Origin: Actinomycetota bacterium
GTDB taxonomy: Bacteria; Actinomycetota; Acidimicrobiia; Acidimicrobiales; CADCSY01
Assembly: GCA_004366205.1 (NCBI GenBank)
Contig: SIRW01000103.1
Coordinates: forward strand, 1 to 64,000
DNA length: 64,000 bases
Reading direction: 5' to 3'
Shown: positions 1 to 64,000 of the stretch, in pieces
Numbering within the stretch: the first letter of the stretch is position 1
How the letters are laid out: each line of letters starts with the position of its first letter
Program-made: the position numbers and the translations under genes
Notes under the pieces: generated by a model
Database searches by the model: none
Told to the model about the DNA's origin: nothing
The model's input: the letters and a program-made list of their open reading frames with translations, nothing else

Positions 1-605
1 CGGCCGCCGTGCAGGCCGACCTCTGGCAGGGCGCCGAGCTGCTGGCCGACGCCGCCGGGCGGGGCTGCTGGGTCGGGTACTCGATGGGCGGGCGCTACTG
101 CCTGCACGTGGCCCTCGCCCGGCCCGACGTCGTGACCGGCCTGGTGCTCGTCGGCGCCACCGGCGGCATCGACGACCCCGCCGAACGGGCGGCCCGGCGC
201 GCGGCCGACGAGGCGCTGGCGGCGTCGATCGAGACCGACGGCGTCGACGCCTTCCTCGAGCGCTGGCTCGCCCAGCCGCTGTTCGCCGGGCTCGACGAGG
301 CCGGCGCGGGGATCGAGGCCCGGCGCGAGAACACCGCTGCCGGTCTGGCCGGCAGCCTGCGGCTGGTGGGGACCGGCACCCAGGAGCCCCTGTGGGACCG
401 GCTCGGCGCCATCGACGTGCCCGTCCTCGTGGTCGCCGGCGCCGACGACGCCAAGTTCACCACCGCCGGCAAGCGCCTCGTCGCCTGCATCGGCCCGGTC
501 GCCGAGCTCGCTCTCGTGCCCGGCGCGGGCCACACCGCCCACCTGGAACGGCCGGATGCCTTCCTGCACATCCTCCGCCGCTGGCTCGCCCGCCACGGTC
601 TCTGA
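1..605 (+). CDS. alpha/beta hydrolase, MenH-like (5' end outside window)
   Basis: C-terminal ~200 residues of an alpha/beta-hydrolase; the frame is open to the left edge, so the true start lies outside. The nucleophile elbow G-Y-S-M-G-G is about 20 residues in. A later aspartate (VVAGADDAKF) and a histidine near the end (PGAGHTAHLE) would complete the Ser-Asp-His triad. GYSMGGR is typical of MenH, which makes 2-succinyl-6-hydroxy-2,4-cyclohexadiene-1-carboxylate in menaquinone synthesis. The convergent menA and the nearby menE support that role, but the assignment is context-based and a generic hydrolase remains possible. The stop TGA is at 603-605, only 12 nt from the menA stop on the other strand. 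Confidence 0.75.
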   Translation, partial: AAVQADLWQGAELLADAAGRGCWVGYSMGGRYCLHVALARPDVVTGLVLVGATGGIDDPAERAARRAADEALAASIETDGVDAFLERWLAQPLFAGLDEAGAGIEARRENTAAGLAGSLRLVGTGTQEPLWDRLGAIDVPVLVVAGADDAKFTTAGKRLVACIGPVAELALVPGAGHTAHLERPDAFLHILRRWLARHGL

Positions 606-617
606 CCCACCCGGCGG

Positions 618-1502
618 TCAACCGCTGAGGGCGAGACCGAGGGCCAGAAGGCAGCCGGCAACGAGCTGGACCCGGCCGGTAGTCTCGAGGACGGGAACCA
701 ACGCCACGCCGGCCGCACCCGAGCGCACCCACGCGATCGGCCACCAGGCCAGCGGGGCGGCCAGCAGCCCCAGGGCGGCACCGGGACGGCTGGGTACGAC
801 GACCAGCACGGCGACGAAGGCGCCCACCAGGAGCGCCACGAACAGGGTGCGGGTGCGGGCGTCGCCCAGCTGCACGGCGAGGGTGCGCTTGCCCGCCCGG
901 GCGTCGCCGGGGATGTCCCGCAGGTTGTTCGCGACCAGCAGGGCGGTGGCGAGCAGCCCCACCGGCACCGCCGCCTCGACGGCGGTCAGCGTGACGGCCT
1001 CGACCTGCACGAACGTGGATCCGACCGTGGCCACCAGCCCGAAGAAAACGAACACGAACACCTCGCCCCAGCCGGCGTAGCCGTAGGGACGGGGCCCGCC
1101 GGTGTAGAGCCAGCCGGCGGCGAAGCACGCCGCCCCGACCGCGACGAGCCACCACGTGGTCGCCGCCGCCAGCGCCAGCCCCGCCGCTGCCGCCACACCG
1201 AAGGCCGCCAGCGCCGCCCGCTTCACCGCCCCCGGGGTCGCCAGGCCGGCCGCCACGAGCCGCACCGGACCGACCCGGTCGGCGTCGGTGCCCCGCACCC
1301 CGTCGTGGACGTCGTTGGCGTAGTTCGTCCCGACCTGAACGGCCAGGGCGACCACGAGGGCGGCGGCCGCCCGCCACCAGGCGATCCCGCCCTCGGCCGC
1401 GCCCACCGCGGCGCCCGTGCCGACGAGCACCGGGACGACCGCGGCCGGCAGCGTCCGGGGCCGGGCGCCCGCCAGCCAGGTCGAGAGGTCGGCGCGGGCC
1501 AC
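618..1502 (-). CDS. menA: 1,4-dihydroxy-2-naphthoate polyprenyltransferase
   Basis: Integral membrane UbiA-family prenyltransferase, 294 residues, that attaches the polyprenyl chain to DHNA to give demethylmenaquinone. Visible features are the first aspartate-rich motif N-Y-A-N-D-V-H-D-G, the second N-N-L-R-D-I-P-G-D region followed by GKRT, and about eight hydrophobic helices. The N-terminal stretch S-T-W-L-A-G-A-R-P-R-T-L is typical of MenA. I chose GTG 1500-1502 because the family homology starts right there and a TANNNT hexamer (TACCGT) lies 9 nt upstream, as in a leaderless mRNA. It is divergent from menE, 21 nt away. Confidence 0.93.
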   Translation of the reverse strand: MARADLSTWLAGARPRTLPAAVVPVLVGTGAAVGAAEGGIAWWRAAAALVVALAVQVGTNYANDVHDGVRGTDADRVGPVRLVAAGLATPGAVKRAALAAFGVAAAAGLALAAATTWWLVAVGAACFAAGWLYTGGPRPYGYAGWGEVFVFVFFGLVATVGSTFVQVEAVTLTAVEAAVPVGLLATALLVANNLRDIPGDARAGKRTLAVQLGDARTRTLFVALLVGAFVAVLVVVPSRPGAALGLLAAPLAWWPIAWVRSGAAGVALVPVLETTGRVQLVAGCLLALGLALSG

Positions 1503-1510
1503 GGGCGACG

Positions 1511-1517
1511 TACGGTA
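1511..1517. promoter_or_regulatory. symmetric -10 element shared by menA and menE
   Basis: The heptamer TACGGTA reads as TACGGT on the plus strand (1511-1516, 7 nt before menE GTG 1524) and TACCGT on the minus strand (1512-1517, 9 nt before menA GTG 1502). Both match TANNNT at a distance expected for leaderless transcripts. Only 21 nt separate the two start codons, so the hexamers must overlap if both are used. Confidence 0.6.
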
Positions 1518-1523
1518 GCCGCC

Positions 1524-2591
1524 GTGCCCCGACTGGTCCCGATCGACGCCACCGGCGACGTCGCGTTCGTGGAGGCCCTGCAGCGGGCGTGGGACGCAGG
1601 TGACGCCGTGCTGCCCGTCGACCCCCGCCTCCCCCGACCCGCCCGCGAGCGCCTGCTCGCCGACCTGCGGGCGGGTGAGGAGGTCGAGCCCGGCGACGCC
1701 CTCGTCGTCGCCACCAGCGGCACGACGGGCGAGCCGAGGGGCGCCGTGCTCACCCACGATGCCGTCGCCGCCGCCGCCCGCGCCACCAGCGAGCGCCTGG
1801 CCGTCGACCCGGGTGCCGACCGGTGGCTGGCGTGCCTGCCCCTGGCCCACGTCGGCGGCCTGGGCGTGGTGACCCGGGCCGTGCTCACGGGCACTCCCCT
1901 CACGCTCCTCCCCCGCCCCGACCCCGCGGCGGTGGAGGGCGCCGCCCGGTCCGGCGCCACGCTCGTGTCGCTGGTGCCGACCGTGCTCGGTCGCATCGAC
2001 GCCGCCCTGTTCCGCACCGTCGTGCTCGGTGGCGCCGCGCCGCCCGCCGTGCGGCCGCCCAACGTGGTCACCACCTACGGCCTCACCGAGACCGGCGGCG
2101 GCGTCGTCTACGACGGCGTGCCCCTCGACGGGGTCGAGGTGCGCGTCGTCGCCGGCGAGATCCACGTCCGGGGCCCCACGCTGCTGCGGGCGATGCGCGA
2201 CGGCACCGACCCCAAGGACCCCGACGGGTGGCTGCCCACCCGAGATGCCGGCGCCCTCGACGCGTGCGGTCGCCTCGTGGTGCACGGCCGCGTCGACGAC
2301 GTGATCGTCACCGGAGGCGAGAACGTGTGGCCCGATCCCGTCGAGGCGGCGCTGGTCACCCACCCGGCGGTCGCCGAGGCCGCCGTGGTCGGGCGGCCCG
2401 ACCCGGAGTGGGGCCAGCGGGTGGTGGCGTGGGTCGTCCCCCGCGACGCCGGCGAGCCGCCGGCGCTCGACGAGCTGCGCGACCACGTGCGGGCGACGCT
2501 GCCGGCCTGGGCCGCACCCCGCGAGCTGGTCCTCACCGACCGCCTCCCCCGCACGGCGCTCGGCAAGGTCCGCAGGAAGCGGCTGGCATGA
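1524..2591 (+). CDS. menE: o-succinylbenzoate--CoA ligase
   Basis: ANL-superfamily adenylate-forming enzyme that activates o-succinylbenzoate to its CoA thioester for menaquinone synthesis. The AMP/phosphate loop T-S-G-T-T-G-E-P-R-G-A, the A5-type motif T-Y-G-L-T-E-T-G-G-G, the hinge aspartate region (G-W-L-P-T-R-D) and the terminal catalytic lysine context G-K-V-R-R-K-R are all present. At 355 residues it is short for the superfamily, as is common for actinobacterial MenE. Start GTG 1524 was chosen because the TACGGT hexamer lies 7 nt before it and the antisense menA begins just upstream. It overlaps the next gene by ATGA. Confidence 0.9.
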   Translation: MPRLVPIDATGDVAFVEALQRAWDAGDAVLPVDPRLPRPARERLLADLRAGEEVEPGDALVVATSGTTGEPRGAVLTHDAVAAAARATSERLAVDPGADRWLACLPLAHVGGLGVVTRAVLTGTPLTLLPRPDPAAVEGAARSGATLVSLVPTVLGRIDAALFRTVVLGGAAPPAVRPPNVVTTYGLTETGGGVVYDGVPLDGVEVRVVAGEIHVRGPTLLRAMRDGTDPKDPDGWLPTRDAGALDACGRLVVHGRVDDVIVTGGENVWPDPVEAALVTHPAVAEAAVVGRPDPEWGQRVVAWVVPRDAGEPPALDELRDHVRATLPAWAAPRELVLTDRLPRTALGKVRRKRLA

Positions 2592-3559
2592 CCCCGGTGT
2601 TCTTCGACCGCCCCCGCGACTTCTGGGACCTCCAGGAGCAGGTCTTCACCCGCCACGACGAGGGCCGCTACGCCGACGCCCTGGCGCTGGTCGACGAGCA
2701 CGAGGACCGCTGGCCCGAACGGGCCGACCGCACGGTGTTCTGGCGGGCGTGCCTGCTGTGCCGGCTGGGCCGGGTCGCCGACGCCCTCGACGTGCTGCAG
2801 GCCGCCGCCGATCGGGGGATGTGGTGGAGCGAGCACGCCCTGAAGGGCGACGTCGACCTCGAACCTCTGTGGTCCGAGACCGGGTTCCAGCGCCTGGCCG
2901 TGGCCATGCGCGCCCGGCAGGAGGAGGCGACGCGCCGGGCGACGCCGGTGCTCGAGGTGACGCCCCCGGAGGCCTGGTTGGCGGGCGAGGACGTCGCCCT
3001 GCCGCTGTTGATCGGCCTCCACGGCCGCGGCGAGGCCGTCCCCGCCGGCGGCGGTCCCTGGCGCGCCGCGGTCGAGCTGGGCTGGCTGGTCGCCCAGCCG
3101 CAGGCGTCCACACCGATCTCGACCACCGCCTACGCCTGGGACGACCCGGCCCGCAGCGAGCAGGAGGTGCTCGGCCACCACGCCCGCTTGCTGGCCGACT
3201 ACACCGTCGACCCCGACCGGGTCGTGCTCGCAGGGTTCTCGCAGGGCGGGACGCTCGCCCTGCGCCTCGCCCTGTCGGGTGCCCTGCCCGCCCGGGGCGT
3301 GATCGCCGTGTGCCCGTCGGGTGGGGCGGCCGCCGAGCAGGTCGCGTCGCTCGTGCCCCAGGGCGCCGCCCGCCGGGTCCGGACCTACCTCGTCACCGGC
3401 GAGCGCGACTACGCCCTCGACAGCACCCGGGCGCTCGGCCGGGCGCTGGCCGCGGCGGGCGCGCCGGTCGGCCTGGTGGTGGAGCCCCACCTGGGGCACC
3501 GCTACCCTCCCGACCTGCCCCACGTCCTGGAGCGGGGCCTGTCGTTCTGCTCGCACTGA
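2588..3559 (+). CDS. TPR-like N-terminus plus alpha/beta esterase domain
   Basis: 323 residues. The first ~110 form a helical TPR-like module (F-T-R-H-D-E-G-R-Y-A-D-A-L-A-L-V) with short repeats, and the rest is an esterase/phospholipase-type hydrolase. The nucleophile elbow is G-F-S-Q-G-G, with an aspartate in GERDYALD and a histidine in LGHRYP as likely triad partners. ATG overlaps the menE TGA (ATGA), so translation is probably coupled. The substrate is unknown. The co-transcription with menE is clear, but a role in menaquinone metabolism is not implied by the sequence itself. Confidence 0.75.
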   Translation: MTPVFFDRPRDFWDLQEQVFTRHDEGRYADALALVDEHEDRWPERADRTVFWRACLLCRLGRVADALDVLQAAADRGMWWSEHALKGDVDLEPLWSETGFQRLAVAMRARQEEATRRATPVLEVTPPEAWLAGEDVALPLLIGLHGRGEAVPAGGGPWRAAVELGWLVAQPQASTPISTTAYAWDDPARSEQEVLGHHARLLADYTVDPDRVVLAGFSQGGTLALRLALSGALPARGVIAVCPSGGAAAEQVASLVPQGAARRVRTYLVTGERDYALDSTRALGRALAAAGAPVGLVVEPHLGHRYPPDLPHVLERGLSFCSH

Positions 3560-3582
3560 GCTGCGTCCGGCGCGCGGGCTCT

Positions 3583-3597
3583 CCGTCACGGGGACGG
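3583..3597. terminator. hairpin between convergent genes
   Basis: Inverted repeat CCGTC (3583-3587) / GACGG (3593-3597) with a five-base loop between the plus-strand esterase-like gene and the minus-strand unknown gene. There is no T tract, so it is a weak terminator candidate. Confidence 0.3.
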
Positions 3598-3613
3598 TCC
3601 TGCCGGCGGCGGG

Positions 3614-4207
3614 TCAGGCGGCGGGACGCCGAGGGGGCGCGCCGTCCTCGAGCTCGTCGAGGATGCCGAGCAGGTGGGCGAGGTGCGCGGGCGAGCCGGG
3701 GTCGACCGCCGCGGTGCGCACGAGCACGCCCTGGGCGAGGCGGGCGGCCCCGGCCTCGGCCACGCGCTGCTCCACGACCTCGGCCAGTCGCCGGGCGATC
3801 AGCTCGTGGTCGCCGGCCGGCCAGGGGCCGTGACGCCGCAGCCGGGCGCACGTGGCGGCGCGGGCGGTGCTGTGCCGGGCGCCCGCCCGGGCGGCGAGCT
3901 CGGCGGCGAGACGGCGGGCGTCGCCGGCGGGGACGTCGCGCAGCATCCCGTAGGCGGCGCCGGCGAAGCCCGGCCAGCGCGAGTAGGCGTCCACGACCCA
4001 GGGGACGAATCGGCGCTCCAGGTGCGTCAGGTCGTACTCGACCGTGCTCGTCACCGCGGCCGTGCGCACCACGACGACCGGGGCGCCGGACAGCACGCAC
4101 CGCTCGGTCCAGCGGGCGGCGACGGCCTCGGACCCGTCGGGGATCTCGAGGTAGCCGCGCCGCTCGGCGTCGCGCAGGTCGTCGTCGGTGGTTTCGAGGG
4201 TGGTCAT
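3614..4207 (-). CDS. hypothetical protein
   Basis: 197-residue soluble protein that I do not recognise. It has a mixed alpha/beta N-terminal half (V-V-V-V-R-T-A-A-V-T-S-T-V-E-Y-D-L-T-H-L-E) and an alanine/arginine-rich helical C-terminal half, with no transmembrane segment or signal peptide. The repeated phrase V-[VL]-V-R-T-A-A-V occurs near residues 45 and 165, which may mark a duplicated strand. Start ATG 4205-4207 was preferred over an in-frame start 25 codons upstream because the extra stretch is proline/arginine rich and looks non-coding. Its upstream region holds a paired CACGTG site. Confidence 0.55.
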   Translation of the reverse strand: MTTLETTDDDLRDAERRGYLEIPDGSEAVAARWTERCVLSGAPVVVVRTAAVTSTVEYDLTHLERRFVPWVVDAYSRWPGFAGAAYGMLRDVPAGDARRLAAELAARAGARHSTARAATCARLRRHGPWPAGDHELIARRLAEVVEQRVAEAGAARLAQGVLVRTAAVDPGSPAHLAHLLGILDELEDGAPPRRPAA

Positions 4208-4283
4208 GGGTCGTGGCCTCTCGGGCCCGGGCCGTGTACCCGGTCCTGCTCTGTGACGAACGCATGAACAGCCTGGTTCCATG

Positions 4284-4296
4284 CACGTGACACGTG
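4284..4296. promoter_or_regulatory. paired CACGTG palindrome, candidate operator
   Basis: CACGTG-A-CACGTG at 4284-4296 lies in the 126-nt gap between the dehydrogenase gene and the hypothetical gene, both on the minus strand. It is a 13-bp palindrome around a single central base, about 80 nt upstream of ATG 4207. A regulator-binding role is inferred from symmetry only. Confidence 0.35.
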
Positions 4297-4333
4297 AAAT
4301 GCGTCACGCCGCCGCCCGAGCGGCATGGGCGCC

Positions 4334-5089
4334 TCAACCTGCGGCGGACGGACGGACGAGGGCGCCGCCGTCGATCACGAGGGTGTGCCCGGTGATCCAC
4401 GACGCCGCCTCGCTCGCGAGGAACAAGGCGGCGTTGGCGATGTCCTCGGGTTCGCCCAGGCGCTGGAGGGGCAGCCGGCGGGCGATGGCCTCCTCGGCCG
4501 GCTCCCACAGGGCCCGGGCCATGTCGGTCTTGACCAGCCCGGGGGCGAGGGCGTTGACCCGCACCCCGGGGGCGAGCTCGGCGGCGAGCGTCTGCGTGAG
4601 GTGGATGAGCGCCGCTTTGGTGGCGTTGTAGATGCCGATGGCGGGTTCGACGGACATCCCGCCGATCGACGACGTGTTGAGCACCACCCCGCCGCGCTCG
4701 CGCATCGAGCGGCGCCACGCCTCCTGGGTCCACACCAGCGCACCCCGCAGGTTCACCTGCCAGGTCTTGTCGTAACGGGGCAGGTCGATGTCGATGCTCG
4801 GGCCCATGTAGGGGTTGGTGGCGGCGTTGTTCACGAGGACGTCCACGGCGCCGTGGCGGTCGACGCACGCCGCCACGCAGGCGGCAGCCTGCTCGGGGTC
4901 ACCGGCATTGGCCGCGAACCAGTCGACCTGGCCCTCCATCTCGCCGGCCGCCTCCCGCAGCGCGTCCTCCTTGCGCGACGAGATCATCACCGTCGCCCCC
5001 GCCGCCGCGAACGTGGCGGCGATCGCCCGCCCGATGCCCCGCGACCCGCCCGTCACCAGCGCGACCTTCCCGTCCAGCCTCAGCTCCAT
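4334..5089 (-). CDS. short-chain dehydrogenase/reductase (SDR)
   Basis: 251-residue classical SDR. The dinucleotide motif T-G-G-S-R-G-I-G is near residue 14, N-N-A near residue 90, the catalytic serine in N-T-S-S-I-G-G, and the Y-N-A-T-K tyrosine/lysine pair follows. The C-terminal T-G-H-T-L-V-I-D-G-G is typical of the FabG/gluconate dehydrogenase group. The substrate cannot be read from the sequence. Start ATG 5087-5089 was chosen over an upstream in-frame codon because a TAGTGT hexamer lies 8 nt before it, consistent with leaderless expression. Confidence 0.88.
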   Translation of the reverse strand: MELRLDGKVALVTGGSRGIGRAIAATFAAAGATVMISSRKEDALREAAGEMEGQVDWFAANAGDPEQAAACVAACVDRHGAVDVLVNNAATNPYMGPSIDIDLPRYDKTWQVNLRGALVWTQEAWRRSMRERGGVVLNTSSIGGMSVEPAIGIYNATKAALIHLTQTLAAELAPGVRVNALAPGLVKTDMARALWEPAEEAIARRLPLQRLGEPEDIANAALFLASEAASWITGHTLVIDGGALVRPSAAG

Positions 5090-5097
5090 GGTCCCGC

Positions 5098-5103
5098 ACA
5101 CTA
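5098..5103 (-). promoter_or_regulatory. -10 element for leaderless SDR gene
   Basis: On the minus strand TAGTGT lies 8 nt before ATG 5089; no ribosome binding site is visible. Confidence 0.5.
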
Positions 5104-5170
5104 CTGACGCCCCGTGAGCGGCTGGGTGCGAACTGCCGGTGCGGCGGCGCGCCGTTGCGCGCGGCGTCGG

Positions 5171-5608
5171 TCAGGGGCTGGTCGTGCGGATGCGGACCGC
5201 CGGCGCGCCCGCGGCGAGCTCGGCGATGTCGCCGGGATCGGCGGTCACGACGAGGCCGCCGCCGGCGGGCACGCACACGGCGACGACGTGGGCGTCGACG
5301 ATCCGGTCGGAGCCGCTGCCGGTGGCGTCGAGGATGGCGCCGACCTGACGGGCGAGCGTGAAGTCGGTGTCGACGAGCCTGACCGCCGGGCGCTCCCCCC
5401 GCTCGCGACGGTGGCGACCCACTGCGGCCTCGAGCGACCGCGTGCGGGCGCGGCCGCGGGCGACCTCGGCGCAGACCACGGTCGGGGTGACGACCTCCCG
5501 GCCACGGTGCAGCGCCTCGGCGAGCAGGGCGCGCAGCCCTTCCGGGGGCGGGTCGGCGGCTAGGCCCTCGAGTCCGGCGGCGTCGAGGACCAGCGGTGCC
5601 CCGCTCAT
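5171..5608 (-). CDS. PIN-domain toxin, VapC-like
   Basis: 145-residue PIN-domain protein, a predicted Mg2+-dependent RNase toxin. The acidic residues expected of the active site are present: D in LVLDAAGL near the start, E in [10 protein letters not shown] in [12 protein letters not shown], and D in VVTADPGDI. The start ATG (5606-5608) overlaps the stop of the upstream antitoxin by 4 nt, so translation is likely coupled, as in VapBC operons. The RNA target is unknown. Confidence 0.8.
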
Positions 5609-5907
5609 GCCACGGGTGCAGCCCCGTGCCGGGCCCGAGGCCCCGGCGTCGGGTCGGTCGCCGCGGCCGCGGTGGCGTCGAGGTCGTCGAACGCGTGCCG
5701 GGCGGCGGCCGCCGCACCATCGCTGACCGGGCCGAAGCGGGCGTCCCACTCGGCGAGCAGCCGCTCCAGGGCGGCCGCCCGGGCCCGCCGGTCGACCTCT
5801 TGGGCGAGGGCGGCGTTCACCACGCCCGAGAGGGATCCGGCACCGAGCGTCCGCACGGCGTCGACCAGGTCCTCGTCGACCGTCACCGTGATCTTCCTCT
5901 TCGCCAT
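5605..5907 (-). CDS. antitoxin of a VapBC-like pair (ribbon-helix-helix type)
   Basis: 100-residue protein with a short beta strand followed by two helices ([16 protein letters not shown]), as in ribbon-helix-helix DNA-binding antitoxins. The C-terminal half is alanine-rich and probably unstructured until it wraps the toxin. ATG 5905-5907 is preceded by TAGGAT with a 6-nt spacer (leaderless type). Such pairs normally repress their own promoter. The family is assigned from the N-terminal pattern and the adjacent PIN gene. Confidence 0.75.
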
Positions 5908-5913
5908 ACAATC

Positions 5914-5919
5914 ATCCTA
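5914..5919 (-). promoter_or_regulatory. -10 element for the toxin-antitoxin operon
   Basis: TAGGAT on the minus strand, 6 nt before ATG 5907 of the antitoxin. Confidence 0.5.
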
Positions 5920-5959
5920 CCGCACGTTGCCGTGGAGCCGACCGACCGGAGATCGAACC

Positions 5960-7936
<1,977 letters not shown>

Positions 7937-8039
7937 GCGGCCCCTGGCGCCGGGAACGCCTTCCGCAACTCGGCGCCCGGCGTGGGGCGGGGCCCTGAGC
8001 GCGGGTTCGCGAGCAGCAGCCCGCCGGTCGCCGCCGGCG

Positions 8040-8645
8040 TCACCAGCCGCCCCGGTGGACGGCGTCGTCGAAGGGCCGGCGGGGGCGGCCGGCGGAGGCG
8101 GCGGGCGCGTCGCCGGCCTCGGCGGGCCAGCCGAGGGCGATGGTGCCGATGGGCCGGCGGCCGGCGGGCACGCCGAGCCGGGCGAGCAGCTCGGCCTCGT
8201 GGGCGAAGATCCCGAAGAACAGGGCGCCGAGGCCCTCGTCGACGGCGGCGAGCAGCATGAGCATGACCGCCATGCCGGCGTCGACGTCCCAGTAGGGGAC
8301 GGGCCAGCGGGCTTCGTCGTCGAGGCCGGTGCGGGCCTTGTCGGGCTCGCGGTAGCGGTCGAGGTAGGCCTGCTTGTCGGGCACGGGCAGCACGAGCACC
8401 GGCGCGTCGAACAGACCCTGCCAGCGGAACCGGGCGCGCCGCTCGGGGTCGGGGAACGTGACGTCCCAGTACCGGGCGGTCTGCTCGGGACCCTCGAGCA
8501 CGAGGAGGTCGAGGCCCTGGCTGAAGCCGGCCGACGGCCCCCGCAGACCGGCCCGCAGCACGCGGTCGAGCACGTCGGCGGGCACCGGCCGGCCGTCGAA
8601 GGCGCGCACCATCCGCCGGCGGCGGATGACCTCGGCGAGCTCCAT
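8040..8645 (-). CDS. nitroreductase-family protein
   Basis: 201-residue FMN-dependent nitroreductase-fold protein. The N-terminus M-E-L-A-E-V-I-R-R-R-R-M-V-R-A-F is the family opening, followed by the G-P-S-A-G-F-S-Q-G flavin-binding loop and the late G-T-I-A-L-G-W-P strand. The region 85-115 is longer than in typical NfsB-like enzymes, and F420-linked or BluB-like relatives are alternatives. Electron acceptor unknown. It sits 30 nt downstream of the unknown gene at 8676-9353 and may share its transcript. Confidence 0.8.
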   Translation of the reverse strand: MELAEVIRRRRMVRAFDGRPVPADVLDRVLRAGLRGPSAGFSQGLDLLVLEGPEQTARYWDVTFPDPERRARFRWQGLFDAPVLVLPVPDKQAYLDRYREPDKARTGLDDEARWPVPYWDVDAGMAVMLMLLAAVDEGLGALFFGIFAHEAELLARLGVPAGRRPIGTIALGWPAEAGDAPAASAGRPRRPFDDAVHRGGW

Positions 8646-8675
8646 CGCCCCGGTGCGGCGCCGAGGCGGCCGCGC

Positions 8676-9353
8676 TCAGGCGCCCAGGGCGGCGAGGTCC
8701 TCGGCCATGGCCCAGCCGAAGGCGATGAGGCAGTCGCCCCGCTTGGCGTCCACGGCGGCGAACTGCTTGGCCACCTCGGGGTCGATGTCGCCGTCCTTGG
8801 CGGCCTCGTAGTCGAGGACGCACGCGGCGGCGCCGTCGCCCTTGGCGATGAAGGCCCGGTCGTCGTAGTCGGCGTCGACGCCGAAGCGCTTGGCGAGCCG
8901 GCGGCCCCAGGCCCGCTCCTCGCCGCTGGCCTTGTGGCCGGGTCGGGGGACCACGTCCTCGAGCCGCACGGGCGCTCGGAAGGCCTGGTAGCCGGCGGGG
9001 TCGCTGAGGCGCACCCCTACGAGCACGTCCTCGTCGGGGAAGGCGAGCACGGCTCGGCGCAGCTGGTCGGCCACGATCTGCTTGAGCACGTCGGCCCGCT
9101 TGGCTGTGCGCTTCACCGTGCCGAGGCCGATGAGCACGCACGGCGTGCCGCCGATGCGCTCGAGCGTGCAGAACGAGAAGCCGTGGAGCTTGCCGTCGAT
9201 CCGCGCGTGCGAGATGAGCACCCAGTTCTCGCACTGCTTGGAGAGCAGTCCGATGTCGTAGCGGGCCGGCCCGTCGGTGCAGATGTCACCCATCTCCTCG
9301 AGCTCGGCGTCGCTGACCGCGGTGCAGTCCTTGGTCTCGACAACGATCCCCAT
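8676..9353 (-). CDS. conserved-looking hypothetical protein
   Basis: 225-residue soluble protein that I cannot place. It has a clear globular composition (strand-rich N-terminal half with C-E-N-W-V-L-I-S-H-A and H-G-F-S-F-C-T-L-E-R-I-G-G-T-P, then a Lys/Arg-rich helix R-T-A-K-R-A-D-V-L-K) and several cysteines. The fold could be GNAT-like, but no acetyl-CoA loop is convincing. ATG 9351-9353 was chosen; an in-frame extension upstream is proline/glycine rich and unlikely. It lies just downstream of dnaE1 on the same strand. Confidence 0.6.
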   Translation of the reverse strand: MGIVVETKDCTAVSDAELEEMGDICTDGPARYDIGLLSKQCENWVLISHARIDGKLHGFSFCTLERIGGTPCVLIGLGTVKRTAKRADVLKQIVADQLRRAVLAFPDEDVLVGVRLSDPAGYQAFRAPVRLEDVVPRPGHKASGEERAWGRRLAKRFGVDADYDDRAFIAKGDGAAACVLDYEAAKDGDIDPEVAKQFAAVDAKRGDCLIAFGWAMAEDLAALGA

Positions 9354-9470
9354 CCCGGAGCTACCCCCGTTCTCGTACGGTGCTGGCCCTACCAGTCCAG
9401 TCCGTGGCGGCCCCGGGTGCAACTCAGCCCGACCGCGATGACGGCGCCGTCAGCGGCGGCACGGCGCCGG

Positions 9471-12400
9471 TCAGCTGACGATGGCGCGCTCACCTAAGAG
9501 CTCGCGCAGCTCGCCGAGGAAGCCCCGGTCGGGGTCGACGTTGCAGCCGTCGGGCAGGCGCAGCACGGTCTCGCCCACGTGCAGGAAGACCGGCGAGTCG
9601 CCCGGGTGCTCGCCGATGAGGCGCTTGAGGTCGCCGATCACGCTGTCGCTCAGCGCCGCGGGGGGCAGGTTGACCCGGATGGGCGGCCCACCGTCGTGGT
9701 GGAGCTCGATGGGCGTGAGGTCCATGCAGATGATCTTGGGTTCGTCCTCCCTGGCGTCGAGGCGGCCCCGGACGCAGACCACGGCGTCGTCGCTGAGCTT
9801 GTGGCCGTGCTCGGCCATCGTCTTGGGGAAGACCATGACCTCGATGGCGGCCTCGAGGTCCTCGAGGGTGAACACGGCCATGAGGTCGCCGCGCTTGGTG
9901 TACTTGCGGGCGAGGTTCGTGACGACGCCCGCGACGGTGCGGGCGTCGCCGCTGGCCTGCTCGCGGAGCTCGCGGATGGTGCAGTCGGCCTTGCGGCGCA
10001 GCAGGTGCTCGACACCCATCAGGGGGTGGTCGCTGACATAGAGGCCGAGCATCTCCTTCTCGAACGCCAGGCGCTGGGTCTTGTCGAACTCGAGGTCGGG
10101 GATGGCGACGCGCTCGTCGAACGCGGGCCCGGCGTCGCCGGCGTCGGCGAACAGGCTCATCACGCCCTGGTCGCGCTCGCGGCGCCGCGAGAGGGTCTGG
10201 TCGATGATCTGCTCGCTCACGGCCAGCAGCCCCTTTCGGGGGTGCCCGAGGCTGTCGAAGGCGCCGGCCTTGATCAGCGACTCGACGGCGCGCTTGTTGA
10301 GCACGCTCGGGTCGACCCGCTCGCAGAAGTCGTGGAAGTCGGCGAAGGGCCCGTTGGCCTCGCGCTCGGCGATGATCAGGCCGACGAGGCTCTCACCGAC
10401 GTTGCGGACGGCGGACAGCCCGAACACGATCGTGCCGGGCCCGTCGACGCCGGGGTCGAGCTCGGCGGTGAAGTCCGACTGCGACCGGTTCACGTCGGGC
10501 ACCAGCACGGGGATGCGCTGCTGGCGGCACTCGTTCAAGTAGACGGCCGCCTTGTCCTGGTTGTCCTTCACCGACGTGAGCAGCGCCGCCAGGTACTGGA
10601 CGGGGTAGTTCGCCTTCAACCACGCCGTCTGGTAGGCGACGAGCCCGTATCCGTACGAATGTGACTTGTTGAAGGCGTAGTCGGCGAACGGCTCGATGAT
10701 GTCGAACAGCTTGGTGCCGACCTCGGCCCCGTAGCCCGTGGCCACGCAGCCTGCGACGAACTTCTCCCGCTCCCTGGCGATCAGCTCCCGGATCTTCTTC
10801 CCGCACGCCTTGCGGAGGTTGTCGGCCTCTTCGAGGGTGTAGCCGGCGAACTTCTGCGCGACCCTCATCACGCTCTCCTGGTAGATCATGAGCCCTTGGG
10901 TGTCGCGCAGTAGCTCCTCGAGATCGGGGTGCAGGTACTGCACGGGCTTGCGGCCGTTCTTGCGGTCGGCGTAGTCGTTGTGCATGTTCGCCGCCATGGG
11001 GCCCGGGCGGTAGAGGGCCACGAGGGCGGCGACGTCGTCGAAGCTCGTGGGCGCCAGCGAGCGCATGAGGGCCCGCATGGGGCCACCCTCGAGCTGGAAC
11101 ACGCCGATCGATTCGCCCCGCCGCAGCAGCTCGAGGGTGGCCTCGTCGGCCAGGTCCACGTTGTCGATGTCGGGACGGGTGCCCGTCGTCGCCTCGATGA
11201 GGTCGAGGGCCTGCTCGATGACCGTGAGGTTCCTCAGGCCCAGGAAGTCCATCTTGAGCAGGCCGAGCTCCTCGACACCGTGCATCTCGAACTGGGTGAC
11301 GATCGGGGCGTCCTCGGGGTCCTGGCCGTTCTCGGGCTTGCGCTGGATCGGCAGGTGCTCGGTGAGGGGCTCCTTGGTGATCACCACGGCCGCGGCGTGG
11401 ATGGAGTCCTGCCGGCGCAGGTTCTCGAGGCCTCGGGCCACGTCGATGACCTGCCGGGCGTCGGGGTCGGATTCGTACAGGGCCCGCAGCTCGGCCGCCA
11501 TCTTGTAGCCCTCGGCGTGCTTGGGGTCCTCCTCGAAGCACGCCCACAGCGGCGTGTCGCGGCCCATGATCAAAGGCGGCATGAGCTTGGCGATCTTGTC
11601 TCCGAGGGCATAGGGGTAGCCGAGCACCCGGGCGGCGTCACGCACGGCGGCCCGGGCCTTGATCGTCGAGAACGTGATGATCTGCGCCACGTGGTCGCGG
11701 CCGTAGCGCTCGGCGGCGTACCGGATCATCTCCCCCCGGTAGCGCTCGTCGAAGTCCATGTCGATGTCGGGCATCTGGCGGCGGCCGGGGTTCAGGAAGC
11801 GCTCGAACAGCAGGTCGTAGCGGATCGGGTCGAGGTCGGTGATCCGCAGGCAGTACGACACGGTGCACCCGGCCGCGCTCCCCCGCCCGGGGCCGACCCG
11901 GATGCCGCTGCGACGGGCGTGCGCGATCAGGTCCCAGGTGATGAGGAAGTACGAGGAGAAGCCGAGGTCGGAGATGACGCGCAGCTCGTAGTCGAGGCGC
12001 TCGGTGACGTCCGCCGGCAGCGACGGGCCCCAGCGCTCGCGGGCGCCCTCGTAGGTGAGGTGGCGCAGGTAGGCGTCCTCGTCGGGGAAGCCCGCAGGCA
12101 CGGGGAAGGCGGGCAGCTGGGGCTTGCCGAACTCGATCTCGACGTCGGCCCGCTCGGCGATGAGCAGCGTGTTGTCGCAGGCCTCGGGCAGCTCGCGGAA
12201 CAGGTGGCGCATCTCGGCAGCGGTCTTCAGGTAGTGCTCCTGGCCCTCGAACTTGAAGCGGTTGGTGTCGGCGATGAGCGCCCCGGTCTGCACGCAGAGC
12301 AGGGCGTCGTGAGCGACGGCGTCCTCGCGGTGGACGTAGTGGCTGTCGTTGGTGGCGAGCAGCGGCGCGCCGAGCCGGCGGGCGATCTCGACGAGCTTGG

Positions 12401-13004
12401 GGTTCGTGCGGTGCTGGTCGGCGAGGCCGTGGTCCTGGAGCTCCACGAAGAAGTTGTCACGCCCGAAGATGTCCTGCAGCCGGGCGGCCCGCTCGAGCGC
12501 CCCGGCCTCGTCGCCCTGCAGCAGCGCCTGCAGCACGTGGCCGCCCAGGCAGCCGCTGGTCGCGATCACGCCCTCGCTGTAGCGCTCGAGCAGCTCCCAG
12601 TCGCAACGGGGCTTGTAGTGCATGCCCGACAGGTAGGCCTCGCTGGAGAGCTTGATCAGGTTGCGGTACCCGGCGTTGCTCTCCGCGAGGAGCGTCAGGT
12701 GGTAGTAGAGCTTCTTGCCGCCGTCGACGTCGCCGCCGGTGTCGTCGAGCTTGCCGCGGCGGTTGGGGCGCTCGTGGCGGCTCTCGTGGGCCATGTAGGC
12801 CTCGATGCCGATGACGGGCTTGATGCCGTGGTCGCGGCACGTCCGGTAGAAGTCGAGGACGCCGTACATGTTGCCGTGGTCGGTGATGCCGAGCGCGGGC
12901 TGGCCGTCGGCGGCGGCCGCGGCCACGACGTCGCCGATGCGGGATGCCCCGTCGAGCATCGAGTACTCGGTGTGCTGGTGCAGGTGGGTGAAGCTGGCGC
13001 CCAC
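9471..13004 (-). CDS. dnaE1: DNA polymerase III alpha subunit
   Basis: 1177-residue replicative polymerase. The N-terminal PHP domain shows H-L-H-Q-H-T-E-Y-S-M-L-D-G and T-D-H-G-N-M-Y-G. The polymerase core has the catalytic aspartates in P-D-I-D-M-D-F, the G-P-G-R-G-S-A-A-G motif and the F-N-K-S-H-S-Y-G-Y motif. A helix-hairpin-helix region and an OB-fold (T-V-A-G-V-V-T-N-L) follow. It acts in the replisome with the beta clamp. GTG 13002-13004 is the start, immediately followed by the PHP sequence. The leader contains a palindrome and DnaA-box-like sequences. Length is normal for DnaE1. Confidence 0.97.
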   Translation of the reverse strand: MGASFTHLHQHTEYSMLDGASRIGDVVAAAAADGQPALGITDHGNMYGVLDFYRTCRDHGIKPVIGIEAYMAHESRHERPNRRGKLDDTGGDVDGGKKLYYHLTLLAESNAGYRNLIKLSSEAYLSGMHYKPRCDWELLERYSEGVIATSGCLGGHVLQALLQGDEAGALERAARLQDIFGRDNFFVELQDHGLADQHRTNPKLVEIARRLGAPLLATNDSHYVHREDAVAHDALLCVQTGALIADTNRFKFEGQEHYLKTAAEMRHLFRELPEACDNTLLIAERADVEIEFGKPQLPAFPVPAGFPDEDAYLRHLTYEGARERWGPSLPADVTERLDYELRVISDLGFSSYFLITWDLIAHARRSGIRVGPGRGSAAGCTVSYCLRITDLDPIRYDLLFERFLNPGRRQMPDIDMDFDERYRGEMIRYAAERYGRDHVAQIITFSTIKARAAVRDAARVLGYPYALGDKIAKLMPPLIMGRDTPLWACFEEDPKHAEGYKMAAELRALYESDPDARQVIDVARGLENLRRQDSIHAAAVVITKEPLTEHLPIQRKPENGQDPEDAPIVTQFEMHGVEELGLLKMDFLGLRNLTVIEQALDLIEATTGTRPDIDNVDLADEATLELLRRGESIGVFQLEGGPMRALMRSLAPTSFDDVAALVALYRPGPMAANMHNDYADRKNGRKPVQYLHPDLEELLRDTQGLMIYQESVMRVAQKFAGYTLEEADNLRKACGKKIRELIAREREKFVAGCVATGYGAEVGTKLFDIIEPFADYAFNKSHSYGYGLVAYQTAWLKANYPVQYLAALLTSVKDNQDKAAVYLNECRQQRIPVLVPDVNRSQSDFTAELDPGVDGPGTIVFGLSAVRNVGESLVGLIIAEREANGPFADFHDFCERVDPSVLNKRAVESLIKAGAFDSLGHPRKGLLAVSEQIIDQTLSRRRERDQGVMSLFADAGDAGPAFDERVAIPDLEFDKTQRLAFEKEMLGLYVSDHPLMGVEHLLRRKADCTIRELREQASGDARTVAGVVTNLARKYTKRGDLMAVFTLEDLEAAIEVMVFPKTMAEHGHKLSDDAVVCVRGRLDAREDEPKIICMDLTPIELHHDGGPPIRVNLPPAALSDSVIGDLKRLIGEHPGDSPVFLHVGETVLRLPDGCNVDPDRGFLGELRELLGERAIVS

Positions 13005-13036
13005 GTCTCCGACGGTCCTCCGCTCGAGCCCTCGAG

Positions 13037-13071
13037 TTGTCCACCGGGTCCTCCACAGGCCCTGTGGAGAA
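13037..13071. promoter_or_regulatory. palindrome and DnaA-box-like sequences upstream of dnaE1
   Basis: TTGTCCACC (13037-13045) and, on the minus strand, TTCTCCACA (complement of 13063-13071) each differ by one base from the actinobacterial DnaA box TTGTCCACA. Between them, arms CTCCACAGG / CCTGTGGAG form a palindrome at 13051-13069. On the minus strand a TACCCT hexamer lies at 13093-13098, so the block would fall in the dnaE1 5' leader. Confidence 0.4.
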
Positions 13072-13157
13072 CTACATCGGTGTGATTCCTCGAGGGTAGC
13101 CGAACTTCCCGTGCGTGCGCTGAGGCCTCCGACCGCCGGCGATCGGCGGCCGGGGCC

Positions 13158-13634
13158 CTACAGGTACGTGCCGGGCCGTCCCGCGCCTTCGCGCTCGGCG
13201 GCGGGCAGGCCCCGCTGGCGCATCTCCTCGAGCTGCTGGCGGGCGGCCATCTGCTGGGCGAACAGGGTCGCCTGGATGCCGTGGAACAGGCCCTCGAGCC
13301 AGCCGACGAGCTGGGCCTTGGCGACCCGCAGCTCGGCCTCGCTCGGCACCGTCCCCTCGAAGGGGAGGGTCAGCCGGGCGAGCTCGTCGCGCAGGTCGGG
13401 GGACAGCCCCTCGGCCAGCTCCTTCACGGACGTCTCGTAGATCTCCCGCAGCCGATGGCGGCTGGCCTCGTCCATCGACGCCTGGCGCACCTCGTCGAGG
13501 AGCTGCTTGATCATCGACCCGATGCGCAGCACCTTGGCGGGCTGCTCGACCGATTCCCGGTCCTCCCCGGGCGCGCCGTCGGGCGTGACGATCTCGGGCG
13601 CGCTGGACTGGCTCTGATCGGTGGCGTCGGACAT
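13158..13634 (-). CDS. bpa: bacterial proteasome activator
   Basis: 158-residue DUF2587 protein (Bpa/PafE). The conserved core runs from R-I-G-S-M-I-K-Q-L-L-D-E-V-R to L-V-G-W-L-E-G-L-F-H-G-I-Q, then F-A-Q-Q-M-A-A-R. The C-terminus ends G-T-Y-L, matching the G-x-Y-L tail that docks into the 20S proteasome alpha-ring pockets. Bpa forms a dodecameric ring and opens the proteasome gate without ATP for unfolded substrates such as HspR in mycobacteria. The proteasome genes themselves are not in this window. ATG 13632-13634 starts an acidic, flexible N-terminus as in relatives. Confidence 0.93.
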   Translation of the reverse strand: MSDATDQSQSSAPEIVTPDGAPGEDRESVEQPAKVLRIGSMIKQLLDEVRQASMDEASRHRLREIYETSVKELAEGLSPDLRDELARLTLPFEGTVPSEAELRVAKAQLVGWLEGLFHGIQATLFAQQMAARQQLEEMRQRGLPAAEREGAGRPGTYL

Positions 13635-13640
13635 GGCTGC

Positions 13641-13662
13641 ATCCTGCCCCGCCGGAGGGGCG
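13641..13662 (-). terminator. GC hairpin before bpa
   Basis: On the minus strand the motif GCCCC-TCCGGC-GGGGC follows the phosphodiesterase stop and precedes bpa. There is no T tract after it; it may separate the two transcription units. Confidence 0.3.
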
Positions 13663-13687
13663 GTTGAAAACGGGGGTTCGCGGGCGG

Positions 13688-14815
13688 CTACGCCCGCGTG
13701 GCGAGCAACGGCACCCGCATCTCGGCGGACGTGAGCGAGCCGTGGCGGCACTGGAGCCGGTAGGGGCCGGTGTCGGCCGGGTCGTTGAACGCCACCGGCT
13801 CGAAGGCTGCGATCATCACGTCGCCCAGCCGCTCCGTGACGGCCGGCGCCAGCTTCGGCCCGAGCCAGCCCTCGGCGACGACCTCGTCGCGGGTGCGGAC
13901 CCACGCCTGGTGGCCGTGGGCGCGCCGCGCCGCCTCGGCCAGGGCCTCGGTGCGGCCGGGATGGGCGTGCAGCCACCGGAACCGGCCCTCGCCCGACAGG
14001 AGAGCCGACTCGGCCAGGACCGACTCGTGCAGCGGCACGACGGCGTCGCCCACGAACACCTGCCCGTGGTCGGAGGTGACCACGAGCGCGCACCCGGGCG
14101 GCATGGCGTCCCGAAGCTGGCCGACGAGGGCGTCGACGGCCTCGAGCTCGGCGTCGTAGTGGTCGCCGAAGCCGTACTCGTGGGCGACCTTGTCGATGCC
14201 GTCGTAGTAGGCGTAGACGAAGCGCTCGCCGGCGGCCAGCAGGTGGCGGACCTCGGTCACCATCGTCGACGGCACCCGCCAGCCGACGAGCTGCACGCCC
14301 GCCAGGTGGGCGCCGGTGAACCCGGTGCCGGCGAACTCGGTTCGGGTGACCACGGGCGGCCGGTGGCCGCGGAACGCGTCGAGGTGCTGGAACTCCGACG
14401 GCGGGATGCTCACCCGGGCGTCGCCGGCGTCGGTCTGCCAGCGCAGCACGTTGAGGATCGCCCCGTCGACGTGGATGCGGTAGCCGACCACGCCGTGGTC
14501 GCCGGGCGGGCAGCCCAGCGCGAACGACGAGAGGGCGGTGGCGGTGGTCGAGGGCGCCACGGTGAGGATCGGCCCGCCGGTCATGGCACGCAGGTTGGGG
14601 GCGAGGTCCCAGCGCTCCTCGAGCTGCTCCCAGCCGAGGCCGTCGAGCATGAGCACCAGGGTCTGCGCGGCGCCGACGGCGGGCTCGGGCAGCCACGAGG
14701 GGGGTGTGGCCGGAGGCTCGATCAGCGCGGGCGCCACGTTCGACAAGCAGGCGCCGTCGTAGTCGGGGATCAGAGGGTCCACGGTCCGTGAGGGGGTCGG
14801 GGTCGGTGCGGTCAC
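13688..14815 (-). CDS. alkaline phosphatase/phosphodiesterase superfamily protein
   Basis: 375 residues of the type I phosphodiesterase/nucleotide pyrophosphatase family. Metal ligands can be placed at M-L-D-G-L-G, the nucleophile region P-S-T-T-A-T-A-L, Y-D-G-I-D-K-V-A-H, V-T-S-D-H-G-Q-V and the late C-R-H-G-S-L. No signal peptide is seen, so it is probably cytosolic. The substrate (nucleotide or phosphoester) is unknown. GTG 14813-14815 is the best start; an alternative would shorten the proline/threonine-rich N-terminus. It is divergent from the Rrf2 gene. Confidence 0.85.
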   Translation of the reverse strand: MTAPTPTPSRTVDPLIPDYDGACLSNVAPALIEPPATPPSWLPEPAVGAAQTLVLMLDGLGWEQLEERWDLAPNLRAMTGGPILTVAPSTTATALSSFALGCPPGDHGVVGYRIHVDGAILNVLRWQTDAGDARVSIPPSEFQHLDAFRGHRPPVVTRTEFAGTGFTGAHLAGVQLVGWRVPSTMVTEVRHLLAAGERFVYAYYDGIDKVAHEYGFGDHYDAELEAVDALVGQLRDAMPPGCALVVTSDHGQVFVGDAVVPLHESVLAESALLSGEGRFRWLHAHPGRTEALAEAARRAHGHQAWVRTRDEVVAEGWLGPKLAPAVTERLGDVMIAAFEPVAFNDPADTGPYRLQCRHGSLTSAEMRVPLLATRA

Positions 14816-14895
14816 CGAGGCATCGGCACGTTCTGTACCCAACTCCAGCACGTCCGCGCCGGCGGGTGCACGTCGGGAGCGGGGCGGACCAGGGC

Positions 14896-14901
14896 TACCA
14901 T
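14896..14901 (+). promoter_or_regulatory. -10 element for leaderless rrf2-type gene
   Basis: TACCAT, 7 nt before GTG 14909. Confidence 0.5.
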
Positions 14902-14908
14902 CGGGCGG

Positions 14909-15352
14909 GTGAAGGTGTCGACCCGGGGCGACTACGCCAGCCGGGCCCTGCTGTCGCTGGCCATGCACCCCGAGCACGAGGGGCCGACCTCGGTGCGCGA
15001 CATCGCCGAGCGCACGGGCCTGCCCCAGCCCTACCTCGAGCAGATCCTCCTCGCCCTGAAGGGCGCGGGCCTCGTCCGCTCCAAGCGGGGCGTGGGCGGC
15101 GGCTACGTGCTCGCCCGCGACCCCGGGGAGATCACACTCGGCCAGGTGGTCAGCGCCGTGGACGGCCCCATCGTGGTCGGCGACTTCGGCGAGCCCCACA
15201 AAGACGGCGCCTGCGAGCACGAGGGCCAGTGCGTGCTGCTCGGCATCTGGGCCGACGTGGGCGAGGAGATGCGCCGCCAGCTCGACAGCTACACGCTGGC
15301 CGACATCGCGACCCGCGCCAAGCGCAACGCCGCCGCCGACACCGCCGGCTGA
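14909..15352 (+). CDS. Rrf2-family transcriptional regulator
   Basis: 147 residues with the Rrf2 winged-helix opening M-K-V-S-T-R-G-D-Y-A-S-R-A-L and recognition-helix region L-P-Q-P-Y-L-E-Q-I-L. Proteins of this family (IscR, NsrR, RsrR) often hold an Fe-S cluster. Here cysteines occur at 102 and 108 only (C-x5-C). Aligning by the following L-L-G-I-W segment, they match the second and third IscR cysteines, and the first is replaced by proline. So cluster ligation, if any, needs another residue. No target gene is adjacent except the divergent phosphodiesterase. Confidence 0.88.
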   Translation: MKVSTRGDYASRALLSLAMHPEHEGPTSVRDIAERTGLPQPYLEQILLALKGAGLVRSKRGVGGGYVLARDPGEITLGQVVSAVDGPIVVGDFGEPHKDGACEHEGQCVLLGIWADVGEEMRRQLDSYTLADIATRAKRNAAADTAG

Positions 15353-15386
15353 GCCACCCCCCCCACGTGACGGGAGGGCAGGGTCG

Positions 15387-16298
15387 TCAGGCGAGGGCGG
15401 CGAGGACCGCGGCGAGGTCGTCGGGGAGAGGGGACTCGAACGCGAGCGCCTCTCCGGTGACGGGGTGCCGGAAGGCGAGGCGGGCGGCATGGAGGAACGG
15501 GCGGTCGAGGCGGGGCTCGCCCCGGGCGCCGCCGTAGCGGTCGTCGCCGACGACGGGATGGCCGATCGCCGCCAGGTGCACGCGGATCTGGTGGGTGCGG
15601 CCCGTCTCGAGCCGGCAGGCCAAGAGCGCCACCTCGGCGGGCTCGCGGTAGCGCTCGAGCACCTCGTAGCCGGTGCGGGCCTCGCGCCCGGCGGCCGCCA
15701 CCGCCATGCGGGTCCGGTCCCGCGGCGAGCGTCCGATCGGCGCGTCGACCACCCCCCTCGGAGGATCGGGGTGCCCCCGCACCAGCGCCCGGTACGACCG
15801 CTCGACGGTGCGGCCCGCGAGGGCGGCGATGAGCGCGTCGTGGGCCTCGGGGGTGCGCGCCACCACGAGCAGCCCCGACGTGCCGGCGTCGAGCCGGTGC
15901 ACGATCCCCGGCCGGGCCGGGTCCCCGACGCCCGCCAGCTCGGGGAAGCGGGCCAGCAGCCCGTGCACGAGGGTCCCCGACCGCACGCCGGCGCCGGGGT
16001 GCACGACCACGCCCGCCGCCTTGTCGACGACGAGCACGTGGTCGTCGACGTGCACGACCGACACGGCCACACCCGGATCGGGCTCGACGGGCTCGACGGC
16101 GCCGGCCTCGGGCACGTCCACCTCGAGCACCTGACCCGCCTCGACCCGCTGCGAGCGGGCGCCGACCGCTGCGCCGTCGAGCCGGACCCCGCCGCGCGCC
16201 ACGAGGCCGGCGACGGCCGCCCGCGACAGGCCCGTGAGGAGCGCGACGACGCGGTCGACCCGCTCGCCCGCCAGGTTCGCCGGCACCTCCGCCCGCAT
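15387..16298 (-). CDS. rluD: 23S rRNA pseudouridine synthase, RluA/RluD type
   Basis: 303 residues. An N-terminal S4-like RNA-binding segment (R-V-D-R-V-V-A-L-L-T-G-L-S-R) is followed by the catalytic domain with the signature H-R-L-D-A-G-T-S-G-L-L, whose aspartate attacks the target uridine. The late R-T-H-Q-I-R-V-H motif is also present. It lies downstream of lspA on the same strand, a very common actinobacterial pairing. RluD specificity (helix 69 of 23S rRNA) is inferred from synteny and length. Confidence 0.92.
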   Translation of the reverse strand: MRAEVPANLAGERVDRVVALLTGLSRAAVAGLVARGGVRLDGAAVGARSQRVEAGQVLEVDVPEAGAVEPVEPDPGVAVSVVHVDDHVLVVDKAAGVVVHPGAGVRSGTLVHGLLARFPELAGVGDPARPGIVHRLDAGTSGLLVVARTPEAHDALIAALAGRTVERSYRALVRGHPDPPRGVVDAPIGRSPRDRTRMAVAAAGREARTGYEVLERYREPAEVALLACRLETGRTHQIRVHLAAIGHPVVGDDRYGGARGEPRLDRPFLHAARLAFRHPVTGEALAFESPLPDDLAAVLAALA

Positions 16299-16343
16299 CA
16301 GCGCGGCGCCCCCCTCATCGCGGCGCGCGCCCCGTGCCGGGCC

Positions 16344-16838
16344 TCACCGGGCCAGCACCAGCACCAGCACCGCCGCGCCCACGACGATGGCGGCGTCGGC
16401 CACGTTGAACACCGGCCACCACCCCAGGTCGACGAAGTCGATGACCGCCCCCCCGAGGGGGCCGGGCGTGTCCTGGCGGAACACCCGGTCGACCAGGTTG
16501 CCCACGGCACCGCCCAGCACGAGGCCGACCGCGACGGGTCCGCCCCACCCCTCGAGCGTGCGGCTCGCCCGCAACAGCACCACCACGACGACGACGGCGG
16601 CGATGGCGATGAACGGGGCGATGGCCCCGGGCAGCAGGCCGAAGGCGCTGCCCAGGTTCCGCACGAGCCGGAGCTGCAGGGGCCCGAGCACCTCGATGGG
16701 GCCGTCGGCCAGGGCGTTCACCGCCCACCACTTGGTCAGTTGGTCGGCCACGAGGACGGCGGCGCCCACCGCGCCGATGCGCAGCCAGCGGGCGGTGGCG
16801 GTCAGTGCCTGGGGAGCGGACGCCCGGGGTGCACCCAT
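16344..16838 (-). CDS. lspA: lipoprotein signal peptidase (signal peptidase II)
   Basis: 164-residue membrane aspartyl protease that cleaves prolipoprotein signal peptides after lipidation. Four hydrophobic helices are visible. The family motifs are N-L-G-S-A-F-G, G-N-L-V-D-R (first catalytic Asp) and F-N-V-A-D-A (second catalytic Asp). It likely serves lipoproteins such as the LpqB-like protein at 60129. ATG 16836-16838 lies 7 nt after the dksA stop. Confidence 0.96.
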   Translation of the reverse strand: MGAPRASAPQALTATARWLRIGAVGAAVLVADQLTKWWAVNALADGPIEVLGPLQLRLVRNLGSAFGLLPGAIAPFIAIAAVVVVVVLLRASRTLEGWGGPVAVGLVLGGAVGNLVDRVFRQDTPGPLGGAVIDFVDLGWWPVFNVADAAIVVGAAVLVLVLAR

Positions 16839-16845
16839 GCCGGGC

Positions 16846-17436
16846 TCAGCGACGCCCCAGCCCCCCGCTCTTGCACTGCACGCACAAGGCTGCGTACGGG
16901 AGCGCCTTCAGCCGCTCCCGGGGGATGGGCTGGCCGCACTGCTCGCAGACGCCGTAGGTGCCGTCGTCGATCTTGGCGAGGGCCTTGTCGATCTCCTCGA
17001 CAGCGGCGCGGGCCTGGTTGCTGAGCGCCAGGTCCCGCTCCCGCTCGACGGCCAGCGTGTCGCCCTCACCCGACTCCTCGTCGAACTGGGTGTCGCCGGG
17101 CTCGGCCTCCTGGGCGAGGAGGTCGGCCTCGGCTTGGAGGGCCTCGGCCTGGCGGGTGTAGGTCTCGCGCTCCTCGAGCAGCGCCGCGCGCTGGGCGTCG
17201 AGGAACTTGGCGTCGGCGGTGGAGCGCTTGGCCGCCTTCTTGGCGGCCGCCTTGGATGCCTTGGATGCCGGGGCCTTCTTGGCCGCGGCCTTCTTGGTGG
17301 GGGCCTTCCTGGCCGCCGCCTTCTTGGCGGCCGCCTTCTTGGCCGCCGTCGACGCGGCGCTCGCGGCCTTCGCACCCTTGGCGGCCTTCTTGGCCGCCGC
17401 CTTCTTGGCAGAGCTCTTCTTCGCAGGTGGCGCCAT
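16846..17436 (-). CDS. DksA/TraR zinc-finger protein with histone-like N-terminal tail
   Basis: 196 residues in three parts. Residues 1-~72 are a Lys/Ala tail of A-A-K-K-A type repeats, like histone H1 or the tail of mycobacterial HupB. Residues ~75-150 form a charged coiled coil (E-R-E-T-Y-T-R-Q-A-E-A-L-Q-A-E). The C-terminus is a DksA/TraR zinc finger with two C-x2-C pairs (V-C-E-Q-C-G and L-C-V-Q-C-K) around P-I-P-x-E-R-L. Such proteins bind the RNA polymerase secondary channel in other bacteria; the tail suggests nucleic acid binding as well. Gene position between ileS and lspA matches other Actinobacteria. Confidence 0.88.
   Translation of the reverse strand: MAPPAKKSSAKKAAAKKAAKGAKAASAASTAAKKAAAKKAAARKAPTKKAAAKKAPASKASKAAAKKAAKRSTADAKFLDAQRAALLEERETYTRQAEALQAEADLLAQEAEPGDTQFDEESGEGDTLAVERERDLALSNQARAAVEEIDKALAKIDDGTYGVCEQCGQPIPRERLKALPYAALCVQCKSGGLGRR
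17207..17430 (-). repeat. low-complexity Lys/Ala-coding repeats in dksA-like gene
   Basis: Imperfect tandem GCCGCC/TTCTTGGC units encode the A-K-K-A-rich tail. Such tracts usually vary in length between strains. Confidence 0.7.
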
Positions 17437-17545
17437 GGGGCTCAACTGCTCCTCTCGGGCCGCCAGGGAGCGCGGGACGGTAGCACGGGCCTCCCCGACC
17501 CGCAACGCAGCCGGCGCGCCGCACCGGCGCCCGACGATCCGGGCA

Positions 17546-17893
17546 TCAGCGGAGGCGGCGGCGGCCGGCCGGCCGGCCTTCGGGCTCGGGGCTCGCCAGG
17601 CGGGCGACCGCCCGCTCGATCTCCTCCCGCTCGCCGCCGGTGAGCGCGAAGCGCTTGGTCCGGCTGGTCGCGCCCGCGATCAGCTCCACCTCGGAGGCCT
17701 GCAAGCCCAGGGCGTCGGCGAGGAGCGCCGTGCACGCCTCGTTGGCCCGACCGCCCTCGGGCGGCGCCGCGACGCGCACCTTCAGGGCGCCGCCGTGGCG
17801 CCCCACGACGGTGGTGCGGCCCGCTCCGGGCACCACGGTCACCCGGAGCACGAGCGTGCCGTCGTCGCGCACTTCGAGCAGATCGTCCGTCAT
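17546..17893 (-). CDS. DUF167/YggU family protein
   Basis: 115 residues with the DUF167 core V-V-P-G-A-G-R-T-T-V-V-G and the later L-K-V-R-V-A-A-P-P-E-G-G-R-A-N-E-A-C. The family has a known fold but no proven function. The C-terminus is extended by a basic P-A-G-R-R-R-L-R tail. ATG 17891-17893; the start lies 63 nt from that of the divergent ileS. Confidence 0.85.
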   Translation of the reverse strand: MTDDLLEVRDDGTLVLRVTVVPGAGRTTVVGRHGGALKVRVAAPPEGGRANEACTALLADALGLQASEVELIAGATSRTKRFALTGGEREEIERAVARLASPEPEGRPAGRRRLR

Positions 17894-17944
17894 GGGCCCC
17901 TCGCTTCCGGGAAACCCGGGTCGGGAACCCGCCCGGTCGGCCCC

Positions 17945-17950
17945 TACTGT
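17945..17950 (+). promoter_or_regulatory. -10 element for leaderless ileS
   Basis: TACTGT, with the 6-nt spacer ACGGGC before ATG 17957. No ribosome binding site and no room for a T-box leader downstream of it. Confidence 0.55.
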
Positions 17951-17956
17951 ACGGGC

Positions 17957-20900
17957 ATGACGTTCGGCCCCGTCCCGCCGTTCGACCTGGTCGCCCTCGA
18001 AGAGCGCGTCCTCGCGCGCTGGCGCGAGCGCGACGTGGTCGACGAGGTCGCCCGGCTGCGCAAGGACGCCGAGCCGTGGGTCTTCTACGAGGGCCCCCCG
18101 ACCGCCAACGGCCGGCCCGGCCTGCACCACGTGTGGGCCCGGGTGTTCAAGGACCTCTACCCGCGCTTCAAGACGATGCAGGGCCATCGGGTGCCCCGCA
18201 AGGGCGGCTGGGACTGCCACGGCCTGCCGGTCGAGCTCGAGGTCGAGCGCGAGCTCGGCATCACCTCGAAGCAGGAGATCGAGGCCTACGGCATCGCCGA
18301 GTTCACCCAGCGCTGCCGCGACTCGGTGCACCGCTACGTCGAGGACTGGTCTTCGCTCACCAGCCGCTCGGGCGTGTGGATCGACACCAAGGACGCGTAC
18401 TGGACGCTCGACAACGACTACGTCGAGTCGGTCTGGTGGCTGTTCCGCCAGATGTGGGACGCGGGGCTCATCTACGAGGGCCACCGGGTCATCCCCTACT
18501 GCGCCCGCTGCGGCACCGCCCTGTCCTCGCACGAGATGGGCCAGCCCGACGTGTACCGCGACGTCGAGGATCCCTCGGTGTACGTACGGTTCCCCGTCGA
18601 GGGCCGCGACGCCGACCTGCTCGTGTGGACGACGACCCCCTGGACGCTGATCTCGAACGTGGCCGTCGCCGTGGGACCCGAGCTCGCGTACGTCCAGGTC
18701 GCCGCCCCCGACGGTGGCCGCGACCTCGTGCTGGCCGAGGCAGCCGTCGAGCGGGCGCTGGGCGAGGGCGACCATGAGGTCCGGGCGCGCTTCACCGGCG
18801 CCGACCTGGTGGGCTGGACCTACCGGCGCCCGTTCGACCTCCTCGACCTGGGCGACGGTCGCGCCGAGGTGGTCGTGACCGCCGACTTCGTCACGCTCGA
18901 CGACGGCTCCGGGCTCGTGCACATGGCCCCGGCCTTCGGCGAGGACGACGCCGAGGTCGGCCGGCGCGAGGGGTTGGCCGTGCTCAACCCCGTCGGGCCC
19001 GACGGCGCCTTCGACCATCGGGTGCCCCCGTGGAACGGGCGGTTCGTGAAGGACGCCGACCCCGACATCATCGCCGACCTCGACCGGCGCGGCCTGCTGG
19101 TGCGCCAGGCCGTCTACCGCCACGCCTACCCGCACTGCTGGCGCTGCGGCACCCCGCTGCTGTACTGGGCCAAGACCTCGTGGTTCGCCCGCACCTCCGA
19201 GCGTCGCGAGGCGCTGCTGCGCGAGAACGAGACGATCGGCTGGCACCCCGAGCACATCAAGCACGGCCGGTTCGGCAAGTGGCTCGAGAACAACGTCGAC
19301 TGGGCGCTGTCGCGCGACCGGTACTGGGGCACGCCCCTCCCGGTGTGGCGGTGCGGCGCCGGCCACGACACCTGCGTGGGCTCGGTGGCCGAGCTCGCCG
19401 AGCTCGCCGGCGCCGACCTCTCCGGCCTCGACCTGCACCGACCCGCCGTCGACGGCGTCGCCATCGCTTGCCCGCACGACGGGTGCGGCCAGCGGGCGCA
19501 CCGGCTCGAGCCCGTGCTCGACGCGTGGTTCGACTCGGGCTCGATGCCCTCGGCCCAGTTCCACTACCCGTTCGAGAACGAGGCGCAGTTCGAGGCGTCG
19601 TTCCCTGCCGACTTCATCTGCGAGGCCATCGACCAGACCCGCGGCTGGTTCTACACGCTGCTCGCCGTGAACACGCTCGTGTTCGACCGGTCGCCGTACC
19701 GCAACGTCGTCTGCCTGAACCTCATCGTCGACGCCGACGGCTTCAAGATGTCCAAGTCGCGGGGCAACGTCCTCGACCCGTGGGACATCTTCACCACCCA
19801 CGGCGCGGATGCCCTGCGGTGGTACTTCTTCTCGGCTGGCCAGCCGTGGGTCGCCCGGCGCGTGTCCGAGCAGGGCATCCAGGAGGCCACCCGCCAGACC
19901 CTGCTGACCCTCTGGAACGTGTTCGCGTTCTTCTGCACCTACGCCGACCTCGACGGCTGGGAGCCGGGCGCGGGTCGGGAAGGCGCTGCGGTCGACCCCA
20001 CCCATGTGCTCGACCGGTGGGTGCTGGCTGAGCTCGACGACACCGTCGCCGAGGTCACCGCCGCCCTCGAGGGCTTCGACGCCCTCACCGCCGCCACCCG
20101 GCTCGGCCGGTTCGTCGACGACCTGTCGAACTGGTACGTGCGCCGGTCCCGGCCCCGGTTCTGGAAGTCGTCCGACGCCGCCGCCCACGCCACCCTGCAC
20201 CGCTGCCTGGTGGTCACCGCCGAGCTGCTGGCCCCGTTCTGCCCGTTCCTGGCCGACGAGCTGTGGACCACGCTCACCGGCGGGCTGTCGGTCCACGCCG
20301 CCGACTGGCCGGCACCGGCCGGACGCGCCGACCAGGCGCTTCGGGATCAGATGGCCGCCGCCCGCCGGCTGGTGGCGCTGGGCCGGGCGGCCCGCACCGA
20401 CGCCAAGGCCAAGGTGCGCCAGCCCCTCCGCCGGGCGCTCCTGCTGCACCCGGGCGTGGCGCTCGATCCCGACGTGCAGCGCGAGGTCGCCGAGGAGCTG
20501 AACGTCAAGGCGCTGGAGCACGTCGAGGACCTGGGCGGGCTCATCTCCTGGACCGTCGTCCCCAACTTCCGCGCGCTCGGGCCGCGGCTCGGCCCCAAGG
20601 TGAACGAGGTGAAGGCGGCGCTGGCCTCGGCCGACGGCTCGGCGCTCAAAGCCGCTCTCGACGCCCACGGGTTCGTCGAGGTGGCGGGCGAGCGCCTCGG
20701 GCCCGACGACGTCGAGGTGCGCGCCGACCAGCACGAAGCCTTCGCCCTCGCCCAGGAGGGCACGTGGGCGGTGGCCCTCGACCTCGAGCTCGACGACGAG
20801 CTGCGGACCGAGGGCGCGGCGCGCGAGCTGGTACGGGCCCTGAACGACCTGCGCCGCGAGGTCGGACTGGAGCTCGCCGACCGGGTGCGCGTCCGCCTCG

Positions 20901-21085
20901 CCCCACCGGCCGGCGGCCGGTCAGCCGCAGCCCTCGACCGCCACCGCGACTGGATCGCGGGTGAGGTCCTCGCCGTCGAGCTGGCGCTCGACCCGTCGGC
21001 CGGCGGTGTCGCCGGCGCCCACGCGCTCGCCGTCGACGACGAGACGGTCGCCGTCACGATCGAGCGCGCCGAGCGCGTGTCCTGA
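17957..21085 (+). CDS. ileS: isoleucyl-tRNA synthetase
   Basis: 1042-residue class I synthetase charging tRNA-Ile. The HIGH-equivalent is G-L-H-H at residues 55-58, preceded by F-Y-E-G-P-P-T-A-N-G. Editing-domain sequence includes W-T-T-T-P-W-T-L, and the K-M-S-K-S loop is at about 597-601. Cysteine pairs C-A-R-C and C-W-R-C suggest zinc sites. Length and the G-L-H-H variant fit the longer, eukaryote-like IleS2 group rather than the E. coli type; IleS2 enzymes are often naturally mupirocin resistant, which here is only inference. ATG 17957 is leaderless. It is the only plus-strand gene in this conserved block. Confidence 0.96.
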   Translation: MTFGPVPPFDLVALEERVLARWRERDVVDEVARLRKDAEPWVFYEGPPTANGRPGLHHVWARVFKDLYPRFKTMQGHRVPRKGGWDCHGLPVELEVERELGITSKQEIEAYGIAEFTQRCRDSVHRYVEDWSSLTSRSGVWIDTKDAYWTLDNDYVESVWWLFRQMWDAGLIYEGHRVIPYCARCGTALSSHEMGQPDVYRDVEDPSVYVRFPVEGRDADLLVWTTTPWTLISNVAVAVGPELAYVQVAAPDGGRDLVLAEAAVERALGEGDHEVRARFTGADLVGWTYRRPFDLLDLGDGRAEVVVTADFVTLDDGSGLVHMAPAFGEDDAEVGRREGLAVLNPVGPDGAFDHRVPPWNGRFVKDADPDIIADLDRRGLLVRQAVYRHAYPHCWRCGTPLLYWAKTSWFARTSERREALLRENETIGWHPEHIKHGRFGKWLENNVDWALSRDRYWGTPLPVWRCGAGHDTCVGSVAELAELAGADLSGLDLHRPAVDGVAIACPHDGCGQRAHRLEPVLDAWFDSGSMPSAQFHYPFENEAQFEASFPADFICEAIDQTRGWFYTLLAVNTLVFDRSPYRNVVCLNLIVDADGFKMSKSRGNVLDPWDIFTTHGADALRWYFFSAGQPWVARRVSEQGIQEATRQTLLTLWNVFAFFCTYADLDGWEPGAGREGAAVDPTHVLDRWVLAELDDTVAEVTAALEGFDALTAATRLGRFVDDLSNWYVRRSRPRFWKSSDAAAHATLHRCLVVTAELLAPFCPFLADELWTTLTGGLSVHAADWPAPAGRADQALRDQMAAARRLVALGRAARTDAKAKVRQPLRRALLLHPGVALDPDVQREVAEELNVKALEHVEDLGGLISWTVVPNFRALGPRLGPKVNEVKAALASADGSALKAALDAHGFVEVAGERLGPDDVEVRADQHEAFALAQEGTWAVALDLELDDELRTEGAARELVRALNDLRREVGLELADRVRVRLAPPAGGRSAAALDRHRDWIAGEVLAVELALDPSAGGVAGAHALAVDDETVAVTIERAERVS

Positions 21086-21144
21086 CGCGCCCGGCGACCC
21101 CGCGCGCCCCGCGGGCGGCCGGGAGGTCACTCCGACCGGGGGCG

Positions 21145-22170
21145 TCAGGCGCGCTTGCGGGTGGCGGCAGCCTTCTTCGCCGCCGCCTTCTTGCCGGCCC
21201 CCTTCTTCGCCGCCGCCTTCTTGCCGGCCCCCTTCTTCGCCGCCGCCTTCTTGGCGGGCGACTTCTTGGCGGCGGCCTTCTTGGCGGCGCCCTTCTTTGC
21301 GGCGGCCTTCTTGGCGGGCGACTTCTTGGCGGCGGCCTTCGTGGCCGCGCGCTTCCTGGTGGCGGCCGGCTTCGCCGGCGCCGCCTCGTCCTCACCCAAC
21401 AGGCGGTCGATGGCGGTGAGGATCGACCGCCGGGCGTCGGTGGCGGCCTCCCGCTCGCGCACCATGAGCAGCTCGTCGTCGTCGAGGTCGTCGAGCAGCG
21501 GCGTGATCTCGGCCACGGTGAGCTCGTCGTAGTCGGCGATCGGGAACTCGGCGGCGCCGGCGGGCGGCCCCCAGTCGTCCTCGGTGACGTCCCAGCCCTC
21601 GCCGTCCTCGTCGCCGGCGCCGGCGGCTGGGGCGCCGACGGGCTCGTCGAGGCGATCGCCGGCCTGCTCGCGCAGCTCGGCGATGCGGTCGAGGATCGTG
21701 ACCCGGGCCTTCCCGGCGCGCTCGCGCGCCTCCACCTCGTCGAGCTCCTCGGGGTACAGCTCGGGGAGCAGGGGCATGATCTCGGAGACCTTGAGGTCGT
21801 CGTAGTCCGCGATCGGGAAGAAGTCCTCGTCGAGCTCGACGTCGTCGTCCGCGGCGGCGGCCGCCGGTTCGACCGGCGTCGCCGCGGCCGCCGGCGCGGT
21901 GGGGGTGACGGCGGTGGGCTCGTCGCGGGCGCCCGCCACGACGGGAACGGGCTCCTCCCGCTCGAGCGGTGCCGGCGCCGAGGGCGCCTCGGCCGGCCGG
22001 CCCCGGTTGCGCTGGGTGGCGACGAAGAGGACCACGCCCGCGGCGACGCTGCACGCGATCGACACGTAGATCAGCGGGAGGCCGTTCTCCATCAGCAGGC
22101 CGAGCACGAGCAGCACGGCCGCGAGGATCACGAGGGCAAAGCTGACGAGGACCAGCACGAGGCTCACCAT
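21145..22170 (-). CDS. membrane protein with duplicated helical motif and H1-like tail
   Basis: 341 residues, not recognised as a named family. Order: two hydrophobic helices (about 3-27 and 32-52), an acidic/proline-alanine linker, and two copies of a ~45-residue motif (F-P-I-A-D-Y-D-D-L-K-V ... A-R-V-T-I-L-D-R-I at ~118-165 and F-P-I-A-D-Y-D-E-L-T-V ... A-R-R-S-I-L-T-A-I at ~213-260). A ~75-residue tail of K-K-A-A-A-K-K-G/S-P-A-K-K repeats follows. The tail should bind DNA or another polyanion from the cytoplasmic face. The duplicated motif resembles short helical modules in other actinobacterial proteins, but I cannot name it. Position next to divIVA suggests an envelope/nucleoid role (inference). 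Confidence 0.75.
   Translation of the reverse strand: MVSLVLVLVSFALVILAAVLLVLGLLMENGLPLIYVSIACSVAAGVVLFVATQRNRGRPAEAPSAPAPLEREEPVPVVAGARDEPTAVTPTAPAAAATPVEPAAAAADDDVELDEDFFPIADYDDLKVSEIMPLLPELYPEELDEVEARERAGKARVTILDRIAELREQAGDRLDEPVGAPAAGAGDEDGEGWDVTEDDWGPPAGAAEFPIADYDELTVAEITPLLDDLDDDELLMVREREAATDARRSILTAIDRLLGEDEAAPAKPAATRKRAATKAAAKKSPAKKAAAKKGAAKKAAAKKSPAKKAAAKKGAGKKAAAKKGAGKKAAAKKAAATRKRA
21165..21350 (-). repeat. tandem repeats coding the KKAAAKK tail
   Basis: Near-identical ~30-bp units built from GCCGCCGCCTTCTTGCCGGC and GGCGGGCGACTTCTTGGC blocks. They encode ten-residue A-A-A-K-K-G-A-G-K-K units, followed by related S-P-A-K-K units. Confidence 0.75.
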
Positions 22171-22211
22171 CCATATGTCTCGTCGGGAGCGCGCATGTTA
22201 GGCCGGTGGCG

Positions 22212-22245
22212 CTCGTCCGCGTGGAATCCGCCCCTTCGGGACGAG
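22212..22245 (-). terminator. hairpin after divIVA
   Basis: CTCGTCC (22212-22218) / GGACGAG (22239-22245) with a 20-nt loop, between the divIVA stop and the next minus-strand gene. Confidence 0.35.
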
Positions 22246-22252
22246 ACGGTAC

Positions 22253-23125
22253 TCAGCGCCGGCGGCGGATGCGGAACCGTGACGACACCAGCTCGGCGTC
22301 GTCACGGTCGACGGCGTCGCGATCGTCGTCGGGATGGCCGGCGAGGTGGTCGAGCATGCCGGGCCCGTCGTCGCGGGGCCCGAGCGGGCCCTCGTCGGTG
22401 ACGGCCCGCCGCAGCTCGGTGAAGAACGGGTCGTCGGCGACCCCTGCCTGCAGCGCCGGCCCGGAGAGGTCAGCGAGCGGGTCGGGCTGCTCGCCGGGCT
22501 GCTCGGACGGCGCCGCGTCGCCCTCGCTGGAGTGGTCGTCGCCGAGATCGACCACGGGGTGCTCGCCGGTCGGTTCGTCGGCCCAGCCGGCCACGGGGTC
22601 CTCGCCGTCGCCGTCGTGGGCGTCGTGCAGGGCGCCCGGATCGGGCGGCGGTGCGGAGGATCCCTCCGGTGGCTCGGGCAGGGTGACCGGGTGCTCGAGG
22701 CGCTCGAGGACCTCCCGCAGCGAGCTGCGGGCGGCCTCGCGGGCCTCGTCGAGCCAGTCGTGGAGCTGGGCGACGCGCGCCTGCAGCTCGGCGTGCTCGG
22801 TGCGCAGCCGGGCGGCGGTCGACTCGGCGTCGGCCAGGATGCGGGCGGCCTCCTCGCGGGCCTCGGCGACCACGGCGTCGGCGGTGCGCTGGGCGAGCAC
22901 GAGCGTGCGGCGCAGCTCGTCGTCGGCCGCGGCGCCCTCGGGCGCCGCCGGTTCGGCGACCTCCGGCGCAGCCGGGGCGCCCCCCTCGGCGGCGGCCAGC
23001 CGGGCCAGCAGGCCCTCGACGGCGATGGCGACCCGCTCGAGGAAGTCGTCGACGTCGTCGGGGTGGTAGCCGCGCAGGCGCTCGCGGAACTCGACCTCGC
23101 GCAGCAGCTGGGGCGTCACGTCCAT
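22253..23125 (-). CDS. divIVA: DivIVA/Wag31-family cell pole protein
   Basis: 290 residues. The N-terminal DivIVA lipid-binding domain (L-R-E-V-E-F-R-E-R-L-R-G-Y-H-P-D-D-V-D-D-F-L) precedes a charged coiled coil (~70-150), then a long acidic/proline-rich tail ending R-F-R-I-R-R-R-R. DivIVA binds curved membrane and directs polar growth or septum placement in Actinobacteria. The acidic middle and the basic C-terminus are unusual additions. ATG 23123-23125 has TACGAT 8 nt upstream. Downstream of yggT in the ftsZ-sepF-yggT-divIVA order. Confidence 0.9.
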   Translation of the reverse strand: MDVTPQLLREVEFRERLRGYHPDDVDDFLERVAIAVEGLLARLAAAEGGAPAAPEVAEPAAPEGAAADDELRRTLVLAQRTADAVVAEAREEAARILADAESTAARLRTEHAELQARVAQLHDWLDEAREAARSSLREVLERLEHPVTLPEPPEGSSAPPPDPGALHDAHDGDGEDPVAGWADEPTGEHPVVDLGDDHSSEGDAAPSEQPGEQPDPLADLSGPALQAGVADDPFFTELRRAVTDEGPLGPRDDGPGMLDHLAGHPDDDRDAVDRDDAELVSSRFRIRRRR

Positions 23126-23133
23126 GCCCCGCG

Positions 23134-23139
23134 ATCGTA
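23134..23139 (-). promoter_or_regulatory. -10 element for leaderless divIVA
   Basis: TACGAT on the minus strand, 8 nt before ATG 23125. Confidence 0.5.
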
Positions 23140-23183
23140 CCGAGCCGCCCGGCCGCGATCGGGGACCCCCGCCGGCGGTGCGC

Positions 23184-23435
23184 TCAGCAGATGGCGCCGG
23201 TGATGAAGATGATGGCGAAGAACACGATGATCGGCGACAGGTCGAGGCCCATCCCGCCCATGCCGACGGGGGGCAGGGCCCGGCGCAGCGGGCCCAGCAC
23301 CGGCTCGGTGATCGTGTAGAGCACCGAGTAGATGCTCGCCATGCCCGAACCCGGGGAGATCGGGAACCAGCTCAGGATCACCCGGACGAACAGGACGAGC
23401 AGGAAGAGGTTGAGGACGGTGCAGACGAGGCCCAT
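23184..23435 (-). CDS. YggT-family membrane protein
   Basis: 83 residues with two hydrophobic segments: residues 4-24, followed by the conserved W-F-P-I-S-P-G-S-G, and 66-82. Y-T-I-T-E-P-V-L-G-P-L-R-R sits between them. This is the small YggT module found next to sepF in many Gram-positives. Its molecular role in division is unclear. It starts 6 nt after sepF and is surely co-transcribed. Confidence 0.9.
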   Translation of the reverse strand: MGLVCTVLNLFLLVLFVRVILSWFPISPGSGMASIYSVLYTITEPVLGPLRRALPPVGMGGMGLDLSPIIVFFAIIFITGAIC

Positions 23436-23441
23436 GCGCGC

Positions 23442-23999
23442 TCAGGCCCGGTACAGGCCGCGCTCCTGCAGGCGGCGCTTGTCCTCCGCGGACACCTCGA
23501 CGTCTGCAGGGGTGAGCAGGTAGACCCGGTTGGCGACCTGCTTCATCTGTCCGCGCAGGCCGTAGCACAGCCCGCTCGCGAAGTCGACGAGCCGCCGGGA
23601 CACGTCGCGCTCGACGTCCTGGAGGTTCACGATGACGGGCTGACCGGACATGTACTTGTCGGCCACCTCCTGGGCGTCGTTGAAGGTGGTCGGCGCCACC
23701 GTCACCACCTTGGCGGTGACCGGCGCCGACACGGGGCGAACCACGCCCGGGCGAACCGGCGTGACGGTGGCACCCTCGGTCTCGGGCCGGGGCACGGCCC
23801 GCACGGGGCCGAGCATCGACGACGGGCCCTCGGCCGCCGGCGGATGGGCCGTGGCCACCGGCGTGACCTGACCGGTGCCGCCCGCGGCGGGACCGAACGA
23901 GCGCGCCTCGCGACCGGGCGCGTCGTGGGGATCGTCGTCGTACTCGTCGTCGGGACCAAGGCCCAACATGAGCATCGTCCGTCGCCAGAGAGTCGCCAT
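23442..23999 (-). CDS. sepF: cell division protein SepF
   Basis: 185 residues. A short amphipathic N-terminus (M-A-T-L-W-R-R-T-M-L-M-L-G-L-G) for membrane binding, a disordered proline/alanine linker, then the SepF fold from ~95 (P-T-T-F-N-D-A-Q-E-V-A-D) through R-L-V-D-F-A-S-G-L. SepF tethers FtsZ filaments to the membrane, which matters here since no ftsA is present. The start has a strong AGGAGGAGG ribosome binding site 6 nt upstream, unlike the leaderless neighbours. Confidence 0.94.
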   Translation of the reverse strand: MATLWRRTMLMLGLGPDDEYDDDPHDAPGREARSFGPAAGGTGQVTPVATAHPPAAEGPSSMLGPVRAVPRPETEGATVTPVRPGVVRPVSAPVTAKVVTVAPTTFNDAQEVADKYMSGQPVIVNLQDVERDVSRRLVDFASGLCYGLRGQMKQVANRVYLLTPADVEVSAEDKRRLQERGLYRA

Positions 24000-24021
24000 T
24001 GCCGTCCTCCTCCTGCGGAGA

Positions 24022-24723
24022 CTACTTCCCCAAAGGGTCGTTCCGGCGGACCCCGCCGCCGGGCGGCGCGCCCGGTCGCTCGCCGAACAGCCCCCGGCCG
24101 ACCCGGACGATCGTCGCTCCCTCCTCGATCGCCACCTCGAGGTCGCCGGTCATGCCCATCGAGCGCTCGGGCAGGCCCAGCTCGTCCGCCAGGCGGGCGA
24201 GGGTGCGGAACCCGGCCCGGGCTCCCTCGGGTGGCCCGGCGGGCCCCATGGCCATCAGGCCCCGGACGTCGAGGCCCTCGGCCCGCAGCTCGTCGACCAG
24301 CGCCGCCGTGTTCGCCGGGACGCAGCCGCCCTTGTGGGCCTCGCCCGTGACGTTGACCTGGACCAGCACGGCGGCGCCGGGGGCCCGCTTGGCGACCTCC
24401 CGTCCCGCCGCCGCCCGGTCGACGCCGTGCCACAGGTCGACGACGGGAGCGACCGTGCGCACCTTGTTGCGCTGGATGCGCCCCACGAAGTGCCAGCGCA
24501 CCGCCGCCCCTCGCTCGGCCACGGCCGCGGCCTTGGCGGCGAGCTCGCCCGCGTAGCTCTCGCCGAGGTCCTCGAGGCCGGCGGCGAGCGCGGCCGCCAC
24601 CACGTCGTCCCCGAACCCTTTCGTGACCGCCACCAGCCGCACCGGACGGCCCGCGGCGGCGGCGTCGATGCGGGCCCGCACGGCGGCGAGCCGCTCGGCG
24701 AGGTCGCCACCAGCAGGCGTCAC
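24022..24723 (-). CDS. PLP-homeostasis protein (YggS/PLPBP)
   Basis: 233 residues of the alanine-racemase-like TIM-barrel family that binds pyridoxal phosphate without known catalysis. The PLP lysine is in V-A-V-T-K-G, and G-E-S-Y-A-G-E-L, H-F-V-G-R-I-Q-R-N-K and M-G-M-T-G-D-L are present; the family versions are usually GEN-Y/VQE and MGMSxD. The GTG start (24721-24723) overlaps the pgeF stop as GTGA. Standard partner of sepF. Confidence 0.92.
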   Translation of the reverse strand: MTPAGGDLAERLAAVRARIDAAAAGRPVRLVAVTKGFGDDVVAAALAAGLEDLGESYAGELAAKAAAVAERGAAVRWHFVGRIQRNKVRTVAPVVDLWHGVDRAAAGREVAKRAPGAAVLVQVNVTGEAHKGGCVPANTAALVDELRAEGLDVRGLMAMGPAGPPEGARAGFRTLARLADELGLPERSMGMTGDLEVAIEEGATIVRVGRGLFGERPGAPPGGGVRRNDPLGK

Positions 24724-25397
24724 CGTGCCGGCCACCGCCACACGGCCAGGGCCTGGCGGGCACGGTCGCCCCGGGCCCGGTGGGACCACAGCTCGCCCGC
24801 CCGGCACGCGGTGCACCGGCCGTCGACCGAGACGTCCACGACGCCGGTGCGGGCGAGGGCGATGCGCACGGCCGCGGGCAGGTCGAGGGCGGGGGTGCCC
24901 GACGTGGTGCGGGCCCGCACGCCGGCGCCGAGCCGCTCGACGAGGACGTCGAGCTCAGGGCCGGTGAACTCGTAGCACGCCGCCTCGATGCAGGGACCGA
25001 TGCGCCCCCACACCCGGCTGGCGCCAAGGGCCCGCATCGCCGCCACGGCCCGCTCCAGCACGCCGGCCTCCACCCCCCGCCACCCGGCGTGCACGGCCGC
25101 CACCACACCCTCGGGGCTGACGAGGGCGACCGGGGCGCAGTCCGCGGTGTGCACCGCGAGCACCACCCCGGCCCTCCTGGTGACGAGGGCGTCGGCGGGC
25201 GGCCCGTCCGGCAGGTCGCCGTCGACGACCACCACGCCGGCGCCGTGCTCCTGGCGCACCCACGCCCACGGCAGGTCGACGATCTGCCGGCGCCGGCGGG
25301 TCAGCTCGTCGTCGGGAACCTCTGGCGGTGAGAGGTCGCCCTCGGCGACACCCGTGAACCGGACGCGCCCCCCCGCCCAACCCGGCAGGGCGGCCAC
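24720..25397 (-). CDS. pgeF: PgeF/YfiH laccase-domain protein (peptidoglycan editing factor)
   Basis: 225 residues of the multicopper-oxidase-like DUF152 family. The zinc/copper ligand motifs are H-T-A-D-C-A-P, V-H-A-G-W-R-G and G-P-C-I-E-A-A-C-Y-E-F. E. coli YfiH removes wrongly incorporated residues from UDP-MurNAc precursors, and other members show purine nucleoside phosphorylase activity. Placement directly after ftsZ (2-nt gap) fits an envelope role. GTG start 25395-25397. Confidence 0.9.
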   Translation of the reverse strand: MAALPGWAGGRVRFTGVAEGDLSPPEVPDDELTRRRRQIVDLPWAWVRQEHGAGVVVVDGDLPDGPPADALVTRRAGVVLAVHTADCAPVALVSPEGVVAAVHAGWRGVEAGVLERAVAAMRALGASRVWGRIGPCIEAACYEFTGPELDVLVERLGAGVRARTTSGTPALDLPAAVRIALARTGVVDVSVDGRCTACRAGELWSHRARGDRARQALAVWRWPAR

Positions 25398-25399
25398 GG

Positions 25400-26500
25400 C
25401 TACTTGAGGAACGACGGGACGTCGAAGTCGTCGTCGGGCTCGAGGTCGAGTTCGTCGTCCCCGAAGAGGTCGCCGCCCTCGTCGCCGGCGGCGGGGAGGG
25501 GGGCGCTGCGCTCGGCGCGGGGGCGCCGCTCCTCCCAGCGGTCGAAGCCGGCGGCGATGACCGTGACCCGCACCTCGTCGCCCATGGCGTCGTCGATGAC
25601 CGCCCCGAAGATGATGTTCGCGTCCGCGTGGGCGACCCCGTGGATGACCTCGGCGGCGGCGTTGACCTCGAACAGGCCCAGGTCGCTGCCGCCCGAGATC
25701 GTGAGGAGGATGCCGCGGGCGCCTTCGATGGAGGCCTCGAGCAGCGGGCTGGAGATGGCGGCCCGGGCGGCGTTGAGCGCCCGGTCCTCGCCCGACGCGT
25801 AGCCGATGCCCATGAGGGCCGAGCCGGCGTTGGTCATGATCATCTTCACGTCGGCGAAGTCGGTGTTGATGAGGCCCGGCGTGGTGATGAGGTCGGTGAT
25901 GCCCTGCACGCCCTGCAGGAGCACCTCGTCGGCCATCTTGAAGGCGTTGAGCACCGAGGTCTTCTCGTTGGAGACGGTGAGCAGCCGGTCGTTGGGGATG
26001 ACGATGAGCGTGTCGACCTTCTCCTTCAGCCAGCCGATGCCCTGCTCGGCCTGGGCGGACCGGCGGCGGCCTTCGAAGCCGAACGGCCGGGTGACCACGC
26101 CGATGGTGAGGGCGCCGAGGTTCTTGGCGATCTCGGCCACGACCGGGGCGCCACCGGTGCCGGTGCCGCCGCCCTTGCCGGCGGTGATGAACACCATGTC
26201 GGAGCCCTTGAGGACCTCCTCGATCTCCTCGCGGTGCGCCTCGGCGGCCTGGCGGCCGACCTCGGGGTCGCTGCCGGCGCCGAGGCCCCGGGTGAGGTCG
26301 CGGCCGATGTCGAGCTTGACGTCAGCGTCGGACATGAGCAGCGCCTGGGCGTCGGTGTTGATGGCGATGAACTCCACGCCCTTCAGGCCGGCGTCGATCA
26401 TGCGGTTGACGGCGTTGACGCCGCCGCCGCCGATGCCCACGACCTTGATGACGGCGAGGTAGTTCTGCGGGTTGCCCACCCTGGATCCGACGGTGCTCAT
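25400..26500 (-). CDS. ftsZ: cell division GTPase FtsZ
   Basis: 366-residue tubulin homologue forming the Z ring. The [11 protein letters not shown]-terminus, the T3/T4 loops with [12 protein letters not shown], and the T7 loop region with F-A-D-V-K-M-I-M are intact. The C-terminal peptide [11 protein letters not shown] is the SepF-binding tail. It is short for Actinobacteria because the linker is brief. A GAGGGGAG ribosome binding site precedes ATG 26498-26500. The leader contains a palindrome at 26549-26565. Confidence 0.97.
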
Positions 26501-26548
26501 GCGACTGGCTCCCCTCGACCTGACGGCCCGGGTGGACCGCCGCAAACC

Positions 26549-26600
26549 CTCAACCTGAGGTTGAGAGTTATGTAAACCTCTGCTTATACTTGAGGAAGTT
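26549..26600 (-). promoter_or_regulatory. ftsZ upstream region: palindrome and AT-rich promoter
   Basis: CTCAACCT-G-AGGTTGAG (26549-26565) is an 8-bp palindrome around one base. Next to it, reading on the minus strand, AT-rich sequence holds TATAAG and TACATA -10-like hexamers, the least G+C-rich stretch of this block. An ftsZ promoter with an operator or leader hairpin is likely; the exact start is not determined. Confidence 0.45.
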
Positions 26601-27465
26601 ACCCCCCGGGCCCGGCGCGGGTCAACACCGGCGCGCCCGGAACGCGGACGTCGACCCGGGCCACGGCGTGCAGGTCGGCCTGCTCGAGCACGGTCACGAG
26701 GGCCTGCACCTTGGCCGCCAGCTCGGTGGGCGGGCCGACCACCGCCGTGACGACCTGACCCGGAGCCGGACCCGGGACGGCCACCTCGAGGGCACCGTCG
26801 TGGACCTGCACCACGACCTCGCCCACCACCACCTCGCGCTCGTCGGGCAGCAGCGAGCGCAGCGCGCCCGGCAGGGCGGCGCCCAGCCGGGCGGCGAGCT
26901 CGAGCGTGCCGGCCGCGGCGTCGTCGTCGAGCACCGTGCCGGGCTCCCCCGCCGCCGCCAGCCCCCGCACGGCGGGCAGCCCAGGGGGAGCCTCGCCGGC
27001 GTGGGCGAGCACGTGACCGGCCCCGTCGAGCATCGCCCAGCCACCGCCCCGCGCCGGCGCCGCCGCCACCGCCACGCGCTCGACGACGGTGATGCGCACC
27101 GTGCCCGGCCACTCGCGCGCGACGGCGGCCTCGGCGACCCAGGGCAGGGCGGCCACCGCGGCCTCGGCGGCTCGAGGGTCGACGTCGGTCATGGCCTGGC
27201 CGCGCTCGACGCCCGAGGCGGCGACCACCGCCCCCCACGGGGTCTCGAGGTTGCCCTCCACGAGGATCCGGTCGACGTCGAGCAGCGGCGAGCGGGTGGC
27301 TCCCCAACCGGCGGCGGCGACCGCGACGGCCCCGAGCACGACGAGCAGCCGGCGGAGGCGGCGCCGACCCTCGTCGCGCCGCACGGCGATGCGCCGGGCC
27401 CGCAGCCGGGGGTCCATGGGCGGCCGGGGCGGCGCGCCGGTGGAGGTGGCGGCAGGCGGTGGCAC
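26599..27465 (-). CDS. ftsQ: cell division protein FtsQ
   Basis: 288 residues. A basic cytoplasmic N-terminus, one transmembrane helix (~40-57), then the POTRA domain ([12 protein letters not shown]) and the FtsQ beta domain ([13 protein letters not shown]). FtsQ recruits FtsL/FtsB and FtsW/FtsI to the septum. GTG 27463-27465 starts 2 nt after the murB stop. No ftsA lies between it and ftsZ, as usual in Actinobacteria. Confidence 0.92.
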
Positions 27466-27467
27466 GC

Positions 27468-28397
27468 TCAGCCCTCCCCGAATCCCACCAGGCGCACCTC
27501 GGGCTCGAGGAGCACCCCGGTCGCGTCGTGCACCCGCCGGCGTACCTCGGCGATGAGCGCCCGGACGTCGTCGGCGGAGCCCCCGGGGTCGGCCTGGATG
27601 AAGTTGGCGTGCTTCTCGGACACGTGCGCCGTGCCCAGCCTGAACCCCTTGAGGCCCGTGGCGTCGACCAGGCGGCCGGCGGAGTCACCCGGTGGGTTGG
27701 TGAAGATCGAGCCCGCGTTCTGACCCCCGGGCTGGTGCTCGCGCCGCCAGCGGACGATCTCGCCGATCTCGGCCTCCGAGGCGGCGCGGTCGCCGGGCGC
27801 GAGCTCGTGCTCGGCCCAGACGACCACCTGGGTGGGGCGCAGGGACGAGCGGCGGTACCCCAGCTCGAGAGCCTCAGCCGGCACGACACCATCCTCGCCC
27901 GTGGCGAGGTCGAGGACGCGGACCCTCCGCAGGGTGGCGGCCGTGTCCGACCCGTGCCCTCCGGCGTTCATCCGCACCGCCCCCCCGACCGTGCCCGGCA
28001 CCCCGACGGCCCACTCCAGGCCGGTGAGCGAGGCCCGGGCGGTGCGCCGGGCGAGGACCGGCAGGCTGGCTGCCCCGCCGGCCCGCACACCCCTGCCGTG
28101 CACCTCGATGGTGGTGAAGGGCTGCCCGAGCGCGAGCACGATGCCAGGGAAGCCGGCGTCGGCCAGGAGCAGGTTGGACCCGTTGCCGAGCACCAGGACC
28201 GGGAGCCCCGAGGCCGCCACCGCCGCAGCCGTGCGGGCCAGGTCGTCGTCGCTCGCCGCCTCGACCAGCACGGCGGCGGACCCACCCACCCGGTAGGTGG
28301 TGCGAGGCCCCACGGGCTCGTCACGCCGGGCCAGGTCGCCGAGCACCCGCACCGCCGTCTCGACGGCGTCGGGCGCCGCCTCCCGGACGGGGCTCAC
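27468..28397 (-). CDS. murB: UDP-N-acetylenolpyruvoylglucosamine reductase
   Basis: 309-residue FAD enzyme reducing the enolpyruvyl group to give UDP-MurNAc. FAD-binding N-terminal part ([19 protein letters not shown]), then [24 protein letters not shown] and A-G-S-I-F-T-N-P. It is a type I/II MurB of normal length. GTG (28395-28397) overlaps the murC stop as GTGA. Confidence 0.95.
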
Positions 28398-29782
28398 GCC
28401 CCGGGGCCGCCGAGGGCGGCGAGCAGGTCGTCGGGCAGCGTGGTCAGGTCGCCCGCGCCCAGGGTGAGGCACAGGTCCCCCGGCCGCAGCACCCCGACGA
28501 GGTGCTCGACGAGCGCCGCCCGGTCGGCCACGTAGGCGACGGGCGGCCCCGACGGGTGGTCCCGGACCGCCCGGGCCACCAGCTCGCCGGTGACCCCCGG
28601 ACGGGGGGCCTCGCCGGCGCCGTAGACGTCGGTGACCACCAGCAGGTCGGCGCCGTCGAACGCGGGGCCGAAGTCGCGCCACAACGACTCGGTGCGGCTG
28701 TAGCGGTGCGGCTGGAAGACCACGACCACCCGCTCCCAGTCGCCTTCCCGGCCTGCGGCCACCATCGCCGCCACCTCGGTCGGCAGGTGGGCGTAGTCGT
28801 CGACGAACGTGACGCCGGCCACCGAGCCCCGGTGCTCGAACCGCCGGCGGACGCCTCGGAAGCCGGCGAGCCCCAGGGCGGCCGCCTCGAACGGCACGCC
28901 GATCTCCAGCGCCGCGGCCAGCGCCGCTGTGGCGTTGCGGGCGTTGTGGAGCCCGGGCATGGCGACGCGGATCTCTCCCAGCACCACGCCGTCGCGCTCG
29001 AGCACGCCCCGCTGGCCGGACCGGTCGGGCCGGCGCTGGGTGAGCCGCACGCTGGCCCCGCCGTCGACGCCGTAGGTCCGCGCCCCCACGGCGGCGCCGA
29101 TCCGGGCCGCGCCGGGATCGTCAGCGCACACGAGCCGGCTGCCTGCGGAGGACCCCAGGAACTGCCCGAAGCGCTCGACCAGGGCGTCGAAGCCGCCGTG
29201 GTGCTCGAGGTGGTCGGGCTCGACGCTCGTGAGCACCGCGACCTCGGGCTCGAGGCCGAGGAACGTGCTGTCGCTCTCGTCGGCCTCCAGCACGAACCAC
29301 GCCCCGTCGTCCCAGGCGGCACCGCCGTCGAGGCCGGCGATGTCGCCCCCGACGATGAACGACGGCCGCATTCCCGCTCCCCGGAGGACGGCCGCGAGCA
29401 TGGCGGTGGTCGTGGTCTTGCCGTGCGTGCCGGCCACCGCGACCACCCGCCGGGTGGCGCAGATCGCCCGCAGCACCGGGGCCCGGGTCAGCACGGGCAC
29501 GCCCCGCCGGCGGGCCTCCACGACCTCGGGGTTGTCGTCGGGGACGGCGGTCGACACCGCCAGCGCGTCGACGGCGTCGGGCACGTGGCCCGCGTGGTGC
29601 CCGACGTGGACCCGCACCCCGAGGGCGGCGAGGCGCTCGAGCCGGGGCGAGGCGACGAGGTCGCTGCCCGACACCTCGTGGCCCATCGCCTTGAGCACCG
29701 TGGCGATCGGGCCCATCCCCGACCCGCCGACCGCCACCACGTGCACGCGCCGGGGCCGCGAGAGGTCGAGCTCGGGATGCAC
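28394..29782 (-). CDS. murC: UDP-N-acetylmuramate--L-alanine ligase
   Basis: 462 residues. Mur ligase order is complete: Rossmann N-domain (V-A-V-G-G-S-G-M-G), ATP-binding G-T-H-G-K-T-T-T-T, E-A-D-E-S-D-S-T-F-L, and the C-terminal F-Q-P-H-R-Y-S-R-T. It adds L-alanine to UDP-MurNAc. GTG 29780-29782 is preceded by TAACCT and a 6-nt spacer, so a new transcript for murC-murB-ftsQ probably starts here, after the inverted block. Confidence 0.96.
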   Translation of the reverse strand: MHPELDLSRPRRVHVVAVGGSGMGPIATVLKAMGHEVSGSDLVASPRLERLAALGVRVHVGHHAGHVPDAVDALAVSTAVPDDNPEVVEARRRGVPVLTRAPVLRAICATRRVVAVAGTHGKTTTTAMLAAVLRGAGMRPSFIVGGDIAGLDGGAAWDDGAWFVLEADESDSTFLGLEPEVAVLTSVEPDHLEHHGGFDALVERFGQFLGSSAGSRLVCADDPGAARIGAAVGARTYGVDGGASVRLTQRRPDRSGQRGVLERDGVVLGEIRVAMPGLHNARNATAALAAALEIGVPFEAAALGLAGFRGVRRRFEHRGSVAGVTFVDDYAHLPTEVAAMVAAGREGDWERVVVVFQPHRYSRTESLWRDFGPAFDGADLLVVTDVYGAGEAPRPGVTGELVARAVRDHPSGPPVAYVADRAALVEHLVGVLRPGDLCLTLGAGDLTTLPDDLLAALGGPGA

Positions 29783-29788
29783 GCGGCG

Positions 29789-29794
29789 AGGTTA
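29789..29794 (-). promoter_or_regulatory. -10 element for leaderless murC
   Basis: TAACCT on the minus strand, 6 nt before GTG 29782. It gives the downstream half of the dcw cluster its own promoter. Confidence 0.5.
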
Positions 29795-29886
29795 CCGGCG
29801 TGCGACGCTGGGGTATCCGGATGCGGCTCCCCCCGCCGGCCCGTGACCGGCTGCGGACCGCAGCACCAGGAGGACCAGGACAGCCC

Positions 29887-31026
29887 GTGCCCGTCTCGAT
29901 CGTGATCGCCGCCGGTGGCACCGGCGGGCACATCTACCCGGGCCTCGCCCTCGCCGAGGCCCTGCGCGCCACCGCACCGGGGTGCCGCATCACCTTCGTG
30001 GGCACGGCGCGCGGGCTGGAAGGCCGGCTCGTCCCCGAGGCGGGCCACACCCTGGAGCTGTACACGATGCTGCAGTTCAACAACCAGGGCTGGCGCAAGG
30101 TGCTGGTGCCCGCCGCGCTCGCCCGGGGGTCGCTGCAGGCGCGTGCCATCCTCAGGCAGGTCGGCGCCGACGTGGCGATCAGCATGGGCGGCTACAGCGG
30201 GGTGCCGCTGGTGCTCGGCGCCCGGCTCGCCCGGGTGCCCGTGGCCATCCACGAACCGGGCTCGGTGCCCGGCCAGGCCAACCGGCTCGCCGCCCGCTTC
30301 ACGCCGCACGTCGCCACGTCGTTCCCCGACACCGTGTTCCCGGGCCGCCAGGCCCGGTGCACCGGCTACCCGCTCCGGGGCGAGATCCTCCGCTTCGACC
30401 GGGCCGCCCTGCGCGCCGAGGCCCGGGCGGCGTACGGGCTCAGCGACGACCAGCGGATGATCCTCGTCACCGGCGGCAGCCAGGGGGCGCTGTCGCTGAA
30501 CCGCTTGGCCCTCGGGCTCGCCGAGCGCTGGGCGGGGGCGGGGCGCACCGACGTGCGCATCGTGCTCAAGCCCGGGTCGCGCACCCACGACGAGATCGCC
30601 GCCGCGCTCGCCGGCAACCCCGGGCGGGACCTCGTCGAGCTCGTCGGCTACATCGAGCGGATGGACCTGGCCTACGCGGCAGCCGACCTGGCCATCTGCC
30701 GAGCGGGCGCCGGCACCCTCGCCGAGCTCGCCGTCGTGGGCCTCCCGTCGATCCTCGTCCCCCTCCCCCACCACGAGCACGACGAGCAGGCCCACAACGC
30801 CGAGCCGCTCGTGCGCGCCGGCGGCGCCCTGATGGTGCGCGACCACGAGGCCACCGCCGACGTCGTGGGCCCGCTGATCGAGGAGCGCCTCGACGACCCG
30901 ACCCTGCTCGAGGCCATGCGGCGGGGCATGCACGCCAGCGCCCGGCCGCAGGCGGCAGCCGACCTCGCCGCCTGGCTGCTCGAGCTCGCCGGTGTCCGGA
31001 CGGCCGGACCGACCGTGGCAGGCTGA
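29887..31026 (+). CDS. murG: lipid II synthase GlcNAc transferase
   Basis: 379-residue GT28 glycosyltransferase adding GlcNAc to lipid I at the inner membrane face. The glycine-rich loop A-A-G-G-T-G-G-H-I-Y-P, membrane-side L-Q-F-N-N-Q-G, E-P-G-S-V-P-G-Q-A-N-R-L, G-G-S-Q-G-A and the donor-site R-A-G-A-G-T-L-A-E-L are all present. GTG 29887 was chosen since the fold begins there and AGGAGG lies upstream (13 nt, rather far); longer starts exist. It is the first gene of a plus-strand block that interrupts the minus-strand dcw cluster. Confidence 0.93.
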   Translation: MPVSIVIAAGGTGGHIYPGLALAEALRATAPGCRITFVGTARGLEGRLVPEAGHTLELYTMLQFNNQGWRKVLVPAALARGSLQARAILRQVGADVAISMGGYSGVPLVLGARLARVPVAIHEPGSVPGQANRLAARFTPHVATSFPDTVFPGRQARCTGYPLRGEILRFDRAALRAEARAAYGLSDDQRMILVTGGSQGALSLNRLALGLAERWAGAGRTDVRIVLKPGSRTHDEIAAALAGNPGRDLVELVGYIERMDLAYAAADLAICRAGAGTLAELAVVGLPSILVPLPHHEHDEQAHNAEPLVRAGGALMVRDHEATADVVGPLIEERLDDPTLLEAMRRGMHASARPQAAADLAAWLLELAGVRTAGPTVAG

Positions 31027-32083
31027 CGCCATCACCGAGCTGCGCACCCTCCTCGTCCATCCCGAGACGCCCCTGCGCGACGCCTTCGAGCGCATGCAGG
31101 CGGCGGGCCACGGCCTGCTCGTGATCGGCGACGACGAGGCCGGCCACGTGCTGGGCACGGTCACCGACAGCGGACTGCGCCGGGCGGCGCTCGCCCACCC
31201 CGCCCTCGACGCGCCCGTGCGCCTGGCCCGCACCCGCCAGCCCGTCCTCGCCGGACCCGGCGACGGCGACGCCGAGGTGCGCCGGCTGCTCGTCGAGCAC
31301 CGGCTGCGCGCCGTTGCCGTCGTCGACGGCGGGCGGCTCGTGGGCGTGCGCAGCCTCGACGAGTTCCCCGACGCCGCCCCGCCCGACCCGGTCGCCGTGG
31401 TGATGGTCGGGGGCCGGGGCGAGCGGCTGCGGCCGCTCACCGACAAGCTGCCCAAGCCCCTGCTCAAGATCGGCGGCCAGTCGATCGTCGAGCGCATCAT
31501 CCGCTCGCTCACCCGGGCCGGGGTGCACGACGTGTACCTCACGGTCAACTACATGGCCGAGGCCTTCGAGGAGGAGCTCGGCGACGGCGCGCGCATGGGC
31601 GTGCGCCTCCACTACGTGGTCGAGGACGAGCCCCTCGGGTCGGCGGGCGGGCTCTCGCTGCTGCCCGAGCGCCCGAAGGCGCCCCTGCTCGTCACCAACG
31701 GCGATCTGATCACCACCGTCGACTGGCGGGCCATGTTCGACTTCCACCGCCTGCACGCCGGCGCCATCACCATCGCCGGCGTCGAGCACCGCACCTACAT
31801 CCCCTACGGGGTGCTGCGCACGGCCGAGCACCACCTGCTCGCCATCGACGAGAAACCCGAGCGGATCGACTTCGTGAACGCCGGGATGTACGTGCTCGAG
31901 GCCGACCTGCTGCGCTTCGTCGAGCCCGGCGCGCCGCTGCTCATGACCGACCTCATCGCCGACGTCGTGGCCGACGGGCTGCCGGCGCACGTGTTCCCGG
32001 TGCTCGAGCGGTGGTTCGACATCGGCACCCCCGAGGAGTTCGAGAAGGTGCTGCTCTTGTTCGCGACCGGAGAGGAGGGCTGA
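30992..32083 (+). CDS. CBS-domain sugar-phosphate nucleotidyltransferase (PtmE-like)
   Basis: 363 residues. Residues ~14-125 form a CBS pair (P-E-T-P-L-R-D-A-F-E-R-M ... G-T-V-T-D; A-V-A-V-V-D-G). Residues ~131-355 are an NTP-transferase domain with V-M-V-G-G-R-G-E-R-L-R-P-L-T and L-P-K-P-L-L. This CBS+NTP_transferase layout is that of PtmE, the glucosamine-1-phosphate guanylyltransferase of Campylobacter legionaminate synthesis; the nucleotide and sugar here are inferred. GTG 30992 overlaps murG by 35 nt; no later start keeps the first CBS motif. legB follows 1 nt after its stop. Confidence 0.82.
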   Translation: MSGRPDRPWQADAITELRTLLVHPETPLRDAFERMQAAGHGLLVIGDDEAGHVLGTVTDSGLRRAALAHPALDAPVRLARTRQPVLAGPGDGDAEVRRLLVEHRLRAVAVVDGGRLVGVRSLDEFPDAAPPDPVAVVMVGGRGERLRPLTDKLPKPLLKIGGQSIVERIIRSLTRAGVHDVYLTVNYMAEAFEEELGDGARMGVRLHYVVEDEPLGSAGGLSLLPERPKAPLLVTNGDLITTVDWRAMFDFHRLHAGAITIAGVEHRTYIPYGVLRTAEHHLLAIDEKPERIDFVNAGMYVLEADLLRFVEPGAPLLMTDLIADVVADGLPAHVFPVLERWFDIGTPEEFEKVLLLFATGEEG

Positions 32084-32084
32084 C

Positions 32085-33086
32085 GTGACCGGAGCCGGCG
32101 ACCGGGACGGCTGGCGGGACTGGAGCGGCACGAAGGTGCTCGTCACCGGGGCCGGCGGCTTCATCGGCTCGACCCTGGTCGAGCACCTGCTCGGCGCGGG
32201 GGCCGACGTGCGGGCGTTCTGCCACTACCACCCCCAGGGCGCCGGCTGGCTCACGGGCCGGGACGACGTGGAGGTCGTGCTGGGCGACGTGCGGGACCAG
32301 AGCCGGCTGGTGCACGCCGCCGCCGGGCGCGACGTGGTCTTCCACCTCGCCGCCCTCATCGGCATCCCCTACAGCTACGAGGCCCCCGAGAGCTACGTGC
32401 AGACCAACGTCAACGGCACCTACAACGTGGCCAGCGCCTGCCTGCGCGCCGGCGCCCGGCTGGTGCACACGTCGACCAGCGAGGTGTACGGCACGGCGAT
32501 CACCGTTCCCATCGCCGAGGACCACCCGCTGCAGCCCCAGTCGCCGTACTCGGCGTCGAAGATCGGCGCCGACATGATGGCGCTGTCGTTCCACCACGCC
32601 TTCGACCTGCCCGTCACCGTGGTGCGCCCGTTCAACACCTACGGGCCCCGCCAGTCGGCCCGGGCGGTCATCCCCACGATCCTGTCCCAGCTTCACGCCG
32701 GGCAGCGACAGGTGAAGCTGGGCGCCACGACCCCGACGCGGGACTTCAACTACGTCGACGACACCGCCCGCGGGTTCATGGCCGTGGCCCGGTGCGAACA
32801 GGCGGTCGGCGACGTCGTCAACGTGGGCTCCGGTCGCGAGATCGCCATCGGCGACCTCGTCGAGCTGCTCGTCGAGATCACCGGCGCCGAGGCCGAGGTC
32901 GTCACCGACGAGGCCCGCATCCGGCCCGAGGCCAGCGAGGTCGAGCGCCTGCTCGCCGACAGCACCCGGGCTCGGGAATGGGCGGGCTGGGCACCCGAGG
33001 TCACCCTGGAGGAGGGGCTGGCCCGCACGTCGGCGTGGATCGCCGAGCACCTCCACCTGTTCGACGCCGGCACCTACGCCCGCTAG
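32085..33086 (+). CDS. NAD-dependent sugar-nucleotide 4,6-dehydratase, LegB-like
   Basis: 333-residue extended SDR. NAD loop T-G-A-G-G-F-I-G-S, the active-site context S-T-S-E-V-Y-G-T, and the Y-S-A-S-K tyrosine/lysine pair. Phrases such as L-A-A-L-I-G-I-P-Y-S-Y, R-P-F-N-T-Y-G-P-R-Q-S-A-R-A-V-I-P-T-I and P-T-R-D-F-N-Y-V-D-D-T match LegB (UDP/GDP-GlcNAc 4,6-dehydratase). The predicted product is a 4-keto-6-deoxy-GlcNAc nucleotide. GTG 32085 has a GAGGAGGG ribosome binding site. It is directly behind the nucleotidyltransferase; the remaining legionaminate genes are absent here. Confidence 0.85.
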   Translation: MTGAGDRDGWRDWSGTKVLVTGAGGFIGSTLVEHLLGAGADVRAFCHYHPQGAGWLTGRDDVEVVLGDVRDQSRLVHAAAGRDVVFHLAALIGIPYSYEAPESYVQTNVNGTYNVASACLRAGARLVHTSTSEVYGTAITVPIAEDHPLQPQSPYSASKIGADMMALSFHHAFDLPVTVVRPFNTYGPRQSARAVIPTILSQLHAGQRQVKLGATTPTRDFNYVDDTARGFMAVARCEQAVGDVVNVGSGREIAIGDLVELLVEITGAEAEVVTDEARIRPEASEVERLLADSTRAREWAGWAPEVTLEEGLARTSAWIAEHLHLFDAGTYAR

Positions 33087-33092
33087 TAGGGT
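33087..33092 (+). promoter_or_regulatory. -10 element for the selenoprotein gene
   Basis: TAGGGT begins 1 nt after the legB stop and has a 6-nt spacer (AAGGGC) before ATG 33099. It supports the choice of this ATG, and thus translation through the TGA. Confidence 0.5.
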
Positions 33093-33098
33093 AAGGGC

Positions 33099-33368
33099 AT
33101 GCTCGAACCCCGACACCGGCTCAGCATCGAGTTCTGCGTCCCCTGAGACTACGTGCCCCGGGCCGTCGGTCTGGCGGACGAGCTGCTCACAGGGTGGGCG
33201 CCGGTCATCGAGTCGCTCGAGCTGATCCCCGGCTCCCAGGGCCGCTTCGAGGTCGTCCTCGACGGCGAGCTGATCTTCTCCAAGGCCGGGCTCGGCCGCC
33301 ACGCCGAGCCCGGCGAGGTGGCCGGCATCGTCCGCGAGCGCATCGGCCCCGAGATCGAGCGCGACTGA
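33099..33368 (+). CDS. SelT/SelW/SelH (Rdx) family selenoprotein; in-frame TGA = Sec
   Basis: 89 residues if TGA 33144-33146 is read as selenocysteine. ATG 33099 opens L-S-I-E-F-C-V-P-U-D-Y, giving Cys13-x2-Sec16, the Rdx redox motif. Continuing in frame are P-R-A-V-G-L-A-D-E-L-L, I-P-G-S-Q-G-R-F-E-V-V-L-D-G-E-L-I-F-S-K and E-P-G-E-V-A-G-I-V, the full thioredoxin-like Rdx fold at normal family length. Neither half alone is a domain: the upstream part is 15 codons, and the next start (GTG 33153) would lose the first strand and the redox motif. A SECIS-like hairpin follows the TGA. Role: probable thiol-dependent redox protein. The Sec machinery is not in the window. Confidence 0.88.
33161..33184 (+). 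promoter_or_regulatory. candidate bacterial SECIS hairpin
   Basis: Stem GGC-CGTC (33161-33167) / GACG-(A bulge)-GCT (33177-33184, last pair G-U), apical loop GGTCTGGCG. The loop begins with GGUCU, as in the E. coli fdhF SECIS loop, and starts 22 nt after the TGA, inside the range known for bacterial SECIS elements. Confidence 0.6.
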
Positions 33369-33389
33369 GCCTGGGCCGCTGAGGCTCAG
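33365..33389. terminator. bidirectional terminator hairpin between selenoprotein gene and ftsW
   Basis: CTGAGCCT (33365-33372) and AGGCTCAG (33382-33389) are perfect 8-bp arms with a 9-nt loop. The hairpin includes the TGA of the plus-strand gene (33366-33368) and the complement of the ftsW stop (33386-33388), so it could terminate both convergent transcripts. No T tract. Confidence 0.5.
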
Positions 33390-34564
33390 GCCGGCGCCGG
33401 CGCCGGGCGCTGGGGCCGGCCCTGGCGAGCGACGCTGAGCAGCAGGCCGGTGGCCGCCATGAGCACGATGAGCGACGAGCCGCCGAAGGAGACGAAGGGC
33501 AGCGGCACGCCGGTGATGGGCAGGATGCCGACCACGGCGCCGATGTTCACGAACGCCTGGACGAGGACCCAGGTGGTGATGCCGGCGGCCAGGAGGGCTC
33601 CGAAGCGGTCGGGCGCCCGGATGGCGGCGCGCACGCCGAGGACGCCGAAGCCGGCGAACAGCCCGACGACGAGGAGCCCCCCGATCAGGCCGAGCTCCTC
33701 GCCGATGATGGCGAAGATGAAGTCGGTGTGGGCGTTGGGCAGGAACCCCCACTTGGCCCGGCTGGCGCCGAGGCCGACCCCACCGATGCCGCCGGACGCG
33801 ATGCCGACGAGCGACTGGATGGTCTGGTAGCCGGTGTTGGTGGGGTCGGCTTCGGGGTTCACGAAGGCGAGCAGGCGCGCCCGGCGGTACCCCTCGCTGA
33901 ACGCCAGGACGGTGGCGCCGGCCGAGGCGACCAGCGCCAGCACCCCCAGGCGGTGCAGCGGCGCCCCGGCCACGAACAGCACCGAGAACACGATGGCGCC
34001 GGTCACGAGCGTGGTGCCCATGTCGGGCTGGAGCATGAGCAGCGCACCCACGGCGCCGCCGACGAGCACCACCGGCCGCAGGGTCGCCCGGCTGTCGCGC
34101 ATGCGGGTGGCGCGCCGAGCCAGCAGGTCGGCGCAGAACAGCAGCAGAGCGAGCTTGGCGATCTCGGCGGGCTGGATGCGGAGCGTGCCCGCCCCGAGCC
34201 AGCGCGACGACCCGTTGACGGTGACGCCCACCTGGGGGACGAGCACGAGCGCCAGCAGGCCCAGCGACACCAGCAGGGCGGGGGTGGAGAACCGCCGCCA
34301 GACCCGGTAGTCGACCCGCAGGGTGACGGCGAGGGCGACGCCCCCGAGCGCCACCCACAGCAGCTGGCGGTGGAAGTAGGCCCAGCTGGAGCCGTGGTCG
34401 CGCACGCCCTGCACGGACGACGCCGACAGCACCATCACCAGCCCGATCAGGGTGAGCACGCCCACCAGGGCGAGCAGGAGCCAGTACGTCGCCGGCCGGC
34501 TGCCGTCGTCGGCGAGGCCACCGGTGCGGCGCGCGCGGGACCGGCGGTCGGCGGTGGCGGTCAC
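33386..34564 (-). CDS. ftsW: septal peptidoglycan glycosyltransferase FtsW
   Basis: 392-residue SEDS-family membrane protein with about ten hydrophobic helices. Family landmarks include N-G-S-S-R-W-L, I-Q-P-A-E-I-A-K-L-A-L-L, L-Q-P-D-M-G-T and F-I-F-A-I-I-G-E-E-L-G-L, ending V-P-L-P-F-V-S-F-G-G-S-S. It polymerises lipid II with FtsI. GTG (34562-34564) overlaps the murD stop as GTGA. Confidence 0.95.
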   Translation of the reverse strand: MTATADRRSRARRTGGLADDGSRPATYWLLLALVGVLTLIGLVMVLSASSVQGVRDHGSSWAYFHRQLLWVALGGVALAVTLRVDYRVWRRFSTPALLVSLGLLALVLVPQVGVTVNGSSRWLGAGTLRIQPAEIAKLALLLFCADLLARRATRMRDSRATLRPVVLVGGAVGALLMLQPDMGTTLVTGAIVFSVLFVAGAPLHRLGVLALVASAGATVLAFSEGYRRARLLAFVNPEADPTNTGYQTIQSLVGIASGGIGGVGLGASRAKWGFLPNAHTDFIFAIIGEELGLIGGLLVVGLFAGFGVLGVRAAIRAPDRFGALLAAGITTWVLVQAFVNIGAVVGILPITGVPLPFVSFGGSSLIVLMAATGLLLSVARQGRPQRPAPAPA

Positions 34565-35904
34565 GTCCCGGCCTCCGCCCGGGCCAGGTGGGCGCGCACG
34601 GCGCGGGCGAAGTCGTCGCCCCGCTCGGCGTAGCCGCCGTACCAGTCGAAGGAGGCGCAGCCGGGCGAGAGCAGCACCACGTCTCCGGGGCGGGCGGCGG
34701 CAGCGGCCGCGGCCACGGCCTCGTCCATCGAGGTGGCCGTCGTGACGGGCGCGACCGGCGCCAGGGCGGCCCGCACCTCGCCGGCGGCCTCGCCGATGGC
34801 CACGACGTGGCGCAGGCGCGCCGCCTCCCCGGCGAGCACGCCGAGGTCGAGGCCCTTGTTGCGGCCCCCGGCGATGAGCACGACGTGCTCGAAGCCCCGC
34901 ACGGCCGTGACGGCGGCGTGGGGGTCGGTCGCCTTCGAGTCGTCGTACCAGGCCACGCCACCAGCATCCTCGATCAGCTCCACGCGGTGGGGGAGCCCCC
35001 GGAACGCCCGCAGCGCGGCGCGGACGGGCTCGACGGCGGCGCCCGCCTCGAGGGCGCTGGCGGCGGCGGCGAGGGCGTTGGCGCGCTCGTGGGGCAGGTC
35101 GCGCCACAGGTCGTCGACGCCCGCGATGTCGCCCGCCGGCCCGACGAGCCGGTCGCCCTCCACGCGGTAGTCGCCCAAGGCCAGCCCGAACGTGACGACG
35201 CGGCCGCGGGCGCTGCTGGCGGCGGCCATGACGGCGGGGTCCTCGGCGTTGGCGATGGCGACGTCGCCGGCGTCCTGGGCGGCCCAGATGCGGGCTTTGG
35301 CGGCGGCGTAGGCCTCCATGCTCGGGTGCCAGTCGAGGTGGTCCTCGGCCAGGTTGAGCCACGTCGCCACGGCCGGCCGGAACGTCTCGGTGAGCTCGAG
35401 CCGGAACGACGACGCCTCGACCACGATGACGTCGTGGCCGGCGTCGATGACGTCGACCAGCGGCACGTCGTTGTTGCCGGCGGCCACTGTGCTGCGACCG
35501 GCGGCGGTGAGCATCTCGGTGACGAGGGTGGTGACGGTGGTCTTGCCGTTCGTGCCGGTGATGGCGACGATCGGCGGGTGGCCCCAGCGGGCCGCCAGCT
35601 CGAACTCGCTCCACAGCGGCACGCCCGCCCCGGTGGCGAGGCCGAACACCGGGTGGCGGGGCGGCACCGGGGGGCTGGGCACGACGAGGTCGACGCCCGC
35701 CACGACCGCGGCGAGGGCGTCGCGATCCGGCGCCTCGACGACCTCGACGCCGAGCCGGCCAGCGCGCTCGCGGACGGCTGGGCCGGGGTGATCCTCGACC
35801 ACCACGACGTCGATGCCGTGGCGGATGAGGGCGCGCGCCGCCGCCTCGCCGGCGACGCCCAGCCCGACCACGAGGGCCCGGCGGGCGTCCACACCGTCGG
35901 TCAC
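34561..35904 (-). CDS. murD: UDP-N-acetylmuramoylalanine--D-glutamate ligase
   Basis: 447 residues. N-terminal Rossmann part (V-V-G-L-G-V-A-G), ATP loop G-T-N-G-K-T-T-V-T, N-L-A-E-D-H-L-D-W-H and C-terminal Y-D-D-S-K-A-T-D-P, all MurD hallmarks, with L-L-S-P-G-C-A-S-F-D near the end. It adds D-glutamate to UDP-MurNAc-L-Ala. GTG overlaps the mraY stop (GTGA). Normal length. Confidence 0.95.
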   Translation of the reverse strand: MTDGVDARRALVVGLGVAGEAAARALIRHGIDVVVVEDHPGPAVRERAGRLGVEVVEAPDRDALAAVVAGVDLVVPSPPVPPRHPVFGLATGAGVPLWSEFELAARWGHPPIVAITGTNGKTTVTTLVTEMLTAAGRSTVAAGNNDVPLVDVIDAGHDVIVVEASSFRLELTETFRPAVATWLNLAEDHLDWHPSMEAYAAAKARIWAAQDAGDVAIANAEDPAVMAAASSARGRVVTFGLALGDYRVEGDRLVGPAGDIAGVDDLWRDLPHERANALAAAASALEAGAAVEPVRAALRAFRGLPHRVELIEDAGGVAWYDDSKATDPHAAVTAVRGFEHVVLIAGGRNKGLDLGVLAGEAARLRHVVAIGEAAGEVRAALAPVAPVTTATSMDEAVAAAAAAARPGDVVLLSPGCASFDWYGGYAERGDDFARAVRAHLARAEAGT

Positions 35905-36938
35905 CCGATCACCCCGGGGATCGAGAGGAAGTCGGCGTAGAACACCCCGAGGGCGATCGCCGTGCAGGCGCCCGCCAGGATCCAGAAGCGCACGATCACC
36001 GTGGTCTCGGGCCAGCCCAGCAGCTCGAAGTGGTGGTGGATCGGCGCCATGCGGAACACCCGCCGCTTGAAGAGCCTGTAGGCCCCGACCTGGATGATGA
36101 CCGACAGCGTCTCGATCACGAAGAGCCCGCCGAGGATCGGCAGGAGCAGGTGGGTGTCGGTCATGAGGGCGAGGGCGGCGAGGCCGGCGCCGATCGCCAG
36201 CGAGCCCGTGTCGCCCATGAAGATGCGCGCCGGGGCCGCGTTCCACCACAGGAAGCCGGCGCAGGCGCCGACCATGGCGGCCGACACCAGGGCGAGGTCG
36301 AGGGCGTAGGGCAGGTTGTAGACGGCCGGGTTGCGGAACGCCCAGAAGCACACGACCACGTACGCGGCGAAGCTGAACGTGGCCGACCCGGAGGCGAGCC
36401 CGTCGAGCCCGTCGGTCAGGTTCACGGCGTTGGTCGTGGCCATGAAGAGCAGCACGGCGAAGCCGACCCACAGCACCGGGCCCATGTCCCAGCCGATCGA
36501 GTCGTGGCGGGTGAAGGCCAGGTTGGTGGAGACCTGGGAGAACTCGAGCACGCCGAGGGAGAACCCGATGGCCACGAGGAGCAGGCCGAGGACCTTGGCC
36601 TTCTTGGTGAGCCCCAGGTTGCGGGCGCGGGTGACCTTGATCCAGTCGTCGATCAGGCCGACCGCGCCGGCGCCGATGACGGCCAGCACCGTGAAGATCC
36701 CGGCGTAGCTGAACACGGCGCCGGGCCGGAGGTGCCCGACCACGTAGCCCGCCGCCGTGCCCACCACGATGGCGACCCCGCCCATGGTGGGGGTGCCCGC
36801 CTTGGTGAAGTGGCCCTGGGATCCCTCCTCGCGGATCGGCTGGCCGATGCCGCGCAGCCGCAGCCAGGAGATGAGGAACGGGGTGAGCACCAGGGCGACG
36901 AGCATGCCGACGCCCCCGCTGACGAGGAGCGCTACCAC
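35901..36938 (-). CDS. mraY: phospho-N-acetylmuramoyl-pentapeptide transferase
   Basis: 345-residue polytopic membrane enzyme forming lipid I on undecaprenyl phosphate. Motifs: T-M-G-G-V-A-I near the N-terminus, L-I-D-D-W-I-K (catalytic aspartates), N-A-V-N-L-T-D-G-L-D-G-L-A, and M-G-D-T-G-S-L-A-I-G, with H-H-H-F-E-L-L-G-W late. GTG 36936-36938 overlaps the murE stop by 7 nt, leaving no room for murF, which normally lies between them. Confidence 0.96.
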   Translation of the reverse strand: MVALLVSGGVGMLVALVLTPFLISWLRLRGIGQPIREEGSQGHFTKAGTPTMGGVAIVVGTAAGYVVGHLRPGAVFSYAGIFTVLAVIGAGAVGLIDDWIKVTRARNLGLTKKAKVLGLLLVAIGFSLGVLEFSQVSTNLAFTRHDSIGWDMGPVLWVGFAVLLFMATTNAVNLTDGLDGLASGSATFSFAAYVVVCFWAFRNPAVYNLPYALDLALVSAAMVGACAGFLWWNAAPARIFMGDTGSLAIGAGLAALALMTDTHLLLPILGGLFVIETLSVIIQVGAYRLFKRRVFRMAPIHHHFELLGWPETTVIVRFWILAGACTAIALGVFYADFLSIPGVIG

Positions 36939-38356
36939 GCGCCCTCCCCGACCAGGCGCCGCAGCTCGGCGCGCACGACCTCACGATCGTCGAAGGGGAT
37001 CGTGCGGCCGGCGAGCTCCTGGGTGGTCTCGTGGCCCTTGCCGGCCACCACGACCACCCAGCCGGGACCCGCGGCCGCCAGGGCGGCGGCGATGGCGGCC
37101 CGCCGGTCGGGCTCGACGTCGAGGGCGGCGGGGCCGGTGGCGCCCGCCACCACCGAGGCGATGATGGCGTGCGGGTCCTCGCTGCGGGGGTTGTCGGACG
37201 TGACCGTGACCCGGTCGGCCAGCCGGCTCGCGACCGCGCCCATGGCCGGGCGCTTCTCCCGGTCGCGCTCGCCGCCGCAGCCGAACACGAGGTGCAGGCC
37301 GCCGCCGGACGTGGCCTCCCGCACGGCCCGCAGCAGCTGCTCGAGCCCGTCGGGGGTGTGGGCGTAGTCGACGACCACGGCGAAGGGCTGGCCCTCCTCC
37401 ACCAGCTCGAGCCGGCCGGGCACGCCCGGGGCGGTGGCCAGGCCGGCAGCCGCGGTGGCCGCGGGCACGCCCAGCTCGGCGGCGGCCGTCAGGGCGGCGA
37501 GGGCGTTGGCCACGTTGAAGCGCCCGCCGGCCGGCACCCGCACGCGCTGGCCGCGCCACGTGAACGTGCTCTCGGCGAGCCCGACCCGCAGGTCGGTGGC
37601 GTCCTCGAGCGAGTACCCGGTCGTCGGCACCCGGGCAGCGTCGCGCAGCAGCCGCCCGTGCGGATCATCGAGGTTGACGACGGCCCGCTCGGTCTGCTCG
37701 GGCTCGAAGAGCCGGGCCTTGGCCGCGAAGTACTCCTCCATCGTCCCGTGGTAGTCGAGGTGGTCGCGCGACAGGTTGGTGAACACCGCCACGTCGAAGC
37801 GGATGGCGTCGGTGCGGTGCTGGTCGAGGGCGTGCGACGACACCTCCATGGCGACGGCGTGGCCGCCGGCGTCGCGGTGGGCGGCCAGCCGGGCCTGCAG
37901 CTCGGGGCTGTCGGGGGTGTTGGGCGGTCCGGCCCCCGTGGCCGTGAGCGTGCCGATCACCGCCGTGCACCAGCCGTGCGCCTCGAGGATGGCGTGCACG
38001 AACCCGGCGGTCGTCGTCTTGCCGTTGGTGCCGGTGATGCCGACGATCCGCAGGTCCCGCGCCGGGTGCCCGTGCAGCGCGCTGGCGGCGCGGGCCATCT
38101 GCGGCCGCACGGCGGCGACCCGCACCTGCGGGACGTCGACGTCGACGAACCGTTCGACGAGCAGCGCGACCGCTCCGGCGGCCACGGCGGCGGCCGCGTG
38201 GTCGTGGCCGTCGCTGCGACTGCCGGGCACGCAGCAGAACAGCGCGCCCGCCGCCACCGCCCGCGAGTCGTGGGTCACCGCCCCGACGTCCACGCCGCTG
38301 ACGTCGCCCCGCACCTCGAGGACGTCGAGGTCGGGCAGGAGGTCGACGAGCAGCAC
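36932..38356 (-). CDS. murE: UDP-MurNAc-tripeptide ligase, meso-DAP-adding
   Basis: 474 residues. T-H-D-S-R-A-V-A-A-G-A-L-F near the start, ATP loop G-T-N-G-K-T-T-T, N-L-S-R-D-H-L-D-Y-H-G-T, and the C-terminal D-N-P-R motif (S-D-N-P-R-S-E-D-P) that selects meso-diaminopimelate rather than lysine. The organism therefore probably has A1gamma-type peptidoglycan. GTG 38354-38356 starts 1 nt after the ftsI stop. Confidence 0.95.
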   Translation of the reverse strand: MLLVDLLPDLDVLEVRGDVSGVDVGAVTHDSRAVAAGALFCCVPGSRSDGHDHAAAAVAAGAVALLVERFVDVDVPQVRVAAVRPQMARAASALHGHPARDLRIVGITGTNGKTTTAGFVHAILEAHGWCTAVIGTLTATGAGPPNTPDSPELQARLAAHRDAGGHAVAMEVSSHALDQHRTDAIRFDVAVFTNLSRDHLDYHGTMEEYFAAKARLFEPEQTERAVVNLDDPHGRLLRDAARVPTTGYSLEDATDLRVGLAESTFTWRGQRVRVPAGGRFNVANALAALTAAAELGVPAATAAAGLATAPGVPGRLELVEEGQPFAVVVDYAHTPDGLEQLLRAVREATSGGGLHLVFGCGGERDREKRPAMGAVASRLADRVTVTSDNPRSEDPHAIIASVVAGATGPAALDVEPDRRAAIAAALAAAGPGWVVVVAGKGHETTQELAGRTIPFDDREVVRAELRRLVGEGAW

Positions 38357-38357
38357 G

Positions 38358-40103
38358 TCAGTCCTGGATGGGCTGGGGAACGGGCTCGGTGAGCGTACCG
38401 GGCGGCGGCTCGGGCTCCTCGCCGACGACGGCGGCACCCGGCGGGATGCGCAGGTGGCGCAGGGCGTAGCGCGCCAGGTCGGCGAAGAGCGGTGCCGCCA
38501 CCACCCCGCCGTAGATCGGGTGGGGCTCGTCGAGGACCACGATCATCGACAGCTTCGGGTCATCCGCGGGCACGAACCCCGCGAACGACGCCATGTAGGC
38601 ACCGGGCTTGTAGCCCCGCACGCCGTCCAGCGGCTTGCGGGCCGTGCCCGTCTTCCCGGCGACCGGGTACCCCTCGATGCGGGCCCGGACGCCCGTGCCC
38701 TCCTCGACGGCCCGCACCAGCATGTCGGTCATCGCCACGGCGGTCGGTCCCGACACCACCGGCCGGGTCGCGGCAGGGCGCGCCTCGCGGTGGGTGCCGT
38801 CCGCGTCCACCGACGCCTTGACGAGCCGGGGCGCGACGTACACGCCGTCGTTGGCGATCACGTTGTAGGCGAGGAGCATCTGCAACGCCGTCACCGAGAC
38901 GCCCTGGCCGATCGGCAGCGAGCCGATCGACGTGCCGCTCCACCCGCCGGGCTCGAGCATGAGGCCGGCGGACTCGGCGGGGAAGCCGAGCGCCGTGCGC
39001 TCGCCGAACCCGAACCGCCGCAGGTAGGCGTCGAAGCGGTCGCGCCCCAGCTCCTGGGCGATCATGATCGTCCCCACGTTCGAGGACCGCGTGAGGATGT
39101 CCGACACCGACCAGCGCTCGGGCGGGTGGCGCTCGTGGTCGGAGAAGACGTGGGTCGACACGCGGAGGCGGTCGGGCACGACGAGCACGTCATCGGCGGT
39201 GAACAGGCCCTCTTCGATCGCCCCGGCGAGGGTGATGACCTTGTTCACCGAGCCGGGCTCGAACACGGTGGTGACCGCCATGTTGTCCCGGGTCGGCCGA
39301 GGCGTCGGATCGTCGCCGGCGCCCGCGCGCAGGCTGGCCATGGCGAGGATGTCGCCGCTGCGGGGGGCCATGAGCACGACCATGCCACCCTTGGCGCCGG
39401 TGGCGGCGATCTGCTCGGCGAGGAGCCGCTCGGCCTCGTACTGCAGCGAGCGGTCGAGGGTGAGCACGAGGTCAGCCCCCCGCTCCGCCGGGCGCAGGCG
39501 GTGCTCGCCCGAGGGGATCGTCATCCCGCCCAGCGCCCGCTCGACGACCAGCTCGCCGGGCACGCCGGCCAGCAGCTCGTCGTGGTGCAGCTCGAGGCCC
39601 GAGACCCCGATGTTGTCGAGGTCGACGGTGCCGAGCACGGCGGCGGCCAGATCCCCGGCCGGGCGGAAGCGTCGCGGCTCGGTGATCACGTTGATCCCGG
39701 CCAGCCCCAGGTCGCGCACCCGGGACGCCCGCTCGTCGTCGATCTGGCGGGCCAGGTAGACGAAGGCCCCGGTGCGGATGAGCCGCTCCCGGACGACCTC
39801 GGGGTCGAGGTCGAGGATCGGGCCCAGGGCCGCGGCGTAGGCCCGGGGGTCGGTCACGAGCCGGGGGTCGGCCCACACCGTGTGCTGCGGGACGGATAGG
39901 GCCAGCTCGTGGCCGTTGCGATCGAACAGGGCGCCCCGGTCGGCGGGCAGCGCGATCGACCGGACCCGCTGGGCGTGGCCGATCGAGGCGTAGTGGTCGG
40001 GTGCGACGACCTGGAGGTGCACGAGGCGCCCGGCCACGAGGCCGAAGGCGAGCAGGGCCGTGACGAGCACGGCGATGAGGCGCAGCCCCGTGCGCCGGGT
40101 CAC
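38358..40103 (-). CDS. ftsI: septal transpeptidase PBP3/FtsI
   Basis: 581-residue class B penicillin-binding protein. One N-terminal membrane helix (~8-26), a PBP dimerisation domain with R-G-A-L-F-D-R-N-G, and the transpeptidase with S285-V-N-K288, S340-S-N and K484-T-G-T. It cross-links septal peptidoglycan as FtsW's partner. No PASTA domains are present. The proline-rich C-terminus is short. GTG overlaps the ftsL stop (GTGA). Confidence 0.95.
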   Translation of the reverse strand: MTRRTGLRLIAVLVTALLAFGLVAGRLVHLQVVAPDHYASIGHAQRVRSIALPADRGALFDRNGHELALSVPQHTVWADPRLVTDPRAYAAALGPILDLDPEVVRERLIRTGAFVYLARQIDDERASRVRDLGLAGINVITEPRRFRPAGDLAAAVLGTVDLDNIGVSGLELHHDELLAGVPGELVVERALGGMTIPSGEHRLRPAERGADLVLTLDRSLQYEAERLLAEQIAATGAKGGMVVLMAPRSGDILAMASLRAGAGDDPTPRPTRDNMAVTTVFEPGSVNKVITLAGAIEEGLFTADDVLVVPDRLRVSTHVFSDHERHPPERWSVSDILTRSSNVGTIMIAQELGRDRFDAYLRRFGFGERTALGFPAESAGLMLEPGGWSGTSIGSLPIGQGVSVTALQMLLAYNVIANDGVYVAPRLVKASVDADGTHREARPAATRPVVSGPTAVAMTDMLVRAVEEGTGVRARIEGYPVAGKTGTARKPLDGVRGYKPGAYMASFAGFVPADDPKLSMIVVLDEPHPIYGGVVAAPLFADLARYALRHLRIPPGAAVVGEEPEPPPGTLTEPVPQPIQD

Positions 40104-40588
40104 GGCCGGTCGGCGAGGTGCGACTTCACCGCCGCCCAGGCCTGCACACCGTCACCGCCCGGGGCGTCGGGGGCGGTGTCGGCGGGCGCGCCGGCCGGGC
40201 CGGACGGCGACAGGTAGGTGACGCCCGGCGGCGGGACCATGCCGAGCCGCTCCTGGGCCGCCGCCACGATGCGCTCGGGTGACTCGAGCTCGGCGACCCG
40301 CAGCCGCAGGCGCTGGTAGCGGGCCTGCTCGTCGGCGACCTCGCCTTCGAGGCGGGACAGCTCGACCTGGCCCTCGACCAGCGCGGCGTGGAAGGCGGCC
40401 ATGCCGAGCAGCGAGAGCGCAGCCAGCGCGGCGATCACCGCGACGACCGCCCGGACCCGGCGGCGGCGGGCCCGGGCCCGGAGGTGGCGGTCGTCGACGA
40501 CCCGGAGGCTCGGCCGCCCGGCAGGCGGCGGGACCGGCCCGGGGGCGGGCGCACCCCGGTGGCGCAGCGGTACGGGGATGGCGTTCAC
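40100..40588 (-). CDS. ftsL: FtsL-like bitopic division protein
   Basis: 162 residues: basic cytoplasmic N-terminus (~40), one transmembrane helix (~46-68), then a leucine-rich coiled coil (V-E-L-S-R-L-E-G-E-V-A-D-E-Q-A-R-Y) and a P-E-R-I-V-A-A-A-Q-E-R-L-G-M motif typical of FtsL/DivIC proteins. A proline/alanine/glycine tail of ~45 residues follows. Sequence identity in this family is low, so the name rests on topology and on its place between rsmH and ftsI. GTGA overlap with rsmH. Confidence 0.85.
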   Translation of the reverse strand: MNAIPVPLRHRGAPAPGPVPPPAGRPSLRVVDDRHLRARARRRRVRAVVAVIAALAALSLLGMAAFHAALVEGQVELSRLEGEVADEQARYQRLRLRVAELESPERIVAAAQERLGMVPPPGVTYLSPSGPAGAPADTAPDAPGGDGVQAWAAVKSHLADRP

Positions 40589-41580
40589 GGGCGGGGACCT
40601 CCGGCGGGATCAGTGTGCGGCACGTCGGCGTCACGGTCGGGGATGGTGGGGGCCAGGCGCTCGACGGCTCGCAGCCGTGCGCTCTCGGCCCTGGGGTTGC
40701 GGGCGATCTCCTCGGCGGTGGGCTTCCAGGCGCCCCGCTTCAGCAGGCGGGCCGCGGGCTGGGCGCCGCAGCCGCACGGCAGGTTCGGCGGGCACGTGCA
40801 GCCGCCGGTGCTGGCTTCGCGGAAGCGGTCCTTCACGATGCGGTCCTCACCCGAGTGGTAGGCGAGGGCGGCGCAGCGCCCGCCGGGGACGAGCAGGGCG
40901 ATGGCGGCGTCGATGGCGCCGGGGAGCACGGCCAGCTCGTCGTTCACCGCGATGCGCAGCGCCTGGAACGTGCGCCGGGCGGGGTGGCCGCCGCGGCGGC
41001 GGGCCGGCGCCGGGATGGCGGATCGGACCACCTCGGCCAGCTCGCCCGTCGTCTCGATGGGGCGGGCGGCCACGATGGCCCGGGCGATGCGGCCGGCGTG
41101 ACGCTCGTCGCCGTGCTGGCGGAGCAGGCCGGCGAGGTCGTCCTCGCGCCACCCGTTGACGATGTCGGCGGCGGTCACGGGCTGGGTCGGGTCCATGCGC
41201 ATGTCGAGGGGGCCGTCGGCGCGGAAGCTGAATCCCCGCTCGGGCCGGTCCAGCTGCGGGGAGCTGACCCCGAGGTCGAAGAGCACGCCCGACACGTCGC
41301 CCCGGTCGTCGCCCGCCGCCTCCTCGGTGATGCGGTCGAAGCGGCTGTGGCGGACGCGGGCGCGCTCGCCGTAGGGCCCGAGCCGCTCGCTGGCGGCGGC
41401 CACGGCGTCGGGATCGCGGTCGAGCCCGAGGACCGAGAGGTGGGTGTGGGCGTCGAGGAGGGCCCGGGCGTGGCCCCCGCCCCCGACCGTGGCGTCGACG
41501 AGCACGCCGGGCGGCACGGGGCCGAAGACGGCCACGACCTCGTCGACCATCACGGGTTCGTGCTCGAAGGGCGAAGACAT
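40585..41580 (-). CDS. rsmH: 16S rRNA (cytosine1402-N4)-methyltransferase
   Basis: 331-residue MraW. The SAM-binding motif V-D-A-T-V-G-G-G-G-H, L-F-D-L-G-V-S-S-P-Q-L-D and R-G-F-S-F-R are characteristic. A cysteine cluster (C-T-C-P-P-N-L-P-C-G-C-G) occurs near residue 280. ATG 41578-41580 was chosen, with AGGTG about 9 nt upstream; an in-frame GTG three codons earlier is possible. It is separated from mraZ by a structured 252-nt gap. Confidence 0.95.
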   Translation of the reverse strand: MSSPFEHEPVMVDEVVAVFGPVPPGVLVDATVGGGGHARALLDAHTHLSVLGLDRDPDAVAAASERLGPYGERARVRHSRFDRITEEAAGDDRGDVSGVLFDLGVSSPQLDRPERGFSFRADGPLDMRMDPTQPVTAADIVNGWREDDLAGLLRQHGDERHAGRIARAIVAARPIETTGELAEVVRSAIPAPARRRGGHPARRTFQALRIAVNDELAVLPGAIDAAIALLVPGGRCAALAYHSGEDRIVKDRFREASTGGCTCPPNLPCGCGAQPAARLLKRGAWKPTAEEIARNPRAESARLRAVERLAPTIPDRDADVPHTDPAGGPRP

Positions 41581-41832
41581 GGGGGTCACACCTGGGGTCG
41601 GGGTTGTGCGGCGACGTCGGGGGGTGGAGGTCAGCGGGTGTCGTCCCCGCCCATCGGCTGCCCCCCGACCAGCGCGTTCGCCGGGTTGTCTCCCCGTACG
41701 ACTGAGACGGAAGCGGGCGGAGTAGGGGCTATCCATCCCACCGGTCGGGGGGCAGCGGATGAGCGGAGCGCCGCCGGATCGGCGGTTCTCTCGTTGGTGG
41801 TCGGACGGTGCGGTCGGTTCGTGCTCCTCTCG
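41581..41832. other. 252-nt mraZ-rsmH gap with 19-bp inverted repeat
   Basis: No gene. The arms CATCGGCTGCCCCCCGACC (41652-41670) and, as its reverse complement with one mismatch, 41743-41761, are 72 nt apart. In the minus-strand RNA they would pair as a 19-bp stem (one C-C mismatch) around a 72-nt loop, between mraZ and rsmH. Such a stem could attenuate or process the mRNA. I see no known RNA family in it. Confidence 0.55.
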
Positions 41833-42264
41833 TCAGATCCCGACGTCCTGGAGGCCCTCGCTGGCCGCCGCCATCGAGGCCCGTCCCTCGGTGTCGACGC
41901 GGGCCCAGCGCTCGGCGTCCCAGATCTCGATGCGGTTGATGGCCCCGATCACGACGACGTCGCGCTCGAGGGAGGCGAAGTCGCGCAGGTTGGCGGGGAT
42001 CGTGATGCGGCCCTGGCGGTCGGGGGTGACCCGGGCGGCGCCGGCGGCGAAGGCGCGCACCACGTTGCGCTCCCGTTCGCCCCGTCGTGCCTTCTCCATC
42101 AGGTCCTCAGCCACCTTGGTGAACTCCTCCGGTGTCCAGACGGCCAGGCAGCCGTCCAGCGAGGTGGTGACGTAGGCGCCCTCCTCGAGGTCGTCGCGGA
42201 AGCCCGCCGGCAGGATCACCCGGCCCTTGCTGTCCAGGGAGTGCTGGTGCGTTCCCAGGAACAT
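41833..42264 (-). CDS. mraZ: transcriptional regulator MraZ
   Basis: 143 residues with two SpoVT/AbrB-like halves: H-S-L-D-S-K-G-R-V-I-L-P-A near 10-22 and T-P-D-R-Q-G-R-I-T-I-P-A near 80-92, as in all MraZ. In other bacteria it binds repeats in its own promoter and controls the dcw operon. It is the first gene of the cluster here, with a clear SigA-type promoter. ATG 42262-42264. Confidence 0.96.
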   Translation of the reverse strand: MFLGTHQHSLDSKGRVILPAGFRDDLEEGAYVTTSLDGCLAVWTPEEFTKVAEDLMEKARRGERERNVVRAFAAGAARVTPDRQGRITIPANLRDFASLERDVVVIGAINRIEIWDAERWARVDTEGRASMAAASEGLQDVGI

Positions 42265-42347
42265 CCACGTCGCCTGTCTCGAAGGGGGCCATCACCACCT
42301 CGTTCCCGTGACGCACCAGGCCCCTCCCTTGCGCGCCACTTGCCGCC

Positions 42348-42376
42348 ACATTACGCCCCACTCCCCCACCCGTCAA
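42348..42376 (-). promoter_or_regulatory. SigA-type promoter of mraZ/dcw cluster with TGGGG repeats
   Basis: On the minus strand TTGACG (complement of 42371-42376), 17-nt spacer, TAATGT (complement of 42348-42353): five matches of six to TTGACA and four to TATAAT at ideal spacing. The spacer carries two TGGGG direct repeats 8 nt apart, resembling the TGGG-type boxes MraZ binds elsewhere, though those are usually spaced by 10 nt. The leader is ~75 nt long. Confidence 0.7.
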
Positions 42377-42421
42377 CACCCTTCCCCCCCACCGGCCACC
42401 ACCGCCGTCCCCGCGGCGCCC

Positions 42422-42540
42422 CTTTCCGGACCGTCGACGTCGCATACGGGCGCGCGGAATCCGGAAAGCGAAGGGAGGTGCCCGACCGGCCCGCTTTCCG
42501 GACCGTCGACGTCGCATACGAGCGCGCGGGGTCCGGAAAG
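42422..42540. repeat. two 47-bp direct repeats, each with inverted-repeat ends
   Basis: Units 42422-42468 and 42494-42540 are 44/47 identical and 25 nt apart. Each begins CTTTCCGGACC and ends TCCGGAAAG, so each can fold as a hairpin (11-bp stem in the second unit, 9-bp in the first). The core contains CGTCGACGTCG and GCATACG. They lie in the 305-nt gap between the lplA-like stop and mraZ. Terminator/insulator or small mobile repeat are both possible. Confidence 0.8.
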
Positions 42541-42569
42541 GCGACGGCCGCGGGCCGGAGCCGCCCGGC

Positions 42570-43268
42570 TCAGCGGGGGAGGTGACGCTCGAACGCGGCT
42601 TCGACGGCGGCGCGGTCGACGCCGACGCCGAGGTCGGCGAGGCCGCTCGCGGCGGGTGCGATGGCCCGCACGAGCTCGGCGCGCTCGGTGGGGTCGAGGG
42701 CGAGCAGGCCCGCCAGCCGCTCGGGGCGCCACGCCAGCAGCACGGCGCACTGGAAGCGGGCGCCCTGCCGGCCCCGGCGCTGGGAGACCCCCACGACCTT
42801 GGCGTCGCCGGCGGTCACTTCGCCCGAGCCCACCCCGGCGAAGCACACCAACCGCCCGTACGGGCCACAGGCGAGCGAGCCGTGGTGCACCTCGGCGGCG
42901 ACCCCCAGGTCGGCGAGGGCCCGCCCCCAGGCCTCCCCCACCCACCAGGCCGAGCGCACCACGTCGTCGTCCCAGAGCGGGTCGCCGGGGGGCACGAGCA
43001 CGTCAGCCCACACCACGTCGCCCGGATCGAGCAGGACCACGCCCCCGCCGCTGCGCCGGCGGGCCACGTCGACGCCCGCGGCGGCCGCCGCGGCCCGGTC
43101 GACGAGCTCGTCGCGCTGGGTGCTGCCGAGCACCAGCGCGGGCGCCTCGGGCTCCAGCCACCAGACCGTGCGCCGCGGCGGATCGGGCAGGGCCCGGTCG
43201 TGGAGCGCGGCGGCCGAGCCCCGGTGCCGCTCGACGGCCCAGGCCCGGGCGGAGGACGGCGAGGTCAC
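42570..43268 (-). CDS. lipoate/biotin ligase-family protein (LplA-like)
   Basis: 232 residues of the biotin/lipoate protein ligase fold. The family motif R-R-R-S-G-G-G-V-V-L-L and the lysine in G-D-A-K-V-V-G-V-S-Q-R-R are present. It is shorter than full LplA and may be an octanoyl- or lipoyl-transfer relative. GTG 43266-43268 was chosen from the start of similarity. The upstream HNH gene on the same strand is 44 nt away. Confidence 0.82.
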   Translation of the reverse strand: MTSPSSARAWAVERHRGSAAALHDRALPDPPRRTVWWLEPEAPALVLGSTQRDELVDRAAAAAAGVDVARRRSGGGVVLLDPGDVVWADVLVPPGDPLWDDDVVRSAWWVGEAWGRALADLGVAAEVHHGSLACGPYGRLVCFAGVGSGEVTAGDAKVVGVSQRRGRQGARFQCAVLLAWRPERLAGLLALDPTERAELVRAIAPAASGLADLGVGVDRAAVEAAFERHLPR

Positions 43269-43312
43269 CGGCGCCGGCCGGCGGTCTGGCCCGGGGGCGG
43301 TGGCGGGGCCGG

Positions 43313-43822
43313 TCAAGCCGACAGGGCGGCGGGCAGGCGCAGGTAGGGCTCCCAGTGCTCGGGGACCCGGTCGACGGCCACGACCACCCAGGCGAGCTGG
43401 CGGGGGGCGGTGGGCTGGCGGGACAGCACCATGCCCGACTCCTCGAGCAGCCGGTCGCGCTTGCGCACGTTGCACGGCCGGCAGGCCGCCACCACGTTCT
43501 CCCACGTGTGCTCGCCGCCGCGGCTTCGGGGGTGCACGTGGTCGATGCTGTCGGCCCGGTTGCCGCAGTACTGGCACCGGTAGCTGTCCCGCAGGAACAC
43601 CGCCCGCCGGGACAGGGCGGCCCGGCGCCGGTACGGCACCTTCACGTAGTAGCGCAGCCGGATCACCGAGGGGACCTCGACGCTGAGGCGGGCCGAGTGC
43701 ACCGTGGTGCCTGCGCTGTGCAGCACGTCGGCCTTCTCGGCGAGGACCAGGACCACGGCGCGGCGGGCTGCGACGACGCACAGCGGCTCGTAGCTCGCGT
43801 TGAGGACCAGCGCCCTCCCCAC
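43313..43822 (-). CDS. HNH endonuclease domain protein
   Basis: 169 residues. N-terminal V-L-N-A-S-Y-E-P-L is the standard opening of an actinobacterial HNH family. The nuclease motif has C-Q-Y-C, D-H-V-H-P-R-S-R-G-G, N-V-V-A-A-C and C-N-V-R-K-R. The role is unknown; this family is chromosomal and not linked to a mobile element here. GTG 43820-43822 has TACCCT 8 nt upstream. Confidence 0.88.
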   Translation of the reverse strand: MGRALVLNASYEPLCVVAARRAVVLVLAEKADVLHSAGTTVHSARLSVEVPSVIRLRYYVKVPYRRRAALSRRAVFLRDSYRCQYCGNRADSIDHVHPRSRGGEHTWENVVAACRPCNVRKRDRLLEESGMVLSRQPTAPRQLAWVVVAVDRVPEHWEPYLRLPAALSA

Positions 43823-43830
43823 GGACCAGC

Positions 43831-43836
43831 AGGGTA
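43831..43836 (-). promoter_or_regulatory. -10 element for HNH gene
   Basis: TACCCT on the minus strand, 8 nt before GTG 43822. Confidence 0.45.
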
Positions 43837-43842
43837 CAGCGT

Positions 43843-44103
43843 TCAGCCGGCCGGCAGCCGGGACCATGCCCGCACCCAGCGCAGCCAGGCCAGCAGCTCG
43901 GCGGGGTCGGGAGGGCGGTCGGGGTCGCCGCTGTAGGTCTGCAGCCGGAACCGCAGGTAGGCGGGATCCGGGCGGGGCAGGGGCGGGAACCGCCGCCACC
44001 ACCCCCGGGGCGCCAGGCGCACGAGCGCCACCACGGCGGTCCCCCACAACCCCGGCCGGACCGCGAGCCGGGCCGCCACGCCCAGCCACCACCGGGCCGT
44101 CAC
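43843..44103 (-). CDS. small hypothetical protein
   Basis: 86 residues, basic and tryptophan-rich, starting T-A-R-W-W-L-G-V-A-A-R-L-A and containing a weak amphipathic helix, then F-R-L-Q-T-Y-S-G-D-P and L-L-A-W-L-R-W-V-R-A-W. GTG overlaps the ROK-kinase stop (GTGA), which is the best evidence that it is a real gene. No family recognised. Confidence 0.6.
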   Translation of the reverse strand: MTARWWLGVAARLAVRPGLWGTAVVALVRLAPRGWWRRFPPLPRPDPAYLRFRLQTYSGDPDRPPDPAELLAWLRWVRAWSRLPAG

Positions 44104-45005
44104 GGCCGCTCGTCCCCCGGCCCGGGCCGGCCCGGCAGGAGGCCGGCGCCCCGGAGGCCGACCGCGGCGGCGCCGACGAGGGGCCCGGCCCCACCGAGGC
44201 CGGCGGGCCGGATGGCGGCGCCGGCGGCGAACGCCAGCCGGGCCCGCGCCGCCAGCTCGGTGCGGGCGGCGGCGAAGAACGGCTCGCCGTGGCCGAGGGC
44301 CACCGAGCCGGCCACGACCGCGAGCCGCAGGTCCAGCAGGCTGGCGACCGACGCCACGGCCCGGCCGACGAGCGTCCCGGCCCGGCGGACCTCCTCCGGC
44401 GGCGCCTCGGCCGCGGGCGCGCCGGTGCGGGCGGCGATGGCGGTGCCCGACGCCTCGGCCTCGAGGCAGCCGCGGGCCCCGCAGCCGCAGGTCCGCCCGT
44501 CGGGTTCGACGATCACATGGCCGATGTGGCCGGCGTTGCCGGCGGCGCCGTCGAGCAGGCGCCCGTCGAGCACGATGCCTCCGCCGACGCCGGTGGAGAC
44601 GACCATGGCGAGGAAGTGGCGCTCGCCGGCGGCGGCCCCCACCCACCCCTCACCCAGCGCCAGCGCCTTGGCGTCGTTGTCCACGTGGACGGGCAGGCCG
44701 AGGTGCTCCGCCAGCCGGTCGCGGAGGGGGAAGTCCCGCCACGCCGGGATGTTGAGCGGTGAGACGGCCTCCCCGCCGGGGGTCATGGGACCGCCGCAGC
44801 CGACCCCGCACACGGACACGGCGCCGGCGCCGTCGACGCCGGCCCTCACCTCGGCGGCGAGCCCCGCCAGGACGGCGAACAGCGCCTCGGCGTCGTCGCC
44901 CCGGGGCGTGGGCGCCCGGCGGCTGCCGAGGAGCCGGCCCTCGGCGTCGACCACGCCCACGTCGAGCTTGGTCCCCCCGATGTCGACGGCGAGCACGGTC
45001 GGCAC
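44100..45005 (-). CDS. ROK-family sugar kinase (glucokinase-like)
   Basis: 301 residues. ATP-phosphate loop D-I-G-G-T-K-L-D, catalytic V-D-N-D-A-K, S-T-G-V-G-G-G-I-V, the histidine motif G-N-A-G-H-I-G-H, and the ROK zinc motif C-G-C-G-A-R-G-C-L-E. Glucose kinase activity is the commonest for such proteins in Actinobacteria; other hexoses cannot be excluded. GTG 45003-45005 has TAGCCT 8 nt upstream. Divergent from moxR. Confidence 0.9.
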   Translation of the reverse strand: MPTVLAVDIGGTKLDVGVVDAEGRLLGSRRAPTPRGDDAEALFAVLAGLAAEVRAGVDGAGAVSVCGVGCGGPMTPGGEAVSPLNIPAWRDFPLRDRLAEHLGLPVHVDNDAKALALGEGWVGAAAGERHFLAMVVSTGVGGGIVLDGRLLDGAAGNAGHIGHVIVEPDGRTCGCGARGCLEAEASGTAIAARTGAPAAEAPPEEVRRAGTLVGRAVASVASLLDLRLAVVAGSVALGHGEPFFAAARTELAARARLAFAAGAAIRPAGLGGAGPLVGAAAVGLRGAGLLPGRPGPGDERP

Positions 45006-45013
45006 GGGTCCGA

Positions 45014-45043
45014 AGGCTAGGTCGCGATGCGAGCCTCTAGGCT
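45014..45043. promoter_or_regulatory. divergent -10 elements for ROK kinase and moxR
   Basis: Minus strand TAGCCT (45014-45019) precedes GTG 45005 by 8 nt. Plus strand TAGGCT (45038-45043) would start a short-leader moxR mRNA. Confidence 0.45.
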
Positions 45044-45079
45044 GAACGGCGGTTGCCGGCCATGAGGAGGGCAGACACG

Positions 45080-46084
45080 GTGGCCAGGCAACGGACGATC
45101 GCGACGGACGTGGAGCCCTACGCCGAGGTGTTCGGCGCCATCGCCGCGAACGTCGAGCAGGTGCTCCAGGGCAAGCCCGACGTCGTGGAGCTGGCGCTGC
45201 TGTGCCTGGTGTCCGAGGGGCACCTGCTGATCGAGGACATCCCGGGGGTGGGGAAGACCAGCCTGGCCAAGGCGCTGGCCGCCTCGATCGACTGCACGTG
45301 GAGCCGGATCCAGTTCACGCCCGACCTGCTGCCGTCCGACGTCGTCGGGGTGACCGTGTGGAACCGGGCGACGGGAGAGTTCGAGTTCCGGCCCGGCGTG
45401 ATCTTCGCCAACCTGGTGCTCGGCGACGAGATCAACCGGGCGTCGCCCAAGACCCAGTCCGCCCTGCTCGAGGCCATGGAGGAGCGCCAGGTCACGATCG
45501 ACGGCGTCACCCGCCCCCTCGACCCCCCGTTCATGGTGATCGCCACTCAGAACCCCATCGAGCACGAAGGCACCTACCCCCTGCCCGAGAGCCAGCTCGA
45601 CCGGTTCTTCATGCGCATCAGCGTCGGGTACCCCGCCCGCGAGGCCGAGATCGGCATCCTCGACACCCACGGCGCCCTCGACCTGCTGGCCGGCCTCGAG
45701 CCCGTGGCCACCGCCGCCGACGTGCGGGCGATGGCGGCGCTCACCCGCCAGATCCACGTGGCACCCTCGCTGAAGGAGTACCTGGTGGCGCTCGCCGAGA
45801 CGAGCCGCCGCCACCCCGCCCTGGCCATCGGCATGTCGCCGCGGGCCACCCTGGCGCTGCAACGCGCGGCCCGGGCCCGGGCCGTCACCGCCGGCCGCAA
45901 CTACATCGTCCCCGACGACATCAAGGCCATGGCCCCCCACGTGCTCGCCCACCGCCTGGTGCTCACCCCCGAGGCCCACGTGCAGGGCGTGTCCACCGCC
46001 GAGGTGATCGACGAGGTGATCCGCCACGTGGCGGTGCCCACCGGCCCCGGAGACGGCGCCGCGTCCCGCGGCGCCCGGCGCTGA
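45080..46084 (+). CDS. MoxR-family AAA+ ATPase
   Basis: 334 residues. Walker A G-V-G-K-T-S-L-A-K, Walker B V-L-G-D-E-I-N-R-A, sensor 1 A-T-Q-N-P-I-E, and the MoxR phrase E-G-T-Y-P-L-P-E-S-Q-L-D-R-F. It likely acts as a chaperone/remodeller for the von Willebrand-like DUF58 protein encoded next. GTG 45080 was chosen because AGGAGG lies 9 nt upstream; an in-frame ATG at 45062 is possible. First of a three-gene operon. Confidence 0.92.
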   Translation: MARQRTIATDVEPYAEVFGAIAANVEQVLQGKPDVVELALLCLVSEGHLLIEDIPGVGKTSLAKALAASIDCTWSRIQFTPDLLPSDVVGVTVWNRATGEFEFRPGVIFANLVLGDEINRASPKTQSALLEAMEERQVTIDGVTRPLDPPFMVIATQNPIEHEGTYPLPESQLDRFFMRISVGYPAREAEIGILDTHGALDLLAGLEPVATAADVRAMAALTRQIHVAPSLKEYLVALAETSRRHPALAIGMSPRATLALQRAARARAVTAGRNYIVPDDIKAMAPHVLAHRLVLTPEAHVQGVSTAEVIDEVIRHVAVPTGPGDGAASRGARR

Positions 46085-46085
46085 C

Positions 46086-47267
46086 GTGCTGACCCGCCAG
46101 GGCTGGGCGGTGGCGATCGGCTCGGTCGCCCTGCTCGCCGCCGGCCGCCTGCTCGGCATCCACGAGCTGTTCCTGCTGGGTGCAGGCGCCGCCGCCCTGG
46201 TGCTCGCCGCCACCGCCTACGTGAGCCTCGTGCGCCTGCGACTCGACGTGAGCCGCACCCTGCACCCCCAGCGGGTGCACGCCGGCAGCGCGAGCCGCGT
46301 CGAGCTCGCGGTCCGCAACCTCGGGCGGCGCCGGACGGCGCTGCTGACCCTGCGGGACCCCATCGGCGACCAGCGGGGGGCGTCGGTGGTGCTGGCGCCG
46401 CTGGCTCCCGGCCGGCTCGCCCAGGCCAGCTACCGGCTGCCGACCCAGCGCCGGGGCATCGTGCCGGTCGGCCCGCTGCGCATCGAGGTCAGCGACCCCT
46501 TCGGCCTGACCACGGTCGACCACCGCGCCGCACCGGTCACCGAGCTGACCGTCTACCCCGCCGTGGAGGACGTGGCCCCGCCGCCCCACACGATGGGCGA
46601 CGACCCCCACGCCGGCGTGGACGTGCCCAACGCCCTCTCCGTCAGCGGCGAGGAGTTCTACGCCCTGCGCCGCTACGAGATGGGCGACGACCTGCGCCGG
46701 GTGCACTGGCGGGCGACCGCCCGCCACGACGAGCTGATGGTCCGCCAGGACGAGATGCCCTGGCAGGGCCGCTCGACGATCCTGCTCGACCTGCGGGCCG
46801 CCGCCCACACCGCCGAGACCCTGGAGCGGGCGGTGTCGGCGGCGGCCAGCCTCGTGATGGCGTGCAGCCGGCACCGCTTCCTCGTGCGGTTGGTGAGCAC
46901 CGACGGGCACGACTCGGGCTTCGCCGCCGGCCACGTCCACATCGAGGCGGTCATGGAGCACCTGGCGAGCGTGTCGGCGTCCGACGCCAGCCGCTACGAG
47001 GGGATGCTCGCCGCCCTGCGCCGCTCCGGCAACGGCGGCGCCCTCGTCGCCCTGCTGGGCGGCCGGGCCGCCCCCGACCTCGCCGGTGTGGCGCGCCTGC
47101 GCGCCGCGTTCGGATCGGTGTCGGCGGTGACGTTCACCTCCGGCCGCGGCGCCGGGGCGGGCCACGGGGGCGGGGCGGGGATGCTCGTCGTCGACGACGC
47201 CACCACCTTCGCCGAGGCGTGGAACACGACGGTCCGGCGGCGCCGCGTCGGGGCGGTGCCGCGGTGA
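46086..47267 (+). CDS. DUF58 membrane protein
   Basis: 393 residues. One or two N-terminal hydrophobic helices (~8-45), a beta-rich domain, and the DUF58 signature R-R-Y-E-M-G-D-D-L-R-R-V-H-W-R-A-T-A-R, followed by a vWA-like region. Almost always encoded between MoxR and a transglutaminase, as here; the trio is thought to act in envelope maturation but its substrate is unknown. GTG 46086 follows the moxR stop by 1 nt. Confidence 0.9.
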   Translation: MLTRQGWAVAIGSVALLAAGRLLGIHELFLLGAGAAALVLAATAYVSLVRLRLDVSRTLHPQRVHAGSASRVELAVRNLGRRRTALLTLRDPIGDQRGASVVLAPLAPGRLAQASYRLPTQRRGIVPVGPLRIEVSDPFGLTTVDHRAAPVTELTVYPAVEDVAPPPHTMGDDPHAGVDVPNALSVSGEEFYALRRYEMGDDLRRVHWRATARHDELMVRQDEMPWQGRSTILLDLRAAAHTAETLERAVSAAASLVMACSRHRFLVRLVSTDGHDSGFAAGHVHIEAVMEHLASVSASDASRYEGMLAALRRSGNGGALVALLGGRAAPDLAGVARLRAAFGSVSAVTFTSGRGAGAGHGGGAGMLVVDDATTFAEAWNTTVRRRRVGAVPR

Positions 47268-49648
47268 CCGCCACCCTCGGCCGGCCCGCACCCGGGCCGA
47301 CACCGGCGCCCCCGCCGCTCGACCAGCCAGCTCCGGCGCCGTCCGGCGCGGACGTGCCTGCCGGTGTGCGCCACGCCCGGCTCGGCCTCACCCTCGCCAC
47401 CGAGGTGCTCGTCGTGGCCCTCTCGCTCGCCGCCGTCGCCGGCTTCGTGCGGCTGTTCGACGGCGCGTCGTTCCTGGTGCCGCTCGGCATCACCGCCCTG
47501 GCGTCGCACGCCCTGGCCGCCAGCCTGCGCCGGGCAGGGGTCGGGGTCGGCGCGGCGTCGCTGCTGTCCGCCGGGGGGATGGTCCTGGTGATCAGCTGGC
47601 TGCTGCTCGGCGAGACCACCGCGTACGGGGTGCCGACGGCGGCGTCCTGGGAGGCGGCAGGGCTCCACCTGCGCGACGCCTGGGCGCTGTTCGGCGAGGT
47701 GCGGGCCCCCGTGCCGCCCGAGACCGGCTTCCTGCTGGCCTCGGCTGTGGCGTTCTGGTTCGCAGCCATGCTGACCGACACCGCCGCCTTCCGCTTCGGG
47801 ACCGCCCTCGAGGCCGCCATCCCGCCGGCGACGCTGTTCGGCTTCGCCGCCGCCCTCGGCGCCCCCCGGCACCGCACCGCCGTCACCGCCCTGTTCCTCG
47901 CCGTGCTCCTCGCCTACGTCCTGTGCCACCGGGCCCGGCGGCAGGTCGACGCCCCCAGCTGGCTCGCCGCGGGCGCCGGCTCGGGCACGGCGCCGCTGCT
48001 GGCGACGGGCGCCGTGCTGGCGGCGGTCGCGGTGGCCGCCGCCGTCGTGCTCGGCCCGCGCATCCCCGGGGCCGACGACGCCGCGCTGGTCCCGTGGCGC
48101 CAGTCCGACCGGCCCTCGCCCGCCGCCCGGGTGACGGTCAGCCCCCTCGTCGACATCCGCTCCCGCCTGGTGAACCAGAGCCACGTCGAGGTGTTCACCG
48201 TGCGGGCGACCGAACGGGCCTACTGGCGACTCACCGCGCTCGAGACCTTCGACGGGCGCATCTGGTCGTCCACGGGCTCGTACCGTCCGGCCGCCGGTCC
48301 GCTGCCCGTCCCCCAGGCCGGGCCCGGCGAGGTCGAGTCGATCCAGGAGTTCTCGATCCTGTCCCTCGCGTCGATCTGGCTACCCGCCGCCTTCCGCCCG
48401 AGCGTCATCGACGGACCCGACGGGGTGCGCTTCGACCCCGAGTCCGGCAGCCTCCTGACCGAGGAGGAGACGTCCGACGGGCTCGAGTACCGCGTCCGCT
48501 CGGTGCTGCCCCTCCCCGACCCCGCCCAGCTCGACGGGCCCGCCGTCCCGCAACCGGCCGGGGCGCTCGACCGCTACCTCGACCTGCCCGCCGACCTCAG
48601 CGTCCGGGTCCGCCAGCTCGCGGCCGAGGTCACGGCGGGGGCGACCACGCCGTACGAGCAGGCCCGCGCCCTGCAGGACTTCCTGCGGAGCGACCTGTTC
48701 GCCTACGACCTCGAGGTGCCCGCCGGCCACAGCGTCGACCACCTCGAGGCGTTCCTGTTCGACGTGCGGCGCGGCTACTGCGAGCAGTTCGCCGGGGCGT
48801 ACGCGGCGATGGCCCGGGCGGTCGGCCTGCCGGCCCGGGTGGCGGTGGGCTTCACGCCCGGCGAACCCGACGACGACGGCGTGTTCGTGGTGCGCGGGCT
48901 CAACGCCCACGCGTGGCCCGAGGTGCACCTTCCCGGTGCGGGCTGGGTGGCCTTCGAGCCCACGCCCGGGCGGGGCATCCCCGGCGCCGAGGCCTACACC
49001 GGCGTCACCGAGCAGCAGGCGTCGGTCGACGACCCCACGACGGCCACCACCGTGCCCCCGATCGACGAGGGCGCCGACGGGCCCGGGCCCGACGCCCCGC
49101 CCCCGCCCGACCCGGACCTGCCCGAGCTCGACGTCGACACCGGCGACGCCGCCGCCCCGCCGCCCGCCGGCGACGGTCCCGGACCCGCAGGGCGGGCCGC
49201 GCTGGCGCTGGCGGGCCTGCTCGCCATCGCCGTGGCCTGGCCGGCGACGCTGGCCGTCGCCCGGGAGGTGCGGCGCCGCCGCCGGCGCGAGGCGGCCCGC
49301 ACGCCGGCCGAGCGGGTGCGCCTGGCGTGGGTCGAGGTCACCGAGGCGCTCGCCCGGCGGGGCGTCGCGCGCCGACCGGCCGAGACCCACCTCGAGCTGG
49401 CGGCCCGGGCGGCGCGACGCGTGGGCGTGGTCGAGTCGATGACGCGCCTGGCGGCACTGGCGGCGTGGGCCGACTACGCCGCCGAGGGGCCCGGTGCCGC
49501 CGACGCCGACGCCGCCGTGGCGCTGCGCGACGAGGTCGTCCGGCACGTGCACGCCCAGCTCGGCTGGGCAGAGCGGGTGCGCTGGGCGATCGACCCCCGG
49601 CCGCTCCTGCCCGAGCAGCGGGCGCGCGTCGTCGTCAGCGGCGCGTGA
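47264..49648 (+). CDS. transglutaminase-like membrane protein (TgpA type)
   Basis: 794 residues. About six N-terminal hydrophobic helices (40-270), an extracytoplasmic part with the transglutaminase core, then one C-terminal helix (~645-665) and a cytoplasmic tail. The catalytic cysteine is in G-Y-C-E-Q-F-A-G and the histidine in N-A-H-A-W-P-E-V. The third position reads F-E-P-T-P-G, so Glu stands where TgpA has Asp, a pattern I believe is common in actinobacterial members. GTG overlaps the DUF58 stop (GTGA). Confidence 0.9.
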   Translation: MTATLGRPAPGPTPAPPPLDQPAPAPSGADVPAGVRHARLGLTLATEVLVVALSLAAVAGFVRLFDGASFLVPLGITALASHALAASLRRAGVGVGAASLLSAGGMVLVISWLLLGETTAYGVPTAASWEAAGLHLRDAWALFGEVRAPVPPETGFLLASAVAFWFAAMLTDTAAFRFGTALEAAIPPATLFGFAAALGAPRHRTAVTALFLAVLLAYVLCHRARRQVDAPSWLAAGAGSGTAPLLATGAVLAAVAVAAAVVLGPRIPGADDAALVPWRQSDRPSPAARVTVSPLVDIRSRLVNQSHVEVFTVRATERAYWRLTALETFDGRIWSSTGSYRPAAGPLPVPQAGPGEVESIQEFSILSLASIWLPAAFRPSVIDGPDGVRFDPESGSLLTEEETSDGLEYRVRSVLPLPDPAQLDGPAVPQPAGALDRYLDLPADLSVRVRQLAAEVTAGATTPYEQARALQDFLRSDLFAYDLEVPAGHSVDHLEAFLFDVRRGYCEQFAGAYAAMARAVGLPARVAVGFTPGEPDDDGVFVVRGLNAHAWPEVHLPGAGWVAFEPTPGRGIPGAEAYTGVTEQQASVDDPTTATTVPPIDEGADGPGPDAPPPPDPDLPELDVDTGDAAAPPPAGDGPGPAGRAALALAGLLAIAVAWPATLAVAREVRRRRRREAARTPAERVRLAWVEVTEALARRGVARRPAETHLELAARAARRVGVVESMTRLAALAAWADYAAEGPGAADADAAVALRDEVVRHVHAQLGWAERVRWAIDPRPLLPEQRARVVVSGA

Positions 49649-49669
49649 TCGCCCGGCCCCGCGGCCCGG

Positions 49670-50044
49670 CTACTCGTCGCGCTTGAAGCGGTCGCGCATC
49701 TTCTGGCCGGCGCCACCGAAGTAGTCGCGCACACCGCCGGGCTTGAGCGAGCTGGTCCACTGCTGCCAGCCGGCGCGCCCCATCGCCCGCAGGTTCCGCT
49801 CGAAGAAGAAGGCGGCGGCGAGCATGAGCAGGAAGCCGCCGAAGGCCAGGAAGGCCGAGATGGGCAGGGTGGCGATGAGGACGAGCACACCGACGATGAA
49901 CCCGGCTGCCGCCCACTTCAGGTTGCGGCCGGCGTGCCGGTAGAGGCTGGTCGAGCCCACCTCCTTCGCGAACCGGGGATCGCTCGCGTAGAACTGCTGC
50001 TCGATCTCCTGGAGGATCCGCTGTTCGTCCTCGGAAAGCGGCAC
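49670..50044 (-). CDS. DUF3040 membrane protein
   Basis: 124 residues with the DUF3040 opening P-L-S-E-D-E-Q-R-I-L-Q-E-I-E-Q-Q-F, two hydrophobic helices (~43-63 and ~65-82) and a basic C-terminal tail. The family is restricted to Actinobacteria and of unknown function, often near mraZ. GTG 50042-50044 is preceded by AGGAG with a 7-nt spacer. Confidence 0.9.
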   Translation of the reverse strand: MPLSEDEQRILQEIEQQFYASDPRFAKEVGSTSLYRHAGRNLKWAAAGFIVGVLVLIATLPISAFLAFGGFLLMLAAAFFFERNLRAMGRAGWQQWTSSLKPGGVRDYFGGAGQKMRDRFKRDE

Positions 50045-50134
50045 CTCGCCACTCCTTCGGTTCGCGATCTGTCGGCTGGTCCCTGCTGCGGGGTTACCCC
50101 CCGTGCCGGTCGGACACACCCGGTGCCCTCCCGA

Positions 50135-50140
50135 ATGCTA
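50135..50140 (-). promoter_or_regulatory. -10 element for DUF3040 gene
   Basis: TAGCAT on the minus strand; a leader of ~85 nt with a ribosome binding site follows. It lies in the 148-nt gap before dinB, which holds nothing else I can name. Confidence 0.4.
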
Positions 50141-50192
50141 CGGGCTCATCTTCGCACAGCCACCGCGACCCAACAACGCGCTGATCGCCCTG

Positions 50193-51506
50193 TCACCGGG
50201 CGCCGTCCGCCGGCCCCGGGTCGGTCGGGCGGGCGTCCTCGGCGAGCGGTCCCCACTGGCGGGCGCCGCCACCGGGGCCGGGCCGCAGCCGGTCCTCGCC
50301 GCCGGCCAGCCGGGCGGGGCCGATGGCGTCGCGTCCGAAGCGCCGGCGGATCTCGTCGACGGCGCCGGTGGCGCCCGCCCACCGGCCGGTCAGCTCCTCG
50401 AACCGCAGCTGGCGGGCACCGCCGTCGACCAGACCGGACCCCGACACCCCGAGCAGGCGCACACCGGCGCCGGTGTCGACGGCCGCCAGCAGCTCGAGGG
50501 CGGTCCGGGCCAGCTCGGGTCCGGCGTCGACCGGCTGCTCCAGCGTGACCGAGCGGGTGATCGTGCGGAAGTCCCCGAACCGCACCTTCAACTGGAGCGT
50601 GCGGGCCGCCACGGCGTGCTCGCGCAGGCGGTCCGCCACGGCGTCGGCGAGCCGCACCACCTCGCGCTCGAGCTCGTCGCGGGCGGTGAGGTCCCGGGGG
50701 AACGTCTCCTCGTGGCCCACCGACTTGGGGGCCCGCTCCGGCGTCACGGGACGCTCGTCCCGGGCCCACGCCAGGGCGTGCAGGTGCTGGCCGGCGGCCC
50801 GGCCCAGCGCGCCCACGAGGGTCTGCTCGGGCAGCTCGGCGAGCTGGCCCACCGTCTTGACCCCGAACCGCTCGAGCCGCCGCAGCGTGGCGGGGCCGAC
50901 CCCCCACAGGGCCTCCACGGGGTGGGCGTGGAGGAAGGCGAGCTCGCCGGCCTCGTCGACGACGTAGACGCCGGGACCGGGCACGGGGCCGGACGGGCTG
51001 GGCCGGGGCTTGGCCGCCTCGGAGGCCAGCTTGGCGGTGAGCTTGCGGGGGGCGACGCCGACCGAGCACGACAAACCCAGCTCCCCGGCGATGCGGTCGC
51101 GCACGGCGTGGGCGATCGTGGGGCCGTCGCCGAACAGCCGGTGGGCGCCGGCCACGTCGAGGAAGGCCTCGTCGAGCCCGATGCGCTCCACCAGCGGCGT
51201 GAACGACCGGAGGATCTCGTGCACCTCGGTGCTCGCCGCGCTGTACCGATCGAACCGCCCGCCGATGAACACGGCGTCGGGGCACAGGCGCCGGGCCACG
51301 GCCGTGGGCATCGCCGAGCGCACCCCGTACGCCCGGGCCTCGTAGGAGGCCGACGCCACCACGCCCCGCTCCCCCGTGCCACCCACGACCACCGGGCGGC
51401 CAACCAGCTCGGGCGCGTCCAGCAGCTCGACGGCCACGAAGAACGCGTCCATGTCGACGTGGAGGACGTGGGGGCCGTGGGGTCGGTGGGAGCCGTGCCG
51501 GTCCAC
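50193..51506 (-). CDS. dinB: DNA polymerase IV (Y-family)
   Basis: 437-residue translesion polymerase. Palm-domain catalytic acids are in V-D-M-D-A-F-F and G-L-D-E-A-F-L-D. The fingers Y-E-A-R-A-Y-G-V-R-S-A-M-P, thumb helix-hairpin-helix (L-W-G-V-G-P-A-T) and little finger follow. The C-terminus is a disordered G/P/R-rich stretch without an obvious beta-clamp motif. GTG 51504-51506 lies 4 nt after the Nudix stop. Confidence 0.95.
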   Translation of the reverse strand: MDRHGSHRPHGPHVLHVDMDAFFVAVELLDAPELVGRPVVVGGTGERGVVASASYEARAYGVRSAMPTAVARRLCPDAVFIGGRFDRYSAASTEVHEILRSFTPLVERIGLDEAFLDVAGAHRLFGDGPTIAHAVRDRIAGELGLSCSVGVAPRKLTAKLASEAAKPRPSPSGPVPGPGVYVVDEAGELAFLHAHPVEALWGVGPATLRRLERFGVKTVGQLAELPEQTLVGALGRAAGQHLHALAWARDERPVTPERAPKSVGHEETFPRDLTARDELEREVVRLADAVADRLREHAVAARTLQLKVRFGDFRTITRSVTLEQPVDAGPELARTALELLAAVDTGAGVRLLGVSGSGLVDGGARQLRFEELTGRWAGATGAVDEIRRRFGRDAIGPARLAGGEDRLRPGPGGGARQWGPLAEDARPTDPGPADGAR

Positions 51507-51510
51507 GGGC

Positions 51511-52008
51511 TCAGGCCGTGGGGAGCGCGACGACGACCATCTCCTCGCGGGTGGCGCCGTCGATCCGGTAGCGCCAGGTCCGCGGGCAACTCGAGCGGTC
51601 CCCGAGCCAGGCCAGGAGCGGCTCGACCGTGGGCCGCCACGTCGCCCCGAGCACGTCCGCGCAGGCGGGCGGGTGCACGAACCGGGCGTCCACGACGATG
51701 CCGTCGGGGTCCTCGGTGACCAGCTCGCCGTGCCAGCTGACGGCCCGGTGCACCTCGACCCGCAGATCCCAGCCCAGGTCGGGGGCCTCGACGGCGACCT
51801 CGTAGAGCGGGCCGTGCCACGAGGGCACGACCAGCCCGGTCTCCTCGGCGACCTCGCGGGTCAGGCCCTCGATCAGGCTCTCGCCCTCGTCGATGACCCC
51901 GCCGGGGGTGGACCACTCGGTGCGGCCGTCGCGGCGGCGGTTCTGCACGAGCAGCACCCCGCCGTCGGGGTGCTCGATGATGCCCCCGGCCACCAGCCAG
52001 CGCCGCAT
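51511..52008 (-). CDS. Nudix hydrolase
   Basis: 165 residues with the Nudix box G-G-V-I-D-E-G-E-S-L-I-E-G-L-T-R-E-V-A-E-E-T-G-L (GxxxxxEx7REVxEETGL; here G-G-V-I-D-E-G-E-S starts it and R-E-V-A-E-E-T-G-L ends it). Substrate unknown; proximity to dinB hints at nucleotide sanitation. ATG 52006-52008 was preferred, but GTG 52026, six codons earlier, is in frame. Confidence 0.88.
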   Translation of the reverse strand: MRRWLVAGGIIEHPDGGVLLVQNRRRDGRTEWSTPGGVIDEGESLIEGLTREVAEETGLVVPSWHGPLYEVAVEAPDLGWDLRVEVHRAVSWHGELVTEDPDGIVVDARFVHPPACADVLGATWRPTVEPLLAWLGDRSSCPRTWRYRIDGATREEMVVVALPTA

Positions 52009-52036
52009 CCCCCCAGTCTGCTCCACCGGCGCGGGG

Positions 52037-52861
52037 CTACACGGCGTCCCACACCATGGCGCCTCCCCCGTCGTCGCCGAGCAGCAGGTCGGCGGGGCGC
52101 TGCTTGTCGATGTGGCCGATCAGGCCGCGGTAGATGCCGTAGCCCACCAGCTCCTGGAGCCGGGGGCTGAAGCGGGCGACGAGCTCGCGGGGCAGGCCCA
52201 GTTGCTGGTTCTCCTGCTGGCGGATGTAGCCGGCGCAGTAGTTCATGGCGATCCCGACCCGGCGCCGGTCCGTGCGGTTGGCGCCGCCGCCGTGCCAGAG
52301 GCTGCCGTGCCAGACCAGCACGCTGCCCTTGGGCATCTCGGCGGGGATGCTGTCGTAGTGGGCCCCGTAGTCGGGCGAGCGGTCAGCTGTGTGGGTGCCG
52401 GGGATGATGCGGGTGGCGCCGTTCTCCTCGGTGAAGTCGGTGAGCGCCCACATCGTGTTGCACACCGTCGCCGGATGGGGCTTGGGGATGGGGATGAGCT
52501 GGTCGTCGGCGTGGATGGGCTGGGCGGACTCGCCTGGGCCGATGGCGATCGACGACAGCGATGACACCAGGCACCCCCGGTCGAGCACCCGTTCGACGAC
52601 CGGCAGCACGTTCGGGTGCACGGGGATGCGCTCGTACAGCTCGCCGTACGCCAGCAGGTTGTAGATCCGCCAGGTGGCGGCGCCCTCGAAGCTGTTGCCA
52701 ACAGGCTCGACGCCCTTCTCCCGCTCGAGCCGCTCGAGGTCCTCGGCCAGCGCGTCGATGAGGTCGAGCTCGATCGCCCCCTCGATGATCGTGTAGCCGT
52801 CCTGGTCGATGCGGGCGGCGTGCTCGTCGGCCGTGGCGGCGTCCATCACCTCGGTTTGCAT
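52037..52861 (-). CDS. phytanoyl-CoA dioxygenase (PhyH) family protein
   Basis: 274-residue Fe(II)/2-oxoglutarate dioxygenase fold. The iron facial triad can be placed at I-H-A-D-D-Q (His-x-Asp) and the distal W-H-G-G-G histidine. G-Y-T-I-I-E-G-A near the start is typical. The substrate is unknown. ATG 52859-52861 sits beside a palindrome shared with the divergent ybaK-type gene. Confidence 0.88.
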   Translation of the reverse strand: MQTEVMDAATADEHAARIDQDGYTIIEGAIELDLIDALAEDLERLEREKGVEPVGNSFEGAATWRIYNLLAYGELYERIPVHPNVLPVVERVLDRGCLVSSLSSIAIGPGESAQPIHADDQLIPIPKPHPATVCNTMWALTDFTEENGATRIIPGTHTADRSPDYGAHYDSIPAEMPKGSVLVWHGSLWHGGGANRTDRRRVGIAMNYCAGYIRQQENQQLGLPRELVARFSPRLQELVGYGIYRGLIGHIDKQRPADLLLGDDGGGAMVWDAV

Positions 52862-52864
52862 GGT

Positions 52865-52877
52865 GGGCAGTCTGCCC
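52865..52877. promoter_or_regulatory. palindrome between divergent phyH and ybaK-type genes
   Basis: GGGCAG-T-CTGCCC (6-bp arms, one central base) fills the 17-nt gap. It contains CAGTCT on plus and CAGACT on minus, each near a -10 position (5-7 nt from the start codons), so it could be a symmetric promoter core or an operator. Confidence 0.4.
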
Positions 52878-52878
52878 G

Positions 52879-53382
52879 ATGATGGAGGGCGTGACCGACG
52901 ACGACCTCCATCCGGGCGTGGCCGCGGTGGTGGCGGCGGGCCAGCGGCTGGGCGTGCCGGTGACCCCCCGGGAGTTCCCCGGGGGCACCCGCACGGCGGA
53001 GGACGCCGCCCGGGCCGTGGGGTGCGAGCTCGGCCAGATCGTGAAGTCGCTCGCCTTCGTGGTCGACGGCGCGGTCGTGATGGCCCTGATGGCGGGCACG
53101 AACCGGCTCGACGAGTCCCGGCTGGCCGCAGCCGCGGGAGCGGGACCGGCCGGCGTGCGCCGGGCCCGCGCCGACGAGGTGCGGGCGGCGACGGGCTACC
53201 CCATCGGCGGGGTGCCGCCCTTCGGGCACGCGCGATCGTTGCGGACCTTCGTCGACGAGGACCTGCTCGGCCACGCCGAGGTGTGGTGCGCGGCGGGCAC
53301 CCCCCGCCACGTGTTCCCGGCCGATCCCCGCGCCCTGGTCACGGCGCTCGGCGCCACGGTGGTGCCCCTGGCCGTCCGCTGA
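52879..53382 (+). CDS. YbaK/EbsC-family aminoacyl-tRNA deacylase
   Basis: 167 residues of the YbaK/ProRS-associated fold. The conserved lysine is in G-Q-I-V-K-S-L-A-F. G-Y-P-I-G-G-V-P-P-F-G and late G-T-P-R-H-V-F match the family that hydrolyses mischarged Cys- or Ala-tRNA-Pro. ATG 52879 or the next ATG codon is the start. Confidence 0.9.
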   Translation: MMEGVTDDDLHPGVAAVVAAGQRLGVPVTPREFPGGTRTAEDAARAVGCELGQIVKSLAFVVDGAVVMALMAGTNRLDESRLAAAAGAGPAGVRRARADEVRAATGYPIGGVPPFGHARSLRTFVDEDLLGHAEVWCAAGTPRHVFPADPRALVTALGATVVPLAVR

Positions 53383-53397
53383 CCCGGCCTCGCCACC

Positions 53398-53403
53398 TAC
53401 GAT
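53398..53403 (+). promoter_or_regulatory. -10 element for leaderless methyltransferase gene
   Basis: TACGAT, 6 nt before ATG 53410. Confidence 0.5.
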
Positions 53404-53409
53404 GCGGCC

Positions 53410-54039
53410 ATGGCGGACCGATCCGGGCCGATGCGGGCGTTCTTCGACCTGTGGTCGCGCGTGTACGACATCCCGGCGGTGCAGCGGGCGGTGTACAAGC
53501 CCGTCCAGGACGCCGTCATGGGCGCCCTGGGCGATCCCCGAGACGTCCTCGACCTCGGCTGCGGCACCGGCCTGCTGACGGCCCGCATCGCCGAGGAGCG
53601 GCCCGGCGCCCGGGTCGTCGGTTGCGACTTCTCCGCCGGGATGCTCGGCCAGGCCGCCGCCCGCACCAGCGCCGCCGTGTTCGTCCAGGGCGACGCCATG
53701 CACCTGCCCGTGCGCGACGCCAGCGTCGACGTCGTCACCTGCACCGAGTCGTTCCACTGGTACCCCGATCAGGAGCGGGCCCTGGCCGAGATGCGCCGGG
53801 TGCTGCGGCCGGGCGGCCGTCTGCTCGTGGCGCTGGTGAACCCCCGCACGGCCGTCGTGAGCGACGTCGCCGGCCGCTGGTCCCGCCTGGCGGGCCAGCC
53901 GTTCCACTGGCCGACCCGCCGGCGGATGCGCGAGCTGGCCGAGGCCGCGGGACTCGTGGTCGAGCGCCAGGACCGCGTGCGGCGCGTGCCCGGCATCGTG
54001 CTGCTGCCCCCGGCGCTGACGATCGCCCGCCGCCCGTGA
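53410..54039 (+). CDS. class I SAM-dependent methyltransferase
   Basis: 209 residues. Motif I V-L-D-L-G-C-G-T-G-L-L-T, the acidic second strand V-V-G-C-D-F-S-A-G-M-L, and L-P-V-R-D-A-S-V-D-V-V-T. Methyltransferase_11 type, substrate unknown; similarity to UbiE-like C-methyltransferases is general. Its stop overlaps the next gene's GTG start (GTGA). Confidence 0.88.
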   Translation: MADRSGPMRAFFDLWSRVYDIPAVQRAVYKPVQDAVMGALGDPRDVLDLGCGTGLLTARIAEERPGARVVGCDFSAGMLGQAAARTSAAVFVQGDAMHLPVRDASVDVVTCTESFHWYPDQERALAEMRRVLRPGGRLLVALVNPRTAVVSDVAGRWSRLAGQPFHWPTRRRMRELAEAAGLVVERQDRVRRVPGIVLLPPALTIARRP

Positions 54040-54806
54040 GCGGCACGGTCGTCTTCCTGCACGCCCATCCCGACGACGAGGCCATCTTCACCGGGGGCAC
54101 CATCCTCGCCCTCGTCGAGGCAGGTTGGCGGGTGGTGCTCGTGGTCGCCACCGACGGCCGGCTGGGCGTGCCGACCGCGGCCGCCGAGCCGCCCTCCACG
54201 CTCGCCCACCAGCGGGCGCGCGAGACGCGGGAGGCGTGCGCCATCCTCGGGGTGCACCGTGTCGAGCACCTCGGCTACGCCGACTCGGGCCTGCCGGGCG
54301 ACCCCGCCAACCGTGACCCCCATGCGTTCGCCGCCGTCGACGAGGGCGAGGCCGCCGCCCGGGTCGCGGCGCTGCTGGTCGACGAGGCCGCGGACGCCCT
54401 CGTCGTCTACGACGACCACGGCATCTACGGACACCCCGACCACGTCGCCGTGCACCGGGTGGGCCGGGCGGCCGCCGAGCGGACGGGCACCCCCCACGTC
54501 TACGAGGTGACCGTCGACCGGGAGTACCTGCACTTCGTCGAGACCCACCTGGTGATCGAGGCCGGCGCCGCGGCCGCGGCGCTGGGCCTTGCGGGCACCG
54601 CCATCGGCACGCCCACGGTGCTGGTCGACACCACGCTCGACGTGCACCGCCACCTCCCCCGCAAGCGGGCGGCCATGGCCGCCCACCGCAGCCAGATCCC
54701 CGAGACGGCGGCCGTGCTCGCCCTCCCCGACGAGGCGTTCGCCGCCGTGTACGGCTTCGAGTGGTACCTCCGCTCCGGTCCCCCTGGCCCTCTCGAGTCC
54801 CTGTGA
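54036..54806 (+). CDS. PIG-L family deacetylase
   Basis: 256 residues of the LmbE/MshB zinc deacetylase family. Zinc and catalytic motif A-H-P-D-D-E near the start and the H-P-D-H-V-A-V-H motif around residue 130 (Y-G-H-P-D-H). MshB and Mca in mycothiol metabolism belong here, but other GlcNAc-containing substrates are possible. Followed by a strong hairpin. Confidence 0.88.
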   Translation: MSGTVVFLHAHPDDEAIFTGGTILALVEAGWRVVLVVATDGRLGVPTAAAEPPSTLAHQRARETREACAILGVHRVEHLGYADSGLPGDPANRDPHAFAAVDEGEAAARVAALLVDEAADALVVYDDHGIYGHPDHVAVHRVGRAAAERTGTPHVYEVTVDREYLHFVETHLVIEAGAAAAALGLAGTAIGTPTVLVDTTLDVHRHLPRKRAAMAAHRSQIPETAAVLALPDEAFAAVYGFEWYLRSGPPGPLESL

Positions 54807-54841
54807 CCAGCCGGGGGCGAGCAGTCGCTCCCGAGGGCTGG
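54807..54841 (+). terminator. strong hairpin after PIG-L gene
   Basis: Begins directly after the TGA. CCAGCC (54807) pairs with GGCTGG at the end, and inside GGGGGCGA pairs with TCGCTCCC around a GCAG loop. There is no T run, so it is an I-shaped terminator candidate. Confidence 0.6.
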
Positions 54842-54866
54842 TGGTAGCGCGCCGGACGGCGCGTCC

Positions 54867-54872
54867 TACGAT
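54867..54872 (+). promoter_or_regulatory. -10 element for small membrane protein gene
   Basis: TACGAT, 6 nt before GTG 54879. Confidence 0.45.
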
Positions 54873-54878
54873 CGGCGT

Positions 54879-55151
54879 GTGGCCGAGCAGTTGCCGCCGA
54901 CGGAGACCGGGGCCGAGACCGAGCCGAGCGCCCTGCCCGGCGTCGGCGCCCGGGTCGTCGCCTTCGCCGCCATCATCGTGGCCGGGGTGTGCGGCGGGCT
55001 GATCGGCTACGCCTTCGCCGACATCACCTGCACCGGGGACTGCGGCACGTGGATCGGGGCGGGCGCGCTGATCGGAGCGGTGGCGGCCGCCGCCGGCGTG
55101 GCCGTGGTGGCGGTGCTCGCCCTGCGCGCCATGTCCGAGTGGCGCGCCTGA
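54879..55151 (+). CDS. small membrane protein
   Basis: 90 residues: an acidic 20-residue N-terminus, helix at ~24-46, a short loop with I-T-C-T-G-D-C-G (two cysteines four apart, possible disulfide outside the membrane), and helix at ~57-82. No family recognised. Start GTG 54879 is supported by the leaderless-type promoter. Confidence 0.6.
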   Translation: MAEQLPPTETGAETEPSALPGVGARVVAFAAIIVAGVCGGLIGYAFADITCTGDCGTWIGAGALIGAVAAAAGVAVVAVLALRAMSEWRA

Positions 55152-55165
55152 CCACGCGGCCGCCG

Positions 55166-55876
55166 TCAGGTGGGGGCGAGGCGGAGGCGGCGGAAGGTCT
55201 CGGCGGCGGCGAGGCCGGCGGGCTCGCCCGCCTGCTCGGCCCGCTGGGCCACGAAGGCGCGCAGCCAGTCGGTGTCGGGGCCCAGCTGGCTGCGGTGACA
55301 CAGGAGGGCGTCCACCTTGACCTCGAGCGTGGCGCTCACGTCGACGGCGACGTCGGCTTCGAGCGTTCCCGACAGCAGCACGGTGCTGACCTGGTGGGGG
55401 TCGCCCGCGTCGGGGAAGTAGAGCGGCGCCGACGCCGAGGGTGCGACGGCGTCGAGGGTGGCCCAGCCGATGGCCCGGTGATCGGCGTGGTTCAGGTAGG
55501 TGTCGCCGAAGAACACCGCCGTGGGGTCGGGGCAGAGCACGACGTCGGGCCGCCAGGTCCGGAGCAGGCGCACCAGCCGGTGCCGCAGCTCGACGGTGTT
55601 GTCGAGCTCACCGTCGGGGTAGCCGAGAAGCTCGGCGCCGGCCACGCCCAGCACCCGGGCGGCTTCGGTCACCTCGGCGGCCCGCTGCTCGGCGAGCGCC
55701 ACCGGGTCGGTCGCGGGGTCGGCGCTGCCCTTGTCGCCCTGGGTGGCCACGACGATCCACACCTCCGCGCCGCCGGCGGCCCAGCGGGCGAGGGTCCCGC
55801 CGCACGAGACCTCCGGGTCGTCGGGGTGGGCGTAGACGGCCACGGCGCAGGCCGGGGTGTCCTCCAGGCGCTGCAC
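55166..55876 (-). CDS. PIG-L family deacetylase (second copy)
   Basis: 236 residues. Zinc motif A-H-P-D-D-P-E-V-S near residue 16, G-D-K-G-S-A-D loop, and N-H-A-D-H-R around residue 130. It is closer to the GlmA/BshB-like A-H-P-D-D-x-E group than the copy at 54036. Substrate unknown. It starts 2 nt after the threonine aldolase stop. Confidence 0.88.
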   Translation of the reverse strand: MQRLEDTPACAVAVYAHPDDPEVSCGGTLARWAAGGAEVWIVVATQGDKGSADPATDPVALAEQRAAEVTEAARVLGVAGAELLGYPDGELDNTVELRHRLVRLLRTWRPDVVLCPDPTAVFFGDTYLNHADHRAIGWATLDAVAPSASAPLYFPDAGDPHQVSTVLLSGTLEADVAVDVSATLEVKVDALLCHRSQLGPDTDWLRAFVAQRAEQAGEPAGLAAAETFRRLRLAPT

Positions 55877-55878
55877 GG

Positions 55879-56910
<1,032 letters not shown>

Positions 56911-56918
56911 GGTCGGGC

Positions 56919-56947
56919 AGGCTACCGGGCCGGTCCGTCGGTAGGGT
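56919..56947. promoter_or_regulatory. divergent -10 elements for ltaE and suhB-type gene
   Basis: Minus strand TAGCCT (56919-56924) is 8 nt from ATG 56910. Plus strand TAGGGT (56942-56947) is 10 nt from ATG 56958. Confidence 0.45.
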
Positions 56948-56957
56948 CCCCACCCGC

Positions 56958-57758
56958 ATGGCCACGCCCGACCTCGACGCCCTCGCCGACCTCGCCACCG
57001 AGGTCGCCACCGACGCCGCCCGGCTCCTGCTCGACGGCCTGGGACGAGCCCGGGCCGAGGTCCGCACGAAGTCCTCCGGAACCGACATGGTCACCGAGAT
57101 GGACCGGGCCGCCGAGGCCCAGATCGTGGCAGCGCTGGCCGCCGCCCGGCCCGACGACGCCGTGGTGGCCGAAGAGGGCGGCGGCAGCGACGGCACGTCG
57201 GGCGTACGTTGGGTGGTCGACCCCCTCGACGGCACCACGAACTACCTCTACGGCTATCCGGGGTTCTGCGTGTCGGTGGCCGCCGAGATCGACGGCCGGG
57301 TCGAGGTCGGCGTGGTGGCCGACGCCCTCCACGGCGAGGTCTTCCGGGCCGTGCGCGACAGGGGTGCGACCCGCAACGGGTCGCCCATCGCCTGCACCGA
57401 CCAGGACGACCCCGCCGACGCCCTCGTGGCGACCGGGTTCGCGTACGACGCCACCCGCCGGGGCGCCCAGGCCGAGGTGCTGAGCCGGGTGCTGCCCCGG
57501 ATCCGCGACGTGCGCCGGGGCGGTGCCGCGGCCGTGGACCTGTGCTGGGTGGCCTGCGGGCGCCTCGACGCCTTCTACGAGCGGGGGCTGCAGTGGTGGG
57601 ACCTGGCGGCAGGCATCCTCATCGCCGAAGAGGCCGGTGCCCGCACCGGCGACCTCGACGGGGGTCCCGCCGGCCCTCACTTCACGCTGGCCGCCGCCCC
57701 CGCCGTGTTCGACCCGCTGCGCGCCATCCTCGCCGAGGCCGGCGCCGCCACCGCCTGA
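56958..57758 (+). CDS. inositol monophosphatase-family protein
   Basis: 266 residues with the metal-binding motifs A-E-E-G-G-G and [12 protein letters not shown], and late W-D-L-A-A-G. It may produce free inositol or act as a 3'-nucleotide/histidinol phosphatase; the subclass is not fixed by the visible motifs. Followed by the palindromic repeat element. Confidence 0.9.
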
Positions 57759-57815
57759 CGCCCTCGCGCCAGCTCCCACCCCGGCCCCCAGCCCCCACCA
57801 CCACTGCCACTCCGT

Positions 57816-57942
57816 GGCGCGTTTTATCGATTCGCCCACCGATTCGGTGGGCGAATCGACGGCCGATTCGGTGGCCGATTCGACGGCCGATTCGGTGGCC
57901 GATTCGACGGCCGATTCGGTGGGTGAATCGATAAAACGCGCC
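57816..57942. repeat. 127-bp palindromic element with 12-bp internal repeats
   Basis: The outer arms are 27 bp, GGCGCGTTTTATCGATTC at the left (57816-57842) and its complement at the right (57916-57942), with one mismatch. Inside, 15-bp arms (57828-57842 / 57844-57858) form a further perfect palindrome around one base, and then ~6 copies of the 12-mer GATTCG(GT/AC)GGCC alternate. The 269-nt gap between suhB and mtrA is otherwise empty. No transposase, no spacers. Confidence 0.85.
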
Positions 57943-58027
57943 GGTGGGTGGGTGGTGTGGCGGGGTTGGTGCCGCAACCACGGGCGATGCCGCCGATTTT
58001 CGCTCCGGATGCGGCACGATTAGGGGC

Positions 58028-58708
58028 GTGGGAACGCGAATCCTGACCGTCGAGGACGACGAGCGCATCCGCACGGCAGTGCGGATGGCCCTCGAGGACG
58101 AGGGCTGGATCGTCGACGAGGCCGGCAGCGGCGAGGACGCCCTCGAGGCGTTCTCCCGCGCCCCCGCCGACGTCGTGCTCATCGACCTCATGTTGCCGGG
58201 CATCGACGGCTTCGAGCTGTGCCGCTCGATCCGGCGCCAGAGCGACGTGCCGGTGCTGATGGTGACGGCCCGCGCCGACACCCACGACGTCGTGGCGGGC
58301 CTCGAGGCGGGCGCCGACGACTACGTCACCAAGCCGTTCCAGCCCAAGGAGCTGTCCGCGCGCATCCGCGCCCTGCTGCGCCGGGTCCGGGCGGGCGACT
58401 CGGGCAGCACCCAGATGCGGTTCGGCGACCTCGAGCTCATCCCCGAGGAGGGCGTCGTGCGCCGCGAGGGCAAGGAGGTGCACCTCACCAAGACCGAGTT
58501 CCGGCTGCTGTGCGAGCTGGCGGCCACGCCCGGCCGGGTGTTCAGCCGCGAGCAGCTGCTCGAGCGGGTGTGGGGCTATGACTACTTCGGTGACGGCCGG
58601 CTCGTCGACGTCCACATCCGCCGCCTGCGCACGAAGGTCGAGAAGGACCCCGCCAACCCCCGGCACGTCCTGACCGTGCGCGGCCTGGGCTACAAGCTCC
58701 AGCCCTGA
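58028..58708 (+). CDS. mtrA: OmpR-family response regulator
   Basis: 226 residues. Receiver domain with acidic pocket E9-D10-D11, phospho-acceptor D53 in L-I-D-L-M-L-P-G and K102. The C-terminal winged helix has K-T-E-F-R-L-L and R-V-W-G-Y-D-Y-F-G-D-G-R-L-V-D-V-H-I-R-R-L-R. The mtrA name rests on length, the downstream kinase and the LpqB-like gene, as in other Actinobacteria. GTG 58028-58030. Confidence 0.88.
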   Translation: MGTRILTVEDDERIRTAVRMALEDEGWIVDEAGSGEDALEAFSRAPADVVLIDLMLPGIDGFELCRSIRRQSDVPVLMVTARADTHDVVAGLEAGADDYVTKPFQPKELSARIRALLRRVRAGDSGSTQMRFGDLELIPEEGVVRREGKEVHLTKTEFRLLCELAATPGRVFSREQLLERVWGYDYFGDGRLVDVHIRRLRTKVEKDPANPRHVLTVRGLGYKLQP

Positions 58709-58710
58709 CC

Positions 58711-60132
58711 GTGGCGCTCGGCTTCCGGGGCCCGGTCCGCATCCGCGACACGTCGACCCGCCTGGGCCTGCGGGCCCGCCTCATCTTCGCCTTCGCCCTC
58801 GGCGCCCTCATCCTGTCGATCATGCTCGCCGGGGTCACCTACGGCCTCGTGCGCGAGAACGTCCTGCGCCAGCGCGAGACCGCCGCCACCCAGCAGGCCT
58901 TCAACAACGCCCGGGTCATGCGCGACGCGCTCCGCACCGCCCGGGGCGACCGCAGCAGCGTGCTCCAGTCGCTGCAGATCGCGGGCTCGCGCCCCGTGCT
59001 CTACCACCGCAACGAGTGGATCGGGATCGACATCGAGACCGGCCAGTACGACCTGCCCCGCGAGCTGCGCACCGCCGTGATCAGCGACGGGGAGGTCGCC
59101 CGCATGCGCTACGTGCTGCGGGGCGAGACCCGGCTCGCCGTCGGCGTGCCCATCCCCGCGGTGGAGGCGGCCTACTTCGAGATCGTCTCGCTCCAGGAGG
59201 TCGACGACACCCTCGACTCGCTCACCGTCGCCCTCCTGCTCGCCGCCCTCGTGACCACGGTCGCCGGCGCCGGCATCGGTGCCTGGGCCAGCCGGCGGGT
59301 GCTCCGGCCTCTCGCCGAGGTCAGCGGCGCCGCGGCGGCCATCGCCAGCGGCCATCTCGACACCCGTCTCGAGGACCTGTCCGATCCCGACCTCGCCGAG
59401 CTCGTCGAGTCGTTCAACCACATGGCCCGGGCCCTCGAGGAGCGCATCGAGCGGGACGCCCGATTCGCCTCCGACGTCAGCCACGAGCTGCGGTCGCCGC
59501 TCACCACCTTGTCGGCGTCGATCGAGGTGCTCCAGGGCCGGCGCGCCGACATGCCGGAGCGGGCCCAGGCGGCGCTCGACCTGCTCGTCGCCGACGTGCA
59601 GCGGTTCCAGTCCATGGTCGAGGACCTGCTCGAGATCTCACGTTTCGACGCCGGCGCCGCCCGCCTCGACGTCGAGCCCGTGCGCATCGGCGAGCTGGTG
59701 CTCCACGCCATCGGCACGGCGGGCGCAGGGGACGTGCCCATCGAGCTCGCCGAGGACGCCGACGACCTCGTCGTCCCCGCCGACAAGCGCCGCCTCGTGC
59801 GGGTCCTCGCCAACCTGCTCGACAACGCCGAGCGGCACGCCGGCGGCGCCACCCGGATCGCGGTCGACCGCATCGACGGTGGTGTCCGCATCGCCGTGGA
59901 GGACGCCGGCCCCGGCGTCGACCCCGAGGATCGCGAGCGGGTGTTCGAGCGGTTCTCCCGCGGGTCGGCCGCGGGCCGCCGGGGCAGCGGCGGCGGTGAC
60001 GGCGTCGGCCTCGGCCTCGCTCTCGTCCGCGAGCACATCGCCTTGCACGGCGGCACCGTGCGCGTCGAGGACCGTCCCGACGGCCAGCGAGGCGCCCGTT
60101 TCGTCATCGAGCTGCCCGGGCTGGTCGCATGA
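58711..60132 (+). CDS. mtrB: sensor histidine kinase
   Basis: 473 residues. TM1 ~23-45, periplasmic sensor ~46-168, TM2 ~170-192, HAMP ~193-245, HisKA with H258 in D-V-S-H-E-L-R-S-P-L, then an ATPase domain with L-L-D-N-A-E-R-H-A and G-G-D-G-V-G-L-G-L. It signals to the upstream regulator; in mycobacteria and corynebacteria MtrB responds to osmotic/envelope stress. The next gene starts inside its stop (ATGA). Confidence 0.9.
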   Translation: MALGFRGPVRIRDTSTRLGLRARLIFAFALGALILSIMLAGVTYGLVRENVLRQRETAATQQAFNNARVMRDALRTARGDRSSVLQSLQIAGSRPVLYHRNEWIGIDIETGQYDLPRELRTAVISDGEVARMRYVLRGETRLAVGVPIPAVEAAYFEIVSLQEVDDTLDSLTVALLLAALVTTVAGAGIGAWASRRVLRPLAEVSGAAAAIASGHLDTRLEDLSDPDLAELVESFNHMARALEERIERDARFASDVSHELRSPLTTLSASIEVLQGRRADMPERAQAALDLLVADVQRFQSMVEDLLEISRFDAGAARLDVEPVRIGELVLHAIGTAGAGDVPIELAEDADDLVVPADKRRLVRVLANLLDNAERHAGGATRIAVDRIDGGVRIAVEDAGPGVDPEDRERVFERFSRGSAAGRRGSGGGDGVGLGLALVREHIALHGGTVRVEDRPDGQRGARFVIELPGLVA

Positions 60133-60770
60133 GGGCACGACGCTCCTCGCTGCTGGTGGTGCTCACCGTCCTGCTCGCCACCGTCGCCGGATGCGGGATC
60201 GACCTCGACGACGAGCCCCGCCGCATCTCCTCCGAGAACGTCCCGTTCGACCTGCTGGACCCCTCCACAACCACATCGAGCACGACCACCACGGAGGTGC
60301 CGGCGGCGACGACCACGACCCAGATCTACCTGCTCGCCGCCGACGGGCTCCTGGCGGCGCAGAACCGCTCGGTGCCGGCGCCTGTGCGCGTCCGGGACGC
60401 CATCGCCGCCCTGCTCGACGGGCCGACCTCGCTCGACTCGCGCCTGGGCCTCCGATCCTCGATCCCCACCGGCACGAGGCTGCTGGGCGTCGACCGCGAC
60501 GGTGGCACGGCCATCATCGACCTCTCCGAGGAGTTCGTGGGGCCCGTCGGCGACGAGCTCAAGATCGCCATCGCCCAGCTCGTGTACACGGCCACGGCCG
60601 TGCCCGGGGTCACCGGCGTGCTCGTCGCCATCGAGGGAGAGATCCGCGAGGTGCCCGACGGCGAGGGCCGCCTCACCACCGACCCCCTGGGCCGGGAGTC
60701 CTTCCCGCAGCTCGATCCCGCCCAGGCCGCCCCACCCCAGCAGCCCCAGGCCGGGGGCCCCGGCGTCTGA
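60129..60770 (+). CDS. GerMN-domain lipoprotein, short LpqB-like
   Basis: 213 residues. Signal peptide with lipobox V-A-G-C, so the predicted lipidated cysteine is C22. A Thr/Ser-rich linker (T-T-T-S-S-T-T-T-T-E) is followed by a GerMN domain (V-R-D-A-I-A-A-L-L-D-G-P-T and A-I-I-D-L-S-E-E-F) and a Pro/Gln-rich tail. Full LpqB in mycobacteria and Streptomyces has a C-terminal beta-propeller of several hundred residues; it is missing here. Co-transcribed with mtrAB. Confidence 0.85.
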   Translation: MRARRSSLLVVLTVLLATVAGCGIDLDDEPRRISSENVPFDLLDPSTTTSSTTTTEVPAATTTTQIYLLAADGLLAAQNRSVPAPVRVRDAIAALLDGPTSLDSRLGLRSSIPTGTRLLGVDRDGGTAIIDLSEEFVGPVGDELKIAIAQLVYTATAVPGVTGVLVAIEGEIREVPDGEGRLTTDPLGRESFPQLDPAQAAPPQQPQAGGPGV

Positions 60771-60815
60771 GGAAGGCGAGGGCGGAGCCGGGCGACACCC
60801 CGCCGGGCGCTCGCG

Positions 60816-61631
60816 TCAGAGCCCGAGGGTCAGGCGGGTCACCAGGTCCTTCACCGGCGTGGGGGTGATCCGGTCGGCCGCCACCAGCACCTGGGCGTCG
60901 AGCCCGACGAGGTAGCGGGCGCGGGGCCGGCGGGCGTCGACGATGCCTGCCACCAGCCGGCCCACCTGGCCGGGGTCGCCCATGATCGGCTGCGCCAGCC
61001 GGGTCACGGTGGCGCTGCGCCGGTAGGCGGCCGCCAAGCGGGAGCCGGCCCGCTGCTCGACGTCGTGGTCGAGGTCCTCCCAGATGCTGGTGCGGAACCC
61101 ACCGGGCTCGACGAGCACGACCCGCACCCCGCTGCTGGCCACCTCGATCCGGAGGGCGTCGGAGAGCGCCTCGAGCGCGTGCTTGGCGCCCTGGTACCAG
61201 CCGGTGAGGGGGGTGGTGGTGCGCCCGTAGATCGACGAGATGTTGACGATGCGGCCCCATCCCTGCTCCCGCATGCGGGGCAGCGCCAGGCGGGCGAGGC
61301 GCATCGGGGCGATCACCATCGTCTCGAGCAGCGCCCGGGCCTCGTCGTCGTCGACGTCCTCGATGGCGCCGGTGAGCCCGTAGCCGGCGTTGTTCACGAC
61401 CACATCGGGCGCCACCTCGTGCACGACCGCCGCGCACCGGTCGCTGTCGGTGACGTCGAGCAGGGCGGTGTCGACCTCGACCCCCGCGTCGGCCGCGGCC
61501 TTGCGCAGCGCGTCGGCCTTGGCCTCGCTGCGGACGGTGCCGACCGTGCGGTGGCCCCGCCGGGCGGTCTCGAGGGCGGTGGCCAACCCGATGCCGGAGT
61601 TGGCGCCGGTGACGAGCACGGTGCGGGCCAT
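60816..61631 (-). CDS. short-chain dehydrogenase/reductase
   Basis: 271 residues. T-G-A-N-S-G-I-G-L-A-T, N-N-A-G-Y-G, catalytic S in N-I-S-S-I-Y-G and Y-Q-G-A-K. Similar to retinol-dehydrogenase-like SDRs that act on lipids, but the substrate is unknown. ATG 61629-61631 has TAGCGT 7 nt upstream (61639-61644). Confidence 0.88.
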   Translation of the reverse strand: MARTVLVTGANSGIGLATALETARRGHRTVGTVRSEAKADALRKAAADAGVEVDTALLDVTDSDRCAAVVHEVAPDVVVNNAGYGLTGAIEDVDDDEARALLETMVIAPMRLARLALPRMREQGWGRIVNISSIYGRTTTPLTGWYQGAKHALEALSDALRIEVASSGVRVVLVEPGGFRTSIWEDLDHDVEQRAGSRLAAAYRRSATVTRLAQPIMGDPGQVGRLVAGIVDARRPRARYLVGLDAQVLVAADRITPTPVKDLVTRLTLGL

Positions 61632-61638
61632 GGGCCGA

Positions 61639-61644
61639 ACGCTA
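61639..61644 (-). promoter_or_regulatory. -10 element for leaderless SDR gene
   Basis: TAGCGT on the minus strand, 7 nt before ATG 61631. Confidence 0.45.
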
Positions 61645-61689
61645 CCCCCGGTGGGCCGGCCCCATCCGGGAGACGGCGAGCCGGCGCGC

Positions 61690-62382
61690 TCAGGTGCGGT
61701 TGGCGAACGCCTCGAGCTGCCGGGCCTCCCCGGCGACGAGCAGCACGTCGCCCTCGTGCACGACGGTGTCGGCAGTCGCGTAGGTGAAGCCCGCACCCCG
61801 CGGCTTGACGCAGACGACGGTGACGCCATGGCGCTGGCGGATGGCGGCGTCAGCCAGGCTGCGCCCCCACAGCTCGCGGGGGGCGGCGGTCTCGACGAGG
61901 GCGAAGCCCGGGTCGAGCTCGACGTAGTCCATCATGCGCCCGGTGACCAGGTGCGCCACCCGCTGGCCCATGTCGTGCTCGGGGAAGACCACGTGGTGGG
62001 CGCCGACCCGCTCGAGGATCCGGCCGTGGGCGTCGGTGACGGCCTTCGCCCAGATGAGCGGTACGCCCAGATCGACGAGCGCCGCGGTGCACAGGATGCT
62101 GGCCTCGATGTCCCCGCCGATGGCGACGACGGCGACGGGGAAGTCGCCCGCACCGAGCTGGGCCAGGGCCTTGGCGTTGGCGCCGTCGGCCTGGGCGACG
62201 TGGGTGAGCCGCTCGCTGGCGTCCTGCACCAGCTCGGCGTCGGTGTCGACCCCGAGCACCTCGTGGCCGAGCGCCACGAGGGTCTCGGCCAGGGCGGAGC
62301 CGAACCGGCCGAGCCCGATCACGAGGACCTGGGTCTCGGCCGGGACGGCGTCGTGGTCGTGGCGGCGGCGGTGTCTAGCCAA
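61690..62382 (-). CDS. TrkA/KtrA-type potassium uptake regulator
   Basis: 230 residues. RCK N-domain with V-I-G-L-G-R-F-G-S-A-L (nucleotide loop) and the acidic V-D-T-D at the end of strand 2, then an RCK-C domain (Y-A-T-A-D-T-V-V-H-E-G-D-V-L-L-V-A-G). It gates TrkH/KtrB-type channels in response to nucleotides. TTG 62380-62382 is the only good start, overlapping the trkH stop by 8 nt. Confidence 0.88.
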   Translation of the reverse strand: MARHRRRHDHDAVPAETQVLVIGLGRFGSALAETLVALGHEVLGVDTDAELVQDASERLTHVAQADGANAKALAQLGAGDFPVAVVAIGGDIEASILCTAALVDLGVPLIWAKAVTDAHGRILERVGAHHVVFPEHDMGQRVAHLVTGRMMDYVELDPGFALVETAAPRELWGRSLADAAIRQRHGVTVVCVKPRGAGFTYATADTVVHEGDVLLVAGEARQLEAFANRT

Positions 62383-63730
62383 TGATCGGGCGCTCCTCGG
62401 GCAGACGGTACAGGCGCTGGCGCTGGCGCAGCACGAGCGCGGCGAAGAGGGTGATGGGCCCGGCGCGGCCCACGAACATGAGCACCATCAACGTGAGCTG
62501 GCCGGTGCCGGGCAGGTCGGGGGTGATGCCGGTGGAGAGCCCCACCGTGCCGAAGGCGGAGAACGCCTCGAACAGCGAGCGCGCCAGCCCCGCCCCGCTC
62601 TCCACGACGAGCACGAGCGTGCCCACCACCGCCGCACCCAGGCCGAGGAGGGCGACCGCCAGGGCCTGGCGCTGGACGCTCGCCGGAGTCCGGCGCCCGA
62701 ACAGGGTGACCTCGGGGTCGCCCCGTACCTCGGACCAGATGACGAACGCCAGCAGGGCGAAGGTGGTCACCTTGATGCCGCCGGCGGTCGACGCCGACCC
62801 GCCGCCGACGAACATGAGCATGGCGGTGAGCAGCCAGCTCGCCTCGCTCATGGCGCCGACGTCGAGCGTGTTGAAGCCCGCCGTGCGCGGCATCACGGCG
62901 TGGACGAAGCCCGCCAGGCCCCGGCCCGGGACGTCGAGGGCACCGAGCGTCGCGGGGTTCGCCCACTCGAGGCCGAGGATGCCCAGCGTGCCCACGCCGA
63001 GCAGGGCGGCGGTGGTCACGAGCGTCAGCTTGGTGTGCAGCGACCACGAGCGGGGTGACCGGGCGGCTCGCCGCAGCTCGGCGAGGACGGGGAAGCCCAG
63101 GCCGCCCAGGACCACGCCGGCGGCCACGGTCAGGCTCATCCACCAGTCGCCGACGAAGCGCGTGAGGCTGTCGCTGTAGAGGGCGAAGCCTGCGTTGTTG
63201 AAGGCCGACACCGCGTGGAACACGCCATGGTACGCGGCCGTGCCGATCGGCGTGTCGTAGGCCCACCACAGCCGCGCCCCGATGAGCATGCTGCCCAGCA
63301 CCTCGAAGCACGCCGAGAAGGCCGCCACCCGGATCACCACCTGGCGGACCTCGCCGAGAGCCAGCGCGCCGGTCTCGGCCTGGGCCACGACCCGGCGGCG
63401 CAGGCCGATCCGTCGGGCGAGGAGGAGCCCGACCAGCGAGCCGGCCGTCATCAGGCCGAAGCCGCCGAGCTTGATCGACACGAGGATGACGGCCTGGCCG
63501 AAGCCCGACCAGTACGACGGCGTGTCGACGACGACGAGGCCCGTCACGCACACCGCCGAGGTGGCCGTGAACGCGGCCGTCAGCAGCGGCGCGCCGGCGT
63601 CCTCGGTCGTGGCGACCGGGAGGGTGAGCAGCACCGTGCCGAGGGCGATCGCCCCGAGGAACCCCAGCACCACGATGCGGGTGGGGTTGCGGCGGCCGGC
63701 GGCCCGGCGGGTACGGGGCCAGGCCCTCAC
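62375..63730 (-). CDS. TrkH/KtrB-family potassium transporter
   Basis: 451 residues with four pore-loop repeats: T-S-A-V-C-V-T-G-L, S-A-F-N-N-A-G-F, M-P-R-T-A-G-F-N-T and S-A-F-G-T-V-G-L-S-T-G, each with the K+-selectivity glycine. It fits KtrB/TrkH paired with the RCK gene downstream. GTG 63728-63730 was chosen since it overlaps the upstream stop (GTGA); a TTG two codons earlier is possible. Confidence 0.92.
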   Translation of the reverse strand: MRAWPRTRRAAGRRNPTRIVVLGFLGAIALGTVLLTLPVATTEDAGAPLLTAAFTATSAVCVTGLVVVDTPSYWSGFGQAVILVSIKLGGFGLMTAGSLVGLLLARRIGLRRRVVAQAETGALALGEVRQVVIRVAAFSACFEVLGSMLIGARLWWAYDTPIGTAAYHGVFHAVSAFNNAGFALYSDSLTRFVGDWWMSLTVAAGVVLGGLGFPVLAELRRAARSPRSWSLHTKLTLVTTAALLGVGTLGILGLEWANPATLGALDVPGRGLAGFVHAVMPRTAGFNTLDVGAMSEASWLLTAMLMFVGGGSASTAGGIKVTTFALLAFVIWSEVRGDPEVTLFGRRTPASVQRQALAVALLGLGAAVVGTLVLVVESGAGLARSLFEAFSAFGTVGLSTGITPDLPGTGQLTLMVLMFVGRAGPITLFAALVLRQRQRLYRLPEERPIIG

Positions 63731-64000
63731 CGCCAACCCCGGGAAGGCACGCGCCCGGCACCCCCGCGACCACGGATCACCAGCTCGCCGTGACGGCCCC
63801 GCACGACCTGGGAGACCCAGCCCAGGGCGAGGAGCACCGAGAACAGCTCGAGGCGGCCGAGGAGCATCAGCCCGCAGAGCACCAGTTGCGCGGGCCGGGT
63901 GAACACGGCGTAGCTGGCCATTGGCCCGGCGTCGCCGAGGGCGGGTCCCGTGTTCCCGATCGAGCTGACCACCGCACCCGCCGACGTGGGGATGTCCGTT
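63727..64000 (-). CDS. C-terminal part of a second TrkH-family protein (5' end outside window)
   Basis: The last ~90 residues, open through the right edge. T-S-A-G-A-V-V-S-S-I-G-N-T-G-P-A-L-G is the fourth pore-loop of TrkH, and L-G-R-L-E-L-F-S-V-L the conserved final helix. So two TrkH-like subunits lie in tandem ahead of trkA, presumably as paralogous channels. Confidence 0.85.
   Translation of the reverse strand, partial: TDIPTSAGAVVSSIGNTGPALGDAGPMASYAVFTRPAQLVLCGLMLLGRLELFSVLLALGWVSQVVRGRHGELVIRGRGGAGRVPSRGWR

Follow-up and report, generated by a model that had tools for sequence, protein, structure and literature searches.

SelW-like selenoproteins with a CxxU motif have long been described and are abundant in bacteria. 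In the marine GOS data set they are the commonest selenoprotein family (PMC2398784). It has been suggested that the selenocysteine (Sec) form of SelW-like proteins is the original one (PMC1794560). For the bacterial SECIS (bSECIS) hairpin, a published model sets constraints on loop and spacing (PMC13188914). A large survey of bacterial selenium use (PMC5029168) makes no mention of Acidimicrobiia or SelW, and the literature combining 'Acidimicrobi' and 'selenocysteine' reports no SelW-like gene in titles or abstracts. Here we describe a locus within a 64,000-nt stretch of Actinomycetota DNA (the window), which, with near certainty, we predict to be a functional gene for a SelW-like (Rdx) selenoprotein. 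It shares with the described bacterial members the CxxU motif, the small single-domain Rdx architecture and the rare replacement of Sec by Cys in Sec-using lineages, and differs from them in nothing essential, being an actinomycetotal (Acidimicrobiia-related) member.

Reading frame, product and start codon

The frame running from ATG 33099 to the terminal TGA 33366-33368 contains a single internal stop, TGA 33144-33146. Translated with this codon as U, it reads MLEPRHRLSIEFCVPUDYVPRAVGLADELLTGWAPVIESLELIPGSQGRFEVVLDGELIFSKAGLGRHAEPGEVAGIVRERIGPEIERD. The initial annotation had proposed that reading the TGA as Sec places the motif Cys13-Val-Pro-Sec16 (CVPU, residues 13-16) at the redox position of the Rdx (SelT/SelW/SelH) family, with the rest of the fold continuing in frame. 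Profile searches bore this out: the 89-residue read-through protein of ~9.5 kDa matched Pfam Rdx (PF10262) over residues 7-79 with E=5.1e-17 and 62.3 bits (cut-off 22.6) and TIGR02174 (CXXU_selWTH) with 47.2 bits (cut-off 34.2), both matches spanning the UGA. Membership in the equivalog NF041051 (SelTWH_Campy) is not claimed, as the score of 76 bits lies under the curated cut-off of 88, which is no surprise because that model is named for Campylobacterota. An AlphaFold2 model built from a four-sequence alignment, with Cys substituted for Sec, had a pLDDT of 90 and placed the CxxU motif between the first strand (residues 6-13) and the first helix (residues 19-36). Its best PDB matches were the solved SelW-related bacterial structures 2fa8, 2obk, 3dex and 2p0g (TM-scores 0.80-0.85), and the sequence search agreed with the structure comparison in finding SelW-related bacterial proteins closest. 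By family analogy, the product would be a thiol/selenol oxidoreductase of thioredoxin-like fold. As had been anticipated for ordinary annotation, the standard code leaves a truncated gene, a 71-aa ORF from GTG 33153 with neither strand 1 nor the redox motif, and gene callers without a Sec model would yield this ORF.

The start codon is supported by the relatives L023, L024, L028, L057 and L058, which begin MLDP at the codon equivalent to ATG 33099; the start, the first strand and Cys13 lie upstream of the TGA, as originally assigned. The promoter hexamer noted before the ATG also recurs. TANNNT was found 6-7 nt upstream of 32 candidate starts (11 of form A and 21 of form B genes, the two hairpin types described below), whereas none of the other spacings between 0 and 24 nt accounted for more than 3. 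Some other relatives have Shine-Dalgarno-like sequences instead. Together, the hexamer 6 nt from the ATG and this recurrence make a leaderless mRNA likely for the window gene. Co-transcription with the upstream gene, which ends 12 nt before the ATG, is also possible. The occurrence of TANNNT before the start of many homologues is in itself a pointer to leaderless selenoprotein mRNAs.

The gene is flanked upstream by an epimerase/dehydratase gene and downstream by a convergent ftsW. Its neighbourhood gave no functional link, and the neighbours differ in L023. Window positions 29800-38437 hold a cell-wall gene cluster with a murG-like gene, a nucleotidyltransferase with CBS domain, the epimerase and then ftsW on the minus strand; ORFs resembling murD, mraY and murE by eye also belong to it.

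Table 1. Window positions of the features assigned to the selW-like locus
Feature	Position	Strand	Remarks
TAGGGT, -10-like hexamer, probable leaderless promoter	33087..33092	+	6 nt upstream of ATG; spacing recurs in relatives
Predicted selW-like (Rdx) selenoprotein gene	33099..33368	+	89 codons plus terminal stop; predicted Sec at TGA 33144-33146
TGC, Cys13 codon in the CxxU motif	33135..33137	+	Cys invariant in the alignment of both form A and form B
UGA codon, predicted to be read as Sec16	33144..33146	+	TGA aligned in all 53 distinct Sec-type genes; Cys in L071, L078, L100
Alternative hairpin CCGGGC(CGUCG)GUCUGG	33158..33174	+	mutually exclusive with form A; at form B position; not conserved in closest relatives
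Putative bSECIS apical hairpin, form A, CCGUC(GGUCU)GGCGG	33163..33177	+	arms 33163-33167 / 33173-33177; loop GGUCU 33168-33172; 21 nt after UGA

Homologues and selenocysteine machinery

An Rdx homologue was present in 155 of 395 genomes of the same class, nearly every listed match carrying an in-frame TGA. Among the 53 distinct TGA genes inspected at nucleotide level, this codon always fell exactly at residue 16. Follow-up of the weak cases left three Rdx matches without TGA: one is in G004, one in G379, where it is a second, weak match, and one is a fragment at a contig end in G152. In Sec-type relatives, among them Acidimicrobiia bacterium L023 (80% identity) and the Acidimicrobiaceae MAG L024 (67%), the frame is kept on both sides of the TGA and runs on beyond it; the possibility, raised by the initial annotation, that homologous frames end at this codon was not seen. 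L023 and L024 are also the relatives from which the class of the window was deduced. The Rdx match across the stop, together with homologues that preserve the frame before and after the conserved TGA, confirms that this frame is real far beyond chance. Phylum-wide, the homologue occurred in 46/297 genomes, with both Sec and Cys types represented. The suggested search for Cys or Sec at residue 16 turned up Cys in the two Cys-type homologues read at phylum level, L071 and L078 (the latter, from a large-genome actinomycete, has CxxC with Cys replacing Sec), and in L100. Judged by alignment, the in-frame UGA is conserved and Cys stands where UGA is absent, the pattern that marks a selenoprotein gene.

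Strong selA matches were tallied in 143/155 Rdx-positive compared to about 113/240 Rdx-negative genomes of the class (Fisher p=3e-22, genome relatedness not being corrected for). G004, the only Rdx-positive genome at least 95% complete without a selA match, has CxxC with Cys at residue 16. Another 11 Rdx-positive genomes had no strong selA match; since these assemblies are all 63-90% complete, missing sequence is the likely reason. With the gene in 155 genomes and selA over the cut-off in 256/395, Sec use extends widely across the sampled Acidimicrobiia-related genomes, and SelW-like proteins are a common product. Very small genomes of the same class (0.6-1.1 Mb; family f35, genus g89, e.g. 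L085-L087, L089-L091) mostly keep a Sec-type selW-like gene together with selA.

The search recommended for selA, selB, selC and selD located all four in the assembly that contains the window (3.44 Mb, 100% complete), which rules out absence of selB and tRNA-Sec. tRNA-Sec scored 70 bits (gathering score 47) and was also reported by ARAGORN as tRNA-SeC, SelB (280 bits) adjoins SelA (401 bits) on contig C49, and SelD scored 328 bits and has Cys in its N-terminal motif. Further selenoprotein genes in this genome were sought through one FdhA family search, which revealed a second probable selenoprotein outside the window, a formate-dehydrogenase-type alpha subunit (FdhA; L079:1501-2400, contig C39) with one in-frame UGA, at L079:1921 (context NQARI-U-HSATVPGL). 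The UGA is followed by the hairpin GGUCCCC(GGUCU)GGGGACC, the loop of which is identical to the form A loop of the window gene.

Hairpins downstream of the UGA and rival readings

Form A, with its 5-bp stem, the loop GGUCU and the distance of 21 nt from the UGA, fits the loop and spacing constraints of the published bSECIS model (PMC13188914). It was found in 24 distinct genes as CCGUC(GGUCU or AGUUU)GRCGG, always 21 nt after the UGA and with 5/5 pairs formed in 24/24. One pair varies (U-A/U-G) and compensatory changes do not occur, so that support for the stem lies in its frozen sequence. The codons are correspondingly uniform, A22 being GCC and V23 GTC in 24/24 genes, G24 GGT in 23/23 and L25 CTG in 23/24, whereas at other conserved four- and six-codon residues the commonest codon has a share of 0.32-0.74, i.e. 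there is synonymous variation. In the Cys homologue L071 the codons are changed and the hairpin is lost, with 3/5 pairs left. The predicted energy was -6.8 kcal/mol for the hairpin alone, -7.9 with two flanking pairs and between -8.3 and -11.5 when its formation was imposed on longer stretches, the bSECIS criterion being -7.5 kcal/mol or lower.

Orthologues in other genomes of the class showed a different placement. Form B, CCGCGC(CGUGA)GCGCGG, occurred in 27 genes 17 nt after the UGA, 4 nt nearer than form A. Its stem is supported by covariation: three pairs show 11 double changes in total, a number reached in 0/500 shuffles, and 94% of cells were paired compared to 15-67% on sliding by 1-3 columns. 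Form B-type orthologues (L031-L055, L064, L073, L076) have the loops CGUGA, CGUGG or CGUGC, with compensatory changes. The idea that the loop type is fixed by the SelB of the genome was rejected: not only the window's genome but also 14 form B genomes carry FdhA with a GGUCU loop, and the loop type therefore follows the gene, not the genome.

Three other readings of the locus were weighed. The UGA could be a true stop or a sequencing error, leaving a broken or Cys-type Rdx gene and a shorter protein, and the restart ORF that ordinary gene callers would report does exist. However, its product would be missing strand 1 as well as the redox motif, the segment upstream of the TGA is conserved as protein and the hairpin downstream of it at codon level, and independent genomes carry the stop at the identical codon as TGA rather than TAA or TAG. 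We consider this reading, against which the homologues are in effect decisive, to be practically negligible. Hardly more probable, and still very improbable, is read-through of the UGA as Trp or Cys by a near-cognate tRNA. The complete Sec machinery in the genome, the strong selA association across the class, the bSECIS-type hairpin and the Cys found in homologues without TGA all argue for the predicted Sec instead.

That the gene encodes a selenoprotein but presents SelB with the alternative 6-7 bp hairpin CCGGGCC(GUC)GGUCUGG instead of form A deserves more weight, though it appears unlikely. Free folding of the window sequence alone favours this structure over form A as the minimum-energy hairpin, and it sits where other genomes of the class have the conserved form B hairpin. 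However, all 6/6 pairs can form in only 2/24 form A genes, L026 (the window itself) and L074, the others reaching 3-5/6, compared to complete formation of form A throughout. Because of this difference, form A is the better-supported putative SelB signal.

Proposed mechanism and comparison with known systems

Based on these data, we propose that transcription from the -10 element would start at or beside the ATG and yield a leaderless mRNA, as the motif suggests. When the ribosome reaches the UGA at codon 16, SelB carrying Sec-tRNA-Sec would bind the form A hairpin CCGUC-GGUCU-GGCGG and Sec would be inserted, all parts required for this step having been found; Sec-tRNA-Sec would be made by SelA, with selenophosphate provided by SelD. 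From sequence and structure model, we predict a small, thioredoxin-like product whose Cys13-x-x-Sec16 motif sits between first strand and first helix. As inferred from its family, this protein may act as a thiol/selenol oxidoreductase via a Cys-Sec selenenylsulfide. A more tentative proposal, to which we give somewhat less than even credence, is that orthologous selW-like genes use two SelB-signal placements, form A at 21 nt and form B at 17 nt, that one SelB serves both loops, that the window gene, whose sequence allows either hairpin, may represent the point of switching, and that the UGA is recoded at codon 16 of a probably leaderless mRNA without a Shine-Dalgarno leader. The two placements among orthologues offer a natural comparison for SelB requirements.

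Among characterized structures, SAV_2001 of Streptomyces avermitilis (PDB 3dex) shares fold and family with the predicted product at 39-40% identity and a TM-score of 0.80-0.85. Mouse selenoprotein W (PDB 2npb) belongs to the same Rdx family and has the same fold but is distant, with 21% identity. Eukaryotic SECIS elements are located in the 3' untranslated region; unlike that of mouse selenoprotein W, the putative SECIS of the window gene closely follows the UGA, within the coding sequence. In this it resembles the bSECIS of Escherichia coli fdhF, likewise a coding-region hairpin after the UGA with the same GGUCU loop, although the gene and the stem sequence are different. Altogether, the window gene adds a member to a known family.
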